A stretch of 64,000 bases of DNA, taken from positions 22,934 through 86,933 of the IMG/VR virus record IMGVR_UViG_3300021478_000001. One strand, 5' to 3'. Position 1 is the first letter of the stretch, and each line of letters opens with the position of its first letter. The position numbers and the translations under genes are program-made. The stretch is from a virus. The notes under the pieces were generated by a model. The model ran no database searches and had not been told where the DNA came from. It saw nothing but the letters and a program-made list of their open reading frames with translations. Shown here one piece after another: positions 1-64,000 of this stretch.

Positions 1-13
1 TTTCTTTTTCCAT
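1..13 (-). CDS. Start of a leftward gene cut by the window edge
   Basis: An ATG on the minus strand at 13 is preceded by a good ribosome binding site (AAGGAG, 8-9 bases upstream). Only four codons (M-E-K-E) lie inside the window, so no function can be given. It fits as the next gene of the leftward cluster that also contains the genes at 144-449 and 508-945. Confidence 0.4.
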
Positions 14-30
14 TTTCGTTACTCCTTGAC

Positions 31-125
31 GCGCGTTGCGGTGAGGAGCGCTCTGTCCGTTCGCCTCTTTCACAAGTTTTCGTGGGCAAAAAGGACGGAC
101 TCAGGTGCTCCTCGCCGCAACGCGC
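31..125. promoter_or_regulatory. Long imperfect hairpin between leftward genes
   Basis: Positions 31-49 and 107-125 are inverted copies of each other over 19 bases with one mismatch (core gcgcgttgcgg), and an inner pair gtccgt (55-60) / acggac (95-100) extends the stem. The loop is about 34 bases. It lies upstream of the gene that leaves the window at the left edge and downstream of the gene ending at 144. A terminator, leader attenuator or structured RNA are all possible; there is no clear U-run. Confidence 0.55.
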
Positions 126-143
126 GGCGTGTTGGTGGGGGGT

Positions 144-449
144 TTATTTCTGTGGAATTGCCCAATCACCGTGGTCAGCGACCATGATCATGAACAATTC
201 ATCCACTACTTCGTGGGCTGCCTCTGCGTCTGGGCCTCCAGCTTGCACCATGGGGCCAACTTCCTCTTCGCGGTCGCCGATGCAAAACGCTTCCAGTTGT
301 TCTGCATTTAACGTTGCGAGGTAGCGTCGTGCACGATCGATAGGCAGGTCAGTCAGATCGACACAACAATTTTCCGGGATGTCCATGCCCTGATCGTTGA
401 ATAAGCAACCAACGACTTGGGCAAATACCGGATCTTTCATCAGGTTCAT
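144..449 (-). CDS. Small acidic phage protein, paralogue of 61662-61955
   Basis: A 101-residue protein with no recognised domain. It starts at an ATG with AGGAG seven bases upstream. It shares a clear pattern with the 97-residue protein at 61662-61955: an N-terminal DQGM, then LATLN, an acidic stretch, F-x-IGD and a C-terminal helix ending with LF. It is therefore a second copy of one family within the same genome. The negative charge and small size are typical of early phage effectors, but no function is claimed. The next gene upstream is 508-945. Confidence 0.75.
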   Translation of the reverse strand: MNLMKDPVFAQVVGCLFNDQGMDIPENCCVDLTDLPIDRARRYLATLNAEQLEAFCIGDREEEVGPMVQAGGPDAEAAHEVVDELFMIMVADHGDWAIPQK

Positions 450-507
450 TGCTTTCTCCTGTGGTGTTGGTGGCAGGGCGCAACGTGCGCCCCGCCGTTT
501 TTGTGCG

Positions 508-945
508 TTACTGCGCGGCGATGACCATGACCGCGAACACGACCGGAAGAACCTTGATCAGGTTCTCCTTGACCGCGCGGGCGATGGTGGCGCGCCACTC
601 CGGATACTTCTTGAGGAAGTCGCCGACCGTCTTGGACTTGCGCAGCGCCTCGAAGCGCTCGTAGGGCGGCAGACCTTCGCGGCGCGGATTGGTATCGACG
701 AGCACCTGGATCTTCTGTGACACGTCGTACTTCGGCGCGAACGCCTTGGTCTTGGTCACCTCCTTGGGGGTCACCGACTTGACCGCGCGGGCGACTGCCG
801 CCTTGGTCACCTTGCCCTTCTTGGTGGTCTTCACCGGTGCAACAAGCACCTTGGCACCTTTCGGGGCGGCATCCTTGGCGGAGGCCTTGAGATCCGCAAC
901 CAGAGTGGAGGTGGCGGGAACGGTCTTCTGGGCTTTCTTAGCCAT
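508..945 (-). CDS. Basic Lys/Ala-rich protein with a C-terminal NP-x-R-x-G domain
   Basis: A 145-residue protein. Residues 1-75 are rich in Lys, Ala, Val and Thr, like histone-H1-type or other nucleic-acid-binding tails. The C-terminal half carries a domain starting NPRREG and ending with a helix and LIKV, also seen at the C-termini of the proteins at 57584-58204 and 58774-59286. The last 15 residues are hydrophobic. The shared domain could be a small winged-helix or DNA-binding module, which would fit the basic tail; this is inference. The start ATG has only a modest GAG-type ribosome binding site. Confidence 0.7.
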   Translation of the reverse strand: MAKKAQKTVPATSTLVADLKASAKDAAPKGAKVLVAPVKTTKKGKVTKAAVARAVKSVTPKEVTKTKAFAPKYDVSQKIQVLVDTNPRREGLPPYERFEALRKSKTVGDFLKKYPEWRATIARAVKENLIKVLPVVFAVMVIAAQ

Positions 946-1403
946 TTGAGTTTACTCTCTTTCAAGTGCGCCCTGTGGGCGCGGTAATGTTTGGCAGCTG
1001 GTAAGGCATACCAAACAGTTGAAGACCCGCCGCGCGGCGCGCGGCAGGGGCAGTGTGCGCTTTGCAGCGCCATGGGCTTACCGCACTGGCACCCCTTGCA
1101 CTGGCCAACGCGCCACCAAAAGCGGTGGAGGGCTGCGCAAGGGGGCTGTACGCGCGGGGCGCACGGTTGGCCCAAGCCGCTACTTAGCGGGAGGGGGCGC
1201 AGTAGGGTTGCTCTGGCTTTTTGGGCCGCACCACACGCTTGGAATCGCGTGGCCCTACCGGTGAACCGCGCTGCATGGGCAGCGCCAACACACACAACAT
1301 AACATGCTACCCGTAGCATGCAAGAAAAATAGTGTGAAAACGACTAGGTGCGGCACCCTGCCGCAGGTAGGGCTAATTCTAGTTAGAGTTCAAGCACTTA
1401 GCT

Positions 1404-1419
1404 GTTACCGGTAGCAAGC
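1404..1419. repeat. Copy 1 of a 16-base repeated motif
   Basis: The sequence gttaccggtagcaagc here recurs at 2696-2711 with one mismatch (gttacaggtagcaagc), and a related form ctacccgtagca follows at 1309-1318. Its core taccggta is a perfect palindrome. The second copy sits in the divergent control region just upstream of the structural block, so a regulator binding site is a reasonable guess. Confidence 0.45.
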
Positions 1420-1629
1420 CCCTTTGGCGGCACCTTGCCTCTGCCTCTGCCTCTGCCCCTTGCCTTAATTGCGAGTTGGTGGGGCAATGAACTCACAATG
1501 CCCTAGGGCGACTCCGTGGCAGGGCATGCGCGGCGCGGCCATAAGGGTAGCGGGCACCTTGGAATAACGCACAGGTGAGCTCCCTAGGGGCTGGTTTTGA
1601 GATGGTTGTAGTGCGAAAAATTGCTACCT

Positions 1630-1655
1630 GGGAAAAATGACCATTTTGGTCATTT
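1630..1655 (-). terminator. Rho-independent terminator (leftward), distal
   Basis: A perfect 9-bp stem aaatgacca/tggtcattt with a 3-base loop (1635-1655). Read on the minus strand the stem runs into TTTTT. It lies downstream of the leftward gene at 1716-1985 and follows a first terminator, giving a tandem pair. Confidence 0.6.
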
Positions 1656-1671
1656 GTTTGGAGTTCGCAGA

Positions 1672-1701
1672 TAAAAAGAAACCGGAGCGTTGCTGCTCCG
1701 G
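1672..1701 (-). terminator. Rho-independent terminator (leftward)
   Basis: Stem ccggagc/gctccgg (1682-1688 with 1695-1701), loop of six bases, followed on the minus strand by TTTCTTTTTA. It lies 14 bases after the stop of the gene at 1716-1985. A near copy of the same hairpin occurs at 2238-2266. Confidence 0.8.
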
Positions 1702-1715
1702 CCTTGAATGGCAGT

Positions 1716-1985
1716 TCATGGAATTTCTGCCCAAGCCTCTGGTTCAAATTCCTCGCAGTTACAAAATTCGTCATGGTCCCAGTTCCACCCAACGCAAATC
1801 CATTGACCTGGATCACTATCGCTTTCTGGATACCAGTGTCCCATGGTGATAAAGCTTTCTTCAGGTTTTACATCATACAGAGCAAGGCTTTCTGCGTTCT
1901 TCACCTTTAGGAATATCAGCCGATTGGGATAATCCGTGTTGTTTTTCACGAACTCGGCCATTGGCTTCCAATCAATCGTAGTCAC
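1716..1985 (-). CDS. Conserved small phage protein, unknown function
   Basis: An 89-residue acidic, Trp-rich protein; it begins W-K-P-M and has a central GHWYPES and a C-terminal W-x-C-V-G-W-N-W-D. The start is a GTG with AAGGAG seven to eight bases upstream; the ATG two bases further upstream is out of frame and stops at once. It is followed by two terminators, so it is the last gene of a short leftward operon with 2001-2623. No function recognised. Confidence 0.75.
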   Translation of the reverse strand: MTTIDWKPMAEFVKNNTDYPNRLIFLKVKNAESLALYDVKPEESFITMGHWYPESDSDPGQWICVGWNWDHDEFCNCEEFEPEAWAEIP

Positions 1986-2000
1986 ATCACTTCTCCTTTA

Positions 2001-2216
2001 CTACTTCGTTGGGTGCCAGTGGAAGCCATCCGGGAGACTGCACCAGAAAAATAATTCCCCGGAGACAATTATGTAGAAGGCGGTTTGTGATTCATCGATA
2101 TCTTCTTGCTCGATCAATCGGTAAACCTGACTTCCAGCTATGTCTGTATCTGGTGCCGTGAAAATGGCAACGGGGATGAGGTCGTTGGCATTAACGCGGT
2201 AGACAGTGAGTTCCAT
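2001..2216 (-). CDS. Small phage protein, unknown function
   Basis: A 71-residue acidic protein ending in F-H-W-H-P-T-K. A GGAGAG ribosome binding site precedes the ATG. It lies between a hairpin terminator (2238-2266) and the gene at 1716. No domain recognised. Confidence 0.7.
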   Translation of the reverse strand: MELTVYRVNANDLIPVAIFTAPDTDIAGSQVYRLIEQEDIDESQTAFYIIVSGELFFWCSLPDGFHWHPTK

Positions 2217-2237
2217 TTTGTTTTTCTCTCCATTGAA

Positions 2238-2266
2238 AGAAACCGGAGCAGCTGGTGCCGCTCCGG
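2238..2266 (-). terminator. Hairpin, probable leftward terminator
   Basis: Stem ccggagc/gctccgg (2243-2249 with 2260-2266), loop of ten, followed on the minus strand by TTTCTTTC. It is a repeat of the hairpin at 1682-1701, including the aaagaaa flank. It sits between the small gene at 2275 and the next gene's ribosome binding site, so it may attenuate rather than fully stop transcription. Confidence 0.55.
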
Positions 2267-2274
2267 GTCTTTTG

Positions 2275-2382
2275 TTAGGCTGAGAATATATCTTCGTCTA
2301 CGGCGACGCCGAGTACTTTTGCGGCGTTTCGCTGATTAGCGTTTAGCTTTCCTTTGACTTTGACTAGCATAGAGTAACTCAT
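2275..2382 (-). CDS. Very short CDS (35 aa) overlapping the upstream gene
   Basis: A 35-residue frame, M-S-Y-S-M-L-V-K at its start and D-E-D-I-F-S-A at its end, with a central N-Q-R-N-A-A-K-V-L-G-V stretch that looks like a short helical protein. The ATG has AGGA six bases upstream. It overlaps the last 47 bases of the gene at 2336-2623 in another frame and is followed by a terminator-like hairpin. Function unknown. Confidence 0.5.
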   Translation of the reverse strand: MSYSMLVKVKGKLNANQRNAAKVLGVAVDEDIFSA

Positions 2383-2623
2383 GTATTTCCTGCTCAGTCA
2401 ACGCCACTAGGATTTTATCCTTCAGCTCCTCATCATTATCTATCAGACGTTTTGCTTCAGGACTGTTTAGTTGAAGAATTTTGTATTGTATCTTGAAATC
2501 ACGACTAGATATAAGTTCTCTAGCTTGTTTTTCTAGGGCTTCAGTACTGTCACTTGCTTCGGAAAGGTAGAAGCCCTTATGGTGATTCAAGAACAATCCA
2601 TATTTCTTCTCACGTTCAGCCAT
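2336..2623 (-). CDS. Small charged helical protein, unknown function
   Basis: A 95-residue, Lys/Glu-rich, predicted helical protein. The ATG is preceded by AGGAGAG eight bases upstream. It is the first gene of the leftward cluster that starts at the divergent region 2624-2725. No family recognised. Confidence 0.7.
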   Translation of the reverse strand: MAEREKKYGLFLNHHKGFYLSEASDSTEALEKQARELISSRDFKIQYKILQLNSPEAKRLIDNDEELKDKILVALTEQEIHELLYASQSQRKAKR

Positions 2624-2725
2624 TTACTCTCTCCTATTCACTTTTCAAACAGCATTTGTTGGTGCGGTATACACCAACCAAACAATTATAGCACAGTTAC
2701 AGGTAGCAAGCAATAGGAACAAATA
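2624..2725. promoter_or_regulatory. Divergent control region
   Basis: This gap separates the leftward genes from the rightward structural block. It contains an inverted repeat gttggtg/caccaac (2658-2678), the second copy of the motif gttacaggtagcaagc (2696-2711) and an AT-rich aattat (2684-2689) that could be a -10 box 19 bases from ttggtg. Divergent promoters with an operator are likely; exact promoter positions are not certain. Confidence 0.5.
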
Positions 2726-3007
2726 ATGGGTGTGACTGAGGAAGCTGGTAAGGTTGGGAGCGCCGCTGTTTCTGCGATGTCCTCGCAGCCGCTGGCGATT
2801 GCGCTCTTAATCATCAATATCGGTTTCCTTGGATTTGCTGGTTATATCTTGGGAGAAGTCGCTGCTAATGCCAGTGAGCGTAACAAGTTACAGATGGAGT
2901 TGATTGCCAAGCTGGTTGGTGATATTCGTGACTGCCGACAAGGACCAGCAACTCGGTCAAAGTATCTACCGCTTCCACCGTACTCGCCGATACCGATCAG
3001 AGATTAA
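2726..3007 (+). CDS. Small membrane protein at the head of the structural operon
   Basis: A 93-residue protein with one hydrophobic segment at about residues 24-45, then a charged helix and a Pro-rich tail. AGGAA lies upstream of the ATG. It is the first gene of the rightward block and precedes the packaging genes. A holin-like or inner-membrane role is possible, but no motif decides this. Confidence 0.65.
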   Translation: MGVTEEAGKVGSAAVSAMSSQPLAIALLIINIGFLGFAGYILGEVAANASERNKLQMELIAKLVGDIRDCRQGPATRSKYLPLPPYSPIPIRD

Positions 3008-3022
3008 CAAAAGGAGCAGACA

Positions 3023-3433
3023 ATGTCACTCAAAGTCGTTACTGTGCATATCCCTCGTGGTGAGAGCCTTAGTGATGGTGCGGATTGCACTGAAGGCACT
3101 ATCATTCGCGTGGCCGCGCCGCGTGATGGATGGGATGGTGCGAATATCAGCTTTGAAGTATCAACAGATGACAGCCCCAACTATCATGCGTTGATCGATG
3201 TCAACGGTGAGGATGTGCAGGTTCCCGTCAAGATCGGCTGTTCTACTGTGGTACGGGAAGCTGATGGCTTGGCTCCTGGATGGTACAAGATCCGGTCCGG
3301 CACTTTGGACAATCCAGTGGAGCAATCCGGCGACCGTGATTTCTCATTTGTGCTGTTGACGAGTGAGGTATCGGCACCGGCGCGTTCTGCTGTTCCAGGC
3401 AAAGGACCTGGACAACATGAAAGAAGTCGCTGA
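3023..3433 (+). CDS. Probable beta-sandwich virion or packaging-adjacent protein
   Basis: A 136-residue, mostly beta-type protein; it has a W-D-G-A-N-I-S-F-E pattern and G-W-Y-K-I-R-S-G. It ends in TGATGG, where its stop overlaps the start of the small terminase gene, so the two are translationally coupled. Phages of this kind often have a small beta-sandwich protein here, but the role is not known. Confidence 0.65.
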   Translation: MSLKVVTVHIPRGESLSDGADCTEGTIIRVAAPRDGWDGANISFEVSTDDSPNYHALIDVNGEDVQVPVKIGCSTVVREADGLAPGWYKIRSGTLDNPVEQSGDRDFSFVLLTSEVSAPARSAVPGKGPGQHERSR

Positions 3434-3885
3434 TGGATATCCGTCCTAAAGGAGGCCGCAGAAATCGTGCGGCTTTCGCACTCGTCGATGGTATGGCCGA
3501 TCATCTGCGGCCAGATCCACCAGATTTCTTGTCTGATGAAGAAGCCGCTGAATGGATTCCCATTGTGGCACGCATGCCGCCGCAATGGTTCACTGCGGAA
3601 CTCTGGCCTCTGCTCTCGGCTTACTGTCAGCACATCGTGCTGGCCAAGGAAATCATGGAGCAGATTCGGGCAATCAAGCTGGATGCTGATGCGGAAATAA
3701 AAGTAATCAAGGCTAACGCCATGTTGCGGGCGATGTTGGTGCGGGAGCATCGGGTTATGATCACTCTTGCTACCAAGATGCGCTTGACTCCGACGAGTAA
3801 ATATGAAACAGTCGCGCAAGAAAACCAGAAAGACCGTCAGCCAAAGTTCCGTCAGCCATTCCAAGTGGATAACTCTGCCGCCTGA
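3433..3885 (+). CDS. terS: Terminase small subunit (P27-type)
   Basis: A 150-residue protein that would recognise the phage packaging site and recruit the large subunit. It has the P27-family pattern: an N-terminal basic segment, P-D-F-L-S-D-E-E-A-A-E-W followed by a helix, then LLSAYC and a long alpha-helical region. Length fits the family. It starts on the last base of the preceding gene's stop (TGATGG) and its 3' end overlaps the large terminase gene by 83 bases. Confidence 0.8.
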   Translation: MDIRPKGGRRNRAAFALVDGMADHLRPDPPDFLSDEEAAEWIPIVARMPPQWFTAELWPLLSAYCQHIVLAKEIMEQIRAIKLDADAEIKVIKANAMLRAMLVREHRVMITLATKMRLTPTSKYETVAQENQKDRQPKFRQPFQVDNSAA

Positions 3886-5395
3886 AAAGGTTTCGGCCAA
3901 GCAAGTTATCCATTGGATTGAGAACACGCTCTATGTTCCTGAGGGTCGTTTCATTGGTCAGCCTATGCGGTTGGCTCCTTGGCAGAAAGACGAACTCAGG
4001 AACATTTACGATAATCCAGCTGGCACGCGCCGTGCTATCCTCAGTTTTGCGCGCAAGAATGGCAAGACGGCGTTAAGTGCTTGTCTATTGCTGGTGCATC
4101 TGTGTGGACCGAAGGCGATTCCTAATTCTAGCTTGTATTCTGCGGCGCAAAGCCGTGATCAGGCTTCGTTAATTTTTAATCTGGCTGCAAAGATTATTCG
4201 CATGGCTCCAGTGTTGCATGATCAAATCGTTATCAAGGAAGCTACCAAGGTTTTGGAATTTCCCACTTATGGCTCCAAATATCGGGCGCTTAGTGCAGAG
4301 GTGACGACGGCATATGGCTTGTCGCCGGTGTTTGTTGTTCATGATGAGCTCGGGCAAGTGCGCGGTCCGCGAAGCAGTTTGTATGAAGCACTCGAGACTG
4401 CGACTGGTGCCCAGGAAAATCCGCTCAGCGTAATTATCTCTACACAAGCACCGACGGACGGGGATCTGTTAAGCATATTAATCGATGATGCTTTGACAGA
4501 AGCAGATCCTCGCGTGGTTTGCAAAGTGTATTCTGCGCCTATGGATATTGATCCATTCTGTGAAGCGGCATTGCGATTGGCTAATCCAGCTTATGGTGAC
4601 TTCCTTAATCCACAGGAAGTCTTGGGTATGGCTAATGATGCCAAGCGCATGCCCGCGCGTGAGGCGGAATATCGTAATCTGGTGCTTAATCAACGTGTGG
4701 AGGCGTTGGCACCATTTGTGAGTAAGGACGTTTGGGATCGCTGCGGCTTTGCGACTGAAGATATCATGGATACGCCGGTTTATGGTGGGTTGGATTTGAG
4801 CGAAGTTAAAGACCTCACTGCATTGGTTCTCATAGGTATGGTGCATGGTAGATGGCAAGTGCATCCTACATTTTGGTTGCCGAGCGAGGGGATTGCCGAG
4901 AAGGCGCGCAATGATCGGGTGCCTTACGATTTGTGGGTGAAGAATAAATCTTTGGAGACCACGCCTGGACGGAGTGTCAGCTATGAGTATGTGGCTAATT
5001 ATCTTCGTGGTGTATTTGATACCTATGATATTAGGAAGCTGGCATTTGATACTTGGAACATGAAGCATCTGAAGCCGTGGCTGGAGCAGGCCGGTTTTAG
5101 CGAACAGGAAATCAAGGATAAGTTCGTGGAGTTCGGGCAAGGCACTAAATCTATGTCGCCGGCGCTACGCGAGCTTGAAGAAATCTTGTTGGAAGAGAAA
5201 ATGGCGCACGGCATGCATCCGGTATTGTCCATGTGCGCTGGAAATAGCGTGGTGGAAGGCAAGGATAGTGCCAATCGCAGACTATCCAAGAATAAATCTT
5301 CAGGTCGCATAGATGGAATGGTGGCGTTGGCCATGGCTGTAGGGGCCGCGCCATTGAAAGCACCGCAAGTAGACATAGAAGCTTTGATAGGGTGA
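3803..5395 (+). CDS. terL: Terminase large subunit
   Basis: A 530-residue ATPase-nuclease that pumps DNA into the prohead and cuts the concatemer. A Walker A-like ARKNGKT lies at about residues 83-89, a Walker B VVHDE near 179-183, a coupling S/T motif after it (I-I-S-T-Q), and RNase-H-like nuclease acidic residues in GGLDLSEVKD (near 328) and GRIDGM (near 502). This is the Terminase_1 (HK97/YmfN-like) pattern and length. The start is the only Met before conserved sequence and lies inside terS, an overlap of 83 bases. Confidence 0.9.
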   Translation: MKQSRKKTRKTVSQSSVSHSKWITLPPEKVSAKQVIHWIENTLYVPEGRFIGQPMRLAPWQKDELRNIYDNPAGTRRAILSFARKNGKTALSACLLLVHLCGPKAIPNSSLYSAAQSRDQASLIFNLAAKIIRMAPVLHDQIVIKEATKVLEFPTYGSKYRALSAEVTTAYGLSPVFVVHDELGQVRGPRSSLYEALETATGAQENPLSVIISTQAPTDGDLLSILIDDALTEADPRVVCKVYSAPMDIDPFCEAALRLANPAYGDFLNPQEVLGMANDAKRMPAREAEYRNLVLNQRVEALAPFVSKDVWDRCGFATEDIMDTPVYGGLDLSEVKDLTALVLIGMVHGRWQVHPTFWLPSEGIAEKARNDRVPYDLWVKNKSLETTPGRSVSYEYVANYLRGVFDTYDIRKLAFDTWNMKHLKPWLEQAGFSEQEIKDKFVEFGQGTKSMSPALRELEEILLEEKMAHGMHPVLSMCAGNSVVEGKDSANRRLSKNKSSGRIDGMVALAMAVGAAPLKAPQVDIEALIG

Positions 5396-5399
5396 TATC

Positions 5400-5594
5400 A
5401 TGGACGAACCTTTGTTGCAATTTTTCACGTGGGAACACTTGAAGCCGGAACTGCAAGAAGTGAGCAAACACTTTGCCACGCTTGCAGATACGATTGTTTC
5501 ATCTCTTCCACGTAATCCAGAACGTACAGTAGCATTGCGGAAGTTGTTGGAAGCGAAAGACTGCGCAGTACGCGCGAAACTCTTCAAAGGTTAA
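5400..5594 (+). CDS. Small protein resembling Acb2 anti-CBASS sponges
   Basis: A 64-residue protein with an N-terminal FFTWEHL, a VSKHFATLA helix and a C-terminal RNPERTVALRKLLEAKD then AVRA. Small phage proteins with the pattern (S/P)-x-E-R-(T/S)-x-A-L-x-K-L-x-E-A form the Acb2 family, which bind cyclic nucleotides and block CBASS defence. The match is by pattern recall only, and such proteins are also annotated simply as hypothetical. It follows terL by four bases, which is an unusual place for a counter-defence gene. Confidence 0.5.
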   Translation: MDEPLLQFFTWEHLKPELQEVSKHFATLADTIVSSLPRNPERTVALRKLLEAKDCAVRAKLFKG

Positions 5595-5600
5595 GTCGCT

Positions 5601-5712
5601 CTTGTATCAGTTTACGGCCTGATACAAGATGGTGAGTGGAAAAGCCTCATAAGCTCAAGTCCACTCCTTGCGGACCGTGGGGTTTTTCCGGTCTTTGGCG
5701 CCTCACGGTCCG
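5601..5712 (+). promoter_or_regulatory. Three consecutive stem-loops between operon segments
   Basis: Stem 1 is a perfect 10-bp cttgtatcag/ctgatacaag (5601-5628). Stem 2 is gagtgga/tccactc (5634-5666). Stem 3 is cggaccgtg/cacggtccg (5671-5712) around a loop with ggtttttccgg. None ends in a clean U-run apart from the ttttt inside loop 3. The block could reduce read-through from the packaging genes, stabilise mRNA ends or be a processing site. Confidence 0.55.
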
Positions 5713-5741
5713 TACCAATTTGAAATACGAAAGGAAACAAC

Positions 5742-6089
5742 ATGCAAGTAACAGTGACGATCAAGACAGTTGAAGAAAAATTTCCCGGCGGCACCATCGG
5801 TGGCGACTTTCGTATAGAATTGGCACTAGCCAATGATCCAGGAGTAATAGCAGACAACTATGAAGGTCCAAACTCCTCTGCAAACTTTGATTTGCCGGAT
5901 AGTGATCCTCCGGATACTTATGTCGTTCGCGGTTGCCGTCTTGATGCTGGCGGTGCTGTCATTGGTGGTATCGTTACAACGCAATACACTGTTGGAGAAG
6001 ATTTGGTGCCTATGGATGTAGCCGATAGTATTTCGGTTGTCTCTGTATTGACATCCAGGGAGGCTCCGGCTCCGAAAGGCAAGCGTTGA
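5742..6089 (+). CDS. Small beta-rich protein, unknown (virion-associated by context)
   Basis: A 115-residue protein with alternating beta-strand pattern, an acidic middle and a basic PKGKR end. AAAGGAAACA precedes the ATG. It lies between the structured gap and the first collagen-like gene, and its stop overlaps the next short frame. The context suggests a decoration or appendage protein; no motif confirms that. Confidence 0.6.
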   Translation: MQVTVTIKTVEEKFPGGTIGGDFRIELALANDPGVIADNYEGPNSSANFDLPDSDPPDTYVVRGCRLDAGGAVIGGIVTTQYTVGEDLVPMDVADSISVVSVLTSREAPAPKGKR

Positions 6090-6214
6090 TGCCTCAGAAG
6101 ACAGTAGCACAGACAGTATATGAACTTCTGCGTCTTGTTGCTACTTGGCTGCAACAGCCCACAATCATTAAGGTCGCACAGGATATTTCTGTGCGACCAA
6201 CTAAACAGAGCTGA
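6089..6214 (+). CDS. Very short CDS (41 aa), coupled to the upstream gene
   Basis: The frame begins in TGATG (stop of the previous gene) and gives 41 residues, including T-V-Y-E-L-L-R-L-V-A and I-I-K-V-A-Q-D. The 3' part contains a perfect 10-bp hairpin ggtcgcacag/ctgtgcgacc (6172-6198), so this may instead be a leader structure of the next gene. Coding status is uncertain. Confidence 0.4.
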   Translation: MPQKTVAQTVYELLRLVATWLQQPTIIKVAQDISVRPTKQS

Positions 6215-6221
6215 TGAATAA

Positions 6222-8210
6222 ATGCCGATTATACCATGGGAGTGTGCACATGGTGATACACCATCTGTCTCGCTGCCATGTGCATCTACTGTTGCGATTG
6301 CGCCGCTTGATGATTCGGTAGATACGAACAATGTTATAATCACTGGTTCGGGGACTATTACTTCATTTGGACTCGGGCCATTAGTCACCAAACAAGTTAC
6401 GTTTGAACCAAGTGGATCCATCGTATTAACTCATAGTGCTTCGTTATCGTTGCTTGGTCATGCAACAAGGACAATCACTAATATATCTGTAGGAAAATAT
6501 TCCTGTGACGGTGCAGGTAATTGGATAGAATTAAGTTTTACTGATACTGTTGTAGGAGGTGGATCTGGTGGTGGTCCGGGAGCAACTGGTCCAACAGGTC
6601 CTACAGGACCGACTGGTCCAGCTGGTTCTTCTGGCGGTGCCACTGGTCCGCGTGGTGCAACTGGTCCTACAGGACCAACTGGATCCACTGGTCCTACAGG
6701 ACCACAAGGAATTGTTGGTCCGACTGGCGCGACTGGTATTACAGGATCGGCTGGAGTTGTTGGACCAATTGGACCAACGGGTCCGCAAGGTAATGTTGGT
6801 TCTACAGGAACGACTGGAGCAACAGGTCCACAAGGAACTGCTGGATCACCTGGAGGTGCCACTGGACCAACTGGTCCTGCTGGCATAAATGGTGCGACTG
6901 GAGCGACGGGTGCATCAGGTTCTCCTGGTTCTCCTGGAGGAGCAACAGGAGTTACCGGCCCGACTGGTCCACAAGGAATAGTTGGTCCAACTGGCCCAAT
7001 AGGAGTTACAGGACCGACAGGTTTACAAGGACTAGCTGGTCCAACTGGACCAACTGGTTTAACAGGAATTACTGGACCAACTGGTTTGCAGGGAATAGCT
7101 GGTCCTACTGGTCCACAAGGAGTAGTTGGACCAACTGGTCCTATAGGGTTGACAGGTACGACTGGTCCGACAGGAGTTGGTACGACCGGCGCTACTGGTG
7201 TAACAGGTCCTATTGGAGTTACTGGACCTATTGGGCCAACAGGAGGAGCTGGACTAGCAGGACCAACTGGTCCAACTGGACCGTCAGGATCTGCTGGAGG
7301 GGTTGGACCAGCAGGAACTACCGGAGCAACTGGACCTACAGGATCTGCTGGTGGTGCAGGTCCACAGGGAGTAACAGGTCCTACTGGACCATCAGGATCT
7401 GCTGGTGGTGTAGGAACTACCGGAGCAACTGGACCGACTGGTCCAATAGGATCGGCTACGGTTTTGTGTGGTTGGATTGCTGGGTTAACACTTTCGAATG
7501 ACGGTACGACGCCAACGACCAAGCTTGATATTGCCGCCGGTCAAGCCGCCGACAGTGGCAACGCCGCGCTGATCAGTATCGGCGCGTTCATCAAGGCGAT
7601 CAGCGGCGCGTGGGTTTTTGGTTCCGGCAACAACGGCATGGGCAACGGACTCACTGTTGCCGCGAACACTTGGTATCACGTTATCCTGGCGAACAATAAC
7701 GGCACGCCGGATATCTACTTCGATACCTCGGTAACTGGAGCAAACAGGCCAAGCGGTATTTCTGATACCAAAGTTCGTCGTATCGGCTCGTTCAAGACCA
7801 ACGCCTCGTCGCAGATTATCGCGTTCATTCAGAACGGTGAAGAGTTTTTGTGGGCTATTCCGGTCACTGATTATAGCGCTCAGGGTCAAGGAGCGACGGC
7901 TAATCTTTATGTCTTGTCGGTGCCGACAGGAGTTCAAGTTTGGGCGATATTCTCAATCCAAATTAACGGCACGACAATAGTAACAAACTTGCTGGTCTAT
8001 TCTCCAGACATGGGCTCCGGTCTTACGGCAACCATGGGATCAGGCGGCATTACAACGCGCATGGGAGCGGCAAACTCGGTCAGCGCCACTATCCCTGCTC
8101 CAGTGCGAACCAATACTAGCGGTCAGGTCTATGTTGTTCAGAACGCCGCTGGTAACAGCTTCTCACTCACGACTTTGGGTTGGATAGATCGGCGCGGTAT
8201 GGACGCGTGA
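6222..8210 (+). CDS. Collagen-like appendage/fibre protein 1
   Basis: A 662-residue protein: an N-terminal beta-type domain (about 1-118), about 95 Gly-X-Y triplets dominated by GPTGPTGP (about 125-412), and a C-terminal globular domain (about 413-662) with [11 protein letters not shown]. Collagen-like triple helices form trimeric stalks, so this is probably a virion fibre or head/tail appendage. The C-terminal domain would be the trimerising or host-binding head. It is the first of four collagen-like proteins in the window and lies upstream of the capsid genes rather than with the tail fibres. Confidence 0.85.
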
Positions 8211-8219
8211 GGAACAAAG

Positions 8220-8600
8220 ATGGCAACTGGTACGGCACAATCACAAGCAATCTATGTTGCTAATTCACTGCTCGGTGTCGCGCAGCAGATTATGAGTATT
8301 TATGAACAGATTGGTTTGCTTAGTCAGCAATGGAATGATCAACAAGTAGCAAATACGATGGCGACTTTTTCAACAGTTAATGAAACGCCAGATGGTGGTA
8401 TTGGTGATCCTGATCCAACACCTATTAACGGTCACAATTTTGATCCAGCGATTTATCCTGGTTTGAGTCGCTCGGTATCAGCGATGGAGGTGACGCAGAT
8501 TAAGACGGCACTTGATGATATTAAGGCTTACATTGATGGCCAAGATCTTCCGCCTAATCCTGGTGCCCGTGCCATTCTTAATGTGGCGACTGGTGGATGA
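8220..8600 (+). CDS. Hypothetical protein between fibre and capsid genes
   Basis: A 126-residue protein with a helical N-terminus (A-I-Y-V-A-N-S-L-L-G-V-A-Q-Q), a Gly/Pro-rich central loop and a C-terminal helix. AGGAA lies upstream of the ATG. It sits between collagen-like protein 1 and the protease-capsid fusion. No family recognised. Confidence 0.65.
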   Translation: MATGTAQSQAIYVANSLLGVAQQIMSIYEQIGLLSQQWNDQQVANTMATFSTVNETPDGGIGDPDPTPINGHNFDPAIYPGLSRSVSAMEVTQIKTALDDIKAYIDGQDLPPNPGARAILNVATGG

Positions 8601-8612
8601 AGGATCAAACAA

Positions 8613-11219
8613 ATGCCCATGAAACCGCATAAAGGTGAAAGCCAGAGTGATTTTATGAGTCGCTGTGTGCCAGAAATGATGGGCGATGGCAAGCGTGAAC
8701 AGGATCAAGCTGTGGCAGCGTGCGCACAGATTTGGCGAGATAAGGACAAGATGATGAAAAATCCAGCTAAGGAGTATGCAGATCCAGGTTATCAAGCGGA
8801 TGGTAAGAAGCGATTTGCCATCGATACCAAGGATCAAGTGCGTGTAGCATGGTCTATGGTTCATAATGCTAAACTTGAAAAGAATTACACGGTAGCACAA
8901 CTTAGTCGGATTGAAATCCGTATTACGAACGCTTGGAAAATTTTAGTTGATCCTAGTGGTCCACCAGCTATTGATGATATTGGTGCTATGCAGGCATTGC
9001 GAAAGACAGTAGTTAAAATTGGTGATGCACCTGATGTTGAAGAAGGTGAAAGTCACGATGATTACATGGATCGCTGTATGGAGGAACTAGGCGCTGAAGT
9101 TGGTGGCGACAGTCCTGATGATGATGAAGCAGAAATTGCTTGTGAAGAGATGTTTGAACTTTCTGAAGAAGAAAAAGCTGTGTTTGGATCTGCTCTCATT
9201 ATGCACAAGACACATGCGGAAGCAGCAGAAGGGATGGAGTTTATTTTATCTGACGCCACGGCAGATCGCTTTGGTGATATCGTGGAAGTTAATGGGTGGG
9301 ATTTTGAAAATTTTAAGAAAAATCCTATTGCTTTGTTCGGTCATAATTCGTCCTTCCCGATAGGGAAGTGGAAGAACATCAGGATTAACGAAGACAAGGA
9401 TCTTCGCGCTGAATTGCAGTTGGCTCCGAAAGGCACCAGTGATCGTATTGATGAAATTCGCAAACTGATTGAAGCGGATATTCTTCGGGCAACATCTGTG
9501 GGCTTTCGACCGTTGGATCATGCACCAATTAACAGCAAAGATCCTTGGGGTGGAACGAGATATACCAAACAAGAATTGGTGGAATGCAGTCTGGTATCAG
9601 TACCAGCAAATCCCAATGCTTTGGCTGTAGCCAAGAGCTTGAATATTTCTCCATCTACCGTTCGCATGGTGTTTGGCGAGGATGCCAGCAAAGGCATTGT
9701 GCAGCGGAGTTTAGACGTCGCGAACCGTGGCGAGCATGCCGACAATAAGCGGGGCGCAAAAGAGGGTACTAAAACTGGCGAGCATGCCGAACGTAACGGT
9801 GAAAGAGCGAAAGGACAAAAAATGTTGCTTTCACAGCGCATCCAGGAGGCGGAGAAAAATCTCCTAGCTCTCCAGGATAATCTCGACAAGCATCTCGAGG
9901 GTATCGACGATGGGAACCCCTCTGAAGATCAGATGGTTCTCACCGAAGATTTCACTGCCAAGATTGAGGTTGCCACGCGGCATCTCAAAAATCTCAAGGC
10001 TATCGAGACCAGGAATGCTGGTGGCGCGCAGGATGTAGGTGATCTTGAAAAGCGTGGGAATGGTAAGGCGCCTGCGAATGTCAGCATCATTCTGCCCAAG
10101 AAGAAAGTGGAACCGCTTGACTTTTTGGTACGCGCGGCGTTGGTGCGTTGCAAGTCCAAGATCGACGGCGCCACTATCGATGATACCCGCCGGAAGATTT
10201 ACGGCGATGATGAAGCTACGCGCGTCATGTGCGACTTGATGCTGAAAGCAGCGAGCGCGCCGGCGATGACTACTGTGACAGGATGGGCTGCAGAACTTGT
10301 GCAGACTATCTGGGCAGCGTTCATGGAAGTCTTGTTGCCTGTGAGCGTTTATCCGCGACTTTCGGCGGCTGGTCTGTCGCTGACGTTTGGTGCTGCCGGT
10401 AAGATTATCATTCCTACTCGTAATCTTACTCCATCGATCAGCGGCAGCTTTGTTGGAGAAGGTCAACCTATTCCAGTGAGACAAGGTGCCTTCTCGTCGC
10501 AACAACTTACGCCGAAGAAGATGGCTGTCATCACGACCTGGACTCGTGAGATGGACGAGCATTCAATCCCAGCAATTGAGGGTCTGCTGCGGCAAGCCAT
10601 CCTGGATGATACCGCAATCAGCCTGGACACTGTTTTGTTGGACGTCAATCCGGCCACGGCAATACGTCCGCCTGGTTTGCGTTCTTACCAGGCAGGACTC
10701 ACGCCATCAGCTGTTGCAACTAATCCGTTTGCGAATTTTGTTGCTGACTTCAAGTCGCTCTATGGGGCGCTCTTGACGTTGACTAGCGGCAATGTTCGTA
10801 ATCCGGTTATTATGTTGAATCCAACACAGGTCTTGGGTATCTCGTTGATCCAACCTCCGAATGCTGCTACCACTTTGTTCCCATTTATGACCATGATCGA
10901 TGGGGGCAAAATTCTCAAGGTGGGTTTGATTGAGTCGGCGACGGTACCGGTGGGCATGGCCATCATGGTGGATGCTGCTGATTTCACAACTGCTGGCGCT
11001 GAAGGTCCGCGCTTGGAAATCAGTGATCAAGCAACACTGCATATGGAAGACACCACACCGCAGGATATCGTTGGAGGTGGTGCATCTGGCCCGACTGTTG
11101 CTAATCCTGTGAAGAGTATGTGGCAGACGGATAGCTTGGCGCTGCGCTTGATCATGCATATGAACTGGATCATGCGGCGTCCGGTAGTTTCCTGGATGAC
11201 TGGAGTCCAGTGGGGTTAA
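8613..11219 (+). CDS. Prohead protease-scaffold-major capsid protein fusion (HK97 type)
   Basis: An 868-residue protein joining three jobs. Residues 1-200 hold two copies of a GES-x-x-D-(F/Y)-M-x-R-C motif with a distal Cys, flanking a small domain with K-E-Y-A-D-P-G-Y. Residues about 205-350 are an HK97 (U35) prohead protease, with the catalytic His in FGHNSSFP (near 244) and Ser in ATSVGF (near 295). Residues about 404-475 form a scaffold-like coiled coil (QRIQEAEKNLLALQ). Residues about 510-868 are an HK97-fold major capsid protein with VGEGQPIPVRQ. The protease would cut itself free and trim the scaffold. A paralogue of the capsid part alone lies at 15246. Confidence 0.88.
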   Translation: MPMKPHKGESQSDFMSRCVPEMMGDGKREQDQAVAACAQIWRDKDKMMKNPAKEYADPGYQADGKKRFAIDTKDQVRVAWSMVHNAKLEKNYTVAQLSRIEIRITNAWKILVDPSGPPAIDDIGAMQALRKTVVKIGDAPDVEEGESHDDYMDRCMEELGAEVGGDSPDDDEAEIACEEMFELSEEEKAVFGSALIMHKTHAEAAEGMEFILSDATADRFGDIVEVNGWDFENFKKNPIALFGHNSSFPIGKWKNIRINEDKDLRAELQLAPKGTSDRIDEIRKLIEADILRATSVGFRPLDHAPINSKDPWGGTRYTKQELVECSLVSVPANPNALAVAKSLNISPSTVRMVFGEDASKGIVQRSLDVANRGEHADNKRGAKEGTKTGEHAERNGERAKGQKMLLSQRIQEAEKNLLALQDNLDKHLEGIDDGNPSEDQMVLTEDFTAKIEVATRHLKNLKAIETRNAGGAQDVGDLEKRGNGKAPANVSIILPKKKVEPLDFLVRAALVRCKSKIDGATIDDTRRKIYGDDEATRVMCDLMLKAASAPAMTTVTGWAAELVQTIWAAFMEVLLPVSVYPRLSAAGLSLTFGAAGKIIIPTRNLTPSISGSFVGEGQPIPVRQGAFSSQQLTPKKMAVITTWTREMDEHSIPAIEGLLRQAILDDTAISLDTVLLDVNPATAIRPPGLRSYQAGLTPSAVATNPFANFVADFKSLYGALLTLTSGNVRNPVIMLNPTQVLGISLIQPPNAATTLFPFMTMIDGGKILKVGLIESATVPVGMAIMVDAADFTTAGAEGPRLEISDQATLHMEDTTPQDIVGGGASGPTVANPVKSMWQTDSLALRLIMHMNWIMRRPVVSWMTGVQWG

Positions 11220-11329
11220 TAGTTCGGGGCACTAACCAGCACTAGATGCCCTGAAGGGGACTGGCATGCTGATCTGTTTGCTGGCAGGGAATGTCGGTCC
11301 CCGCTCATTCTTAACCAAAGGAGCCTGAA

Positions 11330-11659
11330 ATGGCAGAAGAAAAGCACGTATCGGAAGAAGCAAAAAAGCGCATGGCGGAAGATAAGAAAAAACTTGAAAC
11401 TGAGCGTGAAGCACGCGCCAAGGCGCAAGCAGAACACCAAAAGAAGATGACAGGTCGACCGACTCCTACTCAGGAAGAAGCCGACTTAATCAAGCTTGGT
11501 CATCATCCGGAACTTGAACCTGATGGTTCTACAGATCCGTATGCTGTTCCTACCACTACCGAGACCAAGCATATGGAGCATGCTGAAGGTAAGCCGTATC
11601 AGACGCGCCAGCAAATGCCGGCGAGTGGACGCGGCAGCACTGAAAGCAAGTCTTCCTAA
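11330..11659 (+). CDS. Charged hypothetical protein downstream of the capsid
   Basis: A 109-residue, Lys/Glu-rich, helical N-terminus (about 1-40), then G-R-P-T-P-T-Q-E-E-A-D-L and an acidic Pro-rich tail. AAAGGAG lies seven bases before the ATG. Its stop overlaps the portal start (TAATG). Small proteins with a GRPTPTQEE motif are common beside HK97 capsid genes; the role is unknown. Confidence 0.7.
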   Translation: MAEEKHVSEEAKKRMAEDKKKLETEREARAKAQAEHQKKMTGRPTPTQEEADLIKLGHHPELEPDGSTDPYAVPTTTETKHMEHAEGKPYQTRQQMPASGRGSTESKSS

Positions 11660-13110
11660 TGGGCTTTGCAAAGCGCCTATCTACTTGGGCCGGAGCCGCC
11701 ATCAAGGCGGTCTCCGGTTTTCCTGCCGAGGGCCAGTATCGTCCTGGTCCTTGGTATCTTCCTGTAACACATGGATGGTTGCCCGCGGATGTTGGTAACT
11801 CTTTGAATTGGTGGCAGAACGGATATACTCCGATATTGCAAAGTGCACAGTTATCAATTATAGAAGCTTGTGTTGGTGCATATTCACAGACGATGGCGAT
11901 GTGTCCTGGAGATCATTGGCGTTCTAAATCTAATGGTGGTCGAGAGCGTGTTACGAATTCTTCGCTGTGTCGTATCTTGCGATATCCTAATGATTATCAG
12001 TCAATGTCTGATTTTTTGTTGAATGCTGTGCGTCAATTGTATTTGCAGGGTAACGCCTATGCGCTTTGTATACGAAATTCACGTTTTGAAATTACTGAAT
12101 TGCATCTTATGGATAACCGCTATTGTCGAGCGCTGATAGACGGTAGCGGTGAAGTGCATTATAGCTTGGGAGGCAATTGGGTTATTGAAAATCGTATAGG
12201 GCCATTAGCAACAGTGCCTCAGCGTGACGTGCTGCATATCAAATTGCATTGTGACCAGCTTCGTAATCCATTGATTGGTCAGACGCCATTGGCGGCGGCT
12301 TATTTGGATACTGCAATGGGACAAAGTATTAAGGAACAACAATTCATATTTTATCAACGCCAAGCAAAGCCTGGATTTGTGCTGAGCACTGATCTAACTT
12401 TGGAAAAAGATCAAGTCAGTGCTCTGCGTGATCGTTGGACAGAACAAACGACTGGAGCCAATACTGGCGGTACTCCAATTCTTACTGGAGGTTTGAAGCC
12501 GCAACAGATTCCAGTAACAAGTTGGCGTGATGCTCAACTCGCTGAGTTGCTCAAGCTGACAGATCAAGATATCGCCATGGCTTTTCGAGTGCCGCCGCAG
12601 ATAATAGGTATACCGGCGCACAGTACTCATGGCACGACAGAAGCAATGATGCGTTCTTGGATTGCTACTGGATTTGGATTCTGCATCAATCATGTTGAAG
12701 AAGCTTTTGGATTGACCTTTGGTCTCAAGGGTCAGCCTGATGATTATGTAGAATTCAGCACAGACATTCTTTTACGATCTGACTTTAAGGATCGTATTGA
12801 TGGGCTTACTAAAGCCGTGGTCGGTGGTATCTTTTCACCGAATGAAGCACGGAATCAAGAAGATCTTCCTAATGTGCCGTTTGGAGATGAGCCGCGCGTG
12901 CAACAACAAGTAGTCCCGCTCAGTGCAGCGGGTAAAATACCAGCATCGCCTGCCGCTCCGCCAGCACCTCCGGCACCAAAAGCACCGGAGGAGCCGCAGA
13001 GGAGCTTGAACGCTGATGCAAGAAGAAACAGCTTTGCCAGAATCCTCCTTAACAGATCAAGACAACTTGAACGGGAACAACAGCGAAGAATTTCCGGACG
13101 CGTTGCTTGA
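11659..13110 (+). CDS. Portal protein (HK97 type)
   Basis: A 483-residue protein that would form the dodecameric ring through which DNA enters and leaves the head and on which the terminase docks. It has the HK97 portal features: an early [11 protein letters not shown] helix, D-V-L-H-I-K followed by G-Q-T-P-L-A-A-A, and the [14 protein letters not shown] wing-loop region near residue 310. A Pro/Ala-rich linker and a basic tail close it. It starts in the TAATG of the preceding gene and overlaps the next gene by 95 bases. Confidence 0.9.
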
Positions 13111-14581
13111 TGCAGGTGCGGCGGTTCTAGCTCAACTCCGTGAGGAGTGGAAGAGAGAATGGTCGCGAGATTATGAAGTTATGCAATCGAAACACCGCGA
13201 ATTTGAAGCGGTGATGCGTGCTGAGTTACTTATGATCAGACTTGAAGTTTCTAACTTGTTAGCACAAGTCAAGCACGGTGATCCTGGAGAGCCTGGAGAG
13301 CCTGGACGTAATGGCGCCGATGGAGATAAAGGCGACAAGGGCGATAAAGGTGATAAAGGTGATCGCGGTGAAAAAGGTGATAAGGGAGATCTTGGAGAAC
13401 CGGGACGTAATGGAGATCCTGGATTGCAAGGCATTAAAGGTGAACAAGGTCTTCCTGGTTTGCCAGGAGTAACTGGACCTCAAGGTTTGAAAGGTGATTC
13501 TGGAGAACCTGGACGTAATGGTGAACCTGGAATGCGCGGTGAGCGTGGTGAAATTGGACAACAAGGTTTGATTGGACCTATTGGAGAGCGTGGTGAAAAA
13601 GGTGATTCTGGAGAGCCGGGACGTAATGGTGTTGATGGTTTGATTGGACCACGTGGTGAAAAAGGTGAATGTGGAGAACCTGGATCAATTGGAGAGCGTG
13701 GTGAAAAAGGTGATCCTGGAGAGCCAGGACGTAATGGCGCTGAAGGTTTGATTGGACCGCGTGGTGAGAAAGGCGAACCTGGATCAGTTGGATTGCGTGG
13801 TGAGAAAGGTGATATTGGAGAACCTGGACGCAATGGCGCTGATGGTTTGATTGGGCCATGCGGTGAAAAAGGTGATCAAGGGGACCGCGGTGAAAAAGGT
13901 GAGCCGGGAATACCTGGATTAAGCATTAAAGGTGATCAGGGAGAGCGCGGTGATAAAGGGGAACGTGGTGAAAGCGGCTCACGTGGTGAGAGGGGTGAAG
14001 TGGGCGATCCGGGGCGTAACGGCGCAATGGGAGAGCGTGGTCCCCAAGGTGAAAAAGGCGACCGTGGTGAAGCCGGTCCGCGCGGTACGATAGAAAGAAT
14101 TGTTCCGTGGACAGATCGCATCTTTTATGAAGGTGATCTGGCAACTCATAGAGGTTCCAGCTGGCAAGCAGTTCGCGATACCGCAAAAGAACCTGATAGT
14201 ACTGATGATTGGAGACTAATAGCGGCGGCTGGTCAGCCTGGAGTAACATTCAATATTCGTGGTACGTATTCTGAGAAAGAAATTTATCGAGCTCTTGATG
14301 TAGTCACTTTGGATTATGGATGGTTTGTAGCCAAGAAAGATAATCCAGGTGTGATTCCTGGTCCTGGTTGGCAGTCTGGTCCTGTGGGCAAGCGTGGTGA
14401 AAAAGGTTTGCCTGGAGATAAAGGACCGCAAGGACCAGTAGGTAAGGCCGCGCCGCATTGGATAGGTGTTAAGATTGATGGTTATGACTTGATAACTGTT
14501 TTGAGCGATGGCACAATGGGTCCTAAAATTTCCTTAACTAAAATGTTTGATCAATTCATAGCGGAACAGTTGAGGAAGTGA
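13016..14581 (+). CDS. Collagen-like appendage protein 2 with carbohydrate-binding-like domain
   Basis: A 521-residue protein. The first 85 residues are helical (heptad-like), then about 90 Gly-X-Y triplets rich in GEKGDKGD (about 88-362), which differ from the GPTG style of the other collagen-like proteins. After this come two short modules: [16 protein letters not shown] ending in WRLI (near 372-408), like chitin-binding type 3/CBM5-12 modules, and a related [14 protein letters not shown] one. A charged GEKG/GDKG style suggests a different triple-helix stability. It overlaps the portal gene, an odd site for an appendage gene. Confidence 0.82.
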
Positions 14582-14584
14582 GCT

Positions 14585-15235
14585 ATGCAACAGATCCTCA
14601 ATGTAATCACCAAGTCTGACACGTATGATTTAGTGACGCTTGCTGAAATGAAAATGAAAATGTTTATTCCGACTACGGATACAAGCAAGGATGCTTTGTT
14701 GCAGGAATTGATTACCAACATTTCTGAAACGATTGCTAAGATGTGTAATCGTGTATTTGCTTATGAAAAGGTTGATGAAAGCTATTATCAGCTTAGTGAT
14801 GATTGTTATACTCAACGTCTGTATTTGTCGCGTTGGCCTGTGGTTAAGACAGACATTGAAACTTTTATGCAGAATCAGATTGATATTTCTAGTTGGTTAG
14901 CAGATGGTACTTGTGTGCTTGAAGAAGAAACAGGCACCATTTATCTATCATCAAGTAATGGACCATGGACTGGTCAAGTTGATGTAGTTTACAGCGGCGG
15001 CTATCAATTGCCGGATGGCGCACCAGGAACATTGAAGTTTGCTGTTGAAGCTGTTATTCGTGAAAGTTACATGTCGTGGATTAGAAATCCAGCATTGTTT
15101 GGAGTTCGTTTGTTAACTCATAAGCAAGCGCGCATAGGCTACTATGGTCCGAATATGTTTCCAGTAATGGGACTTCCACAGACTTGGAAGACTGTTGAAA
15201 GCTTGATCTACAAATACATACGTCATTGGGTCTGA
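14585..15235 (+). CDS. Head-tail connector (gp6-like adaptor)
   Basis: A 216-residue protein with the adaptor pattern: helical N-terminus with K-D-A-L-L-Q-E-L-I-T, C-N-R-V-F near residue 57, a strand region Y-L-S-R-W-P-V, and a C-terminal helical part. Such adaptors bind below the portal. GGAAG precedes the ATG. The position after the portal agrees. Confidence 0.7.
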   Translation: MQQILNVITKSDTYDLVTLAEMKMKMFIPTTDTSKDALLQELITNISETIAKMCNRVFAYEKVDESYYQLSDDCYTQRLYLSRWPVVKTDIETFMQNQIDISSWLADGTCVLEEETGTIYLSSSNGPWTGQVDVVYSGGYQLPDGAPGTLKFAVEAVIRESYMSWIRNPALFGVRLLTHKQARIGYYGPNMFPVMGLPQTWKTVESLIYKYIRHWV

Positions 15236-15245
15236 AAGGTGGACA

Positions 15246-16310
15246 ATGAAACAGGATCGTGATCTAGTCAAGCAATTGACTCAGCAACCTTCCAATCAGG
15301 TTTGGCGTGCCGCTACCGCAGTTGTTAAGGGGCATGTGCTAGGTTGCACCGCGGAACAAGCGGCAAGAGGCTTGTATCCTGATGATCCAGTCACACCATT
15401 GATCTTGCGCGCGGGCAGTACGCAAGCGACAACGACGGATCCAGCATGGGCTGGACCGCTGGCGCAATATGCGGTGTCGCAAGCAATTGAAGATATTGTA
15501 GCGATGACTGTCGCTTATCGTTTGGAAATGGGCGGCGCATTGCGTATAGATTTAGGACGATTGGCATCAGTGACAGTTCCTGGCCGTGCTGTATCACCGG
15601 CTGATGCTGGAACATGGGTTGGAGAAGGACAACCAATTCCAGTTCGGCAAATGAATATTTTTCCAGGAGCAAAATTAACGCCGACAAAGTTGGCAGTTAT
15701 CGTGACTTTGACGCGAGAAATTACTGAAGCATCTAATATTGAAGATGTTTTGAAAAAGCTTTTGACAGAAGCTGCCGGAATAGCATTGGATACTGCGTTG
15801 TTTAGTACAGCGGCAGTGTCGGCAGTGAAACCGGCAGGACTACTATATGGTGTGACTCCACTAACTCCAATATCGAGCACTCTTGGTTTTGATGCTTGCG
15901 GCCAAGATATGGGTCTTCTTGTGCAAGACATTGCTACTCGTGGGGGAGGCCGCAATGCTTTCTTTATCGCAGCTCCTAAACAAGCAACTTCAATACGGTT
16001 TTTTGCTGGTGGTCAATTTGGTGATGCACCAGGAAAAGATATTCTGCCTGTCGCTGCATCTGTTGGTCTGCCTGTTGGGACCGTGGTATGTTTGGAGCCA
16101 GAAAGTTTGGTGTTCACCATTGCTGATCCACAGTTTTCGATCTCTAGTGTGGCAGCCGTGCAACAAGAAGATACGACGCCGACGTCAGATCTTACAAATG
16201 CTACCAAGTCGATGTATCAGATTGATGCTTATGCTTTGAAGATGATTGTGTGGGCGAGTTGGGGTTTGCGTGCTCCACATGTTTCTTTTATGAGCACTGT
16301 AAACTGGTAA
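15246..16310 (+). CDS. Second HK97-fold major capsid protein paralogue
   Basis: A 354-residue protein homologous to the C-terminal part of the 868-residue fusion: both contain VGEGQPIPVRQ, L-T-P-(K/T)-K and a T-R-E-(M/I) region, then L-D-T, and both end with a hydrophobic strand. It has neither protease nor scaffold segment. The phage therefore encodes two capsid-type proteins; this one may form pentons, a minor hexon or a different lattice position. The AAAGGT site precedes the ATG. Confidence 0.82.
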   Translation: MKQDRDLVKQLTQQPSNQVWRAATAVVKGHVLGCTAEQAARGLYPDDPVTPLILRAGSTQATTTDPAWAGPLAQYAVSQAIEDIVAMTVAYRLEMGGALRIDLGRLASVTVPGRAVSPADAGTWVGEGQPIPVRQMNIFPGAKLTPTKLAVIVTLTREITEASNIEDVLKKLLTEAAGIALDTALFSTAAVSAVKPAGLLYGVTPLTPISSTLGFDACGQDMGLLVQDIATRGGGRNAFFIAAPKQATSIRFFAGGQFGDAPGKDILPVAASVGLPVGTVVCLEPESLVFTIADPQFSISSVAAVQQEDTTPTSDLTNATKSMYQIDAYALKMIVWASWGLRAPHVSFMSTVNW

Positions 16311-16311
16311 A

Positions 16312-16683
16312 ATGTTTTTCATCCAAATAGATGCTAGTTCAGTCATCGAGCGGGTTGATGATATGATTGGCAAATTGAAAGGATTTCCAAATTTTATGGC
16401 CGATGAGTTAACTCATTGGCAAGCTGAAGACATGCATCGGACTGTTGGATTGAATACTGCATTAAAAGAAAATGTGGCTGAAACAATTATTACTCAGCAT
16501 ACCCAACCAGGAGAAGCACATCTCGTGCGTACTTCACGGCGTAGGATACGCAGAGTGTCTTCTAGACAGCTTTCAGCGCGACGTGGTTCAGCTAGTGAAA
16601 AACCGATTCTTCGGCAATCGCTTTTGGATTTGCTAGATCAGCGAATGCAAATGTTGTTGCAGGGTAAAATCACGTGGCGATAA
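16312..16683 (+). CDS. Hypothetical protein of the head-tail junction
   Basis: A 123-residue protein with an N-terminal helix-strand part and a very basic middle (R-R-R-I-R-R). It begins two bases after the previous stop and overlaps the next gene start by ten bases. Its place in the order (connector, capsid paralogue, this, joining protein) suggests a neck or HK97 gp10-like component. Confidence 0.55.
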   Translation: MFFIQIDASSVIERVDDMIGKLKGFPNFMADELTHWQAEDMHRTVGLNTALKENVAETIITQHTQPGEAHLVRTSRRRIRRVSSRQLSARRGSASEKPILRQSLLDLLDQRMQMLLQGKITWR

Positions 16684-17024
16684 ATTTTTCTACAGATTTG
16701 TATGGACCGTGCCAGGATACATTTGGTCGTCCTGTTACGTTTACGTCTACAAAAGGAAATTCCTTTAGCGGACCAGCGCGTGGCATTTATCGGAGTGATG
16801 AAATCAATATTGTTTTGGAAAATGGGTCTATAATTACTGATCAACAAACTATTTTGGATATTAAGACTGATGAATTTTCTGTCTTGCCGGTGCAAGACGA
16901 TACTATCAATATTCCTTTTGAACCTATATCAGGAGTGCCTGCGCTTGGTGATTTTCAAATCATTAATCTATGGCACAATGGGGGTGGTGAGACTACTCTA
17001 GTGATACGGAAAATTGAACCGTGA
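16674..17024 (+). CDS. Head-tail joining protein
   Basis: A 116-residue beta-rich protein resembling phage head-tail joining proteins (lambda gpFII-type/ATP-binding-sugar-transporter-like fold), with D-L-Y-G-P-C at the N-terminus and a C-terminal strand L-V-I-R-K-I. The start is GTG, with AGGG about ten bases upstream. It ends in GTGA, overlapping the next gene. Confidence 0.6.
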   Translation: MAINFSTDLYGPCQDTFGRPVTFTSTKGNSFSGPARGIYRSDEINIVLENGSIITDQQTILDIKTDEFSVLPVQDDTINIPFEPISGVPALGDFQIINLWHNGGGETTLVIRKIEP

Positions 17025-17650
17025 TCACTGAACAGCAAAGCTTCGCTTATGATATTAGGGATGCATTCTTTAATGTAATTTCTGCAGATACGTTCTTTAA
17101 TGGGTTCACGGCAAAAAAGAATAAGATGCTGCCGGTGCAACTGACACAGTTGCCCTATCTTGGTGTTTATCTGGTAGATGAAACTATGACGCCGGATGGT
17201 GATGACAATGCGGGCTGTGTCAGGTTTACTCATCTGGCGCGCATAGGATTTTCTGTGATTGTTGTAAACAATGACCAGATTGCTGGTGAAAAATTAAGTG
17301 ATCAAGCTTATTTGAAGATAGGTACGTTGTTGTTTACGAATTCTAAGATTTTCAACATGATACAGAGTAATAATCCTGAAGGTGTGCTTATAGAAGGTGT
17401 GGCGCGTGGCACGCGGCGGCACTTGTATGGCAATGCCGGTTTGAATAACGAAACACCGTTTATTGAAATGCAATATGAAATCTATTGTAAGTTCCGCACA
17501 GAATGGTATCCGGATATCGTAGATACGCTTGATGAGATAGATGTTACTACTGGTATCAAGCAATCAGAAACCCAAGCTGACCGTGATCAACGTCAGCAAG
17601 TGAAAGTAGTTTACTCTGGACTCCAAACGAAAGGAAATGGTCATGGTTGA
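17021..17650 (+). CDS. Tail terminator/completion-like protein
   Basis: A 209-residue protein with the pattern of Mu-like tail completion proteins: an N-terminal helix, L-P-Y-L-G-V-Y-L-V-D-E and later F-S-V-I-V-V. It starts with GTG in the GTGA of the previous stop. It lies directly before the DUF2635-like and sheath genes, as tail terminators do. Confidence 0.6.
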   Translation: MITEQQSFAYDIRDAFFNVISADTFFNGFTAKKNKMLPVQLTQLPYLGVYLVDETMTPDGDDNAGCVRFTHLARIGFSVIVVNNDQIAGEKLSDQAYLKIGTLLFTNSKIFNMIQSNNPEGVLIEGVARGTRRHLYGNAGLNNETPFIEMQYEIYCKFRTEWYPDIVDTLDEIDVTTGIKQSETQADRDQRQQVKVVYSGLQTKGNGHG

Positions 17651-17993
17651 TGTTGCTATGAAACTGCAAACGCAAGGCGAAAGACTAAAGGAAAGGGTTG
17701 GTCGTATTCGGGTGCCAGCAAAACGTCCAGGCATTCGTGTTGAACCAGCTAATGAAGATCTTAGGAGGGTGCTGCGGCATATTCCTTCTGGTGTGCGTTT
17801 TAGATCAGAAGGCAGCATTGAATGGCCGGATGATACGTTCACCAGACGTCGCTTGAAAGATGGTTCAGTCAAGCTTGTGGAAAAACAAGATGAATCATGT
17901 CAACAGCTTGAACAAGCAACAGAACAGCAATCTGAACAAGCTGTAGAACAACAGCCTGAACCAAGAACTCAAACTCGGCCACGTTCCCGATAA
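17643..17993 (+). CDS. DUF2635-like protein preceding the sheath
   Basis: A 116-residue protein with V-R-F-R-S-E-G-S-I-E-W-P-D-D-T-F-T-R-R-R-L, the pattern of the DUF2635 (Mu gp38-like) family found just before tail sheath genes. The C-terminal 35 residues are Glu/Gln-rich and low-complexity. I chose the ATG at 17643 because AAAGGA lies seven bases before it; the ATG six bases earlier is too close to the binding site. Confidence 0.7.
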   Translation: MVDVAMKLQTQGERLKERVGRIRVPAKRPGIRVEPANEDLRRVLRHIPSGVRFRSEGSIEWPDDTFTRRRLKDGSVKLVEKQDESCQQLEQATEQQSEQAVEQQPEPRTQTRPRSR

Positions 17994-18023
17994 GTCTTCA
18001 ATATCCAAATAAAGGAGGGCACC

Positions 18024-19616
18024 ATGCCCATTAGCTATGCAAATATTCCGGCGAATATCAAGGTGCCACTCTACTATGTGGAGGTGGATCCTTCGATGGC
18101 TGGTCTGCCGAGCATTAATCTGCGTGCTTTGCTAATTGGCATTATGATTGCCGATGGTGTGGCCACTAAAGATATTCCGATTCCTATTGGTTCTCAGGCG
18201 CAAGCGGATCGAGCGTTTGGGCCTGGTAGTGAATTGAGCAGAATGTTTCAAGCTTACTACGCGAATAATTTTGCGAATGAAGTCTGGGGTCTCCCGGTGG
18301 CTGAACCGGCAGCTTCAGCGGCAGCGACTGGTACTATCGTGGTGACGACAGCACCAACACAAGCGGGCACCATCCATTTGTATATCGCCGGTACTCATGT
18401 GCCTGTCAATGTTATGTCGACAGACACAGTGACTGACATTGCAGCTGCGATTGCCGATGCAATCAATACTCAATACACAAATCTTGGTACTCCGGCTCTA
18501 CCTGTGACTGCGGTTGCTGCTACTGGTACAGTGACATTGACAGCATCATTCAAAGGCGTGAATGGCAATGATATCACGGTCACTACCAACTATTATGGTA
18601 CTCGTGGTTCTGAGATCACGCCTGTTGGTTTGGCCATGACTTTGCCGACGACAGGTTTGTTGACTGGTGGTACTGGCGTGCCGATATTTGACAATGCTAT
18701 CAACAATATTCAAAAGACGCAATTCGAGTACGTCGCCATGCCGTATACTGACTCCAACAGTCTGTTTGCTTGGGATCAAGAATTCGGGTTTACAGATTCT
18801 GGGCGTTGGGGTTGGAACAGACAGATGTTTGGTCATGTGTTCAGTGCTAAGCGTGGCTTGTATGCCGATCTGTTGCTGTATGGTGAAACGCTTAATAGTG
18901 CTGTGGAATCTATTATGGCGTTTGAAAATACAGCGTTATCCCCAATGTTTGAAGTGTCAGCGGCATACGCTGCTAAAGCGCAGCGCGCATTGATCAATGA
19001 TCCGGCACGGCCGTTGCAGTCGTTGGCGCTTAACAAGATTAAGGGATGCCCGCATCAGGATGATTTTAATTGGGCAGAACTGAATGCGATTGCATCCAGT
19101 GGCTTGGCTATCCAGGAGCGTGGCTCTGATAATCAACCTATGATCGCCAGAGAACAAACATCCTATCAAGTGAATCTCTATGGCCAGCCAGATGATGCTT
19201 ATGAATTGGTGACTACGTTGGCCACACTCGCCAAACTGTTGCGTAATCAGAAAGCTGCGATCACATCCAAGTTCCCGCGCGCGAAACTCGCTGATGATGG
19301 TACCAGATTTGGACCCGGACAGGCAATAGTAACTCCTGGGATTATCAAGGCAGAGCTTGTCAATGAGTATCAGCTCGATTCCTGGAATGGGCTTGTGGAA
19401 AATCTGCGGGCGTTCAAAGCCAACTTGCTTGTTGAACGTGATCCAAACGATCCTAACAGGGTTAATGTTCTGTATCCGCCAGATCTTATCAACCAGCTTC
19501 GTGTCTTTGCAGTGCTGGCACAATTCAGACTGCAATACGACAGAGGCATTGATCTGGCCATTATAGGGCAGGCACCATCTCCGTTCCAAGCGTCATCTGG
19601 TGCACCAGCACAGTAA
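18024..19616 (+). CDS. Contractile tail sheath protein
   Basis: A 530-residue protein of the Mu gpL-like sheath family: N-terminal SYANIPANIKVP, P-S-I-N-L-R-A-L-L-I-G, an inserted beta domain with many Thr/Val repeats, and the conserved C-terminal region with R-F-G-P-G-Q-A-I-V-T-P-G-I and N-V-L-Y-P-P-D-L-I-N-Q-L. It shows that the virion has a contractile tail. AAAGGAGG lies seven bases before the ATG. Confidence 0.9.
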   Translation: MPISYANIPANIKVPLYYVEVDPSMAGLPSINLRALLIGIMIADGVATKDIPIPIGSQAQADRAFGPGSELSRMFQAYYANNFANEVWGLPVAEPAASAAATGTIVVTTAPTQAGTIHLYIAGTHVPVNVMSTDTVTDIAAAIADAINTQYTNLGTPALPVTAVAATGTVTLTASFKGVNGNDITVTTNYYGTRGSEITPVGLAMTLPTTGLLTGGTGVPIFDNAINNIQKTQFEYVAMPYTDSNSLFAWDQEFGFTDSGRWGWNRQMFGHVFSAKRGLYADLLLYGETLNSAVESIMAFENTALSPMFEVSAAYAAKAQRALINDPARPLQSLALNKIKGCPHQDDFNWAELNAIASSGLAIQERGSDNQPMIAREQTSYQVNLYGQPDDAYELVTTLATLAKLLRNQKAAITSKFPRAKLADDGTRFGPGQAIVTPGIIKAELVNEYQLDSWNGLVENLRAFKANLLVERDPNDPNRVNVLYPPDLINQLRVFAVLAQFRLQYDRGIDLAIIGQAPSPFQASSGAPAQ

Positions 19617-19624
19617 AACAAATT

Positions 19625-19693
19625 CTACATCAAGCAATAGGTGCTGCGCTTGGTGTAGGGGAGCGAGGCCGAGCATCGAAGGTACTCGCTCCC
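19625..19693 (+). terminator. Double hairpin between sheath and tube genes
   Basis: Stem 1 pairs ctacatcaagc with gcttggtgtag (19625-19657, one mismatch) and stem 2 pairs gggagcga with tcgctccc (19659-19693), followed by atttatttt. It probably acts as a partial terminator or mRNA-end stabiliser that sets the sheath:tube ratio, as at many phage sheath-tube junctions. Confidence 0.5.
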
Positions 19694-19728
19694 ATTTATT
19701 TTCAACCTAGCAAAGAAGGAGAAATGTA

Positions 19729-20094
19729 ATGGCGCAACGGATCGCTGGCATTGCTTTCCTAAAAGTGGATGGCGTGCCGTTTGCATTGCGTGGGAATTTT
19801 ACTGTGAGCCCGAGCAGTGTAGAGCGTACCATGATCGCCGGTCAAGATGGCGTGCATGGTTATCAAGAGCTACCAAGAGTTCCCTATATTGAAGGGGATC
19901 TTTCTACTGTTCCTGGTCTTTTGCTTGAAGATCTTGAAGCGGAGACAGATGTCACAGTAGTCGCGCAACTTGCCAATGGCATGCAATACACTCTCACGGG
20001 TGGAACATGCAAAGGTGGGTTTGAAAACAACACTAGAGATGGCCAAGTCCGTGTTAGATGGGAAGGCTTGGCGTGTCAGGAGATTACGCTTTGA
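19729..20094 (+). CDS. Tail tube protein (Mu gpM-like)
   Basis: A 121-residue protein forming the inner tail tube: M-A-Q-R-I-A-G start, V-D-G-x-x-x-x-L-R-G-N-F-T-V-S, R-T-M-I-A-G-Q-D-G-V-H-G-Y, and a C-terminal R-W-E-G. This is the Mu-like tube pattern and length. AAGGAG precedes the ATG. The stop overlaps the TTG start of the chaperone gene. Confidence 0.88.
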   Translation: MAQRIAGIAFLKVDGVPFALRGNFTVSPSSVERTMIAGQDGVHGYQELPRVPYIEGDLSTVPGLLLEDLEAETDVTVVAQLANGMQYTLTGGTCKGGFENNTRDGQVRVRWEGLACQEITL

Positions 20095-20531
20095 ACCAGC
20101 CAGCAGAAAATATCAAACCTATTCGCGAAGGCTTCGTCGATCCAGACAAGGATAGGGTCGCGGCGCGTGCAGCGCCGCCTCCACATATGGAAGATCCGCC
20201 TCCTCAAGATGGTGGCTTAGATTCTTCAAAGGAAGTGTGGCCAGTAGTTGTTAAGCTTATTCATAAAAGCATAACAACTCCTGAAGGTGAGATTATGGAT
20301 CGGTTGAGTTTTCGGCAACCTCGTGGTGGTGACATTAATCGTTATGGTAATCCTTGTCGGGTGAACCAAGAAGGTGATGTTATCATTGATGAACGCAAGA
20401 TGCATTACATTATGTCAGCACTGTGTGGAGTGCTGCCACCTGTATTGGAGTCAATGGATCCACGAGATTGGAATTCTTGTGCTTATCGGTTACGAGATTT
20501 TTTTCTCCCCGATCTGCGGGCTTGGCTGTAG
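20091..20531 (+). CDS. Tail assembly chaperone (Mu gp41-like)
   Basis: A 146-residue protein of the E/41/14 tail assembly chaperone type, with K-S-I-T-T-P-E-G-E and L-S-F-R-Q-P-R-G-G-D. It would keep the tape measure soluble before tube assembly. I prefer the TTG start at 20091, which overlaps the tube stop (TTGA) and has AGGAG eight bases upstream, over an ATG inside the tube gene. A T7 run near the 3' end allows a -1 frameshift into 20504-20689. Confidence 0.75.
   Translation: MNQPAENIKPIREGFVDPDKDRVAARAAPPPHMEDPPPQDGGLDSSKEVWPVVVKLIHKSITTPEGEIMDRLSFRQPRGGDINRYGNPCRVNQEGDVIIDERKMHYIMSALCGVLPPVLESMDPRDWNSCAYRLRDFFLPDLRAWL
20498..20504 (+). promoter_or_regulatory. Slippery heptamer for -1 ribosomal frameshifting
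   Basis: Seven T bases read as T TTT TTT in the chaperone frame (codons GAT TTT TTT CTC). A -1 slip here joins the chaperone to the downstream frame, which has no start of its own with a binding site. A programmed frameshift in the chaperone pair before the tape measure is a conserved feature of long-tailed phages. Confidence 0.7.
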
Positions 20532-20689
20532 CAGCAGACGCAGAGGAATTAATTCTGGACTGCTACAGGTTAGCTCAATATTATCATCAGCATCCTAATA
20601 TCTTTCTGGAAATGACATTAGAGGAGGTCAAGCTACATGGTTATCGTACGGCGCAATTGATAGAGCGGCGAAGGGCGCAGGAAGAATAA
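20504..20689 (+). CDS. Frameshift extension of the tail assembly chaperone
   Basis: Read after the -1 slip, this gives a 61-residue C-terminal extension (S-P-R-S-A-G-L-A-V then a helical E-L-I-L-D-C-Y-R-L-A-Q-Y-Y-H and L-I-E-R-R-R). The helical pattern matches the second half of Mu-like chaperone pairs (gpG-GT style). Its stop overlaps the start of tape measure 1 (TAATG). Confidence 0.7.
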   Translation, partial: SPRSAGLAVAADAEELILDCYRLAQYYHQHPNIFLEMTLEEVKLHGYRTAQLIERRRAQEE

Positions 20690-23600
20690 TGGCTGACCAA
20701 TATGAAGAACTAAGACTGCAAGTAAACTTGCAGGACAATGCGTCTACCGGACTAGTTGCGCTTAAGAAACAATTGGACGAATTAAGCAGGTCTGGGATAG
20801 CTGAAAGATTTAGAGATCAAGCTTCTATTTTTGAACGAAGCATGAAAGCTTTAGGAGTAGAAGCAACAGGTGCAGCCAAGTCTCTAAAAGAATTAGCTGG
20901 CCAATACAGCGGCTTGCTAGGTGGAGCGGTAGCTGTTGGATTTGCCAGCTACAAGATACAAGAAAATTTCCGTAACCTGACAGGGGAAATAAATGAAACG
21001 CGGATAGCGGCTGAAGAACTTGGAATTGCTTATTCTGAATTGCATCATATTAATGAGGAATTGAGTAAGTCCGGTTATTCTGTTGCTGAGTCTACAAAGC
21101 TTGCAGCGCAAGTTGAAAATGCTATGTATGAAGCACGTAAACATCGTGTTTCACAGATGTTTCAGGACCTGATTACTATGACTGCGCGTCCTGATATTAT
21201 GTTGACTTTTCGCAAGGAGTTGGCGGAGAGTAAAGACACCGCAGATGGTATTGCAGCTTTTCTAAGAATGAATAAGGCAGCTTCTGATTCAATTGCTAAG
21301 AATAATGTGGATGCTGATAAGCACCGTATCGCAACTGATAGTGCCCGTGCTAGGGAACGTCTAAACCAAGCGGCAGGCGTTACCATTGATCTTAATCGTG
21401 TAAGAGATATTGGAAAAGAAACTGAGGAAGAAAAAGCACGAAATGAAGCGTTAGCCGCTAGTGTTAAGACATTGAATGAACAATGGGCCGCTACTGAAGT
21501 TAATTTGACTCGGATAAGAGATGTGATTCTTTTGCCCATTATTAGTGAAGGTAGTGTATTCTCTAATTTTGTTAAAGGAGGCGCTAAGACTACTGATGAA
21601 ATAGCTACTAAGATGGAAGCTTGGCAAGCAGGATTGAAAGGCAGCTTCTGGGATTTTTTCAAAATACCTCCTGGAATTCAAGCTCTTGTTGATAGATTAT
21701 TAGGAATATCAAATAAAGGAATGGGTGGTGGACCTCAAGGTGGTGCTCCATTTGGAAAAGGTGGTCCACCATTTGGAAAGGAGGGGTTTAAATCTCCTCC
21801 TACTAGTCCAGTACAAACTCATGATATGCTTGGACCAGTTACTAAAGGACCGGAACTTGTAGCGCCTCCACTAAAATCAGATTTAGGAAATGATATAGGC
21901 ATCAATGCTCCCATTTTAAATCAAAAGAATCAAAATAGAAAATGGGGACCAATGGATTTGATGCCTGGTTCCGATATGTTGCGTTTTAGCGGAGGTGGCG
22001 GTGATCAGCTTGGTTATCCTTGGAATCAGATGCGTAAGTCAACAAATATTGAAGATCGCCGCGCTGAAGGCGAAGAATTTATGAAGCGCCGTGAGGAAAA
22101 TACCAAACTGCTTATTCAAGTAAATGACAGACTGTTTGCTTTGTTGCAGCCACAAGGGGATACACAATCTCCAGCATTTCGCGGGCTTGGTGGCTTGCCA
22201 GGACTTGGTGGACGCGCCGGACCCGGTTATGGTAGAGGGCCAAGTGCTGCGCCAAGTGCTGCGCCAAGTGCTGCGCCAAGTGCTGCGCCAAGTGTAGGTC
22301 CAAGCGGAACGCGTGATAGGGGGACTGGACCTAACGTTACTGCTCCGTTAGGTCCGCCTCCGGCAGGAGGACCATTAACTCCGGAGGGAATGGCTCTTCT
22401 TGATACCATTGCAACACGGGAGGCTGAACCAGCCTTCAAGGACAACAAACGAGCTGGATGGGATGTGGGTGTTGGTGGTAAGTCATTAGATGTCAGTAAT
22501 CCTCCTGTTAATAAACCAGGAGCAACATATTCATATCACGGAGAAACTATAGATATTGGTGGCGTTGAGATGCATCCTCACCACCAGTATCCAGGTTGGG
22601 GTGGTTTTCGAGGAGGGGCTGGTACATCTTTTGCATTTGGCCGTTATCAAGAAACGGTCCTAACTTATTATGAGAATGTCAGGAGAAGTCAGAAGCTGCA
22701 TCCTGGAATGAAGGTCGATGGTTGGTCACCAGAGGCACAGAACATTCGTAACTGGGATAAAGCTCAAGAGGTTTATCGCCGTAATTATTCGAAGACAGGA
22801 GTCCAAGATCTCACTGGTGACTTGCAAAAAGATCTAGAAGCCAATAAGGGTAATCCAGAAGCTATTGGACGAATGTCTGGTGCATTGAGTGGTGAGTGGA
22901 CTTCTGCTCCTGGTGGTCGTGAAGGATCAAAGGTTACTGGTGGCAAAGTTCAGTATTATGGCGCTACATTTCAGAAGATGTTGGAAGCACAGACTAAAGT
23001 TCCTGCAACAGCAAAAGGAGCTCCTGGTGGTGGTCTTGGCCAGCTTGGAAGAGCTGCGGCCTCGCCCTCGCCAGTTGGTGATGCAACTCTTCAAGAAAAT
23101 GTTAAGTTTCTTGAAGAAAGAGGTGGTCATAGTGAGATTAATAGGAAGAGTGGACCAATTGGTGCAACCGGACAAATAAATCCTGAATTTATTGCTCGTA
23201 TGGTTGCTGCCGGTAAAGATTATGAGAAGGAAACTGGCAAGAAAGCAGTGTTTGGTGAGTTTGATCGTGACTATGCCACTCAGCAGTATTATAGGTCTGA
23301 ATATTTAAGAACTCATCAAGGACTAGCTGCTCCTGCTGGAACATCTAGGCATGAACATGCTGAGAGGGGAGCTGGAGATTTACCTACAAGTGATTTTCGT
23401 ACTTGGATGGAGGCCAATCGAGAAAAATATGGGATTGAAGGTTTGCCTGGACATGCTGGAGTTGTGGATCGCCCACATCAGCAGATGTCCAGGATCTATA
23501 AAGGACCATCATTTTATCATCCAACAGCAGCGACTGCGAAATCTCCTGCTGATCAAGCACCAACTACAGCGCCGTCCACCAATCGTGGGGTGGCTATTTT

Positions 23601-24228
23601 ACCGCAAGGCATTGAAGCGCGTTATGGTGGTCATGATCCCAAGGAAGTGGCACAGAGTCTTCGTGATATTGCTTTGGGGGAAGGCTTTTCAGACACCATT
23701 GTTATTTCTGGTGCCGGAACTCCTGAAGAAGAAACTGCCGCAGTTGTAGCTGCTCTTAATCGAGGTGATGTTACTGGAGCGATTGGCTTTTCTAGAGGTG
23801 CTAATGTCCTAGAAAAGGTATTGAAAGATCCTAAGGTAGATCCTAAACTTAAAGAAAGGATTAAGGAAGTAGTTCTTATTGGTCGTACTCGTAAATATAC
23901 AACAGGTAAAATTCCCGGCATTAAGACAATTGATATTCCAGAAATAGCTGGGAAGACCCACATGGAATTGCCTGGAGAAGTTGCCAGGAAAGTTAAGGAA
24001 GAAGTGGAAAGAAGAAAGGCGAGGGATACTATAGATAGTGATGCTAAGAAAAGCAACGGTGTGGGCAAATCAAAAGTTTCTGGTAAGTTGACTGTGGACG
24101 TAGAAGCACCGGCAGGCACTAGAGTGCATGCGGTTGGCACTGGTCCATTTGAAAAGCCTACGATCCAGCGACGGCATCGGCCGCTGATTTCTCCTGAACC
24201 AGTTGTCGCTCCTAGCAATCTAGGTTGA
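20689..24228 (+). CDS. Tape measure protein 1 with cell-wall enzyme modules
   Basis: A 1179-residue protein. Residues 1-330 are helical tape-measure sequence with a hydrophobic stretch near 72-90. Residues 330-560 are Gly/Pro-rich with an APSA repeat. Residues about 563-775 resemble lambda gpR-type endolysins (lytic transglycosylase, GH104): L-L-D-T-I-A-T-R-E-A-E, G-W-D-V-G-V-G-G, F-G-R-Y-Q, and L-S-G-E-W-T-S. Residues about 800-940 resemble M15 (VanY-type) peptidases: S-R-H-E-H-A-E-R-G-A-G-D-L and a later D-R-P-H. Residues about 965-1120 hold GFSRG, a possible serine-hydrolase nucleophile elbow. The protein sets tail length and would open the wall during DNA entry. Confidence 0.78.
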   Translation: MADQYEELRLQVNLQDNASTGLVALKKQLDELSRSGIAERFRDQASIFERSMKALGVEATGAAKSLKELAGQYSGLLGGAVAVGFASYKIQENFRNLTGEINETRIAAEELGIAYSELHHINEELSKSGYSVAESTKLAAQVENAMYEARKHRVSQMFQDLITMTARPDIMLTFRKELAESKDTADGIAAFLRMNKAASDSIAKNNVDADKHRIATDSARARERLNQAAGVTIDLNRVRDIGKETEEEKARNEALAASVKTLNEQWAATEVNLTRIRDVILLPIISEGSVFSNFVKGGAKTTDEIATKMEAWQAGLKGSFWDFFKIPPGIQALVDRLLGISNKGMGGGPQGGAPFGKGGPPFGKEGFKSPPTSPVQTHDMLGPVTKGPELVAPPLKSDLGNDIGINAPILNQKNQNRKWGPMDLMPGSDMLRFSGGGGDQLGYPWNQMRKSTNIEDRRAEGEEFMKRREENTKLLIQVNDRLFALLQPQGDTQSPAFRGLGGLPGLGGRAGPGYGRGPSAAPSAAPSAAPSAAPSVGPSGTRDRGTGPNVTAPLGPPPAGGPLTPEGMALLDTIATREAEPAFKDNKRAGWDVGVGGKSLDVSNPPVNKPGATYSYHGETIDIGGVEMHPHHQYPGWGGFRGGAGTSFAFGRYQETVLTYYENVRRSQKLHPGMKVDGWSPEAQNIRNWDKAQEVYRRNYSKTGVQDLTGDLQKDLEANKGNPEAIGRMSGALSGEWTSAPGGREGSKVTGGKVQYYGATFQKMLEAQTKVPATAKGAPGGGLGQLGRAAASPSPVGDATLQENVKFLEERGGHSEINRKSGPIGATGQINPEFIARMVAAGKDYEKETGKKAVFGEFDRDYATQQYYRSEYLRTHQGLAAPAGTSRHEHAERGAGDLPTSDFRTWMEANREKYGIEGLPGHAGVVDRPHQQMSRIYKGPSFYHPTAATAKSPADQAPTTAPSTNRGVAILPQGIEARYGGHDPKEVAQSLRDIALGEGFSDTIVISGAGTPEEETAAVVAALNRGDVTGAIGFSRGANVLEKVLKDPKVDPKLKERIKEVVLIGRTRKYTTGKIPGIKTIDIPEIAGKTHMELPGEVARKVKEEVERRKARDTIDSDAKKSNGVGKSKVSGKLTVDVEAPAGTRVHAVGTGPFEKPTIQRRHRPLISPEPVVAPSNLG
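22240..22287 (+). repeat. Four tandem 12-base repeats in tape measure 1
   Basis: The unit ccaagtgctgcg occurs four times in a row, encoding an Ala-Pro-Ser linker (A-P-S-A repeats), followed by a partial fifth copy. Being a multiple of three, copy-number change would alter linker length without frameshift. Confidence 0.85.
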
Positions 24229-24230
24229 TC

Positions 24231-26651
24231 ATGGCTGAGTTTGAAGAATTACGAATTGTAGTTTCTTTAACGGATCAGGCGTCGACTGGATTCAACAGCT
24301 TTAAGAAATCTATATCTGAATTTACCAGTGGTCAGCCAGCACAGCATCTGGAAAATTTCAAAAGACATAACACATTGCTCACTCAACTTCTTAAGGCAAC
24401 TGGTCTTGAAGCGACTGGCACATCTAAAGCTTTTATAGATTTGACTTCCAAGTTTGCTTTGAGTGCTGGCGTTATAGGTGCGCTTGGATACGCTCTGTAT
24501 AAGACCACGAGCATTGTAGCTGATGCAGCTAAAGGGATTGTTGATCAAGCTAATAAATTGAAAGCTTTAGGTATTCCATATTCTGAGGGCAGGAACATTA
24601 TTGAGCAATATGCTTTAGTGAATATAGAAGCTAATAAAACTATTGAAGATATTCAGGCAGCAAATCAATTACAATTTGAAGCGCGTAAGGCGCATCATAG
24701 TGAGATGTTTGATCAACTGCGGCAGCTGGTGTTTAATGATCCGTATGTTAAAGATTTTCAAATACAATTGCAAAATGCGAAAACGCAAGTCGAACTACAG
24801 AATGTGATTGTAGAAGGCCAAGAAAAATTTTCTGAACTTTCCAATAAGTATTATCATTCAGATGATGAGGCTACACAGAAAAGAACTAATGCTCAAACTA
24901 GAGCTCGATTCCGTGCGATAGTTGGTTTGAATGAAGAGTTTGACCGCGCAGTTAGAATTAAGGAAATTGATAAGGATCGTGCTGCGTCTTTGGAAAAATT
25001 GAATACTGAAGCTCAAAAATTTACAAGATTGTGGAATGAGACTGCGGTAAATCTTGAAAGAATTGGTGGGGTGCTGGAAGGTGCAGCTATCCAGCAATTA
25101 CTTCCACTGTTGCAGAGCGCCAAAGATCTAACCGGGGCCATTTTCCAATTGGTGACTGAAGGTTTTTCTGCTCTGAAAGATAAGAATTTTTGGGAGTCAA
25201 TGATCAGTGGTGCTGATGTTGCTCGGTATGGAGGCTATGTATTGGGAGGTCCAGGAGCTATTTTGGGAGGAGTGGCAACCGAGGCCATACGGAATAGATT
25301 TAAGCAGCCTTCATCACAGTCGCCATCTAATTTTGGTCTTGATCAAGCACAGCCATTTTTAGGAATTCCTGGAGGAACAGAGAACGATAAGATCAATGAT
25401 AATACTCGTGAGTTGAAAAGACTTAATGATAATCTCTATATTCTGTTGCATCCTGAAGTAATGAAGAATAGTGGAACGGTATCTCCTGCTTCACAGCAAG
25501 TTCCGATTCCCGGCTTGCAACATGGTGGCATTGTTACTAAGCCGACAATTGCTATGATAGGTGAGGCTGGACCGGAAGCTGTTGTGCCGTTGCCACGTGG
25601 AAGACCAATCGGTCTAGGAGGAGATCCTGCGGTAGCTTGGCAAGAACTTCATGATCGTCTTATTAAAAATCCGAATGAAGCAGGAGCTTTAAGTTATTCT
25701 GAACGACCAATTTTGCCGGGCGAAAAAGGTATGCATTCAGAAATGGATCTTATGACTGGACCAGGGATGTTTCCTGGGGGCGGTTCTATCTATCAACATT
25801 TGAAAGATGTAGAAAAGGGTATGGAAATGCAATTTGCAAGACCTAATGCAGATGATTATGTTTCTACAAATCCAAGATTTGCACCTCATGATTTGCGTTT
25901 GCAACATGGCGGTATAGTTGATAAACCAACTACTGCATTGATAGGTGAAGCTGGTCCAGAAGCAGTTATACCTTTACGGGATGCTAGGGCTCGTTATGCT
26001 GCTGAGATGTTAAAAGATCCAGCATTACGGGATCGGTTTATTTCTTTTGCTGAAGCAGAAACTGGCGGCCAAGGTAGAGGTGCTGCACAAGCTTGGATGG
26101 AAAGCACTTTAAATCGAGCAGCTTCACGTGATCAAACACTTTCAAGAGCGTTGAGTTCAGGGTCTGGTTATTGGCCACCACGAACTTTAGGAATAGGTGC
26201 GCAAACACCAACTGATAAGCAGCGTGATTATTATGATCCTGGTCTTGAATATGCTTTGGGTGGATCTAACATTTCAAGATTAGCTACAGGAAACGCTAGT
26301 AGTTCTGTTGGATTCGCAGGAGGTCCTGAAACATCACGAGTAGTATCTTCAAAAGGAAAAACTCTAGAACGTTTTGGTACTGAAGGCCGTGATATTGGAT
26401 GGGCCAATAGGGAACGGATTGCAATATCTTTGCAAGATGTTCGTTCTACTATAGACACTGCATCTAGATCGCCAGATATAGAAGCAGCGGGACATATCAA
26501 GGTGCAAGTCGGAGAGAGTGGTGGAAGATCAACTCCATTAGAAACATTATTCAAGCCAGTTCCGGAAGAACAAAAAGTACAGATGACCCCAGCTTCTGTG
26601 GGGCCATCAGAGCGTACACGCTCTGCGCCACCTTCTTTAGCAAACAGGTAA
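24231..26651 (+). CDS. Tape measure protein 2 (paralogue of protein 1)
   Basis: An 806-residue protein whose N-terminus parallels tape measure 1: E-F-E-E-L-R-I-V-V-S-L against Y-E-E-L-R-L-Q-V-N-L, then D-x-A-S-T-G and later A-T-G-L-E-A-T-G / A-L-G-V-E-A-T-G. The C-terminal part has the tape-measure motif GGIV-x-K-P-T with I-G-E-A-G-P-E-A-V twice (near 432-460 and 560-590). I use the ATG at 24231, just past the previous stop. Two tape measures raise the question of a subdivided tail or a recent duplication. Confidence 0.82.
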   Translation: MAEFEELRIVVSLTDQASTGFNSFKKSISEFTSGQPAQHLENFKRHNTLLTQLLKATGLEATGTSKAFIDLTSKFALSAGVIGALGYALYKTTSIVADAAKGIVDQANKLKALGIPYSEGRNIIEQYALVNIEANKTIEDIQAANQLQFEARKAHHSEMFDQLRQLVFNDPYVKDFQIQLQNAKTQVELQNVIVEGQEKFSELSNKYYHSDDEATQKRTNAQTRARFRAIVGLNEEFDRAVRIKEIDKDRAASLEKLNTEAQKFTRLWNETAVNLERIGGVLEGAAIQQLLPLLQSAKDLTGAIFQLVTEGFSALKDKNFWESMISGADVARYGGYVLGGPGAILGGVATEAIRNRFKQPSSQSPSNFGLDQAQPFLGIPGGTENDKINDNTRELKRLNDNLYILLHPEVMKNSGTVSPASQQVPIPGLQHGGIVTKPTIAMIGEAGPEAVVPLPRGRPIGLGGDPAVAWQELHDRLIKNPNEAGALSYSERPILPGEKGMHSEMDLMTGPGMFPGGGSIYQHLKDVEKGMEMQFARPNADDYVSTNPRFAPHDLRLQHGGIVDKPTTALIGEAGPEAVIPLRDARARYAAEMLKDPALRDRFISFAEAETGGQGRGAAQAWMESTLNRAASRDQTLSRALSSGSGYWPPRTLGIGAQTPTDKQRDYYDPGLEYALGGSNISRLATGNASSSVGFAGGPETSRVVSSKGKTLERFGTEGRDIGWANRERIAISLQDVRSTIDTASRSPDIEAAGHIKVQVGESGGRSTPLETLFKPVPEEQKVQMTPASVGPSERTRSAPPSLANR

Positions 26652-26655
26652 AAAG

Positions 26656-27237
26656 ATGGGTACGATCTTAGATTTATCAGATCGCGCTAAATTCAAGGGT
26701 CAGCCAGGAACAATATGGCGCGATGAATTGTTGCCAGCCTCATTTCGTGGTCAACAGTTTCATTGTGAGAGTTCCAGCAAAACTGGTGGAAGACATATTG
26801 TGGTTCATGAGTTTCCAAAGCGTGATATTCCTTATGCAGAAGACATGGGTCGTAAGCCTAAAGAATTTACTGTTCGCGGTTATTGCATAGTGTATCCTTT
26901 CACTTCTCCCAAATATAATCTGTATAATCGGGATTATCGGGTGCCGCGCGATTCATTGCTGGGAGTGCTGGACGATGGTCAGCCTGGAGTTTTGCAGCTG
27001 CCAACGTGGCCAGCACTCTATGTTCGTTGTTCCAATTATCGTTTGACGGAAGAGGAAAAGCTTGGTGGCTATTGTGTGTTCGATATGTCGTTTGTTGAAT
27101 ATGGTTATCAACCAGGAGTGTCAGGACCAGACACAAGTGCGTTGCTGGCAGCGGCCAGTCAGCTCTTGAAACAGCGAGTCAAGACTGTATTGTCGATAAA
27201 TCCTCATGCGACTCCAGGTATTCATCCGGGGCTATAG
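26656..27237 (+). CDS. Baseplate/DNA circulation protein, N-terminal part (Mu gpN-like)
   Basis: A 193-residue protein matching the N-terminal domain of Mu gpN: W-R-D-E-L-L-P-A-S-F-R-G-x-x-F, then G-G-R-H-I-V-V-H-E-F-P-K-R-D and P-Y-A-E-D-M-G. It acts in the baseplate hub in Mu-like tails. The gene ends at TAG with the next ATG directly adjacent, so the family's C-terminal part is a separate gene here. Confidence 0.8.
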   Translation: MGTILDLSDRAKFKGQPGTIWRDELLPASFRGQQFHCESSSKTGGRHIVVHEFPKRDIPYAEDMGRKPKEFTVRGYCIVYPFTSPKYNLYNRDYRVPRDSLLGVLDDGQPGVLQLPTWPALYVRCSNYRLTEEEKLGGYCVFDMSFVEYGYQPGVSGPDTSALLAAASQLLKQRVKTVLSINPHATPGIHPGL

Positions 27238-27909
27238 ATGCAATCAGAAGATTCAAAAGAAGCTAACAAGATAATCCAAACATTGTTGGATGATCTATCT
27301 ACATGTATTTCCCAGAAAGGCCAGAGTGGCATTGATGCACGAACCGCCATTGGTGATTTAAAGATTCAAGCTTTAGTTCTGCTGAGTCAGGATGCTATAG
27401 GGCCGCAGTTATTGAATTGTTTTGATCTTGTTGTTCAAGCTGGAGCATTGCGCACACAGATTGATTGGGTCAGGATGAGGTTGAGTACAATTCCTGTGCC
27501 AGTGACAGTGGGCGCAACCATGGTGCAGAATAGCTGTATCGCCCTTTGCTTGGCGACTGAAGCTGATATTATTGGAGCTATGACTTTTACTAGTTTTCAG
27601 GATGTTGAAACAGTGATTGATTCACTGCAAGAACCTTTTCAGGATGCCATTGAATCAGCTGCTGATGAAATGGATCAGGCAACTTATCAAGCATTGTTAA
27701 GTCTGGCTTCTACTTTGGTGAATTTCCTGGTGACAACTGCACGCCCATTGCCACGGATGATCAACTATCAGTTTACTGACACATTGCCGAGTTTGGTTAT
27801 TGCTCATCGTTTGTATGCAGATTCTAGCCGTGCTGATGAAATTCGTCAGGAGAACAAGATTGTGCATCCGGCATTCTGTCCTAGGCAAGGTAGAGCGTTG
27901 TCGAGTTGA
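27238..27909 (+). CDS. Mu gpN C-terminal part encoded separately
   Basis: A 223-residue, mainly helical protein. Its end, R-A-D-E-I-R-Q-E-N-K-I-V-H-P-A-F, matches the end of gpN-type proteins (R-A-D-E-L, then H-P). It starts directly after the stop of 26656-27237. Either the gene was split by a stop in an ancestor or both parts are made as separate subunits; no frameshift is needed to explain it. Confidence 0.72.
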   Translation: MQSEDSKEANKIIQTLLDDLSTCISQKGQSGIDARTAIGDLKIQALVLLSQDAIGPQLLNCFDLVVQAGALRTQIDWVRMRLSTIPVPVTVGATMVQNSCIALCLATEADIIGAMTFTSFQDVETVIDSLQEPFQDAIESAADEMDQATYQALLSLASTLVNFLVTTARPLPRMINYQFTDTLPSLVIAHRLYADSSRADEIRQENKIVHPAFCPRQGRALSS

Positions 27910-27912
27910 GCA

Positions 27913-29085
27913 ATGCCTGCACCTGTTATTGTTCCACGCCCTACGTTGCTGCCTATCGATGCGCCGAATGCGGAACTAGCAGTTCTCAAAATTGGAGGCA
28001 ATGAGTTTAAGGATTGGGAATCTGTCTGGGTTCAGACACGTTGGATGCATGCTTGGGACTATTGTCGGTTTGCTGCTACGGAACGCCGCGGTGATAGTGT
28101 TGTAGATTGGACGTTTAATCAAATCAGACCATGCGATCAGGTTATGGTGCAATTGGCTGGTCAATTAGTTATGAGTGGAACTGTTACTGAACGGCAAGTT
28201 GCTTATGATGTGAATAATCACGGGATACAGATACTGGCCAAAGGTTCCACGAAGTGGGGCTACATGTCCAGCGTCAATACGAAGACTGGTAGTTTTGATA
28301 ACATGTCGTTTGAAGATATAGCTAAAATGGTTTTGACACCGTATCTATCTGGGAATACTATTGAGATTGTCGGCAAGTTAAATCCGCTGCCTTTTCTGAA
28401 AGTGCAATGCCAGAAAGGTGAGTCATGCTGGGATTTCCTTGAGCGTTTAGCCCGTGTTCGCGGTATAGTTATAGGTTCCAATGAGAAAGGTGATTATGTT
28501 TTTGTTGGTGATCATTTTTCATCACCAGTAGCTACATTGAAAGAAGGGTTCAATATTAAGAATATGCAGTGCAGCATTAATGTCGATGATAATTATGTGA
28601 TGTATGAAGCAGTCGGTCAGCAAGGATCAAGCGGCAATGGAACTGCCGGTGCAGATGCGCAAGATATGGTGGCGCATTGGGGCGGAAGTGGTTGTAGGAC
28701 AAGCTTGTTATCAACTCCAGCAGAAGAACCTGTAACATGGCCAGAATTACAAGACCGCGCTAAGAATGATGCAAAGTGGAACGAGGCGGCGCGTGTTACT
28801 GCTACTGCTATTGTCTATGGCTGGATGTGGGCTCCTGGTCAACTGTGGCGCGTAGGGCAAAGCGTATGGGTAGATAGTCCGATGTGTCCGTTGAATCAAA
28901 AAATGATGTTGCAACGTGTCACATATGAGCAGGATAGAAACAAGGGGACTATCACCACGTTGGATCTGGTGCTGCCTTGGATGTTGAATGATATAGATAC
29001 CAATCTTGGACCATTCGCATTTCAGCCACCATCAGAACCAACCGCAGCACAGCTACAAGAGTTCAACGAAGCATTTGGTTTATAA
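27913..29085 (+). CDS. Baseplate hub protein (Mu gpP / gpD-like)
   Basis: A 390-residue protein of the gpD/gpP hub family: an N-terminal domain with W-E-S-V-W-V-Q and D-Q-V-M-V, a central C-W-D-F-L-E-R-L-A-R-V-R-G (the characteristic hub helix), and a C-terminal Q-L-W-R-V-G-Q-S-V-W-V. It would sit at the end of the tube and hold the spike. Confidence 0.85.
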   Translation: MPAPVIVPRPTLLPIDAPNAELAVLKIGGNEFKDWESVWVQTRWMHAWDYCRFAATERRGDSVVDWTFNQIRPCDQVMVQLAGQLVMSGTVTERQVAYDVNNHGIQILAKGSTKWGYMSSVNTKTGSFDNMSFEDIAKMVLTPYLSGNTIEIVGKLNPLPFLKVQCQKGESCWDFLERLARVRGIVIGSNEKGDYVFVGDHFSSPVATLKEGFNIKNMQCSINVDDNYVMYEAVGQQGSSGNGTAGADAQDMVAHWGGSGCRTSLLSTPAEEPVTWPELQDRAKNDAKWNEAARVTATAIVYGWMWAPGQLWRVGQSVWVDSPMCPLNQKMMLQRVTYEQDRNKGTITTLDLVLPWMLNDIDTNLGPFAFQPPSEPTAAQLQEFNEAFGL

Positions 29086-29096
29086 GGAAAAGAACC

Positions 29097-30038
29097 ATGC
29101 ACCGCGCTACACCTTCACAATCATCGTTTCGTGGTTATTCATCTGGTGGCAGCCGATCGGTTGTCGGTGAAGTCGACGATACCAAATTCATGCAAGAGAT
29201 GGCCGGAAACTTCATGCATAATGAAGCACGCAAGGCTGTTGAAGCTGCGCAGAATTTTGGTTTCACTTCGGTTACGATGGATGCTATTAAGAGTGCACTT
29301 GGAAAGATTGTGGGCAGTGCGGAAACATTTATGAGTTTCATGGGAGGCAATCGAGGATTCCCGGCCGCTGGCAATATTGATGACCGTCGTCATCGCATGA
29401 TGGGATTGGAAAAAGGTGAAGCTGGGATGTTTGGCACTCAGGGCATGATGCAACAAATTCATTCGGCCATTGATGGATTGTTTCATAGCGTGCCAAACGA
29501 TAAGACTATGCGCATGGCGCTGCTTGATGATAGCAGTCAGAAAGATATGACTACTGCAACATTCCAACAAGAAGCTCTTTTACCTGAAATGAATGTTGAG
29601 CATGTTGATCGTCGAGGTATCCGTTACAAATTTCGTAGAGTATTTCCACGTAGTATTACCAACTATTATGACATTGTGCCTTTTGATTCTGGAGGTGCCT
29701 CTGGAGGTGCTGGCGCTGGAGGTGGTGCCACAGATGGCATGAAGATGGGCCAACAATCTCTTAAAGATAAGAACAAGAAGGCGAGTATATTTTTTGATTT
29801 CTCCAAAGACAGTACAAGAGCAGCGGGCAAGATTGTTCAATTGATTGTAGCAGGGAGTGGAAGTAGTGGAAGCAGCAAAGATGGAGGTAGTGGAAGCAGT
29901 GGCAGTCAAGGAACTACTTTAGCTCAAGCTCATTCTGATGGAAAATTCTATTGTGGTGGAGATCCTTCGAAAGGAAAGTATGCTCTTATTGTGACACTGA
30001 AGGGACCTACTAAGAACGTTCCTGGAAAGATCGGCTAA
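29097..30038 (+). CDS. Baseplate spike protein (Mu gp45-like)
   Basis: A 313-residue protein. The conserved D-D-R-R-H-R-M-M-G-L and G-E-A-G-M-F motifs of gp45-type spikes lie near residues 98-115. The C-terminal third is Gly/Ser-rich and ends in beta-type sequence. It follows the hub gene as in Mu. AAGGAA precedes the ATG, and the stop overlaps the next gene (TAATG). Confidence 0.75.
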   Translation: MHRATPSQSSFRGYSSGGSRSVVGEVDDTKFMQEMAGNFMHNEARKAVEAAQNFGFTSVTMDAIKSALGKIVGSAETFMSFMGGNRGFPAAGNIDDRRHRMMGLEKGEAGMFGTQGMMQQIHSAIDGLFHSVPNDKTMRMALLDDSSQKDMTTATFQQEALLPEMNVEHVDRRGIRYKFRRVFPRSITNYYDIVPFDSGGASGGAGAGGGATDGMKMGQQSLKDKNKKASIFFDFSKDSTRAAGKIVQLIVAGSGSSGSSKDGGSGSSGSQGTTLAQAHSDGKFYCGGDPSKGKYALIVTLKGPTKNVPGKIG

Positions 30039-30241
30039 TGGGCACTATATTAATGGCGCGAAACGGCAAGAAGTTGCTGTGTGATATATGTAAGACGCCG
30101 CATGAGATTTTGGTAAGCAATACCTTGCGTTATCCAACATGGCATGTCTGTGGTTGGTGTTTTGAAAAAGTAGATGCTTTGGCTGCTCGTGAAGGTCGCT
30201 GGCCAGAAGCTAAAGATTTCTTGAGGTTGGCCAATGGTTAG
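30038..30241 (+). CDS. Small zinc-ribbon protein in the baseplate block
   Basis: A 67-residue protein with two Cys pairs, C-D-I-C and C-G-W-C, spaced as a zinc ribbon. It starts in TAATG and overlaps gp46-like by eight bases. The location inside the baseplate gene order is unusual for a zinc ribbon; a PAAR-like tip accessory or assembly factor is possible. Confidence 0.6.
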   Translation: MGTILMARNGKKLLCDICKTPHEILVSNTLRYPTWHVCGWCFEKVDALAAREGRWPEAKDFLRLANG

Positions 30242-30779
30242 TCCTGTCCCAGACATTCGGCTCAATCAGAGCTTTGTTCCACCTTACTATAATGTTTCTA
30301 TAGATTGGGTCCTGCTGCAAGATGGAACGTTGGACGATACGCAAGCATTGGCCACTGCGATTGTTGTGGCACTTGGGACTGATGCACTTGCCGATTTAGA
30401 TGATCAATTACCAGATCCAGATTCTACAGACCGCGCTGGATGGTGGGGTGACTTTGAGTCTGACATTATTTGGAATGCATGGCCTATAGGCTGTAAGCTG
30501 TGGCTTATGCGCCGCGCTGCCATCGAGAGCGTCCAGGCAGGTCAAGGCGCAACTACTGTACGAATTAGAAACTACATATACGATGCTATTCAGCCATTCG
30601 TGGATAATAGAATTATTTCTTCTTTTGATGCTTATGTAGAGCGTGCAGATAGACAAACAATCGTTAGTCGTATTCGTATTTTCAAGGGGCCAACACCAGT
30701 GATTGATATGCGCTACACCATTGCTTGGGATGAACTACAAGCAAATCAACAAGCAAATCCATCTCCTATGGGATTCTAA
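30234..30779 (+). CDS. Baseplate wedge protein (Mu gp46-like)
   Basis: A 181-residue protein with D-I-R-L-N at the start, D-D-T-Q-A-L-A-T-A-I, R-A-G-W-W-G-D and a C-terminal D-M-R-Y. These are gp46 family features. The order gp45-gp46-gp47-gp48 is the Mu baseplate order. Confidence 0.82.
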   Translation: MVSPVPDIRLNQSFVPPYYNVSIDWVLLQDGTLDDTQALATAIVVALGTDALADLDDQLPDPDSTDRAGWWGDFESDIIWNAWPIGCKLWLMRRAAIESVQAGQGATTVRIRNYIYDAIQPFVDNRIISSFDAYVERADRQTIVSRIRIFKGPTPVIDMRYTIAWDELQANQQANPSPMGF

Positions 30780-30782
30780 ATC

Positions 30783-31892
30783 ATGCCTTGGGCAACTCCT
30801 ACACTGCGAGATGTACGCACTCTAGTGCGTGACAGTATTCGGGCTTTCTTACCTGGAAGTGATGCGACACCACAAAATTCAGTGCTCCGCGTGCTTAGTG
30901 ACGCGCAAGGTGCGCTGACACATTTGACACTGCAATATATAGATTGGTTAGCGCTTCAACTATTGCCTGATACAGCTGAGGAAGAATGGTTGGATCGGCA
31001 TGGTCAAATCTGGCTGGTTAATTCAGACGGTACGACCGGGCGCAAGCTTGCTACCTTGGCGTCTGGCACTTGCGCATTCACAGCGCTCGCCACTGGCAAT
31101 GGCGTTATTCCAATGTTTTCACAACTTACTGGAGCTAATAATATTCTTTATGAAACGATTGAAGAAATCGCTGTCTTGGCCAATGAAACTTCTTCTGGAT
31201 TAGTGAGGGCTGTTGATCCAGGAACTATAGGTAATCAAGTAGTCGGTGCAGCTTTGTCTTTTATCACTCCTCCAGTAAACATTTTCGCAATTGCATTTGT
31301 TGAGACTATGCAAGGCGGTATAGATCAAGAAACTACTGAAGAACTTAGAAGCAGAGTTTTGGAGCGTATTAGAAAACCACCGATGGGTGGTGATAAAGAT
31401 GATTATGAAGAATGGGCGTTGGCTGTGCCTGGAGTTACCAGAGCATGGTGCAGCCCATTAGAAATGGGGATTGGTACAATTACTGTTAGATTTATGATGG
31501 ATGATGTGAATGCTGACAATGGTGGATTTCCAACAGGTTTTGATATTCAAGCAGTCACGGCATATCTCAATACTGTCAGGCCGGTTACTGTTGAAGATTT
31601 TTGGGTCGTGGCACCAATTCCTCAACCTATTGATGTTTTCATTTCTCATCTTAATCCAGACACAGACACTATCAGGGCTTTGATACAGACCAGTTTAGAA
31701 GACATGATATTCCAAAAATCTGCACCAGGACAGACGATCTTTACGGCTTGGAAGTATTATGCCATCATGAACACTCCTGGGGTTATATCATTTGATTTGG
31801 AAGATGTTGTAGATGATGTCATGACATCACCTGGTCATTTAGCAGTGCTTGGAGACATCAATTATGCCAGTGAACCAGTTTCAACTCCTTGA
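30783..31892 (+). CDS. Baseplate J-like protein (Mu gp47-like)
   Basis: A 369-residue baseplate wedge protein with R-D-V-R-T-L-V-R, E-E-W-L-D-R-H-G, and E-T-T-E-E-L-R-S-R-V-L-E-R-I with P-P-M-G-G-D-K-D-D-Y, typical of the J/gp47 family. Length is normal. The end overlaps the gp48-like gene. Confidence 0.88.
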   Translation: MPWATPTLRDVRTLVRDSIRAFLPGSDATPQNSVLRVLSDAQGALTHLTLQYIDWLALQLLPDTAEEEWLDRHGQIWLVNSDGTTGRKLATLASGTCAFTALATGNGVIPMFSQLTGANNILYETIEEIAVLANETSSGLVRAVDPGTIGNQVVGAALSFITPPVNIFAIAFVETMQGGIDQETTEELRSRVLERIRKPPMGGDKDDYEEWALAVPGVTRAWCSPLEMGIGTITVRFMMDDVNADNGGFPTGFDIQAVTAYLNTVRPVTVEDFWVVAPIPQPIDVFISHLNPDTDTIRALIQTSLEDMIFQKSAPGQTIFTAWKYYAIMNTPGVISFDLEDVVDDVMTSPGHLAVLGDINYASEPVSTP

Positions 31893-32643
31893 TCAGTCAG
31901 ATAAGCATGTTCGGCGTTCTGGTGATGATTATGCGCGCCAATTTCTAGCTCTATTACCCAAGGGGCAAGCGTGGCTTAGAAAATATGGTTCTGACTTTGT
32001 AGATGGATGCTATGGCCTCATGCAGTATTGGGGCTTTGTTGATGCTCGTGCTGCCGATCTGTTGGAACAAGAGTCAGACCCGCGCAAGACTATAGAGCTA
32101 CTTCGTGATTGGGAAATAGCGTGGGGCTTGCCTGATCCTTGCTTGCAAGAGCCGACATCTATAGATACTCGGCGTACTATATTGTTGCAGCGCATGACTT
32201 TGCTAGGTGCGCAGTCGCGTGCATGGTTTGCAGAAGTAGCGGCTAGTCTTGGTTACACCATAGCAATAGGAGAGTATTCTCCTTGGATATGCGGCATTTC
32301 AAGGTGTGGCAATACACCTGTCCATCCTTACGTTTTGTCAGATCCCACATTAAGTCTTGATCCAGATGTATTATTTGACATACAAGAAGCAGGACAACTG
32401 AGCATGCCACGTTGGCAAATTGCTCCTGCTACGATCAGGTTTTATTGGAAGATCTATGTAGATCAAGCTAGATTGACTTGGTTTCGTTGTGGTGTTGGTC
32501 AATGTGGTGTTGATCCTATGCTGATAATTGGATTGGCAACTGACCTTGAATGTTTGATAGGTCGTTGGGCACCGGCACATACCAAAATTATCTATGACTA
32601 CACTAATCTGTCAACTGGCGGCTCGATGGCGGGCACTCCATAG
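31864..32643 (+). CDS. Baseplate protein (Mu gp48-like)
   Basis: A 259-residue protein of the DUF2313/gp48 type: L-L-P-K-G-Q-A-W, L-L-R-D-W-E-I-A-W-G-L-P-D-P and A-Q-S-R-A-W-F. I start at the ATG at 31864, with GGAG nine to ten bases upstream; a TTG start at 31849 is less likely. The end overlaps no gene and is followed by the fibre gene. Confidence 0.8.
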   Translation: MPVNQFQLLDQSDKHVRRSGDDYARQFLALLPKGQAWLRKYGSDFVDGCYGLMQYWGFVDARAADLLEQESDPRKTIELLRDWEIAWGLPDPCLQEPTSIDTRRTILLQRMTLLGAQSRAWFAEVAASLGYTIAIGEYSPWICGISRCGNTPVHPYVLSDPTLSLDPDVLFDIQEAGQLSMPRWQIAPATIRFYWKIYVDQARLTWFRCGVGQCGVDPMLIIGLATDLECLIGRWAPAHTKIIYDYTNLSTGGSMAGTP

Positions 32644-32654
32644 AGGAAAATCCA

Positions 32655-34271
32655 ATGCTTTACAATCCTCCATACGGCGTTTCTAATCCTGATGCACCAT
32701 ACGTTAATGGTGACCCGTCTATTGCACAGCAAGGTTCTATCTTACCAGCAGAAGCTGCGGAATTTCCGCAACGTGAAATAGTCAGTGTAATTGCAAACAG
32801 CAATTACATTCCTACCAATAATGATCTTCAACAACTTACCAGGGCGGTTCGTAGTCAGTTTTTAAATTTCTGTGTTGACAATGGCGCTGCTAATGCTTTG
32901 TCAGTGGCGTTGACGCCGCCTCTTACTCAATATCGTCAAGGTTTTCCATTGCGGGTTTTGGTGGCGAATGACAATACTGGACCTGCTACTATCAACGTTA
33001 ATTCACTAGGTAATCGCCAGATCAAACGTGCAAGTGGTGGACAGCTACAGCCTGGAGATATGAAGGCTGGCATGATTGCTTCATTGGTTGATGATGGAAC
33101 GGCATATCAACTACAAAATTATCTTGGGGCTACAGGCGGCGGTATCAACAACACCTATATAACCAAGATTCCTTATGCTGAAGATACCAGCATTGTTCCA
33201 AATCAAGTCATTGCATCTTTTACTCCAGCGATTACGACAGTTAATCCTGGAGACGTAGTTATTGTCAAAGTTAAGAACTTGAATACAGGCGCTATGACTT
33301 TAGCTATTAACGCGCTGGCACCAGTGCCAATCAATCGTAATGATGGCCAGCCTCTTCAGGCCGGAGACATTGGTGCTTTAGAAGGTGTTATGATGGAATT
33401 TAATACGACCTATTGGCAGATGCTGCGATTAGTCAAGAGCCAGACATTTTTCAAGCTAACAACCAACTTGATTGTATATGTGAGACCAGATGGTAATGAT
33501 GCTAATAGTGGCGTGAGCAATGATCCAGCACATGCACTTCAAACTATTGATGCAGCAGTAACCAACATCCAAGCCAACTTCTTACTTGGTGGTCGCACAG
33601 CTACTATTCAATTAGGCATTCCTGGAACATATAACAGACCAGGAGCACCGAGTCCACCAACTACGGATCGTGGAATAAAAATTATGAGTTTGGCTGGAGC
33701 GATAAGCATTGTTGGAGATAAGACCAATAAGGCAAACTATATTGTCAAGGGACCGAAAAAAGGTCCTGTGATAAGTGTCAGTGGTAGTGGCGTCGATGTT
33801 ACCATGCAAGGATGGACGGCCAACATTGTTGACACAACCAACAACATGATTGTTGTGTCCAACAATGCTTCTATACATCTAATGGATATGTCTGGTACTG
33901 GACCGACCTGTTTCGGTTCATTTGTTGCAGCATTTGAAGGTGGTGATTGCACCATGGCCAACACTATAGACCTCTTCAATTCTAGTGGAGGTCTGTTCGG
34001 TGCAGGTGGTGGCTCGAAGTTGACTATTGGTATTTGGAAAACGTTGATTACCGTCCATGGAATTACCGTCAATGCTTTTGTCAACGTTACAGGTAGTTCA
34101 AGTGCTTACATCGCTGCTGGTTATTGCTCGTTTTCTGGTGCTGCTTATGGTTATCGTTATCTTGCATCAAGCGGTGGTCAGATTCAAGTCAATGGTGGTG
34201 GTCCTTACTATCTGCCGGGGAGTATAGATGGTAAAACTGATTATCCATTGTCTGGTAGTTCTTATCAATAA
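32655..34271 (+). CDS. Tail fibre/adhesin with beta-helix-like C-terminus
   Basis: A 538-residue protein. The first 270 residues contain two repeats of a small domain beginning with A-L-S-V-A-L-T/S-F-T-P-A-I-T and R-N-D-G-Q-P-L-Q-A-G-D-I / K-R-A-S-G-G-Q-L-Q-P-G-D-M. Then V-Y-V-R-P-D-G-N-D-A-N-S-G with A-L-Q-T-I-D-A-A-V introduces a right-handed beta-helix (pectate-lyase-like) repeat region. Beta-helix tail proteins usually bind or digest surface polysaccharide. Catalytic residues are not evident. Confidence 0.8.
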   Translation: MLYNPPYGVSNPDAPYVNGDPSIAQQGSILPAEAAEFPQREIVSVIANSNYIPTNNDLQQLTRAVRSQFLNFCVDNGAANALSVALTPPLTQYRQGFPLRVLVANDNTGPATINVNSLGNRQIKRASGGQLQPGDMKAGMIASLVDDGTAYQLQNYLGATGGGINNTYITKIPYAEDTSIVPNQVIASFTPAITTVNPGDVVIVKVKNLNTGAMTLAINALAPVPINRNDGQPLQAGDIGALEGVMMEFNTTYWQMLRLVKSQTFFKLTTNLIVYVRPDGNDANSGVSNDPAHALQTIDAAVTNIQANFLLGGRTATIQLGIPGTYNRPGAPSPPTTDRGIKIMSLAGAISIVGDKTNKANYIVKGPKKGPVISVSGSGVDVTMQGWTANIVDTTNNMIVVSNNASIHLMDMSGTGPTCFGSFVAAFEGGDCTMANTIDLFNSSGGLFGAGGGSKLTIGIWKTLITVHGITVNAFVNVTGSSSAYIAAGYCSFSGAAYGYRYLASSGGQIQVNGGGPYYLPGSIDGKTDYPLSGSSYQ

Positions 34272-34283
34272 AGAGAATTGAAT

Positions 34284-34673
34284 ATGAGCTCACTCCTAGC
34301 AATGCCGTTGGTGGCGCTGACTATTGAAGTTGGCAATAATGAAGACTGGATTGATAGCATAGTCTATTGTGTGCCACCACCGACAGATCCTACAGCACCG
34401 CAACTAGATTTGCGTGGCATTGATTTTGAAATGGAACTGCGTAAGCATGCAGAGGACCATGAAGTTTCCTTGAGTGCTTCAACAAAAGCTGGAACAATTC
34501 AAATAGGATTGCCACCAAACTTTGGTTATCTAATATTCTATGTGCCATACAAAGACACCATGCAATATATGGCTCCTGGAGATTACGTTGGTGACATTGT
34601 AGGAAACGATGGTCAGTATCAACGACGCGTTGCCAATATCTTTCTTACAATTGATGAAGGCATTACTCGGTGA
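34284..34673 (+). CDS. Small beta-rich tail-associated protein
   Basis: A 129-residue acidic protein with alternating beta-strand pattern ([25 protein letters not shown]). I use the ATG at 34284; a TTG six bases upstream is the only alternative. The stop overlaps the GTG start of the next gene. Proteins of this kind often precede collagen-like phage fibres. Confidence 0.6.
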
Positions 34674-36178
34674 CTATTAAAGACATAAGCATTGGCACCA
34701 ACGCGCCGCTTGCTGCCGTCTTCGTCGCACCATATGCGCCGCCTGGACCTGTGATGGCCGGGACAAGTTCAAGCATGGTCCAAATTCAATATGGACCGGC
34801 AGCTTTTGTGATGGAAGAGTTTGGTCTTGGCTTTGTTGGTGGTGCGCGTGTCCGCGCGAGTGCTGGATATCAAATCTATATTGAAGGTGTTGTCATAAGT
34901 TATGACGAACCTAATCTAGTTATAGATGTTGATTTTTTGATGGGCTTTGGTTTTCACAATCAGTGGAATATAAATGTTGCTGGTCAGCCTGGAGCAACAG
35001 GTCCACAAGGATTAGTTGGTTCGACTGGCATTGCTGGCATAGCATTAGGCGTGACTGGCCCACGAGGAGCAACTGGTCCAACAGGCCCGATTGGCGTAAC
35101 GGGTCCAACCGGTCCACGAGGACCAACAGGCCCATCGCTAATTGGTGCTACAGGTCCAACGGGTATTGTTGGTCCTTCTGGACCATCTGGTCCTCCAGGA
35201 GCTTCAGGTGGTGCAACAGGTCCGACTGGTCCTGTAGGTTATGGTGGTCCAACAGGACCCTCTGGTCCTTTGGGAACAACAGGCATTGTTGGACCATCAG
35301 GATCAATAGGATTGAAAGGTCCAACTGGTCCAATAGGCCCGACTGGTCCTAATGGTGCATCTGGCTTGATTGGTTCTACTGGCACGACTGGCGTTACAGG
35401 AAAAATAGGAGGTGCGACAGGACCAATAGGTCCTCGTGGTGCTACCGGACCGATTGGTCCTCAAGGTCCAATGGGGACACCTGGTGCAAGTGGCACGTCA
35501 GGAATAAATGGTCTTGGATTTACCGCGTGGTGGGGTGGCACGATTACGCCAACACAGACGGCAAACCCGAGTAGCCTTGATGCCACTGCTGATACGATTA
35601 CTTGGGCTAGTCCACATGGAATTACGACCGGTCAATTTGGGTACATCAACGGTACGGCTCCTACAGGACTCAACGGCGGCAGAGGTTATTATCTTCGAGC
35701 TCTATCGACGACCATGCTGGCATTGTATCCAACATTGAACGACGCCAAGAACGACACTAATCGTATCAACTTTACTGGCACCGGCAAGGCTTGGAACCTT
35801 CGAGTGTGGGTGTATTCCAATGTTATTAGTAGTGGATTTGATACTACTTGTCCGATAGGAGGTGATACCTCAGACAACACTCTCCGACCGGAGCTGAACT
35901 TGAGTCAGCCGCTGGTGTCTCTTCATGCCATTGTTATTATTTCAAGAGTCAATATAGTTGGTGTTTCTAATTTCACCAGCGGTTTTAAAAGTTATTGGGT
36001 TCCTGGAAATGCTCCGACAATCGTTAGCACTACATTGATTCGTTTTGATAATGATGTGTGGGTTGCTAATCCAAGCAATGCTTGTGATGTCAATAATGGT
36101 GGTCCAAGTCAGATTGTTGGTAGTCATGCTCAACAAGGGACTAGCGATATGTACTTTGAATTTGCTGTGATCGGATGA
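34670..36178 (+). CDS. Collagen-like fibre protein 3
   Basis: A 502-residue protein: an N-terminal domain (about 1-100), about 60 Gly-X-Y triplets (about 105-283) and a C-terminal head beginning [13 protein letters not shown]. It begins with GTG inside the previous stop (GTGA). The neighbouring gene encodes a paralogue of identical length. Both are likely tail fibres with triple-helical shafts. Confidence 0.85.
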
Positions 36179-36185
36179 GGCAGAT

Positions 36186-37694
36186 ATGACAGTTAAGGAT
36201 ATAAGTGTAATTACAACTGCACCTCTGGCGGTAGTTTACACTGCGCCTTTTGCGCCGCCTGGACCTGTGATCGCTGGGACCAGCAATAGCACTGTCTCCA
36301 TTCAGATGGGGCCAGCTTCGTTTGTGATGAATGAATTTCATCTAGGCTTCCTTGATGGTGCTAGGTTAAGAGCGACTGCTGGAAGCAATTTGTTTGTTGA
36401 AGGTATTGTCACCAGCTATGACGAGCCTGATCTAGTTATCAATGTTGATTTTTTAATGGGAGTAGGATCATTTCCAGCATGGAATATCAATGTTGTAGGT
36501 TATCCTGGACAGACAGGCTCGGCGGGACCACAAGGTCCGCAGGGTGTTCCTGGCACTCCTGGCGGTGCGACTGGACCTACAGGTCCAACTGGACCGGCCG
36601 GTCCACAAGGTCTTAATGGTGCAATCGGACCTATTGGTCCATCTGGCCCTACTGGTCTTGTTGGTGCGACTGGTCCACAAGGTGTAGATGGTTCTCCTGG
36701 TGGTCCTGGTCCTCCTGGCACTCCTGGCGGAGCTCAAGGAGTTGCTGGTCCAACTGGTCCTGCCGGTGCTATTGGCGCGACTGGTCCGCAAGGTTCACAA
36801 GGCCCAAGTGGTCCTACTGGACCGAGTGGTCCTATTGGTACAACAGGACCGTTCGGTCTTCAAGGACCAACAGGAATGACTGGTCCACAAGGTATTCAAG
36901 GAGTGACTGGACCATCAGGTCCAGCTACAGGAGCAACTGGACCAACTGGACCTGTGGGAACAACAGGTCCGCAAGGACCGCAAGGCGCAGCGGGTACTCC
37001 TGGCACCAGTGGTATACCAGGAACGAACGGTCAGGGATTCAAGGCGTATTGGGCCGGAACGATCACGCCGACTGACGGTGTCAATCCAAGCAGCGTTGAT
37101 AAAGTCAATTACGTTGCTACATGGGCAAGTCCGCATGGTTATGTCACTGGTCAGTTTGGTGTAATCATTGGCACGCCTCCAAGTGGCTTATCTGTTAATA
37201 CGGGATTATACGTTAGAGCACTGAGCCCGACTACGCTTGCATTCTACAACGTGCAGAGTGATGCCTATGCTGATACTAATCGTGTGGCAATCACTGGTAC
37301 GGCAGTAACTTGGCATATACGTCAGTGGGTTCTTACTCCAGCTCTCAGTGTTGGTTTCGACCCTGTTCAGGCAATTGGTGCTCAACAAGGTACCGGCAAG
37401 ATTTATCCTGAACTGAATTTGACAAATCCGCTGACAACACTCAACGCTATCACTATCATAGGTCGTGTCAACGGTCTTGCTGCCAATGATGGCTCCAAGC
37501 AATCATATTGGATTCCTGGAAATGCTCCGACAATCGTCACGACCACCTTAATCCGTTTTGACAACAACAATTGGGTCGTTAGTCCCAGCTTGTATGTGCC
37601 ATCTCAAACTGGTGGCTATCCATCTCAAGGTATTGGTACTCATAATCTTCAAGGCAATACCCCAATTTGGATGGAGTTCACAGTCCTAGGTTAA
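36186..37694 (+). CDS. Collagen-like fibre protein 4 (tandem duplicate of 3)
   Basis: A 502-residue protein with the same three-part plan as the protein before it. N-termini align closely (T-V-K-D-I-S / [17 protein letters not shown] / [11 protein letters not shown]), and so do C-termini ([11 protein letters not shown]). The triplet regions differ more than the ends. It is a tandem duplication that has diverged, which may give the phage two receptor specificities. Confidence 0.85.
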
Positions 37695-37707
37695 ACAGGA
37701 GAAAACA

Positions 37708-37941
37708 ATGAGCGCGAATCCTTCGGCAACACTTACAAAATCAGTGACACCGTTTGCCACTGCTGGATCAATACCAGTGACAGATATCAATGCAGCCTAT
37801 GCTGATTTCATAGCGATCGTACCAGAAGCTCAGACCATGCATGACAATGATGTCACTGATATGGTTGAGTCGTTGCAACTGCACCGGAACCATATCCAGA
37901 CTTGGCAAACACAGATTCTAAACAATACGACAACGTCATGA
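37708..37941 (+). CDS. Small hypothetical protein downstream of the fibres
   Basis: A 77-residue, predicted mostly helical protein, with ACAGGAG before the ATG. Its stop overlaps the next start (ATGA). No family recognised. Confidence 0.6.
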   Translation: MSANPSATLTKSVTPFATAGSIPVTDINAAYADFIAIVPEAQTMHDNDVTDMVESLQLHRNHIQTWQTQILNNTTTS

Positions 37942-38147
37942 GCAACGGCACAGTAGGCGGCACTGATTGGTTGAACAGTCAACGTGATGCTGTTTATGTG
38001 CCTAATCGAGAACTGACTGTGCAGCGGCGTCTGCAGATAACTTACCGAATCATGCCAGTATATCTATCACTGACGCCGCCAGGAGCACCACCTTCACCAT
38101 TCCAATCGCCATTCCAACCTCCATTTTTGATAGGAACTGATCAATGA
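37938..38147 (+). CDS. Small Pro-rich hypothetical protein
   Basis: A 69-residue protein whose C-terminal third is Pro/Phe-rich (P-F-Q-S-P-F-Q-P-P-F). The start ATG lies in ATGA with the previous stop; a start further upstream is open but lacks a binding site. The stop in turn overlaps the glycosyltransferase start. Confidence 0.55.
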   Translation: MSNGTVGGTDWLNSQRDAVYVPNRELTVQRRLQITYRIMPVYLSLTPPGAPPSPFQSPFQPPFLIGTDQ

Positions 38148-39334
38148 GGTTTCACGCGCTTGGCATTCCGCACACTGCAACTAACAAGTGGCACGCCAGT
38201 TGTGCTTACACGCAGAAGGTAAGGCGACTATGTGCTATGCTCAAATCACTTGGTCATACTGTCTATCACTATGGCAACGAAGAAAGTGAAGTTGAATGTG
38301 ATGAACATATATCTGTGACAACGCGTGAAGATCTGATCAAGCAGTATGGTGATGGAGTTGGCAGAACACAAGAATACAAGTTTGACATCAAGGATCCGGT
38401 CTACATTAAATTTTACATCAACACCATCAATGCTATTAATGAACGCAAGCAAGCAAATGATTTCTTGCTGTGCTTCTGGGGTGTTGGTCATAAAGCTATT
38501 GCCGAACTTATGACCGATATGATTGTCGTAGAACCGGGTATCGGCTATGGTGGCACATTTGCCCGCTGGAAAATCTTTGAATCCTATGCCATGTTGCACG
38601 CCTGGAGCGGGATAGAAGTGGTAAACGTAGCTGGCAAGGTTGACTGGTACAATGTAGTGATCCCAAACTATTTTGATCCTGCGGATTTTACCTTTAGCAG
38701 TGATAAGAAAAATTATCTGTTGTTCCTTGGTCGTATGGGAGAAGCTAAAGGATTAGATATTGCTGCTGAAGCTGCCAAGGCAACCAACACTAGATTGATT
38801 GCAGCCGGAGCAGCATCTGGTGAATATAAAGATGTTGAGTTTGTAGGTTTCGCAGACTGGGAAACTCGTCGTGGATTATTGGCTGGTGCCAAGGCGCTGA
38901 TAGCACCGAGTCGTTTCATAGAGCCATTCTGTGGTGTGCTGATAGAGGCTGCTCTTTCTGGGACACCAGTGATAACTATTGATTGGGGCGCGGCCACTGA
39001 AACAGTATTGCACGGGATAACCGGATATCGCTGCAGAACCTTTGACCATTTCACATGGGCGGTCAATAACATTCATCACATCAAGCCACAAGCTTGCTTG
39101 GATTGGGCGCAAGCCAATTATTCCATGGACCGTGTGCGTTTTATGTATGAAGAATATTTCAACACGGTGATGGACGTGTATGTTGGCAAAGGATGGTATC
39201 AACGGCATCCCAACCGAACAGAACTAGATTGGTTAAGCAAAGAGTTCCCCAATGACAAACTGTCGTTTTTGCGGCCAAGTCAGAAAGACCATCGGCCGCG
39301 TCTATTCCAAAATCATAAAGCCGAGGCGATCTAA
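38144..39334 (+). CDS. Glycosyltransferase (GT4-like)
   Basis: A 396-residue protein with the GT-B two-domain plan. The second domain has the GT4 signature E-P-F-C-G-V-L-I-E (E near 260 and E near 268), preceded by L-L-F-L-G-R-M-G-E-A-K-G. It transfers a nucleotide-activated sugar. It lies directly after two collagen-like fibres and within the same overlap chain, so it may decorate virion proteins (Thr or Lys of the triplets); modifying host surface glycans is the alternative. Confidence 0.82.
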   Translation: MRFHALGIPHTATNKWHASCAYTQKVRRLCAMLKSLGHTVYHYGNEESEVECDEHISVTTREDLIKQYGDGVGRTQEYKFDIKDPVYIKFYINTINAINERKQANDFLLCFWGVGHKAIAELMTDMIVVEPGIGYGGTFARWKIFESYAMLHAWSGIEVVNVAGKVDWYNVVIPNYFDPADFTFSSDKKNYLLFLGRMGEAKGLDIAAEAAKATNTRLIAAGAASGEYKDVEFVGFADWETRRGLLAGAKALIAPSRFIEPFCGVLIEAALSGTPVITIDWGAATETVLHGITGYRCRTFDHFTWAVNNIHHIKPQACLDWAQANYSMDRVRFMYEEYFNTVMDVYVGKGWYQRHPNRTELDWLSKEFPNDKLSFLRPSQKDHRPRLFQNHKAEAI

Positions 39335-39654
39335 TGAAAAATTCAGCAAACAGAATAGAGAAAAAACTATTCGTGATATTCTGCGTGCTGCTAGGCGTCA
39401 CGGTTAGTGCTAACGCTAAAGATTACAAGCTGAAAGATTTCAGCATTAAGGATGTGGAAACACGGTGCCAGAAAGTGCATGGTGAATTTATTGCGCATGA
39501 TGACGGCTCATATGGCTGTACTTATTCCAAGGGCACTGTATCGTGCAACGCGGAACAGCATTGCATCGGGCATTTGAAGGAACATCATAAAGCCTACAAG
39601 ATTCGGCCTAAGCCACACTACTATCCTCACTATAACCATTGGTATCAGTGGTAG
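39334..39654 (+). CDS. Secreted Cys-containing small protein
   Basis: A 106-residue protein with a signal peptide (basic N-terminus, hydrophobic segment at about 12-26, cleavage after A-N-A). The mature part has four Cys (including C-N-A-E-Q-H-C) and a His/Tyr-rich tail. It begins in TAATG. Between the glycosyltransferase and amidase genes it may act in the periplasm, for example in lysis or superinfection control. Confidence 0.6.
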   Translation: MKNSANRIEKKLFVIFCVLLGVTVSANAKDYKLKDFSIKDVETRCQKVHGEFIAHDDGSYGCTYSKGTVSCNAEQHCIGHLKEHHKAYKIRPKPHYYPHYNHWYQW

Positions 39655-39670
39655 AAACAGGAGCGCTCAA

Positions 39671-40363
39671 ATGACAACTTATGATCGCGTTGTTATATCT
39701 TCTGGTCACGGCAAATATGTGCGTGGTGCCGCTGGCGTGCTTGATGAAGTTGATGAAGCACGTCGTGTAGTTGAGGCAGTTGCTGAGGAACTGCGCAAAC
39801 GAGGTGTGGATGTTGATACTTTCCATGATGACACTTCGCATTCACAGAATGAAAATCTTAATACCATTGTCAATCATCACAATAATCAGACAAGAGATCT
39901 TGATGTATCAGTTCACTTCAATGCCTATGTGGAAACGACCAAGCCTATGGGTACCGAGGTGCTGTACGTTACCCAGAATACACTTGCTGATCAAATGTCT
40001 AGGGCTATTGCTTCTGTCGGCTTTATCAACCGCGGTCCCAAGAAACGTACAGACTTGTTTTTTCTAAACAACACGGAAGAGCCGGCGATCCTGCTGGAAG
40101 TCTGTTTCGTGGACAGTACCGTGGATGCCAACATCTATGACGGTGAGTTCGATGCCATCTGCAACGCCATTGCTAATGTGCTTGGTGGTGCGGAAGAGGC
40201 TCCGGCACCTGAACCACCTCCTGGGGAAAAGCCGCCAACTGTGCAGCCACCAACAGAAGTCAGCAAAGTCAACATTCAAATTGCTGTCACTGGCAATGTG
40301 GAAGTAACTGTGAACGGTGAACAGATTGAAATTGTTGGCCATGGAAGAGGTCCAACTACATGA
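39671..40363 (+). CDS. N-acetylmuramoyl-L-alanine amidase (Amidase_3 type)
   Basis: A 230-residue protein that would cut the bond between muramic acid and the stem peptide. Zinc ligands are visible as H13 (S-S-G-H-G), E26/E29, and H82 (S-V-H-F-N-A), with catalytic E143 (L-L-E-V-C-F-V). No signal peptide. A Pro-rich linker and a short beta-type C-terminal module (about 185-230) follow. It is an endolysin-type enzyme and would need a holin. Confidence 0.85.
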   Translation: MTTYDRVVISSGHGKYVRGAAGVLDEVDEARRVVEAVAEELRKRGVDVDTFHDDTSHSQNENLNTIVNHHNNQTRDLDVSVHFNAYVETTKPMGTEVLYVTQNTLADQMSRAIASVGFINRGPKKRTDLFFLNNTEEPAILLEVCFVDSTVDANIYDGEFDAICNAIANVLGGAEEAPAPEPPPGEKPPTVQPPTEVSKVNIQIAVTGNVEVTVNGEQIEIVGHGRGPTT

Positions 40364-40563
40364 GCTGGACCAATCTAGATTCAGCTCATCGGCATTCCGC
40401 GCACGCTCTTGAAGATTTCAAAAAGCTGCGCGATATGGTACGTGATAGGCGTGCTGCTAGTTTGCTGCACAGCCTATCGCACCATCTGCGCCATGCTGTC
40501 TATCGTGTTGGTGAAGAGCTGCCGCCGCACCATTGGCGTGAAATCCCTGAGAGGGACCAATGA
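40360..40563 (+). CDS. Small His/Arg-rich hypothetical protein
   Basis: A 67-residue protein with many His and Arg residues and a central helix. Start and stop both overlap neighbours (ATGA), so it is coupled to the amidase and the secreted hydrolase. Function unknown. Confidence 0.6.
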   Translation: MSWTNLDSAHRHSAHALEDFKKLRDMVRDRRAASLLHSLSHHLRHAVYRVGEELPPHHWREIPERDQ

Positions 40564-41270
40564 CAAAATTAGCAATCTTAATCTGTTTGTTGTCAACAAC
40601 AGCATATGCACAGAACACTCGCGTCTGGGGATTATATGGCTATGGTGATAACTGGCACGGAACGTCGAGAGGCATTGATGAAATTGCGGATGAAGCACGT
40701 ACAATCCCAGGAGTCGAGTTCGTTCATGTGTTTAACTATTGGCAGACGCAGGACGTTGCGAATGAGATTCTGGCTTCGCCTCCGGATATTAAGATCGCAA
40801 TCTATGGCTATTCTTGCGGTGCTAACGCGATGACCACTATTGCCAAGGGATTGGATGGACAGCGCAACATAGATACCCTCGCCGGTATCCAACAAAGCTT
40901 ATGGTGCGGCGGCGATTATCTGGGCGGAAACGTGATCTATGGACAAATGACCTATGGAGGCTGTGGTCAAACTCTTGGTCTTGGTTGCAAAAAGTTGATG
41001 GCCAATCAAAGTTTCAATGGTACCATACTAAACATTCGTCGTCCTGATCTGCACAGCCAAGCAGATAATGATGAAGATGCCCAGATGGATGTACTCAGCG
41101 CAATCTACGAAACTGCTGCACCGCCTCCTGCTGAGTCCCCGGAGTGGGAACATTATGGCCATGGTCATGCGCTGGCCCGACAAGGACTAGCAACGATGCT
41201 GAAAGGTGCGGTCCTATTCAAGAAAGGTGTTCACGAAATTGTTTGCTATCATAAAGGATGTTCTCAATGA
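40560..41270 (+). CDS. Secreted serine-hydrolase-like protein
   Basis: A 236-residue protein with a signal peptide (cleavage near A-Y-A-Q). The mature part begins with V-W-G-L-Y-G-Y-G-D and contains the nucleophile-elbow pattern G-Y-S-C-G-A near residue 85, typical of alpha/beta hydrolases. A late H-Y-G-H-G-H could supply the catalytic His. Phage LysB-type esterases use the same fold against outer-envelope lipids; the substrate here is unknown. Six Cys suggest disulphides in the periplasm. Confidence 0.6.
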   Translation: MTKLAILICLLSTTAYAQNTRVWGLYGYGDNWHGTSRGIDEIADEARTIPGVEFVHVFNYWQTQDVANEILASPPDIKIAIYGYSCGANAMTTIAKGLDGQRNIDTLAGIQQSLWCGGDYLGGNVIYGQMTYGGCGQTLGLGCKKLMANQSFNGTILNIRRPDLHSQADNDEDAQMDVLSAIYETAAPPPAESPEWEHYGHGHALARQGLATMLKGAVLFKKGVHEIVCYHKGCSQ

Positions 41271-42241
41271 CTGACAGACCAGTGCTGGCCATAGGTAGTT
41301 GGGGACCGGATGTCAAGACGGTGCAGACATGTTTGGAAGTGATGCCGTTGGATGGGGACTTTGGCAATATCACACATACGGCAGTGCAGAAATTCCAACG
41401 TGAAAATGAATTAAGCGCTGATGGTATTGTAGGGAATGATACTTGGTATCAATTGGAAGAACTATATGATCTGCCGCCCTATCCACCTTACTTGTTGTCG
41501 CCATTGCCAGAACAACTGCAAGCGCAGATATACGCCATCTGTGACAGTAGCGATGTGACTGGATATAGCTGGCAGAATCGGGGCATGTCTCCGGCTGGTT
41601 ATGTCAAGGGCATGGCTGTAGGATTTTCCACTGTGCTGCGCAAGCATGTGCTGCACTATAGCGCCGCGCTGGACATGGCGCGCGCCAGCACTGGCAACAA
41701 AGACAAGGATGTGCTGGCATGGTATGAACAAGAGTTTGCAAAATATGATATGGCTGTAAACAGAGATGGCATTGATACTCTGCGTCATCTCTGGGTGCTG
41801 CTATACGGATTAGGGATGCGCGAGTCTAGTGGGAAGTATTGTTGTGGGCGGGATATGAGTGCCAGCAATGTAAGTGCTGACACGGCGGAGGCGGGACTAT
41901 TCCAGATGTCTTGGAATGCTCATAATTGCAGCCCAGAGATAGAAAGATTATTTGACGAATATTCTCAAGAGGGTGCTTTCCAGCAAGGTGCCAAAGAAAT
42001 CTTTGATGAGGACGTGGTCTGCACTAATTCAGATCTATCCTGCTATGGCAGCGGTCAAGGTGTCAATTATCAACGGCTAGCCAAAGTTGCGCCGCAGTTT
42101 GCTGCCGAGGCGTGCGCTATCGGGCTTCGATATCTGCGGCAGCATTGGGGTCCTATCAATCGTAAGGAAGTAGAAGTGCGGCCTGAGGTTGATGATATGT
42201 TCATAGAAATCCAGGAGTTGATCATACCGACTCTGGTGTAA
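41267..42241 (+). CDS. Peptidoglycan-binding lysozyme-like enzyme
   Basis: A 324-residue protein. Residues about 8-68 form a PG_binding_1 domain (V-K-T-V-Q, L-D-G-D-F-G, A-V-Q-K-F-Q, L-S-A-D-G-I-V-G). The rest is a lysozyme-superfamily-like helical domain; a likely catalytic Glu is E in G-M-R-E-S-S-G (near 185), with G-L-F-Q-M-S downstream. I start at 41267, with AAAGGA eight bases upstream. Together with the amidase it gives two different cell-wall cuts. Confidence 0.78.
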   Translation: MTDRPVLAIGSWGPDVKTVQTCLEVMPLDGDFGNITHTAVQKFQRENELSADGIVGNDTWYQLEELYDLPPYPPYLLSPLPEQLQAQIYAICDSSDVTGYSWQNRGMSPAGYVKGMAVGFSTVLRKHVLHYSAALDMARASTGNKDKDVLAWYEQEFAKYDMAVNRDGIDTLRHLWVLLYGLGMRESSGKYCCGRDMSASNVSADTAEAGLFQMSWNAHNCSPEIERLFDEYSQEGAFQQGAKEIFDEDVVCTNSDLSCYGSGQGVNYQRLAKVAPQFAAEACAIGLRYLRQHWGPINRKEVEVRPEVDDMFIEIQELIIPTLV

Positions 42242-42268
42242 ATAACAGGAGTTGATCATACCGACTCT
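42212..42268 (+). repeat. 23-base direct repeat around a gene end
   Basis: The 23 bases 42212-42234 recur exactly at 42246-42268 (repeat start offset 34). The first copy codes for the last residues of the lysozyme-like protein, the second lies in the gap before the next gene. It looks like a small tandem duplication, which adds a binding-site-like caggag. Confidence 0.85.
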
Positions 42269-42283
42269 ATGAAGGAGGCAATC

Positions 42284-42442
42284 ATGTTTCAAGTACGGCG
42301 AATCATTCCTAAAAGTGCTGCTGGCTTCATCTGCGAAACTTGTGGTCGTGTCGCAGAGATTGACGCCGCTGAAATGGAAGAATGCATTAAGCATAAACAT
42401 GCAGGCTGTGTGTGGATACCGAAGGATGGGAGAAAGCCATGA
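42284..42442 (+). CDS. Short zinc-finger-like protein (52 aa)
   Basis: A 52-residue frame with C-E-T-C and a later C-x-x-H-x-x-x-G-C, a possible zinc site. A strong GGAGG lies seven bases before the ATG, and the stop overlaps the next start (ATGA). It is part of the tail end of the late operon. Function unknown. Confidence 0.65.
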   Translation: MFQVRRIIPKSAAGFICETCGRVAEIDAAEMEECIKHKHAGCVWIPKDGRKP

Positions 42443-42618
42443 GCAGAGCTTTACTTTTCTGGGTGATCTGGGTCATCTGTGTTTTGATATGGGCTGGTGT
42501 GAACTTCGGAGGGATAGGAGGCCCACTCGCTGGTCACATGGCTGGTGGTGGTGTAATCGAGTTTGTCTTATTTGGACTACTAGGATGGCAGGTTTTTGGA
42601 CCTGTCGTTCATGGATAA
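42439..42618 (+). CDS. Small membrane protein with two segments, holin-like
   Basis: A 59-residue protein with hydrophobic segments at about 4-24 and 39-57 separated by a Gly-rich turn. The start lies in ATGA with the previous gene. Small size, two membrane segments and place beside lytic enzymes fit a class II-type holin, but no sequence motif proves it. Confidence 0.6.
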   Translation: MSRALLFWVIWVICVLIWAGVNFGGIGGPLAGHMAGGGVIEFVLFGLLGWQVFGPVVHG

Positions 42619-42724
42619 AGAGCAGAATTTTATCTGGCGTCTGGTTGGAGTTATTATCTTGGTGCTGCTGTTGGCCGGAGTGTTGGTCTGGTTGTCTTCT
42701 TTGCTGCCAACAGAGCTACCCTAA
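42611..42724 (+). CDS. Tiny membrane protein (37 aa)
   Basis: A 37-residue frame: a short charged N-terminus, one hydrophobic segment (about 9-29), then S-S-L-L-P-T-E-L-P. It overlaps the previous gene by eight bases and is the last gene before the main late terminator. A holin partner, antiholin or spanin piece is possible. Confidence 0.5.
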   Translation: MDKEQNFIWRLVGVIILVLLLAGVLVWLSSLLPTELP

Positions 42725-42824
42725 GAGGTTGGGCGCATACCACATCTATGCGTCCAGCTTCTCGGTCCTTGTAGTCCTCATTCCTTTTTCCTCCCTAGGA
42801 AGCAGTGAGAGACTCGGTCGAGAA

Positions 42825-42868
42825 GGCCCCTCCGTGGTAGTGAGCGCCCGCGGAGGGGCCATTTTTTA
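42825..42868 (+). terminator. Strong Rho-independent terminator of the late block
   Basis: A perfect 10-bp GC-rich stem ggcccctccg/cggaggggcc (42825-42834 with 42851-42860), followed by attttttatt. It ends the rightward block and lies tail to tail with the leftward genes. The first leftward stop codon overlaps its T-run. Confidence 0.92.
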
Positions 42869-43084
42869 TTCCTTCAATCTTTTTTTGTATTCATGAACCA
42901 ATTCATAAAGGTTGCCACCCTTTTCTGCGAGTTCGAATGCTAGAGCCCATCTCTTGGCTGTTTCCTTTTCATCCCAAGTCAATCCACTGTTAAGTTTGAC
43001 AGCGACATCGTCCATCCCTGGTATAGATGTCAAGTGAATTACTTTACGAATGCGAGCAGCTAATTCAATTTGTTCTTTTGTCAT
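42866..43084 (-). CDS. Small hypothetical protein at the end of the leftward block
   Basis: A 72-residue helical protein (M-T-K-E-Q-I-E-L-A start). I choose the ATG at 43084, with GGAGG five to six bases upstream; other starts up to 43117 are open but weaker. Last gene of the leftward operon. Function unknown. Confidence 0.65.
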   Translation of the reverse strand: MTKEQIELAARIRKVIHLTSIPGMDDVAVKLNSGLTWDEKETAKRWALAFELAEKGGNLYELVHEYKKRLKE

Positions 43085-43114
43085 CTTTACCTCCATTATC
43101 TGTTTGAAAAGGAA

Positions 43115-43148
43115 CACCTGACAAACGGGGATCCTTATCTGTCAGGTG
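43115..43148 (-). terminator. Hairpin, possible leftward terminator
   Basis: A perfect 9-bp stem cacctgaca/tgtcaggtg with a 16-base loop, followed on the minus strand by TTCCTTTTC. It lies between the genes at 43215 and 42866. The U-run is interrupted, so termination may be partial. Confidence 0.45.
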
Positions 43149-43214
43149 CTTGCTTAATGACCCTTTGCGCCCGAATCCTTTCTTGATCCACTGTTATCCT
43201 CGTCTAGCGAGGAA

Positions 43215-43430
43215 TTAGGAACTACGGAGGAAGCGGGGACAACCTGATTCAACGTAGCCGAGAAAATCTTCCAGTGATCGTACCCAGATTTTCCCATTGT
43301 TTATGGAACGGTACACCACGGCAATCTCTAGACCCAACTCAAAGCGAGCTAGAGTCATTATCATATAGGGATCATCGTGTTTGTAATGCTTCCAGATTTC
43401 TCCAGTTAGCGGTATTCGTTTGGTATCCAT
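43215..43430 (-). CDS. DUF1653-like protein
   Basis: A 71-residue protein with G-E-I-W-K-H-Y-K-H, a central V-V-Y-R-S-I and W-V-R-S-L-E-D-F-L, matching the DUF1653 pattern (G-x-Y-x-H-Y-K … L-W-V-R-P). AAGGA precedes the ATG. The family is widespread in bacteria and phages, with no assigned role. Confidence 0.72.
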   Translation of the reverse strand: MDTKRIPLTGEIWKHYKHDDPYMIMTLARFELGLEIAVVYRSINNGKIWVRSLEDFLGYVESGCPRFLRSS

Positions 43431-43433
43431 TTG

Positions 43434-43679
43434 TCATTCCTTTCTAGACATCTTTTTCTGGTACTTCTTGGTAACGGATCGAGCATACCAATACATGAGC
43501 CGATAACGGATGCTCGGTTTGCAAGGACAGAAAGAATCTATGCAATGGGAATTTCCCCATTGACAGAAAGTGTATGGACCAGTACCATCATCGAGCTCAG
43601 TCATCGGGCCTTGTCGTTCCCAAAGTTTTGATGTTGGTCCTCCGGCATATTTTTCAGGCATAGAAGGATCTGTGCTCAT
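43434..43679 (-). CDS. Small Cys-rich hypothetical protein
   Basis: An 81-residue protein with four Cys (F-C-Q-W-G-N-S-H-C and F-C-P-C), a possible metal site, and a basic C-terminus. The ATG at 43679 has AAGGAGG nine bases upstream; longer frames upstream lack a site. Function unknown. Confidence 0.65.
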   Translation of the reverse strand: MSTDPSMPEKYAGGPTSKLWERQGPMTELDDGTGPYTFCQWGNSHCIDSFCPCKPSIRYRLMYWYARSVTKKYQKKMSRKE

Positions 43680-43680
43680 A

Positions 43681-44145
43681 TTACTTTTCCTCCTTGAAAA
43701 ACTTTTGGTGTGCAATATCGACGCTGTCGGCAAAATCACGCAGACGCTGACCAAGCGATATCATTTCCTTGGTTTCCTGTTCTACCTTTTGCCGCACCTT
43801 GTCCGCCAGTAATTTCACCTTTTCTTGGTGACGTCTGGCAATCCCCTCGTAGTCCGCCATCACCTTGTCTATCTCATGCTTCAACGCCTCTATCTGTGAT
43901 AGAGCGTGTCCACGACGATTGACTGCATCATTAATCTGTGACTCAATGGTTTCCTCTAGATCTTCTATGATGCGAGTAGTTAAATCAGTGAACACTTTGC
44001 TGCTTAGTTCACCGGCGCGCGGCATGTCATTGTTCTTATCTGATGCTGGAGCAAAGGCTGGCAGTGGCAAAGTATCAAGACTCTTGCCAGCGTGTTTCAG
44101 TCTATCTAGCAGAGGACGCAACTGTTTATCTTGATGATCTTCCAT
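43681..44145 (-). CDS. Coiled-coil hypothetical protein
   Basis: A 154-residue protein with a Pro/Asp-rich first third and a long coiled coil (about 62-150; I-E-D-L-E-E-T-I-E-S-Q and Q-E-K-V-K-L-L-A-D-K). The ATG at 44145 has AGGAG seven bases upstream. It is divergent from the rightward island at 44237. Function unknown. Confidence 0.65.
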   Translation of the reverse strand: MEDHQDKQLRPLLDRLKHAGKSLDTLPLPAFAPASDKNNDMPRAGELSSKVFTDLTTRIIEDLEETIESQINDAVNRRGHALSQIEALKHEIDKVMADYEGIARRHQEKVKLLADKVRQKVEQETKEMISLGQRLRDFADSVDIAHQKFFKEEK

Positions 44146-44236
44146 CTTGCTTCTCCTGTTTGCACCTACTTGGCAGCAGATGCGGACTGTGCTATTGCTA
44201 GCACCGATAGAACGCACAGCAAATAGGAGAACCCCC
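44146..44236 (+). promoter_or_regulatory. Divergent gap with a possible rightward promoter
   Basis: ttggca (44170-44175) and tattgc (44193-44198) are 17 bases apart, a weak sigma70-like pair in front of the zinc-ribbon gene. The gap also carries ribosome binding sites of both divergent genes. Promoter activity is not certain. Confidence 0.35.
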
Positions 44237-44422
44237 ATGGCTGCACGTCGTAAGCTCAAGCGCGTAAGAGAAAGAGGTGGCGCGTCTTTTATCTGCCCCA
44301 AGTGCGGGGAGATAAGCCGCGTCACCAGAACTACTCGTCATAATAAGACAGTGGTGAGAGAAAGGCGTTGCCTTGAATGCGACCATCTCTTTGCAACTAA
44401 AGAAGTAAAGATGGTTGCATGA
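44237..44422 (+). CDS. Zinc-ribbon protein
   Basis: A 61-residue basic protein with a zinc-ribbon (C-P-K-C-G at about 20 and C-L-E-C-D at about 47). The ATG has AGGAG eight bases upstream. Similar small ribbons act as phage transcription factors (Ogr-like) or DNA-end binders. It is one of two rightward genes inside the leftward block and its end overlaps nothing before the nuclease gene. Confidence 0.68.
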   Translation: MAARRKLKRVRERGGASFICPKCGEISRVTRTTRHNKTVVRERRCLECDHLFATKEVKMVA

Positions 44423-44438
44423 AAGTAATAAGAATCAT

Positions 44439-44837
44439 ATGAAAAGTGATGGCGACCTGCGCCGTTTATTCCGCAAGAACTTGCCGGAAGTCTTTTGGAC
44501 CAGCATAGAGTCTAGGCTAACTCAACAAGGCATTCCTGATCTACACGGTATCTGCAAAGGGAAATCATTCTGGATCGAGAACAAGAAAGCGCGCGGCAAC
44601 ATCGTGCGTTTTCAACCGATGCAGATTGGCTGGTTAAAGCGATACGCTAGATGTGGTGGAGCGTGTTTCGTAGCTGTTCGGGCAAAGAATGCATTGTGGT
44701 TGCTTCCTGGTGGATCTGTAGAAGTGATAGCAGTAAAAGGTTTGACTGCGATGCCGAAACAAACTCTATTAGGAAGCAATGGTCCCAAGGCATGGCCATG
44801 GCCGCGCATATTAGAGCTCTTGCAGGGTGTGGCATAA
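44439..44837 (+). CDS. VRR-NUC/PD-(D/E)XK nuclease-like protein
   Basis: A 132-residue protein with a compact PD-(D/E)XK core: G-I-P-D-L-H-G then W-I-E-N-K-K, followed by Q-x-x-W-L and C-F-V-A-V-R. This is the VRR-NUC/Holliday-junction-resolvase-like pattern common in phages. Such enzymes process recombination or replication branches. The ATG at 44439 lacks a good binding site; a TTG 24 bases upstream is the alternative. It is coupled to the zinc-ribbon gene in a rightward island. Confidence 0.75.
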   Translation: MKSDGDLRRLFRKNLPEVFWTSIESRLTQQGIPDLHGICKGKSFWIENKKARGNIVRFQPMQIGWLKRYARCGGACFVAVRAKNALWLLPGGSVEVIAVKGLTAMPKQTLLGSNGPKAWPWPRILELLQGVA

Positions 44838-45057
44838 ATGCAACAGTGGTCCCGGCAGCTGCCCCCTTGCCCCCTGTGGCACCCCTTGCGCAGCGCCGCA
44901 GGGGCAGGGGCAGCGCGCGGCAGGGCAGGGGGGCCGCTACCCCTGTAGCGGGGCAGGGGCAAAATGCGCCAGCGGCCACGGCAGGGGCCATAGCGGGCAT
45001 TTAGGTTTTTGGCCCTATTTTGGGCTTTTAAGCCTATCAGGCGCGCGCCTTTCCCAT
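44838..45057. other. GC-rich non-coding segment
   Basis: This gap between convergent genes is rich in ggcaggggc-type words and has a hairpin ccgctac/gtagcgg (44934-44951), plus gccc/gggc followed by tttt near 45011-45030 that may end the rightward island. It resembles 1020-1230 in composition and shares tggcaccccttgc with it. No gene is convincing on either strand. Confidence 0.55.
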
Positions 45058-45219
45058 TCATGTAATCACCACCATCCGTGCTTCCACAAGCTCGCCGATC
45101 TCGTTGCAAACATACAGCACGCGATCGTGCTCAACGATCAGTGGGCCGCTGTCTAAGATGTCGTCAGGCAGCTCGACTTCAAGCATGGTATTGTTTTTGC
45201 GGTACAAGGTCCATTTCAT
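45058..45219 (-). CDS. Small hypothetical protein
   Basis: A 53-residue beta-type acidic protein beginning M-K-W-T-L-Y-R. The start overlaps the upstream stop (ATGA), with AAGGAAG nine bases before it. Last gene before the GC-rich gap. No function. Confidence 0.65.
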   Translation of the reverse strand: MKWTLYRKNNTMLEVELPDDILDSGPLIVEHDRVLYVCNEIGELVEARMVVIT

Positions 45220-45473
45220 TGATTGTACTTCCTTTCGATAGCTTCGCATTCGGCACGTGTAAGTAGCCGATAGGTCATTGATGGTTCTATACGCTCTTCA
45301 TACATTTCAGGAACTTTGAAAAACTGAATCTCGCCACCTGGATTTAGACCAAGTAAGTGTGATCTAATAATTAGATCTTGCTCGTTGTAAGCTTCAATGA
45401 GTAGTGCGCCAAGAAATTTTTTACCTTTTGGTAGATTTGGATCACAGAACGACATCCACCACCAATTCATCAT
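45216..45473 (-). CDS. Small Trp-rich hypothetical protein
   Basis: An 85-residue protein with N-terminal N-W-W-W-M-S and C-terminal T-R-A-E-C-E-A-I-E. Two adjacent ATGs at the start are both possible, with AAAGG upstream. It overlaps the end of the gene at 45442. Function unknown. Confidence 0.65.
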   Translation of the reverse strand: MMNWWWMSFCDPNLPKGKKFLGALLIEAYNEQDLIIRSHLLGLNPGGEIQFFKVPEMYEERIEPSMTYRLLTRAECEAIERKYNQ

Positions 45474-45618
45474 GACTTACTACCTTTTGATTATCGTGAC
45501 AACTAGGTAGTTGTCCACATATGGAACAACGATTATCTCCTTGACTTTCAGCGACATATATATGTCCCTTAGGCGACATTTGTTTTTTGGTCAGATATAA
45601 ATCATGCCATTTAGGCAT
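45442..45618 (-). CDS. Short Cys-containing protein (58 aa)
   Basis: A 58-residue frame M-P-K-W-H-D-L-Y-L at its start, with C-S-I-C and a further C-H that could bind a metal. AAGGAG lies seven bases before the ATG, which is strong. Its last 32 bases overlap the next gene. No family recognised. Confidence 0.6.
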   Translation of the reverse strand: MPKWHDLYLTKKQMSPKGHIYVAESQGDNRCSICGQLPSCHDNQKVVSHDELVVDVVL

Positions 45619-45645
45619 TGTCTTCTCCTTTGCTAGTGTAGACTT

Positions 45646-45903
45646 TTATTTCTCTTCCTTTCTAAGCATAGCCAACGCATCACTTGCTAAAATGAGGCGT
45701 GGATCACCGGCAACTTCGATAATTTCTGCATCAGTCAATTCACGTAATTTTAGTTTCTCATCGAAAGCCATTATGTGACTACAGTAATAACATATGGAGA
45801 TGTCGCCAGGACTTGGTGTTTCTTTTCCAGATCCAATATAAGTTGCTGCATCATTTATCTTGCCGCAGTTGGTGCACGGTGATGGTTGCAGATCTGTGCT
45901 CAT
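45646..45903 (-). CDS. Small zinc-binding hypothetical protein
   Basis: An 85-residue protein with C-T-N-C-G and C-Y-Y-C, two Cys pairs for a zinc site, and a C-terminal helix. Start ATG at 45903 with GGAG six to seven bases upstream; its first codons overlap the previous stop (ATGA). Confidence 0.65.
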   Translation of the reverse strand: MSTDLQPSPCTNCGKINDAATYIGSGKETPSPGDISICYYCSHIMAFDEKLKLRELTDAEIIEVAGDPRLILASDALAMLRKEEK

Positions 45904-46502
45904 GTCTTCTCCGTTTCTAACATCTTGGCTATGTTTGCAGCTGAATTGAATCCCATTTTCATGTGAGCTGCTTTTTCGTGCCATTGACCCTCCCGCCAGC
46001 ATAGGAACATGCAATCATAGCGGTTGTCCCATCTGATGAGAGCATCGTATCCTTCGACTGTTCTTCGTTTCAAATATTCTCTGAGTACTGGATCCTGATG
46101 GGCATCCCTATGTTTCTTATCTACCCATACTTGGATAACTGGAATGACGTGACCTTCATTCGAGTACACATAGTCAGGACTCATATCAATTACATAGTGC
46201 GAACGATCTGGCCTCCTTAGTTCGGCGGTGTCATCATTGACTAGCCAGCGACAGTTCCATATCTTGCAGCCAAAAGGTCTTTGCTCATAAACGGTGCATC
46301 CCACATTATGTTTCTGGTATGGACACCTGACACCAGCTTCTTTGTTGAAATCTGGAATAGCACCATAGAAATCATTGGGCTGTATCAATCCTAATTGTAT
46401 CATGGTATTGGCTGTTCGTTGGGAGCCCACATAAACATCTGGGTCTCCAGTCATGGGCAACAGTTTGCAACAGAGTTGACAGTCGCCGCATTCTCTCTTC
46501 AT
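45900..46502 (-). CDS. YkgJ-like CxxCxxCC metal-binding protein
   Basis: A 200-residue protein with the N-terminal C-G-D-C-Q-L-C-C motif and later C-P-Y, C-T-V-Y and C-K-I-W-N-C that define the YkgJ (zinc/iron-chelating) family. The family is thought to bind a metal cluster; the substrate is unknown. It is complete and of normal length, in a chain of coupled small genes. Confidence 0.78.
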   Translation of the reverse strand: MKRECGDCQLCCKLLPMTGDPDVYVGSQRTANTMIQLGLIQPNDFYGAIPDFNKEAGVRCPYQKHNVGCTVYEQRPFGCKIWNCRWLVNDDTAELRRPDRSHYVIDMSPDYVYSNEGHVIPVIQVWVDKKHRDAHQDPVLREYLKRRTVEGYDALIRWDNRYDCMFLCWREGQWHEKAAHMKMGFNSAANIAKMLETEKT

Positions 46503-46549
46503 TTTTTAGTTCTCCTTTAGTGCATTTAACCTAAACCATCCTGCTTTCT

Positions 46550-46630
46550 TCAGGTCATTGACGCCCGTATTCCATAACCCGCAAATAAAGCGAGAACGCT
46601 GACAACAAGAATGAGCCAAGTTGTTTCCAT
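46550..46630 (-). CDS. Tiny membrane peptide (26 aa)
   Basis: A 26-residue frame with a single hydrophobic segment (W-L-I-L-V-V-S-V-L-A-L-F-A-G-Y-G). The ATG has GAGG six bases upstream. It lies in the gap between the YkgJ-like gene and the basic small gene. Likely real but too short to classify. Confidence 0.45.
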   Translation of the reverse strand: METTWLILVVSVLALFAGYGIRASMT

Positions 46631-46646
46631 TATTGCCTCGCGTTTG

Positions 46647-46691
46647 TTAGAGTAAGTTGTGGTTGTTGCAACATCCTTCTTCGCAGCCCAT
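46647..46691 (-). CDS. Possible 14-residue Cys-rich peptide
   Basis: A frame M-G-C-E-E-G-C-C-N-N-H-N-L-L whose start overlaps the previous stop (TAATG) and which has AGGAGG six bases upstream. Translation signals are good, but so short a product may be a leader or a by-product. Confidence 0.25.
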   Translation of the reverse strand: MGCEEGCCNNHNLL

Positions 46692-46813
46692 TACTTTTCC
46701 TCCTTCTTCTTTTTACGATCTGCACGCCATTTCTTCCATTGCTTTATCCAAGCACTGATGGCTTGTCTGTAGTCGTGGCGAGAATTGAAATCGTATCGGT
46801 AAGGTTTCTTCAT
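46691..46813 (-). CDS. Short basic protein (40 aa)
   Basis: A 40-residue, Lys/Arg/Trp-rich helical frame (M-K-K-P-Y-R-Y-D-F-N-S-R-H at its start, K-K-K-K-E-E-K at its end). AAGG precedes the ATG. It is the first gene after the tRNA in the leftward direction. It could bind nucleic acid, on charge alone. Confidence 0.55.
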   Translation of the reverse strand: MKKPYRYDFNSRHDYRQAISAWIKQWKKWRADRKKKKEEK

Positions 46814-46839
46814 TTTCCTTTTCCTTATGCAGTGAAATA

Positions 46840-46916
46840 TGGCGGGAGCGACGGGACTCGAACCCGCGACCTTCGGCGTGACAAGCCGATACTCTAACCA
46901 ACTGAGCTACGCTCCC
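46840..46916 (-). tRNA. tRNA-Asp (GTC)
   Basis: A 77-base cloverleaf read from the minus strand: acceptor GGGAGCG/CGCTCCC, D arm with AGTTGGTTA, anticodon stem TCGGC/GCCGA with loop TTGTCAC (anticodon GTC), T arm GCGGG-TTCGAGT-CCCGT, discriminator G and encoded CCA. Complete and apparently functional. It is the only tRNA I see in the window. Confidence 0.96.
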
Positions 46917-46926
46917 GTTTGGAGGA

Positions 46927-47127
46927 TTATTCTTTCTTCTTCAAGCTTGCTTGTATGCGCACCTTGCGTATCATGTGGTATATTCGTTTTATTATTTCAT
47001 CACGCTTGGCTACATCTAAGTTCGGCGCCATCCGCTGCACAAACTCCCGAGTGTTGTTCATCATCTGCACTTCAGCTTCGGTCGGTGGTCGCCAGCGTTT
47101 GCGCTTGGGTGGCCATTGCGCTTTCAT
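46927..47127 (-). CDS. Small basic helical protein
   Basis: A 66-residue basic protein (K-R-K-R-W-R-P-P-T-E-A-E, then a helix and K-K-K-E). The start overlaps the upstream stop (ATGA) with AGGGA before it. A longer frame upstream overlaps the neighbour and is not used. Possible nucleic-acid binder by charge. Confidence 0.62.
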   Translation of the reverse strand: MKAQWPPKRKRWRPPTEAEVQMMNNTREFVQRMAPNLDVAKRDEIIKRIYHMIRKVRIQASLKKKE

Positions 47128-47513
47128 TTTTCCCTGAGCCTCATCAAAATCTTGGGACCCACCAGATCTGATGGTGGTTGCGGTACATCTTTTCTGGCCC
47201 ACAGATGCAGGCACGTTGGATGACAGTTGATGTAACGGCTTTTCGGTGGATGAAACTGTACCACAAGTTCTTCCTCGTACCAAAATAAATCTTTGACATA
47301 GCACATTTCTTCCCAGTTGGGACAGCGCCACCCAGATACAGAAACATGCTCCCATCCATTGCTGAATTCATTAGCATCATTGGCCATTATCGCCAGTTCC
47401 ATATTACATGGTCCTAGTATTACGAAGGATCCAAACCTGTCCCCATGAAGACTGGCATAGGCTCCGGTTTGTATGCGACAGAGCTCCAGCTTGAGAGGGT
47501 ATTGCGCGCGCAT
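47124..47513 (-). CDS. DUF7694-like phage protein
   Basis: A 129-residue protein with W-E-H-V-S-V-S, C-P-N-W-E-E-M-C-Y-V-K-D-L-F-W, Q-F-H-P-P-K-S and C-L-H-L-W, a pattern I associate with a phage family annotated as DUF7694. Cys and His are conserved and might bind a metal. No function known. Confidence 0.7.
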   Translation of the reverse strand: MRAQYPLKLELCRIQTGAYASLHGDRFGSFVILGPCNMELAIMANDANEFSNGWEHVSVSGWRCPNWEEMCYVKDLFWYEEELVVQFHPPKSRYINCHPTCLHLWARKDVPQPPSDLVGPKILMRLREK

Positions 47514-47514
47514 A

Positions 47515-47826
47515 TTACAGATTCTTCAAGAAGGAGTGGGGTCCTACGACTATCGCTATGGGTCCTACCAGATAGTCTTCGGTAATGGATCTACCATAAG
47601 CTACTTCCCAAAATTTTTGCGCATTGGGATTGTAGGGCAAGCCATGTAGCTTACCCTCTTCGTTGCAGAAAGCGATGCAGGACTTGCCATCATACTTCGT
47701 GAAGTAGGGAACTATTTCAATCCAGCCTCCTACGATCTCTTTTAGCTGATCCAGCTGCGGCACTCTGTCCAGCTTCGTTATGTCTATCTTGCCGTCAGGA
47801 TGCATAGCGATCAAGCACTTTTCCAT
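47515..47826 (-). CDS. DUF3846-like protein
   Basis: A 103-residue protein with L-K-E-I-V-G-G-W-I-E, C-N-E-E-G-K-L-H-G-L-P-Y-N and a C-terminal G-P-I-A-I-V, the DUF3846 pattern. Such proteins are frequent in plasmids and phages, often near anti-restriction genes; role unproven. Confidence 0.72.
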   Translation of the reverse strand: MEKCLIAMHPDGKIDITKLDRVPQLDQLKEIVGGWIEIVPYFTKYDGKSCIAFCNEEGKLHGLPYNPNAQKFWEVAYGRSITEDYLVGPIAIVVGPHSFLKNL

Positions 47827-47829
47827 TTC

Positions 47830-48108
47830 CTAGTCCTCCGGTTGATGGTGTTTGTGCAAAGGGGCAGCACTGGCACAGCCGCGAAAGTGTGCTAGAGGCA
47901 GTGGCGCGTGCAGATCAGCGGTCAAATCTGTCACTGTGCAATGCAGAGCTCGTGCCAGTTCATTGACACGTTTTACGCTTGGTCTTACTCTATCACTCTC
48001 ATAGCTGTGTATTGTTGATGTTGTCAGTTTGAGTGCTGCGGCTAACTCCTTCTGTGTCATTCTACGGTAGTTGCGTATGGCTGCAAGACGACGACCATAA
48101 ATTCTCAT
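47830..48108 (-). CDS. HTH (Xre-type) regulator
   Basis: A 92-residue protein: helix-turn-helix at about 12-60 (I-R-N-Y-R-R-M-T-Q-K-E-L-A-A-A-L, then S-T-I-H-S-Y-E-S-D-R), typical Cro/C1-type. A longer frame upstream would read through the first repeats of array 1; I use the ATG at 48108, with GGAG six bases upstream. It sits immediately downstream of array 1 and could regulate the locus. Confidence 0.78.
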   Translation of the reverse strand: MRIYGRRLAAIRNYRRMTQKELAAALKLTTSTIHSYESDRVRPSVKRVNELARALHCTVTDLTADLHAPLPLAHFRGCASAAPLHKHHQPED

Positions 48109-48135
48109 TCCTTTCTCCACTAGTAGAAACTGATA

Positions 48136-49260
48136 GAACGCTCTTCTGCTTGCGATACTTTCTGTGTGCACGGCTCGCTCTTGCTTGACGATACTTTCTG
48201 TGTACACGGCTCGCTCGTTCATGCCGGTTACGACTCGCTCTTAGATTGCGATACTTTCTTTGGGAACGGCTCGCTCTTGCTTGACGATACTTTCCATGTG
48301 CACGGCTTGCTCGTTATGTTCGGTACTCTCAGGATTTCGGCTTGCTCTTAGTATACGATACTTTCCGGGACTATGGCTCGCTCTTGCTTGACGATACTTT
48401 CGTGAACTCTCGGCTCGCTTCTTGTCGTCGTTACTTTCGCTTTACACGACTCGCTCGCAAGATACAGTACTCTTGTGGTGCGCGGCTCACTCGTGCTTAA
48501 CGATACTTTCGGCATTCTAGGTTCGCTGTGTCTTTTCGATACTCTCCGGGAGGACGGCTCGCTCGTATCGTACGTTACTTTCTATCAGGTCGGCTCACTC
48601 TGGAATTACGATACTGTCGATTCACCCGGTTCACTTATCCGCAACGATACTGTCTACTGACACGGTTCACTCATTATCGTCGATACTTTCTACTGGCTCG
48701 GTTCACTCTCTAGTTACGTTACTTTTTCCAAGAGCTAGGTTTACTCATGATTCGCTACTATCCTAAACGCGGCTCGCTCGGACCTCATGTTACTGTCTCC
48801 TTCAACGGCTCGCTCACCAATGTTGTTACTTTCTTAGGGATCGGCTCGCTCAGGCTCCACGTTACTGTCTCCAGCTTTGGCTCGCTCACAAGATTTTCGC
48901 TCACGATGGCTCGCTCCGCATCGTCGATACTTTCGGAATTCTCGGCTCGCTTCTTGTCGTCGTTACTTTCGGCGAATTCGGCTCGGTTCACTCCACTTCG
49001 ACGTCACTGTCAATAGCCTCGGATCACTCTATTGCTTCGATGCTATCTTGCTATTCGATTCACTCCTCTGTTCAGATACTATTCATGGAAGACGGTTCAC
49101 TCACTCCACCGTGCCGTTACTTTCTGGTTCTTCGGCTCGCTCATGACTCATGTTACTTTCTTGACTTACGGCTCTCTTCAGCTCGCTCACTTTACTCGTT
49201 ACTCTCTGGGACTTCGGCTCGCTCATGACTCATGTTACTTTCTGGACCTTCGGCTGGTCT
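48136..49260 (-). repeat. TIGR-like array 1 (downstream of tasA)
   Basis: About 30 units of 36 bases. On the minus strand each reads GAGYGARCC, 9 variable bases, GAWAGTATC, 9 variable bases. It starts with a degenerate copy at 48136, runs regularly from 48154, and ends inside the last codons of tasA (final loop-type repeat 49234-49242 covers the tasA stop). Irregular units: a 12-base deletion at 48226-48240, a merged piece at 48888-48916, a fused edge repeat at 48980-48993 and a double repeat at 49170-49188. Blocks of GAGCGAGCC and GAGTGAACC forms alternate. The spacer ttgcttgac (plus strand) occurs three times. Probably transcribed leftward and cut to 36-nt guide RNAs, as known for TIGR arrays. 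Confidence 0.88.
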
Positions 49261-50167
49261 TCTTAGGCTCCTCTTGTGCTATATTTTCGTTGGCTGTGCG
49301 ATCCCTCCTTTCAATTTCTTCTCCCAGCGGTCCCTTGTAATATGCTTTGGCAAAGCCCGGGAACATGTGAGTATTGGGAATTTCTATTTCATGAGTATGT
49401 CCCATGATGGCAATGGCAAACGGCTTGACAGGAGGTGTGCCATAATGGTCCCAATACATCAAGGCGTGCAAGTGACTGAGAAACATCTTGGCTACATAGT
49501 TGCACGCTTGACTGTCGATGGTGATTGCCGGCAGCTTGCCAGTTTTTAGGAGTGCCATGACTTCAGGTGTCCTTGTCCTAAAAGTTTTGGCCCGCTCGGC
49601 ATTCATGCCGGTTTCATTTTTGTTGACCACATAGTCTTTACGCACTTCATAGATTTGGCGGTAGTAGGCGTTCTTGTCTTTCTGCAGTCTTTTGACACAC
49701 TGCCCGAGGTGCCAGCAGATCTGCCGCAGATCGGCATTGTATGGCCGCTTCTGTCCTTTCTCCCATACCATATCAGGATTTAATCCAGCGAATGACCAGA
49801 AGTGTCCGGCGGTTGGTGCCTTGGTTATATCCAAGTGTGCCAGCAATCCTGATGTGATGACAGGACCTATGCCATCATTAGATTGGCACCAACGCCCGAG
49901 TTGAGTGCTGTCGGCATACACCTGGAGTCCTTTCATAATTTCAGATTCAATGACAGCGAATGAATCTGCTGATTTGTTTAACAACATTGGTAGAATTGGA
50001 GCTCCATCCTTTTCTCCTAGATGACGCAATTGCATATCATTGCGCTTGCGCATTTCCTGTGCGGTGTAGTAATTAGCAACCAAGAATCTAGCTTCTGGAT
50101 TGCTAAGGTTGGCCGCTTGCAATACTACTTCTTTGCCGAAACGTGGAACTAGGCTAGCTCTTTTCAT
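49235..50167 (-). CDS. tasA: Tas-like protein (TasA type), Nop/IS110-C-terminal domain
   Basis: A 310-residue protein. Residues about 25-50 are a coiled coil. GIGPVITSGLLAHLDI near 99-114 and F-A-G-L-N-P-D match the IS116/IS110/IS902 (Transposase_20) helix-hairpin-helix; the following helices (Q-I-C-W-H-L-G-Q-C-V-K-R-L) continue it. Known Tas proteins hold a Nop domain related to box C/D snoRNP Nop56/58 and IS110, so this protein would bind array-derived RNA. No HNH or RuvC motif and no IS110 N-terminal DEDD domain are present, so it is TasA-like, probably RNA-guided binding without cutting. The C-terminus is basic. I use the ATG at 50167 (AGGAG seven bases upstream); GTG at 50191 is the alternative. 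Confidence 0.85.
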   Translation of the reverse strand: MKRASLVPRFGKEVVLQAANLSNPEARFLVANYYTAQEMRKRNDMQLRHLGEKDGAPILPMLLNKSADSFAVIESEIMKGLQVYADSTQLGRWCQSNDGIGPVITSGLLAHLDITKAPTAGHFWSFAGLNPDMVWEKGQKRPYNADLRQICWHLGQCVKRLQKDKNAYYRQIYEVRKDYVVNKNETGMNAERAKTFRTRTPEVMALLKTGKLPAITIDSQACNYVAKMFLSHLHALMYWDHYGTPPVKPFAIAIMGHTHEIEIPNTHMFPGFAKAYYKGPLGEEIERRDRTANENIAQEEPKKTSRRSRK

Positions 50168-50818
50168 AGTACACTCCTGTTGACGGTACACTCATTAACG
50201 GTTCACTCTTGTGCTGCGATATTATCAATGATCTCGGATCACTCCCTTGCGACGATACTATCAATTGGACTCGGTTCACTCTTGGACTACGATACTCTCG
50301 ATGCGTGCGGTTCACTCTAGGACCGCGATACTTTCTATCACTACGGCTCACTCTGCGTTGTCGGTACACTTCATAGTCACGGTTCACTCTTGTCTTTCCG
50401 ATACTATCATGAAAGACGGTTCACTCAACTTCGACGATACATTCTGCCGTTCCGGTTCACTCCCAAATTACGATACTATCATTAGAGACGGTTCACTCTT
50501 TGATAACAATACTGTCTGCGCGTATGGTTCACTCCGTGATTGCGATACTGTCGGACAGATTGGTTCACTCTTGGATAACGATACTGTCAGCTGACACAGT
50601 TCACTCATGTGTTGCGGTACTTTCTGCCCAAAGCGGTTCGCTCATATTCTACGATACCTTCCACACTTGCGGCTCGCTCTTGTTTTACGATACTTTCATG
50701 AACAACGGCTCGCTCCTTTAACACGATACTTTCCAGACTTTACGGCTCGCTTACCACGATACTTTGACGTACCGGCTCGCTCTTGTGATACGTTACTTTC
50801 TGAGCTTATGACTCGCTA
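50168..50818 (-). repeat. TIGR-like array 2 (between tasA and the SWIM gene)
   Basis: About 17 units of 36 bases with the same two repeats as array 1. On the minus strand it begins at the stop codon of the SWIM gene (50816-50818, inside an edge repeat) and ends in the tasA ribosome binding site (degenerate edge repeats at 50168-50208). The right part uses GAGCGAGCC and the left part GAGTGAACC, with one hybrid repeat at 50635-50643 at the switch. Spacers are mostly 9 bases, a few are 10. Confidence 0.88.
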
Positions 50819-51094
50819 GTGCAGAGTCATCTTGATAGGTTGCCACCATTGTTGTGTTTCATAGCAGTAGAATTTCAAACTATCTACTGCTCGCTTGGTG
50901 ACAAACAACGGAATCATATCACGATGTCTGCATGTCGGCTTGTTAGCAGCGAAGCACTCACAGTGGAGACGTCCTCGGCTGTAGCGGATGTTGTAGACTT
51001 CTTGGACATTGAGAAGGAAGTCAAACTTCACCATACGATAACCGCCGGGAGTTCTTTTAAGATTATATACGCTCTCAGTTCCCGATACTTTCAT
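50816..51094 (-). CDS. SWIM zinc-finger protein between the arrays
   Basis: A 92-residue protein. Residues 45-57 read C-E-C then C-R-H, the CxCxnCxH SWIM motif for zinc and DNA or protein binding. Both ends are embedded in array sequence: the ATG lies inside a loop-type repeat (51084-51092) and the stop inside an edge repeat. An internal ATG at codon 21 is an alternative start. Because it shares a transcript with the arrays it may be an accessory gene of the TIGR-like locus; that is inference. Confidence 0.72.
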   Translation of the reverse strand: MKVSGTESVYNLKRTPGGYRMVKFDFLLNVQEVYNIRYSRGRLHCECFAANKPTCRHRDMIPLFVTKRAVDSLKFYCYETQQWWQPIKMTLH

Positions 51095-51727
51095 TTTGTA
51101 CGGCTCGCTCGATCTCTACGATACTTTCGGAGCCAACGGCTCGCTCTTCGAGAGTGATACTTTCAAACCTCTCGGCTCGCTCCAGACTTACAGTACTCTC
51201 CACACTCGCGGCTCGCTCTGTATTCGCGATACTATCTTAGTCACCGGCTCACTCTGTCACTGCGATACTGACGAAACAAACGGCTCGCTCCGGTCTGTCG
51301 ATACAATCGTTCGTACCGGCTCGCTTTGTGCACACGATACTATCTGAGCACACGGCTCACTCTACCACCACGATACTTTCTTAGGAGTCGGCTCGCTTCG
51401 GTCTTACAGTACTCTCCGCACTCGCGGCTCGCTCGTCTACAACGGTACTATCAAGGTAGGCGGCTCGCTCACCACAAATACGATAACTTTCATCTTACGC
51501 GGCTCACTCCTAAGTTTCGGTACTCTCATTAGGTGCCGGTTCACTCCTAAGAGACGATACTTTCCTTTTTCACGGTTCACTCTTTTCCAACAATACTATC
51601 ATACTGCGTGGTTCACTCTGTTCCTACAGTACTCTCATGATGAGCGGTTCACTCTTAAGTAACGATACTTTCCCTTTTTACGGTTCACTCTCAGAAGGCG
51701 GTACTCTCATGACGAACGGTTTTATTC
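51068..51727 (-). repeat. TIGR-like array 3 (upstream of the SWIM gene)
   Basis: About 18 units of 36 bases, the most regular of the three. It starts in the stop codon of the ADP-ribosyltransferase-like gene (51722-51724) and runs into the first codons of the SWIM gene (degenerate edge repeat at 51068-51076). The left part uses GAGCGAGCC and the right part GAGTGAACC, switching at a hybrid GAGTGAGCC (51501-51509). Irregular spacing occurs only at 51471-51491 and 51528-51537. Confidence 0.88.
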
Positions 51728-52411
51728 CCAGATGCGATTTAGATTCTGCACTACAACATCATCACGTGATAGTTGCTTTAGATGTTCTATGAAATTTCCC
51801 ATTATATCTTCTTTGCTTTCAATTTTATCATCAAACACATGACGCATAAGTTGACGATAATACTCGCCCATGATTTTAAAATTCATTGGCGTGACAGTAG
51901 GATCTGATGCCCAATCTATTCCTCCATTTCTGGGTACCAACGCATAACGACTAATCTGTTTTGGTTCTATGGTGGCATAGTAGCAAACTGTCCCCATATA
52001 TTCAATGCTTTTTTCCCACATATGGCTAAAGTCAGAAAGCGCGCGCTTGCGAAACCATATCACGCGCTCTTTCATGTTGTTCTTCCATCTGGGTAGTTCA
52101 TTGCCCATGTGGTCCTGTACATTTATTCCTTCTTCGTAGTGGCGCGTGGCTTGCTCCAGAAAGTCTTCATCTGGTGCCAGCCGATAGCGCTTGAGATCAT
52201 TAGTATTGGTTTCCAGCACAACCATCCGTTCGCCTCCTTGACAGGCGTTTGATGCGAAGTACAACGCATAGGTCGTTGTCAAGTATACTGCACGGGCATT
52301 GCTGCTGACAGTGTGTTTCCAGTTATCAATGCCAATTTTGCCACGCGGCTTTATTCCTTCTTTTAGGATGGCTTCCAAGTGGCGTTCAGCAGTACCGTGG
52401 TATATCCTCAC
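51722..52411 (-). CDS. ADP-ribosyltransferase/KptA-fold-like protein
   Basis: A 229-residue protein with I-Y-H-G-T, L-E-A-I-L-K-E-G-I-K-P, and A-V-Y-L-T then A-L-Y-F-A, the arrangement seen in ART-fold enzymes (PARP-like, RNA 2'-phosphotransferase, DarT-like). It would transfer ADP-ribose to a protein or nucleic acid. The catalytic Glu is not obvious. The start is GTG, overlapping the previous stop (GTGA), with GGGAG eight bases upstream. Array 3 begins in its stop codon. Confidence 0.6.
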   Translation of the reverse strand: MRIYHGTAERHLEAILKEGIKPRGKIGIDNWKHTVSSNARAVYLTTTYALYFASNACQGGERMVVLETNTNDLKRYRLAPDEDFLEQATRHYEEGINVQDHMGNELPRWKNNMKERVIWFRKRALSDFSHMWEKSIEYMGTVCYYATIEPKQISRYALVPRNGGIDWASDPTVTPMNFKIMGEYYRQLMRHVFDDKIESKEDIMGNFIEHLKQLSRDDVVVQNLNRIWE

Positions 52412-52572
52412 TGTTCATTCTCCCTTTTAAGAATATCCCTAGCGTATTTAAGGGGAATTTCTAAGGCTCTTGATAGTTTGATTGCCTCAGAATTTTCAGC
52501 TCTGTATTGCCGCATTCGTGCATTGTACTTAGCACGCTGTTCTGGAGTTCGGTTCCTTTTTTGCCGCGCCAC
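52408..52572 (-). CDS. Short basic protein (54 aa)
   Basis: A 54-residue, Arg/Lys-rich helical frame from a GTG at 52572 (A-R-Q-K-R-N-R-T-P-E-Q-R-A-K-Y) to a stop overlapping the next GTG start (GTGA). No clear ribosome binding site; translation may be coupled to the gene ending 46 bases upstream. A different frame of this stretch is less convincing. Looks like a small DNA- or RNA-binding protein. Confidence 0.55.
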   Translation of the reverse strand: MARQKRNRTPEQRAKYNARMRQYRAENSEAIKLSRALEIPLKYARDILKRENEQ

Positions 52573-52617
52573 TGTATTTTGTTTGCATAGTAGTATGCGC
52601 GAAAGTATGGACGGCGG

Positions 52618-52908
52618 TCAGTCTTCATCACTTTCAGGACCGATGTACTTGTGGAACGTATCATCATCCATGCCAGTCATAAGAATTTCACGTTGCGCAG
52701 CTGTCAGCTCTGGCAATGCATTCTGTATTAGTGAACCAGTATTGCGCCACAGTTGATAGCGACGATACTGATCTTCTGTCAATTCAATGCTGGCACCTGT
52801 GCCCGCTTTGGCCCAAGTGGGCGGCGTGACTTTGACTAACCAGCCGCGTTCGGTTCTGGTTTCTTTGTACGTGGGTCCCATTTTCAACACGTCTATTGGT
52901 CGTATCAT
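52618..52908 (-). CDS. Hypothetical protein with acidic C-terminus
   Basis: A 96-residue protein (M-I-R-P-I-D-V-L-K-M start), ending P-E-S-D-E-D. The ATG at 52908 has GGAGAG six bases upstream and overlaps the previous stop (ATGA). No domain recognised. Confidence 0.65.
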   Translation of the reverse strand: MIRPIDVLKMGPTYKETRTERGWLVKVTPPTWAKAGTGASIELTEDQYRRYQLWRNTGSLIQNALPELTAAQREILMTGMDDDTFHKYIGPESDED

Positions 52909-53114
52909 GATTCTCTCCATGAAGGTAGATTGTCGATTATCTGGCGTTGTCCAGGAGTAGCTTGACTGCGCAAGCCTTGAAGTTCTATGACCACACGAGC
53001 ATAAGGCGCGTAGAGCATGTCAATGCGATCTTGCGGCCACGTAGGGTCCGCCTTTTCTTTGAAGTCTGTAAGCTTGCGCCGTGCTTCACGTATTAGTTCA
53101 TCAATGTCTTTCAT
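52905..53114 (-). CDS. Small helical hypothetical protein
   Basis: A 69-residue helical protein (I-D-E-L-I-R-E-A-R-R-K-L). The start overlaps the previous stop (ATGA) with AGGAGG close by. No function. Confidence 0.65.
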   Translation of the reverse strand: MKDIDELIREARRKLTDFKEKADPTWPQDRIDMLYAPYARVVIELQGLRSQATPGQRQIIDNLPSWRES

Positions 53115-53350
53115 ATATCCTCCTGTTGCAGATAGAGTTGAGTTTTGGTGATGCTGGCTAGTCTGGCTAGAGCTTCCTCCTTAGGCATCCAGCGCGACCG
53201 TGCTTCCCAGTTATCTTGTATCCTTCCTTTTTCTCCATTGGGATAGCCATGTTCTGCTATTCGATATTGCACTTGCCATAGTCCATTGGACTTGCAGACG
53301 ATGCGGAACTTGGAATTATCCTTGCTGTAGAATGGACGTGATATGGTCAT
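53111..53350 (-). CDS. Small hypothetical protein
   Basis: A 79-residue protein, mixed alpha/beta, with W-Q-V-Q-Y-R and W-M-P-K-E-E-A-L-A-R-L. AAGGAGG lies nine bases before the ATG, and the start overlaps the previous stop. Function unknown. Confidence 0.65.
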   Translation of the reverse strand: MTISRPFYSKDNSKFRIVCKSNGLWQVQYRIAEHGYPNGEKGRIQDNWEARSRWMPKEEALARLASITKTQLYLQQEDI

Positions 53351-53733
53351 CTTCTATGCCTCCTTCCATAACGGCAGCGCCAGAATGCGTGATGATGCCG
53401 CGTGAATTCAACTTTCCAGCCACCTTCACGTTCACATACGTTTTCATGTTTGCGACGAGGAGGCTCTTCAACATTTTCTTGCTCTCTCTTTGGTGCAGCT
53501 TCTTTCTTTGGTGATGTTATTTTCTGCACTGCTATTTTGCGCGGTGGTAATTCCTGTGCCGGTGCTTCAAGATTATTAAAGGCTGAGATTATATTTTCTG
53601 TTGCTACCTTGTCTCCTTTGTCGACTGTGACTAGTTTGCTCGGTGTCCGTGTACTCAAGTAACTGCACAAGTAGACCACTGGACCAGCAAGCAATAACGC
53701 TAGCAACATTGCGGCCATCTTGGGCGGTGACAT
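53347..53733 (-). CDS. Membrane-anchored protein with charged tail
   Basis: A 128-residue protein: one N-terminal hydrophobic segment (about 5-27) and then a Lys/Glu/Pro-rich region ending in a His/Arg-rich patch with two Cys (C-E-R-E-G-G-W and R-C-R-Y). The topology with a long charged part facing one side suggests a membrane tether. It is linked to the following small genes by overlaps. Confidence 0.62.
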   Translation of the reverse strand: MSPPKMAAMLLALLLAGPVVYLCSYLSTRTPSKLVTVDKGDKVATENIISAFNNLEAPAQELPPRKIAVQKITSPKKEAAPKREQENVEEPPRRKHENVCEREGGWKVEFTRHHHAFWRCRYGRRHRR

Positions 53734-53734
53734 T

Positions 53735-53920
53735 TTATTTCTCCATGAAGACTATGGTGGCTAACACACTCGCAGGCTTTATTCTTTGATCCTCTTCAAT
53801 GCTGGCCAAAAATTTATTCAGCTTTTGGATCAGCATTTCCCTGGTCAAGGGAGTAGGACTTGTGTGTTCTTCTACGGAGTCAGCGAAGTAGACATTGCAT
53901 TCCAGTTGATAGTGTTGCAT
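53735..53920 (-). CDS. Small hypothetical protein
   Basis: A 61-residue protein with P-L-T-R-E-M-L-I-Q-K-L. ATG at 53920 with GGGGAG about ten bases upstream; the GTG just before is less likely. Function unknown. Confidence 0.6.
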   Translation of the reverse strand: MQHYQLECNVYFADSVEEHTSPTPLTREMLIQKLNKFLASIEEDQRIKPASVLATIVFMEK

Positions 53921-53938
53921 CACACTTTTTTCTCCCCT

Positions 53939-54121
53939 CTATTGGCCGAAGATTTTGAATAACAACACCAACGATAGCATTAGTCCTGCCATACATAGCG
54001 CAGTGATACGGTTGGACTTGAACAGTTCAATTAGAACTAGTAGTTCTCTGTTGTTGGTTGCGCGCGCATGCTGCTCCCATGCATATATATCAGCCATGTA
54101 GAATTTCCACAATTTATTCAT
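53939..54121 (-). CDS. Small membrane protein
   Basis: A 60-residue protein, a charged helix followed by one hydrophobic segment (about 39-58: I-T-A-L-C-M-A-G-L-M-L). AAGGGGG precedes the ATG, and the start overlaps the previous stop. A membrane-associated effector is possible. Confidence 0.6.
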   Translation of the reverse strand: MNKLWKFYMADIYAWEQHARATNNRELLVLIELFKSNRITALCMAGLMLSLVLLFKIFGQ

Positions 54122-54300
54122 TCCCCCTTTCCTCTCTTGTCTGCATCGTGCACTGCCAGCATGAGTGTTGTGAGATCATGGCGGCTGAGTCGCCGCAAGG
54201 TTTTCAGTTCAGCAGTTGGTTCACTAGTGCGCCGGACCCACTCGCGGATATCCTCAGCCATATCCTCTTTGCGATCTTTCGGTTGCCAATGCGGTGTCAT
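54118..54300 (-). CDS. Small basic hypothetical protein
   Basis: A 60-residue protein starting M-T-P-H-W-Q-P, ending K-R-G-K-G-E. I use the ATG at 54300, which overlaps the previous stop (ATGA). No domain recognised. Confidence 0.6.
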   Translation of the reverse strand: MTPHWQPKDRKEDMAEDIREWVRRTSEPTAELKTLRRLSRHDLTTLMLAVHDADKRGKGE

Positions 54301-54557
54301 AGCCCATCCTCTAAGATTTGCTTTTCTGTTCGAGCGTTTGGGATATCTTTGCTGCCTACAGCACGATAAGCATACATCCAATTATCACCTTCCCAATTGG
54401 TGCTTGGTTGCATGCGCCGCTCTATAATTTCAAACCACGCCCAAGAACAATCTAGAAGTTGGACTGGACGCCAAGCAAACCAATGATGCCACCGCCATCT
54501 GCTAGGTTTATCTAGCGGATGTTTGAGGAAGAAATCAGGCGGCACTGTCAGTTTCAT
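54297..54557 (-). CDS. Conserved Trp-rich phage protein
   Basis: An 86-residue protein with many Trp (W-R-W-H-H-W-F-A-W-R-P) and an E-R-R-M-Q motif. GGGGAGG precedes the ATG. Function unknown. Confidence 0.65.
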   Translation of the reverse strand: MKLTVPPDFFLKHPLDKPSRWRWHHWFAWRPVQLLDCSWAWFEIIERRMQPSTNWEGDNWMYAYRAVGSKDIPNARTEKQILEDGL

Positions 54558-54569
54558 TTTATCCCTCCC

Positions 54570-54914
54570 CTATAGTAGGTCCCATTCGACACATGCTTCA
54601 TGTGCTGCTTCGCCTGGTAACAATCCCATTTTCATTCCACCAGTAAACCATTGCAGCCATTCGTGCACAAGGCCATTTTTCTCTGCGATCTTGTAATACT
54701 TCCAAACAACATCCATTGTTTTATCATCCAATGCTGTTCCTCTACCTTGTGGCATTTTCATCCCTTCACTTTTAGCCAGCGGCCATCCGCTTGTTTCTTT
54801 TTTGTGCATTTCTTCCCATTCTTTTTCTAATTCTTCTTTTGTAGTGACCGGAACTTTAGCAATTCTTTGATACATCTGTGTATCTTCTACCCATTGTTCT
54901 TTTCTTATTGCCAT
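54570..54914 (-). CDS. Hypothetical protein
   Basis: A 114-residue, Lys/Glu-rich protein with a C-terminal L-P-G-E-A-A-H-E-A. GGAGGG precedes the ATG. No family recognised. Confidence 0.62.
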   Translation of the reverse strand: MAIRKEQWVEDTQMYQRIAKVPVTTKEELEKEWEEMHKKETSGWPLAKSEGMKMPQGRGTALDDKTMDVVWKYYKIAEKNGLVHEWLQWFTGGMKMGLLPGEAAHEACVEWDLL

Positions 54915-54915
54915 G

Positions 54916-55128
54916 TCATCCCTCCACCTTCAGCCAGCGACCATCCACTTGCTTTTCATATTTCTGGCCATAGCCAGTTCCCAGCATGCCTATGCCATGT
55001 TGTTTCCATGACACTTCACTCATGTTGGCCCATGGTCCCATTTTAGTTTTGGCGTCATACATGACTTTACCATCGTAAGGTAAACCGAAGTCATCTTTAT
55101 CGCCAAGATGTCCTACCCAATAAGTCAT
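54916..55128 (-). CDS. Small hypothetical protein
   Basis: A 70-residue protein (M-T-Y-W-V-G-H-L-G-D start), Gly/Lys-rich. CAGGAGG lies before the ATG. Function unknown. Confidence 0.62.
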   Translation of the reverse strand: MTYWVGHLGDKDDFGLPYDGKVMYDAKTKMGPWANMSEVSWKQHGIGMLGTGYGQKYEKQVDGRWLKVEG

Positions 55129-55130
55129 TG

Positions 55131-55550
55131 TTACCTCCTGAGTTCTCGTGGTTGATATAGTTCAAGTATGTTGATTGCGCTATGCCCTGGATCGAACTCC
55201 TCGAACCAGACTTTGTCCCATTCTTTGATGCCATAAGCTTCGGCAATCATCTTCACTGCCTCGACAGATGGCAGCTTGCCGGGCTGATCGACCGATATTG
55301 AAAGATGGCGGCAGAATCCGGCTGGTTGTTCCTCGATGCTGATTGACGCGCGGTAGCCAATAGGTATCAGCAGGTGCTCGCTTGGTGGACGCTCGAAGCC
55401 CGGTTTGCGGTCGATAAGTTTTAAATGCTTTACCTCCTCGCGGAGCGCACCTTCGCGCAACACACTGAATGGAATCGGTTTAGCTTCGGCGCGTGCAACT
55501 GCCGCTGCGATCTGGGCGCGGATTTCACTAGTAATGATTAGCGCCCTCAT
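55131..55550 (-). CDS. Hypothetical protein
   Basis: A 139-residue protein starting M-R-A-L-I-I-T-S, mixed fold, with A-E-A-Y-G-I-K-E-W-D. I use the ATG at 55550 (GGAG six bases upstream); upstream ATGs are possible. No recognised domain. Confidence 0.6.
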   Translation of the reverse strand: MRALIITSEIRAQIAAAVARAEAKPIPFSVLREGALREEVKHLKLIDRKPGFERPPSEHLLIPIGYRASISIEEQPAGFCRHLSISVDQPGKLPSVEAVKMIAEAYGIKEWDKVWFEEFDPGHSAINILELYQPRELRR

Positions 55551-55552
55551 AT

Positions 55553-55912
55553 TCATCTCCATGGGTCAGGGCTGTCAGCAAGATCATCATTGAACTCGCC
55601 GCCGTCTTTCAAAAAGTTAAGCGCACATTCAGCAGCATGCAGCGCATCTTGTGCCCGTTTCACTTCAGCTTCACCACGGCTTATTGCTTGTTCCCGCGTT
55701 AACTTCATACCATGCCCTTCTGTGCCACGTCTCATCGCGGTGTAGCACTTAGCATTACCCTGCTCACTGCATTGCGGGCATTCTGGACAGATGCATTGGT
55801 CTGGCACTTTACAGCACACCGCGCAGGGTACATCGTCTGTCTGATTATAGGGCGCATTAGGATCGTTCGCTGCGCCCGGTGGATAGCTCCAGCCGAACAT
55901 ATGTCTAGGCAT
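55553..55912 (-). CDS. Cys-rich zinc-binding-like protein
   Basis: A 119-residue protein. Nine Cys lie in residues 30-56 (C-A-V-C-C, C-I-C-P-E-C-P-Q-C), probably two zinc sites. A C-terminal helix follows. ATG at 55912 has GAGGAG seven to eight bases upstream. It resembles other small phage zinc proteins, without a known role. Confidence 0.65.
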   Translation of the reverse strand: MPRHMFGWSYPPGAANDPNAPYNQTDDVPCAVCCKVPDQCICPECPQCSEQGNAKCYTAMRRGTEGHGMKLTREQAISRGEAEVKRAQDALHAAECALNFLKDGGEFNDDLADSPDPWR

Positions 55913-55937
55913 GTTTATTCTCCTCTTGTTGTAGTAA

Positions 55938-56001
55938 GCAGACCGTATCGGACCGTGGTCTGCCAGCACGGAAAGAGAGCCTCGTGGTGTCCAGTCACGA
56001 G
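55938..56001. promoter_or_regulatory. Hairpins in the gap upstream of the Cys-rich gene
   Basis: Stem gcagacc/ggtctgc (55938-55963) and stem ctcgtg/cacgag (55981-56001) lie in the 180-base gap between the HTH gene at 56093 and the Cys-rich gene. They could form a terminator-antiterminator leader or an operator region for the leftward operon. Confidence 0.4.
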
Positions 56002-56092
56002 TTTCGTCTGCACGACTGCTCCTCTCGATAGGACAATTGCGTACAAGGAGCCCGTTTACCAGACGGAGTGCAGCCGCTGCCGATACTCAGTC

Positions 56093-56377
56093 TCAGCCGT
56101 TAACTATAATCTTTTCAAGGAATTTGCAAGGGTCAACCTTCAATACTTCACAGATATGCAACAATCGTGCCGCGCTAATACGGTTGACTCCTTTTTCATA
56201 TTTCTGGATCTGTTGAAAACTGATACCGCACTCCAGACCCAACTGTTCTTGCGATACATCCAATCTTAAGCGTTCCTCCTTTATGAGTGATCCAATTACG
56301 TTATCAACAGCTGTGGTGGATCGTGGTTTCATTTTTCGTGGTTTCATTTTTCGTGATTTCATTTTTCGTAGTTTCAT
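56093..56377 (-). CDS. HTH (Xre-type) regulator with a repeat-encoded N-terminus
   Basis: A 94-residue protein: an N-terminal repeat of M-K-x-R-K (five-residue units), then an HTH domain (about 27-90; L-D-V-S-Q-E-Q-L-G-L-E-C-G-I-S-F-Q-Q-I-Q-K-Y-E). AAGGAG lies seven bases before the first ATG, but each repeat supplies another in-frame ATG. It is likely a repressor or Cro-type regulator of the leftward operon. Confidence 0.78.
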   Translation of the reverse strand: MKLRKMKSRKMKPRKMKPRSTTAVDNVIGSLIKEERLRLDVSQEQLGLECGISFQQIQKYEKGVNRISAARLLHICEVLKVDPCKFLEKIIVNG

Positions 56378-56381
56378 TTTC
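56322..56381 (-). repeat. Four 15-base tandem repeats at the HTH gene 5' end
   Basis: The unit cgtggtttcattttt occurs twice exactly and twice with one or two changes. Each unit codes for five residues including an ATG on the minus strand. Copy-number change would shift the N-terminal length by five residues and keep the frame. Confidence 0.9.
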
Positions 56382-56387
56382 TACTCC

Positions 56388-56606
56388 TTACATGGATATC
56401 TTGTTTTTTAGTTTCAGGAACTCCGCTGATAGCGTATCAATGCGTGTAGAATACCCCATCCAGATCTTGGCCAAGTTGATATCTTGCCAATCTTCGGCAA
56501 GTCGCTCGGCCTTGCGACCACAGATAAATGATAGACCAGACAGCATATCCTCCAGTCCATACTTATCCACCAACGCTTCCAGCATTTCCACCCCCGACTC
56601 GTCCAT
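56388..56606 (-). CDS. Small acidic helical protein
   Basis: A 72-residue helical protein (M-D-E-S-G-V-E-M-L-E-A-L start). The start overlaps the previous stop (TGATG), with GGAGG nine bases upstream. Function unknown. Confidence 0.62.
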   Translation of the reverse strand: MDESGVEMLEALVDKYGLEDMLSGLSFICGRKAERLAEDWQDINLAKIWMGYSTRIDTLSAEFLKLKNKISM

Positions 56607-56884
56607 CACATTTTCCTCCAGACTCTTTCATAGCCCAATGCGCGCCCCGCTGCTTCCAATGTGGGATTGGTTGGACGCTTGGTCTTGCCGAAAAACCATG
56701 CTTGCATGCAGCCTAGTGAAGGACCGCCGCCATGAGTAATCTTGTTCAAGTTTTTGCTGTTTAGGCGCTCTTTGAAATGGTCCTCAACTAGCGTGCGCAA
56801 TATGTCTATGGCCGGATCCTTATCCCGGAACACATAGCTCTTATATATGGGAGTACGATATTGCCCGTTGGATTTCTTCTTCAT
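56606..56884 (-). CDS. HTH-like regulator
   Basis: A 92-residue protein with a helix-turn-helix-like region (I-T-H-G-G-G-P-S-L-G-C-M-Q-A-W, then P-T-N-P-T-L-E-A-A-G-R-A-L-G), the tail of a phage-repressor-type HTH. It precedes two other small regulator-like genes. Confidence is moderate because the recognition helix is short. Confidence 0.6.
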   Translation of the reverse strand: MKKKSNGQYRTPIYKSYVFRDKDPAIDILRTLVEDHFKERLNSKNLNKITHGGGPSLGCMQAWFFGKTKRPTNPTLEAAGRALGYERVWRKM

Positions 56885-56886
56885 GG

Positions 56887-57234
56887 CTATTTCCTCACGA
56901 TGTAGGTGGATGCTGAACCAGTGCCGCGTCGCCTTAGCACTTTGGCTTTGACAGCTTGTGTGAGCAGATATGTAGAACTCAATTTGGAACGGCCCATTGA
57001 CTCAAGCCAATCCTGTGCCTGCTTTGGTATTACCGTTTCATGGCCATTCTTTTGCAGAAAAGCTGTGAACATGCTGAGCATGCTGCCATCGCTGGCAGCT
57101 TCAATCTTGCCGTTCTTCGTGACTTCAGCGTTGACCACTGGCGTCACGTTTGGTTGACCACGTACCTTACCAGTTAAGGCACGCAATGCATCAGCCAACA
57201 TTTTGTCATCTACAAAGCACTCTATGCGGAACAT
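56887..57234 (-). CDS. Hypothetical protein with winged-helix-like C-terminus
   Basis: A 115-residue protein; residues 75-115 (Q-D-W-L-E, S-S-T-Y-L-L-T-Q-A-V, V-L-R-R-R-G) resemble a winged-helix DNA-binding domain. No family named. It ends next to the HTH-like gene. Confidence 0.6.
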   Translation of the reverse strand: MFRIECFVDDKMLADALRALTGKVRGQPNVTPVVNAEVTKNGKIEAASDGSMLSMFTAFLQKNGHETVIPKQAQDWLESMGRSKLSSTYLLTQAVKAKVLRRRGTGSASTYIVRK

Positions 57235-57243
57235 TTGTTTCTC

Positions 57244-57426
57244 CTAGTTTGGTTGGTTCAGCACGCCACCATTTAGATAGTTGACATAGCATGCAGCTTC
57301 TTCCTCTGTGTTGAAATCTTTCATAGGCATCCATGCGGATATTGGTTCACCCATGCGCCCTACTTCTTGAGTGTAGTAGCCAACAGTCCATAATGATTCG
57401 CCTTTCGTTTTCTTGTAGGTATGCAT
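57244..57426 (-). CDS. Small hypothetical protein
   Basis: A 60-residue protein (M-H-T-Y-K-K-T-K-G start), with an A-x-x-Y-V-N-Y-L-N-G motif. The ATG at 57426 has AAAGGA upstream. Function unknown. Confidence 0.6.
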   Translation of the reverse strand: MHTYKKTKGESLWTVGYYTQEVGRMGEPISAWMPMKDFNTEEEAACYVNYLNGGVLNQPN

Positions 57427-57532
57427 AGTTCTATCCTTTCCATAGTCCAAGGTCCCGCCACATCCTGAGCATCAGGAGTATGTCAACTGCGCTCATTGCT
57501 GCGGCGGGATGCCCGGAGGATGGTCCGGGTCT

Positions 57533-57569
57533 TTGGAAAAGAGTCGGCAGAGTCCCTTAGTCTGCCGAC
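57533..57569 (-). terminator. Rho-independent terminator (leftward)
   Basis: A 9-bp stem gtcggcaga/tctgccgac (57543-57551 with 57561-57569), then TCTTTTCC on the minus strand. It lies 15 bases after the stop of 57584-58204, so it ends the transcript from the methyltransferase gene set. Confidence 0.7.
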
Positions 57570-57583
57570 CAATAGGAAGAGCG

Positions 57584-58204
57584 CTAACTGATTTTGATAA
57601 CGCCCAACTTTTTCAAATTGGCCAGAGTGGTTGGCAGAATATCCTTTTTTCTAATTGTTTCTACCGTCTGGCCAAGAGACTTCAGCACAACTTGAGTACG
57701 GGCATAAGACTCTGAACCTTCCCTGAAAGGATTTTCACCACTGCCCTTGGTGACTTTTGCAGTCGGGTCCAGCCGACTACGTGTCACACTCTCACGAGTG
57801 GACACGGTCTTTTCTTTCCTGGTGCCCTTGGCAGCTACACGCTTTTTGCCGCCACGGACTTTGCTGGTTTCACGCTTCACCTTCTTCTCCTTCGTTTGCG
57901 GTTCCGGATCCGACCCCGAAGATTCTACTTCCGGCTTGGGCTTACGCTTGCGCTTGGGCTTTGTTGGTACCGGTGCAGGATCTTCTACAGTAGGTTCCGG
58001 TTCCTGTTCGCCGTCATCTATCATAGACGACCTCTTTAACGGCTCACGCCAAGTCCGCAACCTCTCTTGAGCCGCAGAAAGAAGTTGCTGTTCGGCGAAT
58101 GTGAGCTCACTTCCTCGCCGAATTTCTTGTTCTAGAAACGTTACCCTCCGCTTTAGTTCGGCGCGTGGTAGAACGCTCCAGCCTCCTAACCTGTCCTCCT
58201 TCAT
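57584..58204 (-). CDS. Lys-rich protein with C-terminal NP-x-R-x-G domain
   Basis: A 206-residue protein: N-terminal helical part, a long Lys/Pro/Glu-rich linker (about 65-145) and a C-terminal domain N-P-F-R-E-G … T-V-E-T-I-R-K-K … L-I/V-K-I related to 508-945 and 58774-59286. Basic linkers and this domain suggest DNA or protein binding. It overlaps the methyltransferase gene by 98 bases. Confidence 0.7.
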   Translation of the reverse strand: MKEDRLGGWSVLPRAELKRRVTFLEQEIRRGSELTFAEQQLLSAAQERLRTWREPLKRSSMIDDGEQEPEPTVEDPAPVPTKPKRKRKPKPEVESSGSDPEPQTKEKKVKRETSKVRGGKKRVAAKGTRKEKTVSTRESVTRSRLDPTAKVTKGSGENPFREGSESYARTQVVLKSLGQTVETIRKKDILPTTLANLKKLGVIKIS

Positions 58205-58781
58205 GTTTTCTCCCTAGTAGCAGCACATACCATCCTTGATTGAATATTGGTATTTCATCCAATAAATGCCATCCTAATTTGGAACACAGCGAAGTGAATT
58301 TTTTCTGATCATGGGTAGCGGTATTGCTTTTCGCTATGTATTTTTCTCCAAGCCTGATGGTCAAAATGATGCAATGCCTGGTGACACGTGCTAGTTCGTG
58401 CAGGGCTTTCTGCATGGTGTCTTCTGGGACTAGATCCATGAATCGCACGCAGACACTGGCGTCCATGCTGTTGCTTTTGTGCGGTATTTCTCGTATGTCT
58501 CCTACCTCTAATGTTGCTGGTATGCGCTTGCGCTTGGCCAATGCCAGCATTTCCTCACTCGTATCATAGCCATAACAGTGCAGGCCGAGTTTCTGGTATA
58601 GCGCCAGGAATCGCCCGGCACCTACCGGCACGTCCAACACCGATTTGAATTGGTGGCGTTGCAGAAAATCTTCAATCGCAGCATTCTCCAGATGCCATCG
58701 CTCCTGCTTCATTCTTTTAGCTTCATAATTTGCGGCCATTTTTCCCGCGTACTTGCGCGCCGTGCTTTCAGCGCTAACCAT
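58107..58781 (-). CDS. SAM-dependent methyltransferase
   Basis: A 224-residue class I methyltransferase: V-L-D-V-P-V-G-A-G-R-F (SAM motif I, near 45), D-T-S-E-E-M (near 75) and V-G-D-I-R. The C-terminal 40 residues are basic and lie in the overlap with the next gene. The substrate is unknown; a DNA, RNA or small-molecule target is possible. Confidence 0.82.
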   Translation of the reverse strand: MVSAESTARKYAGKMAANYEAKRMKQERWHLENAAIEDFLQRHQFKSVLDVPVGAGRFLALYQKLGLHCYGYDTSEEMLALAKRKRIPATLEVGDIREIPHKSNSMDASVCVRFMDLVPEDTMQKALHELARVTRHCIILTIRLGEKYIAKSNTATHDQKKFTSLCSKLGWHLLDEIPIFNQGWYVLLLGRKHEGGQVRRLERSTTRRTKAEGNVSRTRNSARK

Positions 58782-59286
58782 CTTGTCCTCCCTTTGAGCG
58801 CACTTCTACCAAACCTTCAGTCACAGCATTTTTCAATGTTTCCAAATTCCCTCCAGCGGCAGCAAATTCTGCAACAGACTTGCCGTCAAATTTGAGCAGA
58901 AGCGCCATCCGCTCAAACTTCCCGGTCCCCACTTTACGCGGATTATGTTTTACTAGAGTCACGATATACCCATCTGGAGGCGTTTGTAAAGAGACTTTCT
59001 TTTGAGATGGTACCGATAGTGGCTTTGGCGTGGTCTTAGAAAAGAGTGGCTGCATTTCTGCTGGAGTTCTTTTCGCCAACTCCAAGCAGCGTTTACAGGT
59101 GGCCTTCTTATCATCCAGCACAAACATTCCACGAGGCAAATTCTTGGCTCCACAGATGGCAATGCCTACACTGATTTCTTGCAGATCTACCCATTTGCTT
59201 GGTTGGCTTCTAGTCCAGTGCAAATGGATTTCAATAGGCTCTTCTTGCTTCCCTTTTAATTTTGGCGGCGCGGCGCTTTTCTTCAT
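58774..59286 (-). CDS. Protein with metal site and C-terminal NP-x-R-x-G domain
   Basis: A 170-residue protein. The middle has a Cys pair (C-K-R-C) with upstream C-G, and the C-terminal domain N-P-R-K-V-G … F-E-R-M-A-L-L-L … L-V-E-V is the third copy of the family. Its start overlaps the gene at 59231 by 56 bases. Function unknown. Confidence 0.68.
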   Translation of the reverse strand: MKKSAAPPKLKGKQEEPIEIHLHWTRSQPSKWVDLQEISVGIAICGAKNLPRGMFVLDDKKATCKRCLELAKRTPAEMQPLFSKTTPKPLSVPSQKKVSLQTPPDGYIVTLVKHNPRKVGTGKFERMALLLKFDGKSVAEFAAAGGNLETLKNAVTEGLVEVRSKGGQDG

Positions 59287-59431
59287 TGTGCGTTTTCACT
59301 AGTTGTGTGATGATGTTGCGGAATCGCTTATCGCCTGGGATTTCCTGTATAGTTCTCATTAGAGCTGATAGGTCTGGTTCTTTGAGATGCGTTCGTAGCA
59401 TCAAATAAACCTCTTTCATTGAATCATGCAT
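59231..59431 (-). CDS. Small basic helical protein
   Basis: A 66-residue helical protein, ending in a basic K-R-E-A-R-R-A-Y. AAGGA precedes the first ATG. It overlaps both neighbours. Unknown function. Confidence 0.6.
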   Translation of the reverse strand: MHDSMKEVYLMLRTHLKEPDLSALMRTIQEIPGDKRFRNIITQLVKTHNEEKRRAAKIKREARRAY

Positions 59432-59684
59432 TGGTTATTTCCTTTCTAGTATCGTCCTCATAAGGCAGCCAATGAGAACGACCAGCATCCTCCGCAGCGC
59501 GGCGGTCAGCTACATCACGGTCCATTTGTTCGATAACGGCAGCGATCCCATGCATTATCGCATGCTTGATTTCATTTGTCAGTTCTGGCCATTGCGGTAG
59601 AGCTGCTCGCCAAAATACTTCCGCAAGCTTTTCACGATACTCGATCCGCGCGATGACTCTCTCAGCTTGGTTATCTGCTCCCAT
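59424..59684 (-). CDS. Small hypothetical helical protein
   Basis: An 86-residue helical protein with V-F-W-R-A-A-L-P-Q-W-P. AAAGGAG precedes the ATG. No family recognised. Confidence 0.65.
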   Translation of the reverse strand: MGADNQAERVIARIEYREKLAEVFWRAALPQWPELTNEIKHAIMHGIAAVIEQMDRDVADRRAAEDAGRSHWLPYEDDTRKEITNA

Positions 59685-59767
59685 CCGGATGCTCCTTTAA
59701 TTCTAGTGGGCGGAGACGGCACGTGCGATCTCCTTTAAGCTTCGCATCCTTGAGAAGCACCCAAATG

Positions 59768-59980
59768 TTATTTCCTTTCTGTCTTGCCAAGTAGTCGCCC
59801 GTTAGGAGCGTAGAACTTGGTGACATTACCATAGGTGCTGGCGTTGCCTGCACTGCTCCTGTCGGTATTATAGAAGCGAGTCGTGGGCGCATCCCGTTGC
59901 TTGGTGCTTTCTGGATAGGCAAATGAAGCAAAGACGAATGCCAGTATGATGGCCAAAACTACGATCAGGAACCAACGCAT
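59768..59980 (-). CDS. Small exported or membrane-anchored protein
   Basis: A 70-residue protein with an N-terminal hydrophobic segment (L-I-V-V-L-A-I-I-L-A-F-V-F-A), then a short charged and Tyr/Asn-rich part. I use the ATG at 59980 (AAGGAG eight bases upstream). A periplasmic or surface-acting product is likely. Confidence 0.62.
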   Translation of the reverse strand: MRWFLIVVLAIILAFVFASFAYPESTKQRDAPTTRFYNTDRSSAGNASTYGNVTKFYAPNGRLLGKTERK

Positions 59981-59982
59981 GA

Positions 59983-60303
59983 TCATATCTCCTTAAAGCC
60001 GAAGATATCAACCATCCAGACAATGCCAGTTTCATAAACAGCAATGTCGCCCACACACATGGAGGTATGCCGCAGTCCCCTGCTAAGGATAAGATCCCGA
60101 GCCTCTCCATTAGGTGACCAATTTTCTCCTTGCATGCTGCTGTAGGCATCTTCAAGATCATTGGCCACAATTATCTTAAGCAATATGTGGGTCTTGTTCA
60201 AGTTTTTTGGATCAGGTACTATCCCGTGTTTTTTCAGATGGTCAAAGCCCATAATTCCATCGCTAAAGAATTCTGGGCGCATATACCAGATAGTCAGTTT
60301 CAT
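59983..60303 (-). CDS. Conserved phage hypothetical protein
   Basis: A 106-residue protein with W-Y-M-R-P at the start and W-S-P-N-G-E-A-R then H-T-S-M-C-V-G-D. The pattern recurs in phages as hypothetical. The end overlaps the next start. No function. Confidence 0.65.
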   Translation of the reverse strand: MKLTIWYMRPEFFSDGIMGFDHLKKHGIVPDPKNLNKTHILLKIIVANDLEDAYSSMQGENWSPNGEARDLILSRGLRHTSMCVGDIAVYETGIVWMVDIFGFKEI

Positions 60304-60312
60304 TTGTTCCTC

Positions 60313-60546
60313 CTAATATGTGCCAAACGGATCGCATCGTCTAGCGAACTTGGCCAGCGGGTGGATATCTGATTCACCGTTTTTCCATTCTTCGGCTAAC
60401 TCAAGTTCTGCTATGGGAATTAGGAACTCATGTATGTTGGTTCCCAGCCACTTGACATTAATCTTGCCATGGAGTATCTCAATCCGCGTTATCACACCAC
60501 GATGCACTGGATCAGATTTCCTGGCGATGATGTCACCTCGTTTCAT
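60313..60546 (-). CDS. Small beta-rich hypothetical protein
   Basis: A 77-residue protein with G-V-I-T-R-I-E-I and N-V-K-W-L-G, a compact beta-type (SH3-like) pattern. Function unknown. Confidence 0.62.
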   Translation of the reverse strand: MKRGDIIARKSDPVHRGVITRIEILHGKINVKWLGTNIHEFLIPIAELELAEEWKNGESDIHPLAKFARRCDPFGTY

Positions 60547-60748
60547 TTACTTTCTCCATTTCACGAAGCTGGATAATGCCATCTTCGGCATAAGCTGTTT
60601 CATCGTGACGACGTATGCGCACATGACTGATGCTTTCGCTGTGCTTGCGAAGAGACTGCATCAGCATGCGGGCTTGCGTAGTGTTGGCAGCATAGAACCT
60701 GAACAAAGCAAAGCCTCCATAGGTGACTGCTATGTATTCCTTTTCCAT
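60533..60748 (-). CDS. Small hypothetical protein
   Basis: A 71-residue protein starting M-E-K-E-Y-I-A-V. The ATG at 60748 has AAGGA seven bases upstream. It overlaps the upstream frame at 60730 by 19 bases. No function. Confidence 0.6.
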   Translation of the reverse strand: MEKEYIAVTYGGFALFRFYAANTTQARMLMQSLRKHSESISHVRIRRHDETAYAEDGIIQLREMEKVNETR

Positions 60749-60894
60749 CTTGTTTCCTTTTCTAGTAATTGCATTGCAACATCGATCCATAGTTTCGCGT
60801 ACTTATCGCCGCGTTTTGCATCTAGAACAATTTCAGCCGCCTTGGTTGCAGAATGTCCTAATTTCTTTAACGCTTCATATTCGGTCATTGTCAT
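60730..60894 (-). CDS. Short helical CDS (54 aa)
   Basis: A 54-residue frame, M-T-M-T-E-Y-E-A-L-K-K-L-G at the start and L-E-K-E-T-R-W-K-R-N-T at the end, predicted helical throughout. AAAAAGGAAA precedes the ATG. A second ATG two codons later is also possible. No family recognised. Confidence 0.6.
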   Translation of the reverse strand: MTMTEYEALKKLGHSATKAAEIVLDAKRGDKYAKLWIDVAMQLLEKETRWKRNT

Positions 60895-60908
60895 TTTCGG
60901 TTTCCTTT

Positions 60909-61631
60909 TTATTTCCTTTCCAACAAATGATTACTCCTACCGCCGCTGATTTGACGGTTGAGACTGATGCTGTCACCGGCCGCGCGTCCTGCTGCTGCAT
61001 CAGCACCTTGCTTTATGCGCTGCTTTTTCAGCGGCACAGTAGTCCAGCGTGCATTCATATAAATCTTGTTCAATTGCTCTTCGTTCCTGTAGAGCGCAGG
61101 TAAGTTGCCAGGATTACCTTGGGGATTGTAGACGGGCTGTGTCTTACCTGCTAGTTCTATATGTAGGATAAGCAATCGCTCGCTCAGCCGTGCATAGCAA
61201 CCACGGCGAAAGTCATAGATGTTGACCCCAGGATAGTTGCGGCCATAGGCCAAAGACAATCGCTCAGAAGTTTTAACCAAGTAAGCTGCCATTTCTTTGA
61301 CCATGATTATGTTATGTTTCTTTCCAACCAAAGTCCAGGGTTGTCCCTTCTTGCTGCGTACAAGTGCCCTTATAAAGTAGAGCTTGCAAATGGCAAGGAT
61401 GAGCGTGCGCTTTGCTGGACTAGAATTCCAATTGCTTACATAGTCTTCATGACTTACTTGTTCTTGATCTTCAACCTTTAACTGTGCTTCCTCCAGGCCA
61501 TGCGCTGCCAGCAATTCCGCTACCTTGGCGGCATAAGTCGCCGCCTCCGCTTCAGTAACGCCTTTATCATCCGCCTTGGCTTTCAAGGCGCGCAGCTTCC
61601 GCATCAAGCTGTTATTGATTTCTTCTGTCAT
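60909..61631 (-). CDS. DUF2786/DUF7168-like protein
   Basis: A 240-residue protein. Residues 1-55 match DUF2786 (K-L-R-A-L-K-A-K-A-D-D-K-G-V-T-E-A-E-A), followed by a domain seen in DUF7168-type proteins and a basic tail. Phages often carry it; a DNA-associated role is suspected but unproven. The ATG at 61631 has GGAG seven bases upstream. Confidence 0.72.
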   Translation of the reverse strand: MTEEINNSLMRKLRALKAKADDKGVTEAEAATYAAKVAELLAAHGLEEAQLKVEDQEQVSHEDYVSNWNSSPAKRTLILAICKLYFIRALVRSKKGQPWTLVGKKHNIIMVKEMAAYLVKTSERLSLAYGRNYPGVNIYDFRRGCYARLSERLLILHIELAGKTQPVYNPQGNPGNLPALYRNEEQLNKIYMNARWTTVPLKKQRIKQGADAAAGRAAGDSISLNRQISGGRSNHLLERK

Positions 61632-61661
61632 TGACTTCTCCGTGAGCATTTGGTAAAATCT

Positions 61662-61955
61662 TTAGATGCATATTTTTATGAACAGAGTTTCTATCGCATT
61701 ATGGGCATACTCCCCTTCTATTATGTCACGGTTTGTTAAGTCTACTTGGTCGTTCTGGTCACCAATAGCAAACACGTCTATTTCCTCATCATTCAACGTG
61801 GCTAAAAATTTGTCAACACGTTCCCAGTCTATGGTTTCACAAGTTGTGTCATCTTCAAAGTTTGTTGGCAACTTGAAATTCCGATCTGGAGCCATTCCTT
61901 GGTCATAGAACATCAAATTCACACAGTGGTAAACGTGTTGCAGCGGCTTGATCAT
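61662..61955 (-). CDS. Small acidic protein, paralogue of 144-449
   Basis: A 97-residue acidic protein with D-Q-G-M, L-A-T-L-N-D-E-E, F-A-I-G-D and a C-terminal helix, parallel to the 101-residue protein near the left edge. I use the ATG at 61955, which has GGAG six bases upstream. Same unknown family; two copies in one genome suggest a dosage or specificity need. Confidence 0.7.
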   Translation of the reverse strand: MIKPLQHVYHCVNLMFYDQGMAPDRNFKLPTNFEDDTTCETIDWERVDKFLATLNDEEIDVFAIGDQNDQVDLTNRDIIEGEYAHNAIETLFIKICI

Positions 61956-62008
61956 TGCTCTCTCCATCTTGTGCAGTAGTACATCGTCGATCTAAGTCAC
62001 CGTCACGT

Positions 62009-62263
62009 TCATGTTTCTTCTTCTTTGATCAACGTTTCTCCTGGGCCTCGGAAGGTGTCTGGGTCAAATGATGGATCACGGTCGTTAGCAAAGTTAGAAC
62101 ATAGTGCTACTCCGAATTTGGAAATTGTATAGTGAACAATTATCCATCCAGCATCGAACCCTGTGACTACTGTCCTAGTTATAAAGTGTTCGTCTTTCTT
62201 TTCGTAGACTCGTCTACATGCTGCTCTGCGCCCCTTCAAAGCAACTTTTTCTTTATATTCCAT
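62009..62263 (-). CDS. Small hypothetical protein
   Basis: An 84-residue protein (M-E-Y-K-E-K-V-A-L start), with F-D-A-G-W-I-I-V. The ATG at 62263 has AAGGAG upstream. It lies just after a strong terminator, so it has its own promoter or relies on read-through. Confidence 0.62.
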   Translation of the reverse strand: MEYKEKVALKGRRAACRRVYEKKDEHFITRTVVTGFDAGWIIVHYTISKFGVALCSNFANDRDPSFDPDTFRGPGETLIKEEET

Positions 62264-62285
62264 TTTATTTGTCTCCTTGCTCACA

Positions 62286-62330
62286 GTGTAAAAAGACCCG
62301 GACCTAAAAGGGGGACCAAAAAGGTCCGGG
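62286..62330 (-). terminator. Rho-independent terminator (leftward)
   Basis: A perfect 9-bp stem cccggacct/aggtccggg (62297-62305 with 62322-62330), then TCTTTTTAC on the minus strand. It ends the transcript of 62375-62713. A second hairpin cgtcacc/ggtgacg (62339-62362) lies beside it. Confidence 0.78.
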
Positions 62331-62374
62331 CAAGTCACCGTCACCAAAGGGTTTAGGTGACGGAAGTCACTACT

Positions 62375-62713
62375 TTAACGCTTCCAACCTTTTTCCATAT
62401 CGTGATAATCTGGATCCGGGTTATAGTCCTTAGTCTTGCGATATTCGTATGGGTCAACCCATCCATTCTTGTCCCTAAGCAACGCCACTCGCTTTTTGTC
62501 AGACTGGATAACACTCACGCGGGTTCCAAGATCCTTGGCCAGATACCTTCCAATATCATACTTGGCAAGAGGAGTGTTGTCAGGATTATTTCTACCAAAC
62601 GCCAACTGGCAAGCATCGGCAGCACGCTCCGCCTTTTCGATACGACAGTTCATCAGGGTCCACGTTGGCGGTCCACTGCTTCCAGGCATCACTGCCCAAT
62701 ACTTCATAGTCAT
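62375..62713 (-). CDS. Hypothetical phage protein
   Basis: A 112-residue protein with W-A-V-M-P-G-S-S-G-P-P, then a helix with A-D-A-C and a basic C-terminus. ATG at 62713 has GGAG six bases upstream (GGAGAGAGCAATG, a leader shared by the genes at 61662 and 63241). Function unknown. Confidence 0.62.
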   Translation of the reverse strand: MTMKYWAVMPGSSGPPTWTLMNCRIEKAERAADACQLAFGRNNPDNTPLAKYDIGRYLAKDLGTRVSVIQSDKKRVALLRDKNGWVDPYEYRKTKDYNPDPDYHDMEKGWKR

Positions 62714-63240
62714 TGCTCTCTCCAAATGCGCGTGGTGCAGCGCGCATAGTGTATAAAGTATGATTGCACCCTGAGCATCTGCCCTCTCACGACAGACGCC
62801 TAGCTGCAATCCATTCGGCCGCCATCTGTGCCGCACAGCATCTAGTAATCACCGCTTATCTTTGCTGATTGAGGTGAACGTTGGCTGGCATTGACACAGA
62901 GGTTAGGCTGTTTGCAGATTGAAGAACAGGTTACTCACACTCCATTCATTCGTGCCGCACCACAACATTCGCATACGGCGCATACGCGCGCCGCATGCGA
63001 ATGTTGTGTTGCCTTACGAACGTGGCGTCGTCGTCAGTGGCATCGCTAGGGGCTTTCACCTATTCTGTTTTCAAACAGCTTTTCGCATCATTGTGTGCGA
63101 ATCTTCAGCTTATGGGCGCAGGCCTCTTGTGCATCACCGCAGCGGGCCACTGCTTCCTAAGCACCGGAGCAGCAACTAGTAGTGTACCCCATAAAGCTAC
63201 GAGTAGCAACAGGAATTTGTTTGCTTGGTTTGGTGGGCTT
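62714..63240. other. Non-coding control region
   Basis: No convincing gene here. It holds the ribosome binding site and a likely leader of the leftward gene 62375, including an AT-rich tatacact stretch bounded by ggtgca/tgcacc (62735-62771), and a long hairpin at 62961-63008. An open rightward frame (62995-63270) starts in the hairpin and lacks a binding site. A leftward frame with a signal-like segment (63105-63293) is possible but weak. Confidence 0.5.
62961..63008. promoter_or_regulatory. 21-bp near-perfect inverted repeat
   Basis: Arms 62961-62981 and 62988-63008 pair over 21 bases with one mismatch, six-base loop atacgc, core cattcgcat. It is too long for a normal operator. It may be a replication or transcription structure (cruciform), an RNase III-type mRNA end, or a recombination site. 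No U-run follows on either strand. Confidence 0.65.
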
Positions 63241-63822
63241 TTAGCTAAATTTCCAAGCACCGAAAAATGACATTCCATGGCAACCATTTCCATTTAGAAG
63301 TTCTGTATTTCCTGGTCCTAAATTTTCTGTGAGAAATTGCTCAGTCAGCATATGTGGATGACCTTCGTGGGGTGGTATGTTGATCCACTCAAAGAGTCTG
63401 ATGATCTTGGCCAAGGCGCGGGCATTATTCAGTATTTGTTTAGGATCATCCACGTGTTGCAAAACGTTGTAGATCCATGCTTCATCAAATTTGAATGCTT
63501 GCCAAAATTCGTTTTTAAGTTCTTCACCTTTCACATTCCAGAAAGTAATACGCGCAGCTTCATATCGCTTAAGAACCCATTCTGGCTGCGGTAAAGGATC
63601 TACCACAAAGCCAGTCACATTAATAGCTTTCAAAAGTAAACTGACAGGACCACCACCGATATCTATTACAGTGGCACCGCGCATGTCTATATTGAAATCA
63701 CTCCGCCAATCGCCGGTGAATGTTAATCCCATGCGCTTGGCGTAGACCATCTGTTTGGTCTCTTCGCCATAAGTGTTGCAACAGTTTCCCCAGAATTTTT
63801 GTTCAAAGTCAATCTTTTCCAT
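63241..63822 (-). CDS. SAM-dependent methyltransferase-like protein
   Basis: A 193-residue protein: V-I-D-I-G-G-G-P-V-S-L-L-L (SAM motif I, near 55), V-V-D-P-L-P, and N-V-L-Q-H-V-D-D-P with A-R-A-L-A-K-I (post-motif helix, as in UbiE-type enzymes). GGAGAGAGC precedes the ATG. The substrate is unknown; nucleotide-sugar or DNA-base methylation are options. Confidence 0.75.
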   Translation of the reverse strand: MEKIDFEQKFWGNCCNTYGEETKQMVYAKRMGLTFTGDWRSDFNIDMRGATVIDIGGGPVSLLLKAINVTGFVVDPLPQPEWVLKRYEAARITFWNVKGEELKNEFWQAFKFDEAWIYNVLQHVDDPKQILNNARALAKIIRLFEWINIPPHEGHPHMLTEQFLTENLGPGNTELLNGNGCHGMSFFGAWKFS

Positions 63823-63874
63823 ATGCTCTCTCCATTGCTTTCATCAATTCGGCAACAAGCGGTGCCTGTCAATA

Positions 63875-64000
63875 TCATATGCGCTCCGGTGGTTCGATAG
63901 CCTCAAGTATTGCTTCTTCGCGTGTCATGCCGCGAACGTTTTCACATTCGTCCGTGGACAATTGCTCGAACGTAATTCCTTGCTTGCCACATGCAGCACA
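63875..64000 (-). CDS. C-terminal part of a zinc-finger-like protein, cut by the window edge
   Basis: The last 41 residues of a leftward gene: C-A-A-C-G-K near the edge and a later Cys, then E-E-A-I-L-E-A-I-E-P-P. A Cys pair suggests a zinc site. The start lies beyond the window. Confidence 0.55.
   Translation of the reverse strand, partial: CAACGKQGITFEQLSTDECENVRGMTREEAILEAIEPPERI

What the first reader, a model, noticed from the sequence alone, without database searches (positions are those of the whole stretch)
48136..51727. TIGR-Tas-like system: three guide-RNA-type arrays around a nuclease-free Tas protein
Seen: about 65 units of 36 bases, each with two different 9-base repeats and two 9-base variable segments, in three blocks that fill all gaps around a 310-residue protein with an IS110/Nop-type helix-hairpin-helix domain. 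Known: TIGR-Tas systems of phages and parasitic bacteria (TasA, TasH and TasR forms) have arrays with short spacers, 36-nt RNAs and a Nop-domain protein related to box C/D snoRNPs and IS110. Inferred: this is a TasA-type system with roughly 130 spacers, likely aimed at rival phages or plasmids or at gene control.
Basis: partly seen in the sequence, partly recalled or inferred. Interest (0 to 1): 0.97.

Follow-up and report, generated by a model that had tools for sequence, protein, structure and literature searches.

The report
Giant TIGR-TasA guide-RNA array in phage
A bacterial virus carries a 65-unit bank of tiny two-part guide RNAs and one nuclease-free protein that should use them to grip chosen DNA; in a related virus two such guides exactly match the control region of rival viruses, a first hint of what these systems aim at.

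Summary
Window 48134-51727 (minus strand) holds 132 alternating repeats (67 edge, 65 loop), about 65 units of 36 nt, in three blocks. They surround a 310-aa protein that passes the NCBIfam TIGR-Tas model (157.8 bits, cut-off 100), whose AF2 model (pLDDT 89.6) best matches solved TasH and TasR structures, and which has no HNH or RuvC domain: a dual-repeat TIGR-TasA. It lies in an 86.9-kb tailed-phage record with a ~127-bp terminal repeat. Refinement: repeats are effectively 10 nt (GAGYGARCCG / GANAGTAYCG) and spacers 8 nt, as in SpTasH. Of 52 relatives' loci tested, 38 carry such arrays. Box C agrees between edge and loop repeats (35/35); the edge-repeat pair swaps C-G/U-A. No exact self-target exists among 864 units, the window's included. 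Tas and array are the only conserved parts. New lead: two units of one relative's array (L032, Tas 42% identical) match, in the published A+rc(B) geometry without gap, one regulatory region of related temperate phages, both exactly in one phage. This suggests that nuclease-free TasA works as an RNA-guided repressor of rival phages. The window's own targets remain unknown.

The parts
49235..50167 (-). tasA: 310-aa solo Nop/IS110-type TIGR-associated protein; ATG at 50167, AGGAG 6 nt upstream
   Evidence: NCBIfam NF052498, Pfam Transposase_20 above cut-off, AF2 pLDDT 89.6, Foldseek TasH/TasR
51083..51727 (-). [quoted passage not shown]
50190..50819 (-). TIGR array block II: 35 repeats (about 17 units), ends just before the tasA ribosome-binding site
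48135..49255 (-). TIGR array block I: 61 repeats (about 30 units); its first loop repeat contains the tasA stop codon; [quoted passage not shown]
50816..51094 (-). 92-aa ORF between blocks III and II (71 aa from the inner ATG); CxC-x7-CxH, SWIM-like zinc signature; no relatives found
   Evidence: signature read from the sequence
47830..48108 (-). 92-aa XRE/HTH_3 regulator directly downstream of block I; may or may not belong to the unit
   Evidence: PHROG and Pfam HTH matches

Best explanation
This is a dual-repeat TIGR-TasA system of a tailed phage. Shown here: the TasA protein, its fold, the array, box C/D-like covariation, no nuclease domain, no self-target. Inferred from the solved and tested TIGR systems: the minus-strand transcript is cut inside each edge repeat into about 65 tigRNAs of 36 nt; a TasA dimer holds one tigRNA; spacer A pairs with one DNA strand and spacer B with the other at adjacent sites (target 5'-A-rc(B)-3'). 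Inferred from a relative: because TasA cannot cut, bound complexes act as roadblocks on regulatory DNA of rival phages, i.e. a multiplexed RNA-guided repressor used between phages rather than on the phage's own genes.
For: Family. Array; the same detector finds the known SpTIGR array of CGphi29 (AAGCGAGCCA / AAGACAACCA). 38 of 52 relatives' loci carry 34-37-nt dual-repeat arrays beside tas. Box C third base agrees between edge and loop in 35/35 scorable loci (28 A/A, 7 G/G). Edge positions 4/7 in the window: C-G 33, U-A 22, U-G 6, against C-A 2, U-U 2; the swap needs at least 3 changes on the Tas tree. No self-targets: 0 exact of 864 units. Relative L032: two units hit one intergenic region of phage G014 (0 and 1 mismatch, gap 0); both exact in G140; clusters this good in 6 of 3000 pair-shuffles and in none of 11 other geometry/gap combinations. 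The sites overlap TTGACA-17-TATAAT and TTGCCA-17-TACAAT, between a repressor/integrase module and an early operon with DnaB.
Against: No target was found for any window unit. The target evidence rests on one array (L032, Tas 42% identical to the window's). L032's contig is partial (22 kb), so self-avoidance could not be examined. No expression or binding data. Spacers AT-richer than the genome (35/38 loci) fit regulatory targets but also fit neutral non-coding drift. The -35/-10 content of all targets is at most weakly raised (TTGACA 10 against an anagram mean of 4.3; TATAAT 5 against 4.0).
Confidence: 0.68

Rival explanations
1. Same TIGR-TasA system, but the array regulates the phage's own or its host's genes.
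For: TasA lacks a nuclease, so regulation is possible; the array is next to an XRE regulator.
Against: No self-target in the whole 86.9-kb record in four geometries; 0 exact self hits among 864 units of 38 arrays and no excess of near hits. Host targets could not be tested: the window's host is unknown, and one unit of the Halomonas array had no match in 90 genomes of its genus.
Confidence: 0.15
2. TasA recruits a separate effector (nuclease, or replication/partition factor) to the targets, or helps integration by bending DNA, rather than acting as a passive block.
For: The founding paper suggests integrase help and notes ParB-like neighbours in some TasA loci (PMC12045711).
Against: No gene family other than tas recurs beside the arrays of the relatives except among closely related phages; no ParB-like gene adjacent here.
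Confidence: 0.12
3. A decayed, non-functional TIGR locus: the degenerate repeats and irregular spacers show that the array no longer works.
For: 22 of 132 spacers are not 9 nt and several repeats are damaged, mostly in block I.
Against: The Tas ORF is intact; varied edge repeats still keep their internal pair (61 of 65).
Confidence: 0.05
4. Not a guide-RNA array: a protein-coding or structural repeat.
For: 36 is a multiple of 3, so short ORFs up to 115 aa run through the array.
Against: Indels break every frame, the conserved parts are two alternating RNA motifs that covary, and homologous arrays of period 34 and 35 exist.
Confidence: 0.01

Closest known systems
TIGR-TasA (FpTIGR, Flavonifractor plautii; Faure et al. 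2025, PMC12045711)
   Same: Solo Nop protein without nuclease, next to a dual-repeat array.
   Different: FpTIGR has 18 nt of spacer per unit (9+9); here 8+8. Arrays in the paper mostly have 5-15 units; here about 65 in three blocks with two genes between them, and degenerate repeats.
TIGR-TasH (SpTIGR, Salicola phage CGphi29; PDB 9w04, 9vzx, 21kl)
   Same: Best structural match; 16 nt of spacer per unit; nearly the same edge repeat (AAGCGAGCCA against GAGCGAGCCG).
   Different: TasH carries an N-terminal HNH nuclease that this protein lacks; 26% identity over 36% of the window protein.
TIGR-TasR (TaTIGR; PDB 9mty)
   Same: Nop fold, tandem-spacer array.
   Different: TasR carries an N-terminal RuvC nuclease and uses UG...CCA repeats with 9-nt spacers.
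IS110/IS621 bridge-RNA recombinases
   Same: Shared Nop/RNA-binding fold; weaker sequence and fold matches.
   Different: No DEDD domain, below the NCBIfam cut-off (17.4 of 140 bits), array instead of a single bridge RNA.

Membership tests
TIGR-Tas (dual-repeat) | Nop-domain Tas protein encoded beside the array | tested here: met
   NF052498 157.8 bits over cut-off 100; Foldseek TasH/TasR
TIGR-Tas (dual-repeat) | Two distinct alternating 8-12-nt repeats with short (8-9 nt) spacers | tested here: met
   67 edge and 65 loop repeats, 18-nt spacing
TIGR-Tas (dual-repeat) | Array starts with 5'-truncated and ends with 3'-truncated edge repeat | tested here: met
   ATAAAACCG at the start of block III; GAGCGTAT and GAGCGTTCT at the ends of blocks III and I
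TIGR-Tas (dual-repeat) | Box C/D motifs covary between edge and loop repeats; extra edge-repeat pair with covariation | tested here: met
   35/35 concordant loci; C-G/U-A swap in the window and on the tree
TIGR-Tas (dual-repeat) | Rho-independent terminator after the array (typical, not obligatory) | tested here: inconclusive
   Consensus scan found none on the minus strand in 47500-52700; block I abuts an HTH gene and transcription may read through
TIGR-Tas (dual-repeat) | Processing into 36-nt tigRNAs bound by Tas | not testable with these tools
   needs small-RNA sequencing
TIGR-Tas (dual-repeat) | Tandem-spacer recognition of both DNA strands | tested here: inconclusive
   Window units: no target. 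Relative L032: two units match rivals only in the A+rc(B), gap-0 geometry
TasA subtype | No HNH or RuvC nuclease domain | tested here: met
   Only the Nop region is matched; all-helical 310-aa model; the HNH part of TasH has no counterpart
TIGR stem-loop arrays | Palindromic stem-loops instead of edge repeats | tested here: not met
   Fixed dual repeats; no Rfam match
IS110 transposon | DEDD transposase domain with bridge RNA | tested here: not met
   17.4 bits against cut-off 140; no N-terminal domain
CRISPR-Cas | Single repeat with longer spacers, Cas genes | tested here: not met
   Alternating short repeats and 8-nt spacers; no PADLOC match for the Tas protein

The most novel reading that the evidence does not exclude
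Nuclease-free TIGR-TasA systems of phages are programmable, multiplexed immunity repressors: one phage stores dozens of two-part guides against the early or regulatory promoters of rival temperate phages and silences them without cutting, the RNA-guided counterpart of a CI repressor.
Probability: 0.48. Interest if true: 0.9.

Novelty: new member of a known kind. Interest (0 to 1): 0.66.

Why it matters
The founding paper says that genuine natural targets of TIGR spacers are hard to identify and that the role of nuclease-free TasA is unclear. This locus is one of the largest arrays of the set surveyed here (65 units; range 6-72, median 17.5), in a record with a terminal repeat. Its relatives give concrete, testable targets: two guides of one array that exactly match a control region of rival phages in the published pairing geometry. 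That turns an open question (what do TasA systems do?) into a reporter experiment.

Tried and rejected
Self-targets in the whole 86.9-kb record, four geometries, gaps 0-2: none above shuffled pairs. Window units against terminase- and helicase-related phages: none. Pattern scan of 2.9 million viral contigs for a near-duplicate window unit: 8 hits, none with gap 0, chance level. Palindromic targets (A similar to B): rejected. Conserved accessory genes beside tas: none. Single exact hits of L045, L050/L053, L063 and L064 in other phages: not above chance taken one by one, although gap-0 exact hits in total exceed the null (5 against 1.06, p 0.007, two of the five being one shared unit). One Halomonas NO4 unit in 90 genomes of its genus: none. 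Tas in plasmids: none. Relatives of the 92-aa ORF: none.

Full report
What is there. The window is bases 22934-86933 of an 86,933-base IMG/VR virus record. The record begins and ends with the same ~127 bases, so it is probably a complete genome. It is a tailed phage: terminase, major head protein and a Mu Gp45-like baseplate protein in the window, DNA polymerase A and an SNF2 helicase in the other part. On the minus strand from 51727 to 48134 the parse gives 132 alternating repeats in three blocks of 36, 35 and 61. Order along the transcript: block III, a 92-aa ORF, block II, tas, block I, an HTH gene. The genes are fitted tightly: the 92-aa ORF starts in the last unit of block III and its stop codon lies in the first edge repeat of block II; tas starts right after block II and its stop codon lies in the first loop repeat of block I. 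That suggests one transcript (inference).

Refined anatomy. The base after the 9-base repeat is G in 85-90% of units, and in most relatives exactly 8 variable bases lie between repeats that include this base. So the unit is edge GAGYGARCCG, 8-nt spacer A, loop GANAGTAYCG, 8-nt spacer B. The experimentally studied SpTIGR of phage CGphi29, run through the same detector as a positive control, gives AAGCGAGCCA and AAGACAACCA, and the paper gives it 16 nt of spacer.

Membership. The protein passes the curated NCBIfam TIGR-Tas model, and profile search of the PDB gives TasR 2.9e-26 and TasH 9e-16, then IS621 and ISCro4. The AF2 model made with 38 window and locus sequences (pLDDT 89.6, pTM 0.86) matches only TasH and TasR at E below 0.001. 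It has no HNH or RuvC part. Repeat covariation, the structural hallmark reported from the TasR structure, was tested in two ways. The third base of box C is the same in edge and loop repeats in 35 of 35 scorable loci. Edge positions 4 and 7 pair in 61 of 65 window repeats with C-G, U-A or U-G; across the family the C-G/U-A swap needs at least three changes on a Tas tree. Within one array, neighbouring repeats share ancestry, so the window count alone is not independent evidence; the tree is.

Relatives. An alignment-based scan gave 52 Tas loci in viral contigs and 8 in cellular genomes, among them Halomonas sp. NO4 and Acidobacteriaceae KBS 96. De novo period detection found dual-repeat arrays in 38 of 52 viral loci tested plus the window, with periods of 34-37; several of the 14 without are contig fragments. 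Array size ranges from 6 to 72 units, median 17.5. No other gene family recurs beside tas, apart from closely related phages. Closely related phages share only some units: L063/L064 (flanks 89% identical) share 18 of 64 units, L047/L053 (97%; L053's array is cut by the contig end) 3 of 16, with whole-unit insertions and deletions and kept order. The arrays therefore turn over by units much faster than the genomes.

Targets. In the published rule the target strand reads A + rc(B) with a gap of 0-2. This was derived from the 8-nt 3' overhang and the C-5 rule in PMC12045711; one sentence of that paper ('cut 3' to the nucleotide') fits the mirror arrangement, so all four arrangements were tested. 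The window's units have no match in their own genome. Across 864 units of 38 arrays there is no exact self match in A+rc(B) geometry. So the arrays do not appear to serve to regulate the phage's own genes.

A relative's target. Scanning all units against 2.2 Mb of fetched phage DNA gave one outlier: two units of the L032 array (IMGVR 3300025910_000038; Tas 42% identical to the window's) match the same 162-bp stretch of phage G014 (IMGVR 3300005445_000003) with 0 and 1 mismatches and gap 0. A pattern scan of all viral contigs for the two sites together found four phages, and in one of them, G140 (IMGVR 3300005471_000027), both sites match exactly. Clusters with at most one mismatch in total arose in 6 of 3000 full-data pair-shuffles, and in none of the 11 other geometry/gap combinations. 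One site lies in a perfect TTGACA-17-TATAAT promoter that reads into a short segment ending in a strong terminator hairpin. The other overlaps the TACAAT of a second promoter-like site and ends 13 bases before the start codon of the first gene of an early operon that leads to a GIY-YIG protein and a DnaB helicase. An HTH_3 regulator and an integrase gene lie on the other side. G139, G140 and G141 show no tas; G014 has its own TIGR locus. That is what a repressor aimed at rival temperate phages would look like. It is one array, and the step from L032 to the window is an inference.

Judgement. The locus is a new, unusually large member of a known kind. The functional reading (RNA-guided block of rival phages' control regions) is the best supported one but is not shown for this phage.

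Noticed in passing
L192:6150-6330; L107:7406-7590; L032:6965-7440: Two units of the TIGR array of relative L032 match the regulatory region of phages G014, G139, G140, G141 (both exact in G140), between an HTH/integrase module and an early operon.
   Followed up: yes
window 50816-51094: A 92-aa ORF between array blocks has a SWIM-like CxC-x7-CxH signature and no detectable relatives.
   Followed up: partly
window 51722-52411: 229-aa ORF upstream of the array whose start (YHGT...) weakly resembles RNA 2'-phosphotransferase (KptA/Tpt1) proteins (E about 0.004-0.09).
   Followed up: no
window 6222-8210, 13016-14581, 34670-37694: Several large proteins with collagen-like Gly-X-Y repeats in the virion gene region.
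   Followed up: no
window 46840-46916: The only tRNA found in the window is tRNA-Asp(gtc), 1.2 kb from the array end.
   Followed up: no
L069, L071-L073 and L067, L068, L074 (Tas genes): Some Tas relatives carry a ~55-aa insertion near residue 139, others a Cys-rich insertion near residue 115 that might be an added domain.
   Followed up: no
L182:4867-5937: A Woesearchaeota MAG contig carries a related Tas and a 28-unit, 34-nt dual-repeat array.
   Followed up: no
all arrays: Spacers are AT-richer than their phage genome in 35 of 38 loci (mean 8 points of GC).
   Followed up: partly
L047/L053, L063/L064 arrays: Related phages differ by whole 34-36-nt units while unit order is kept, i.e. fast modular turnover inside the array.
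   Followed up: partly
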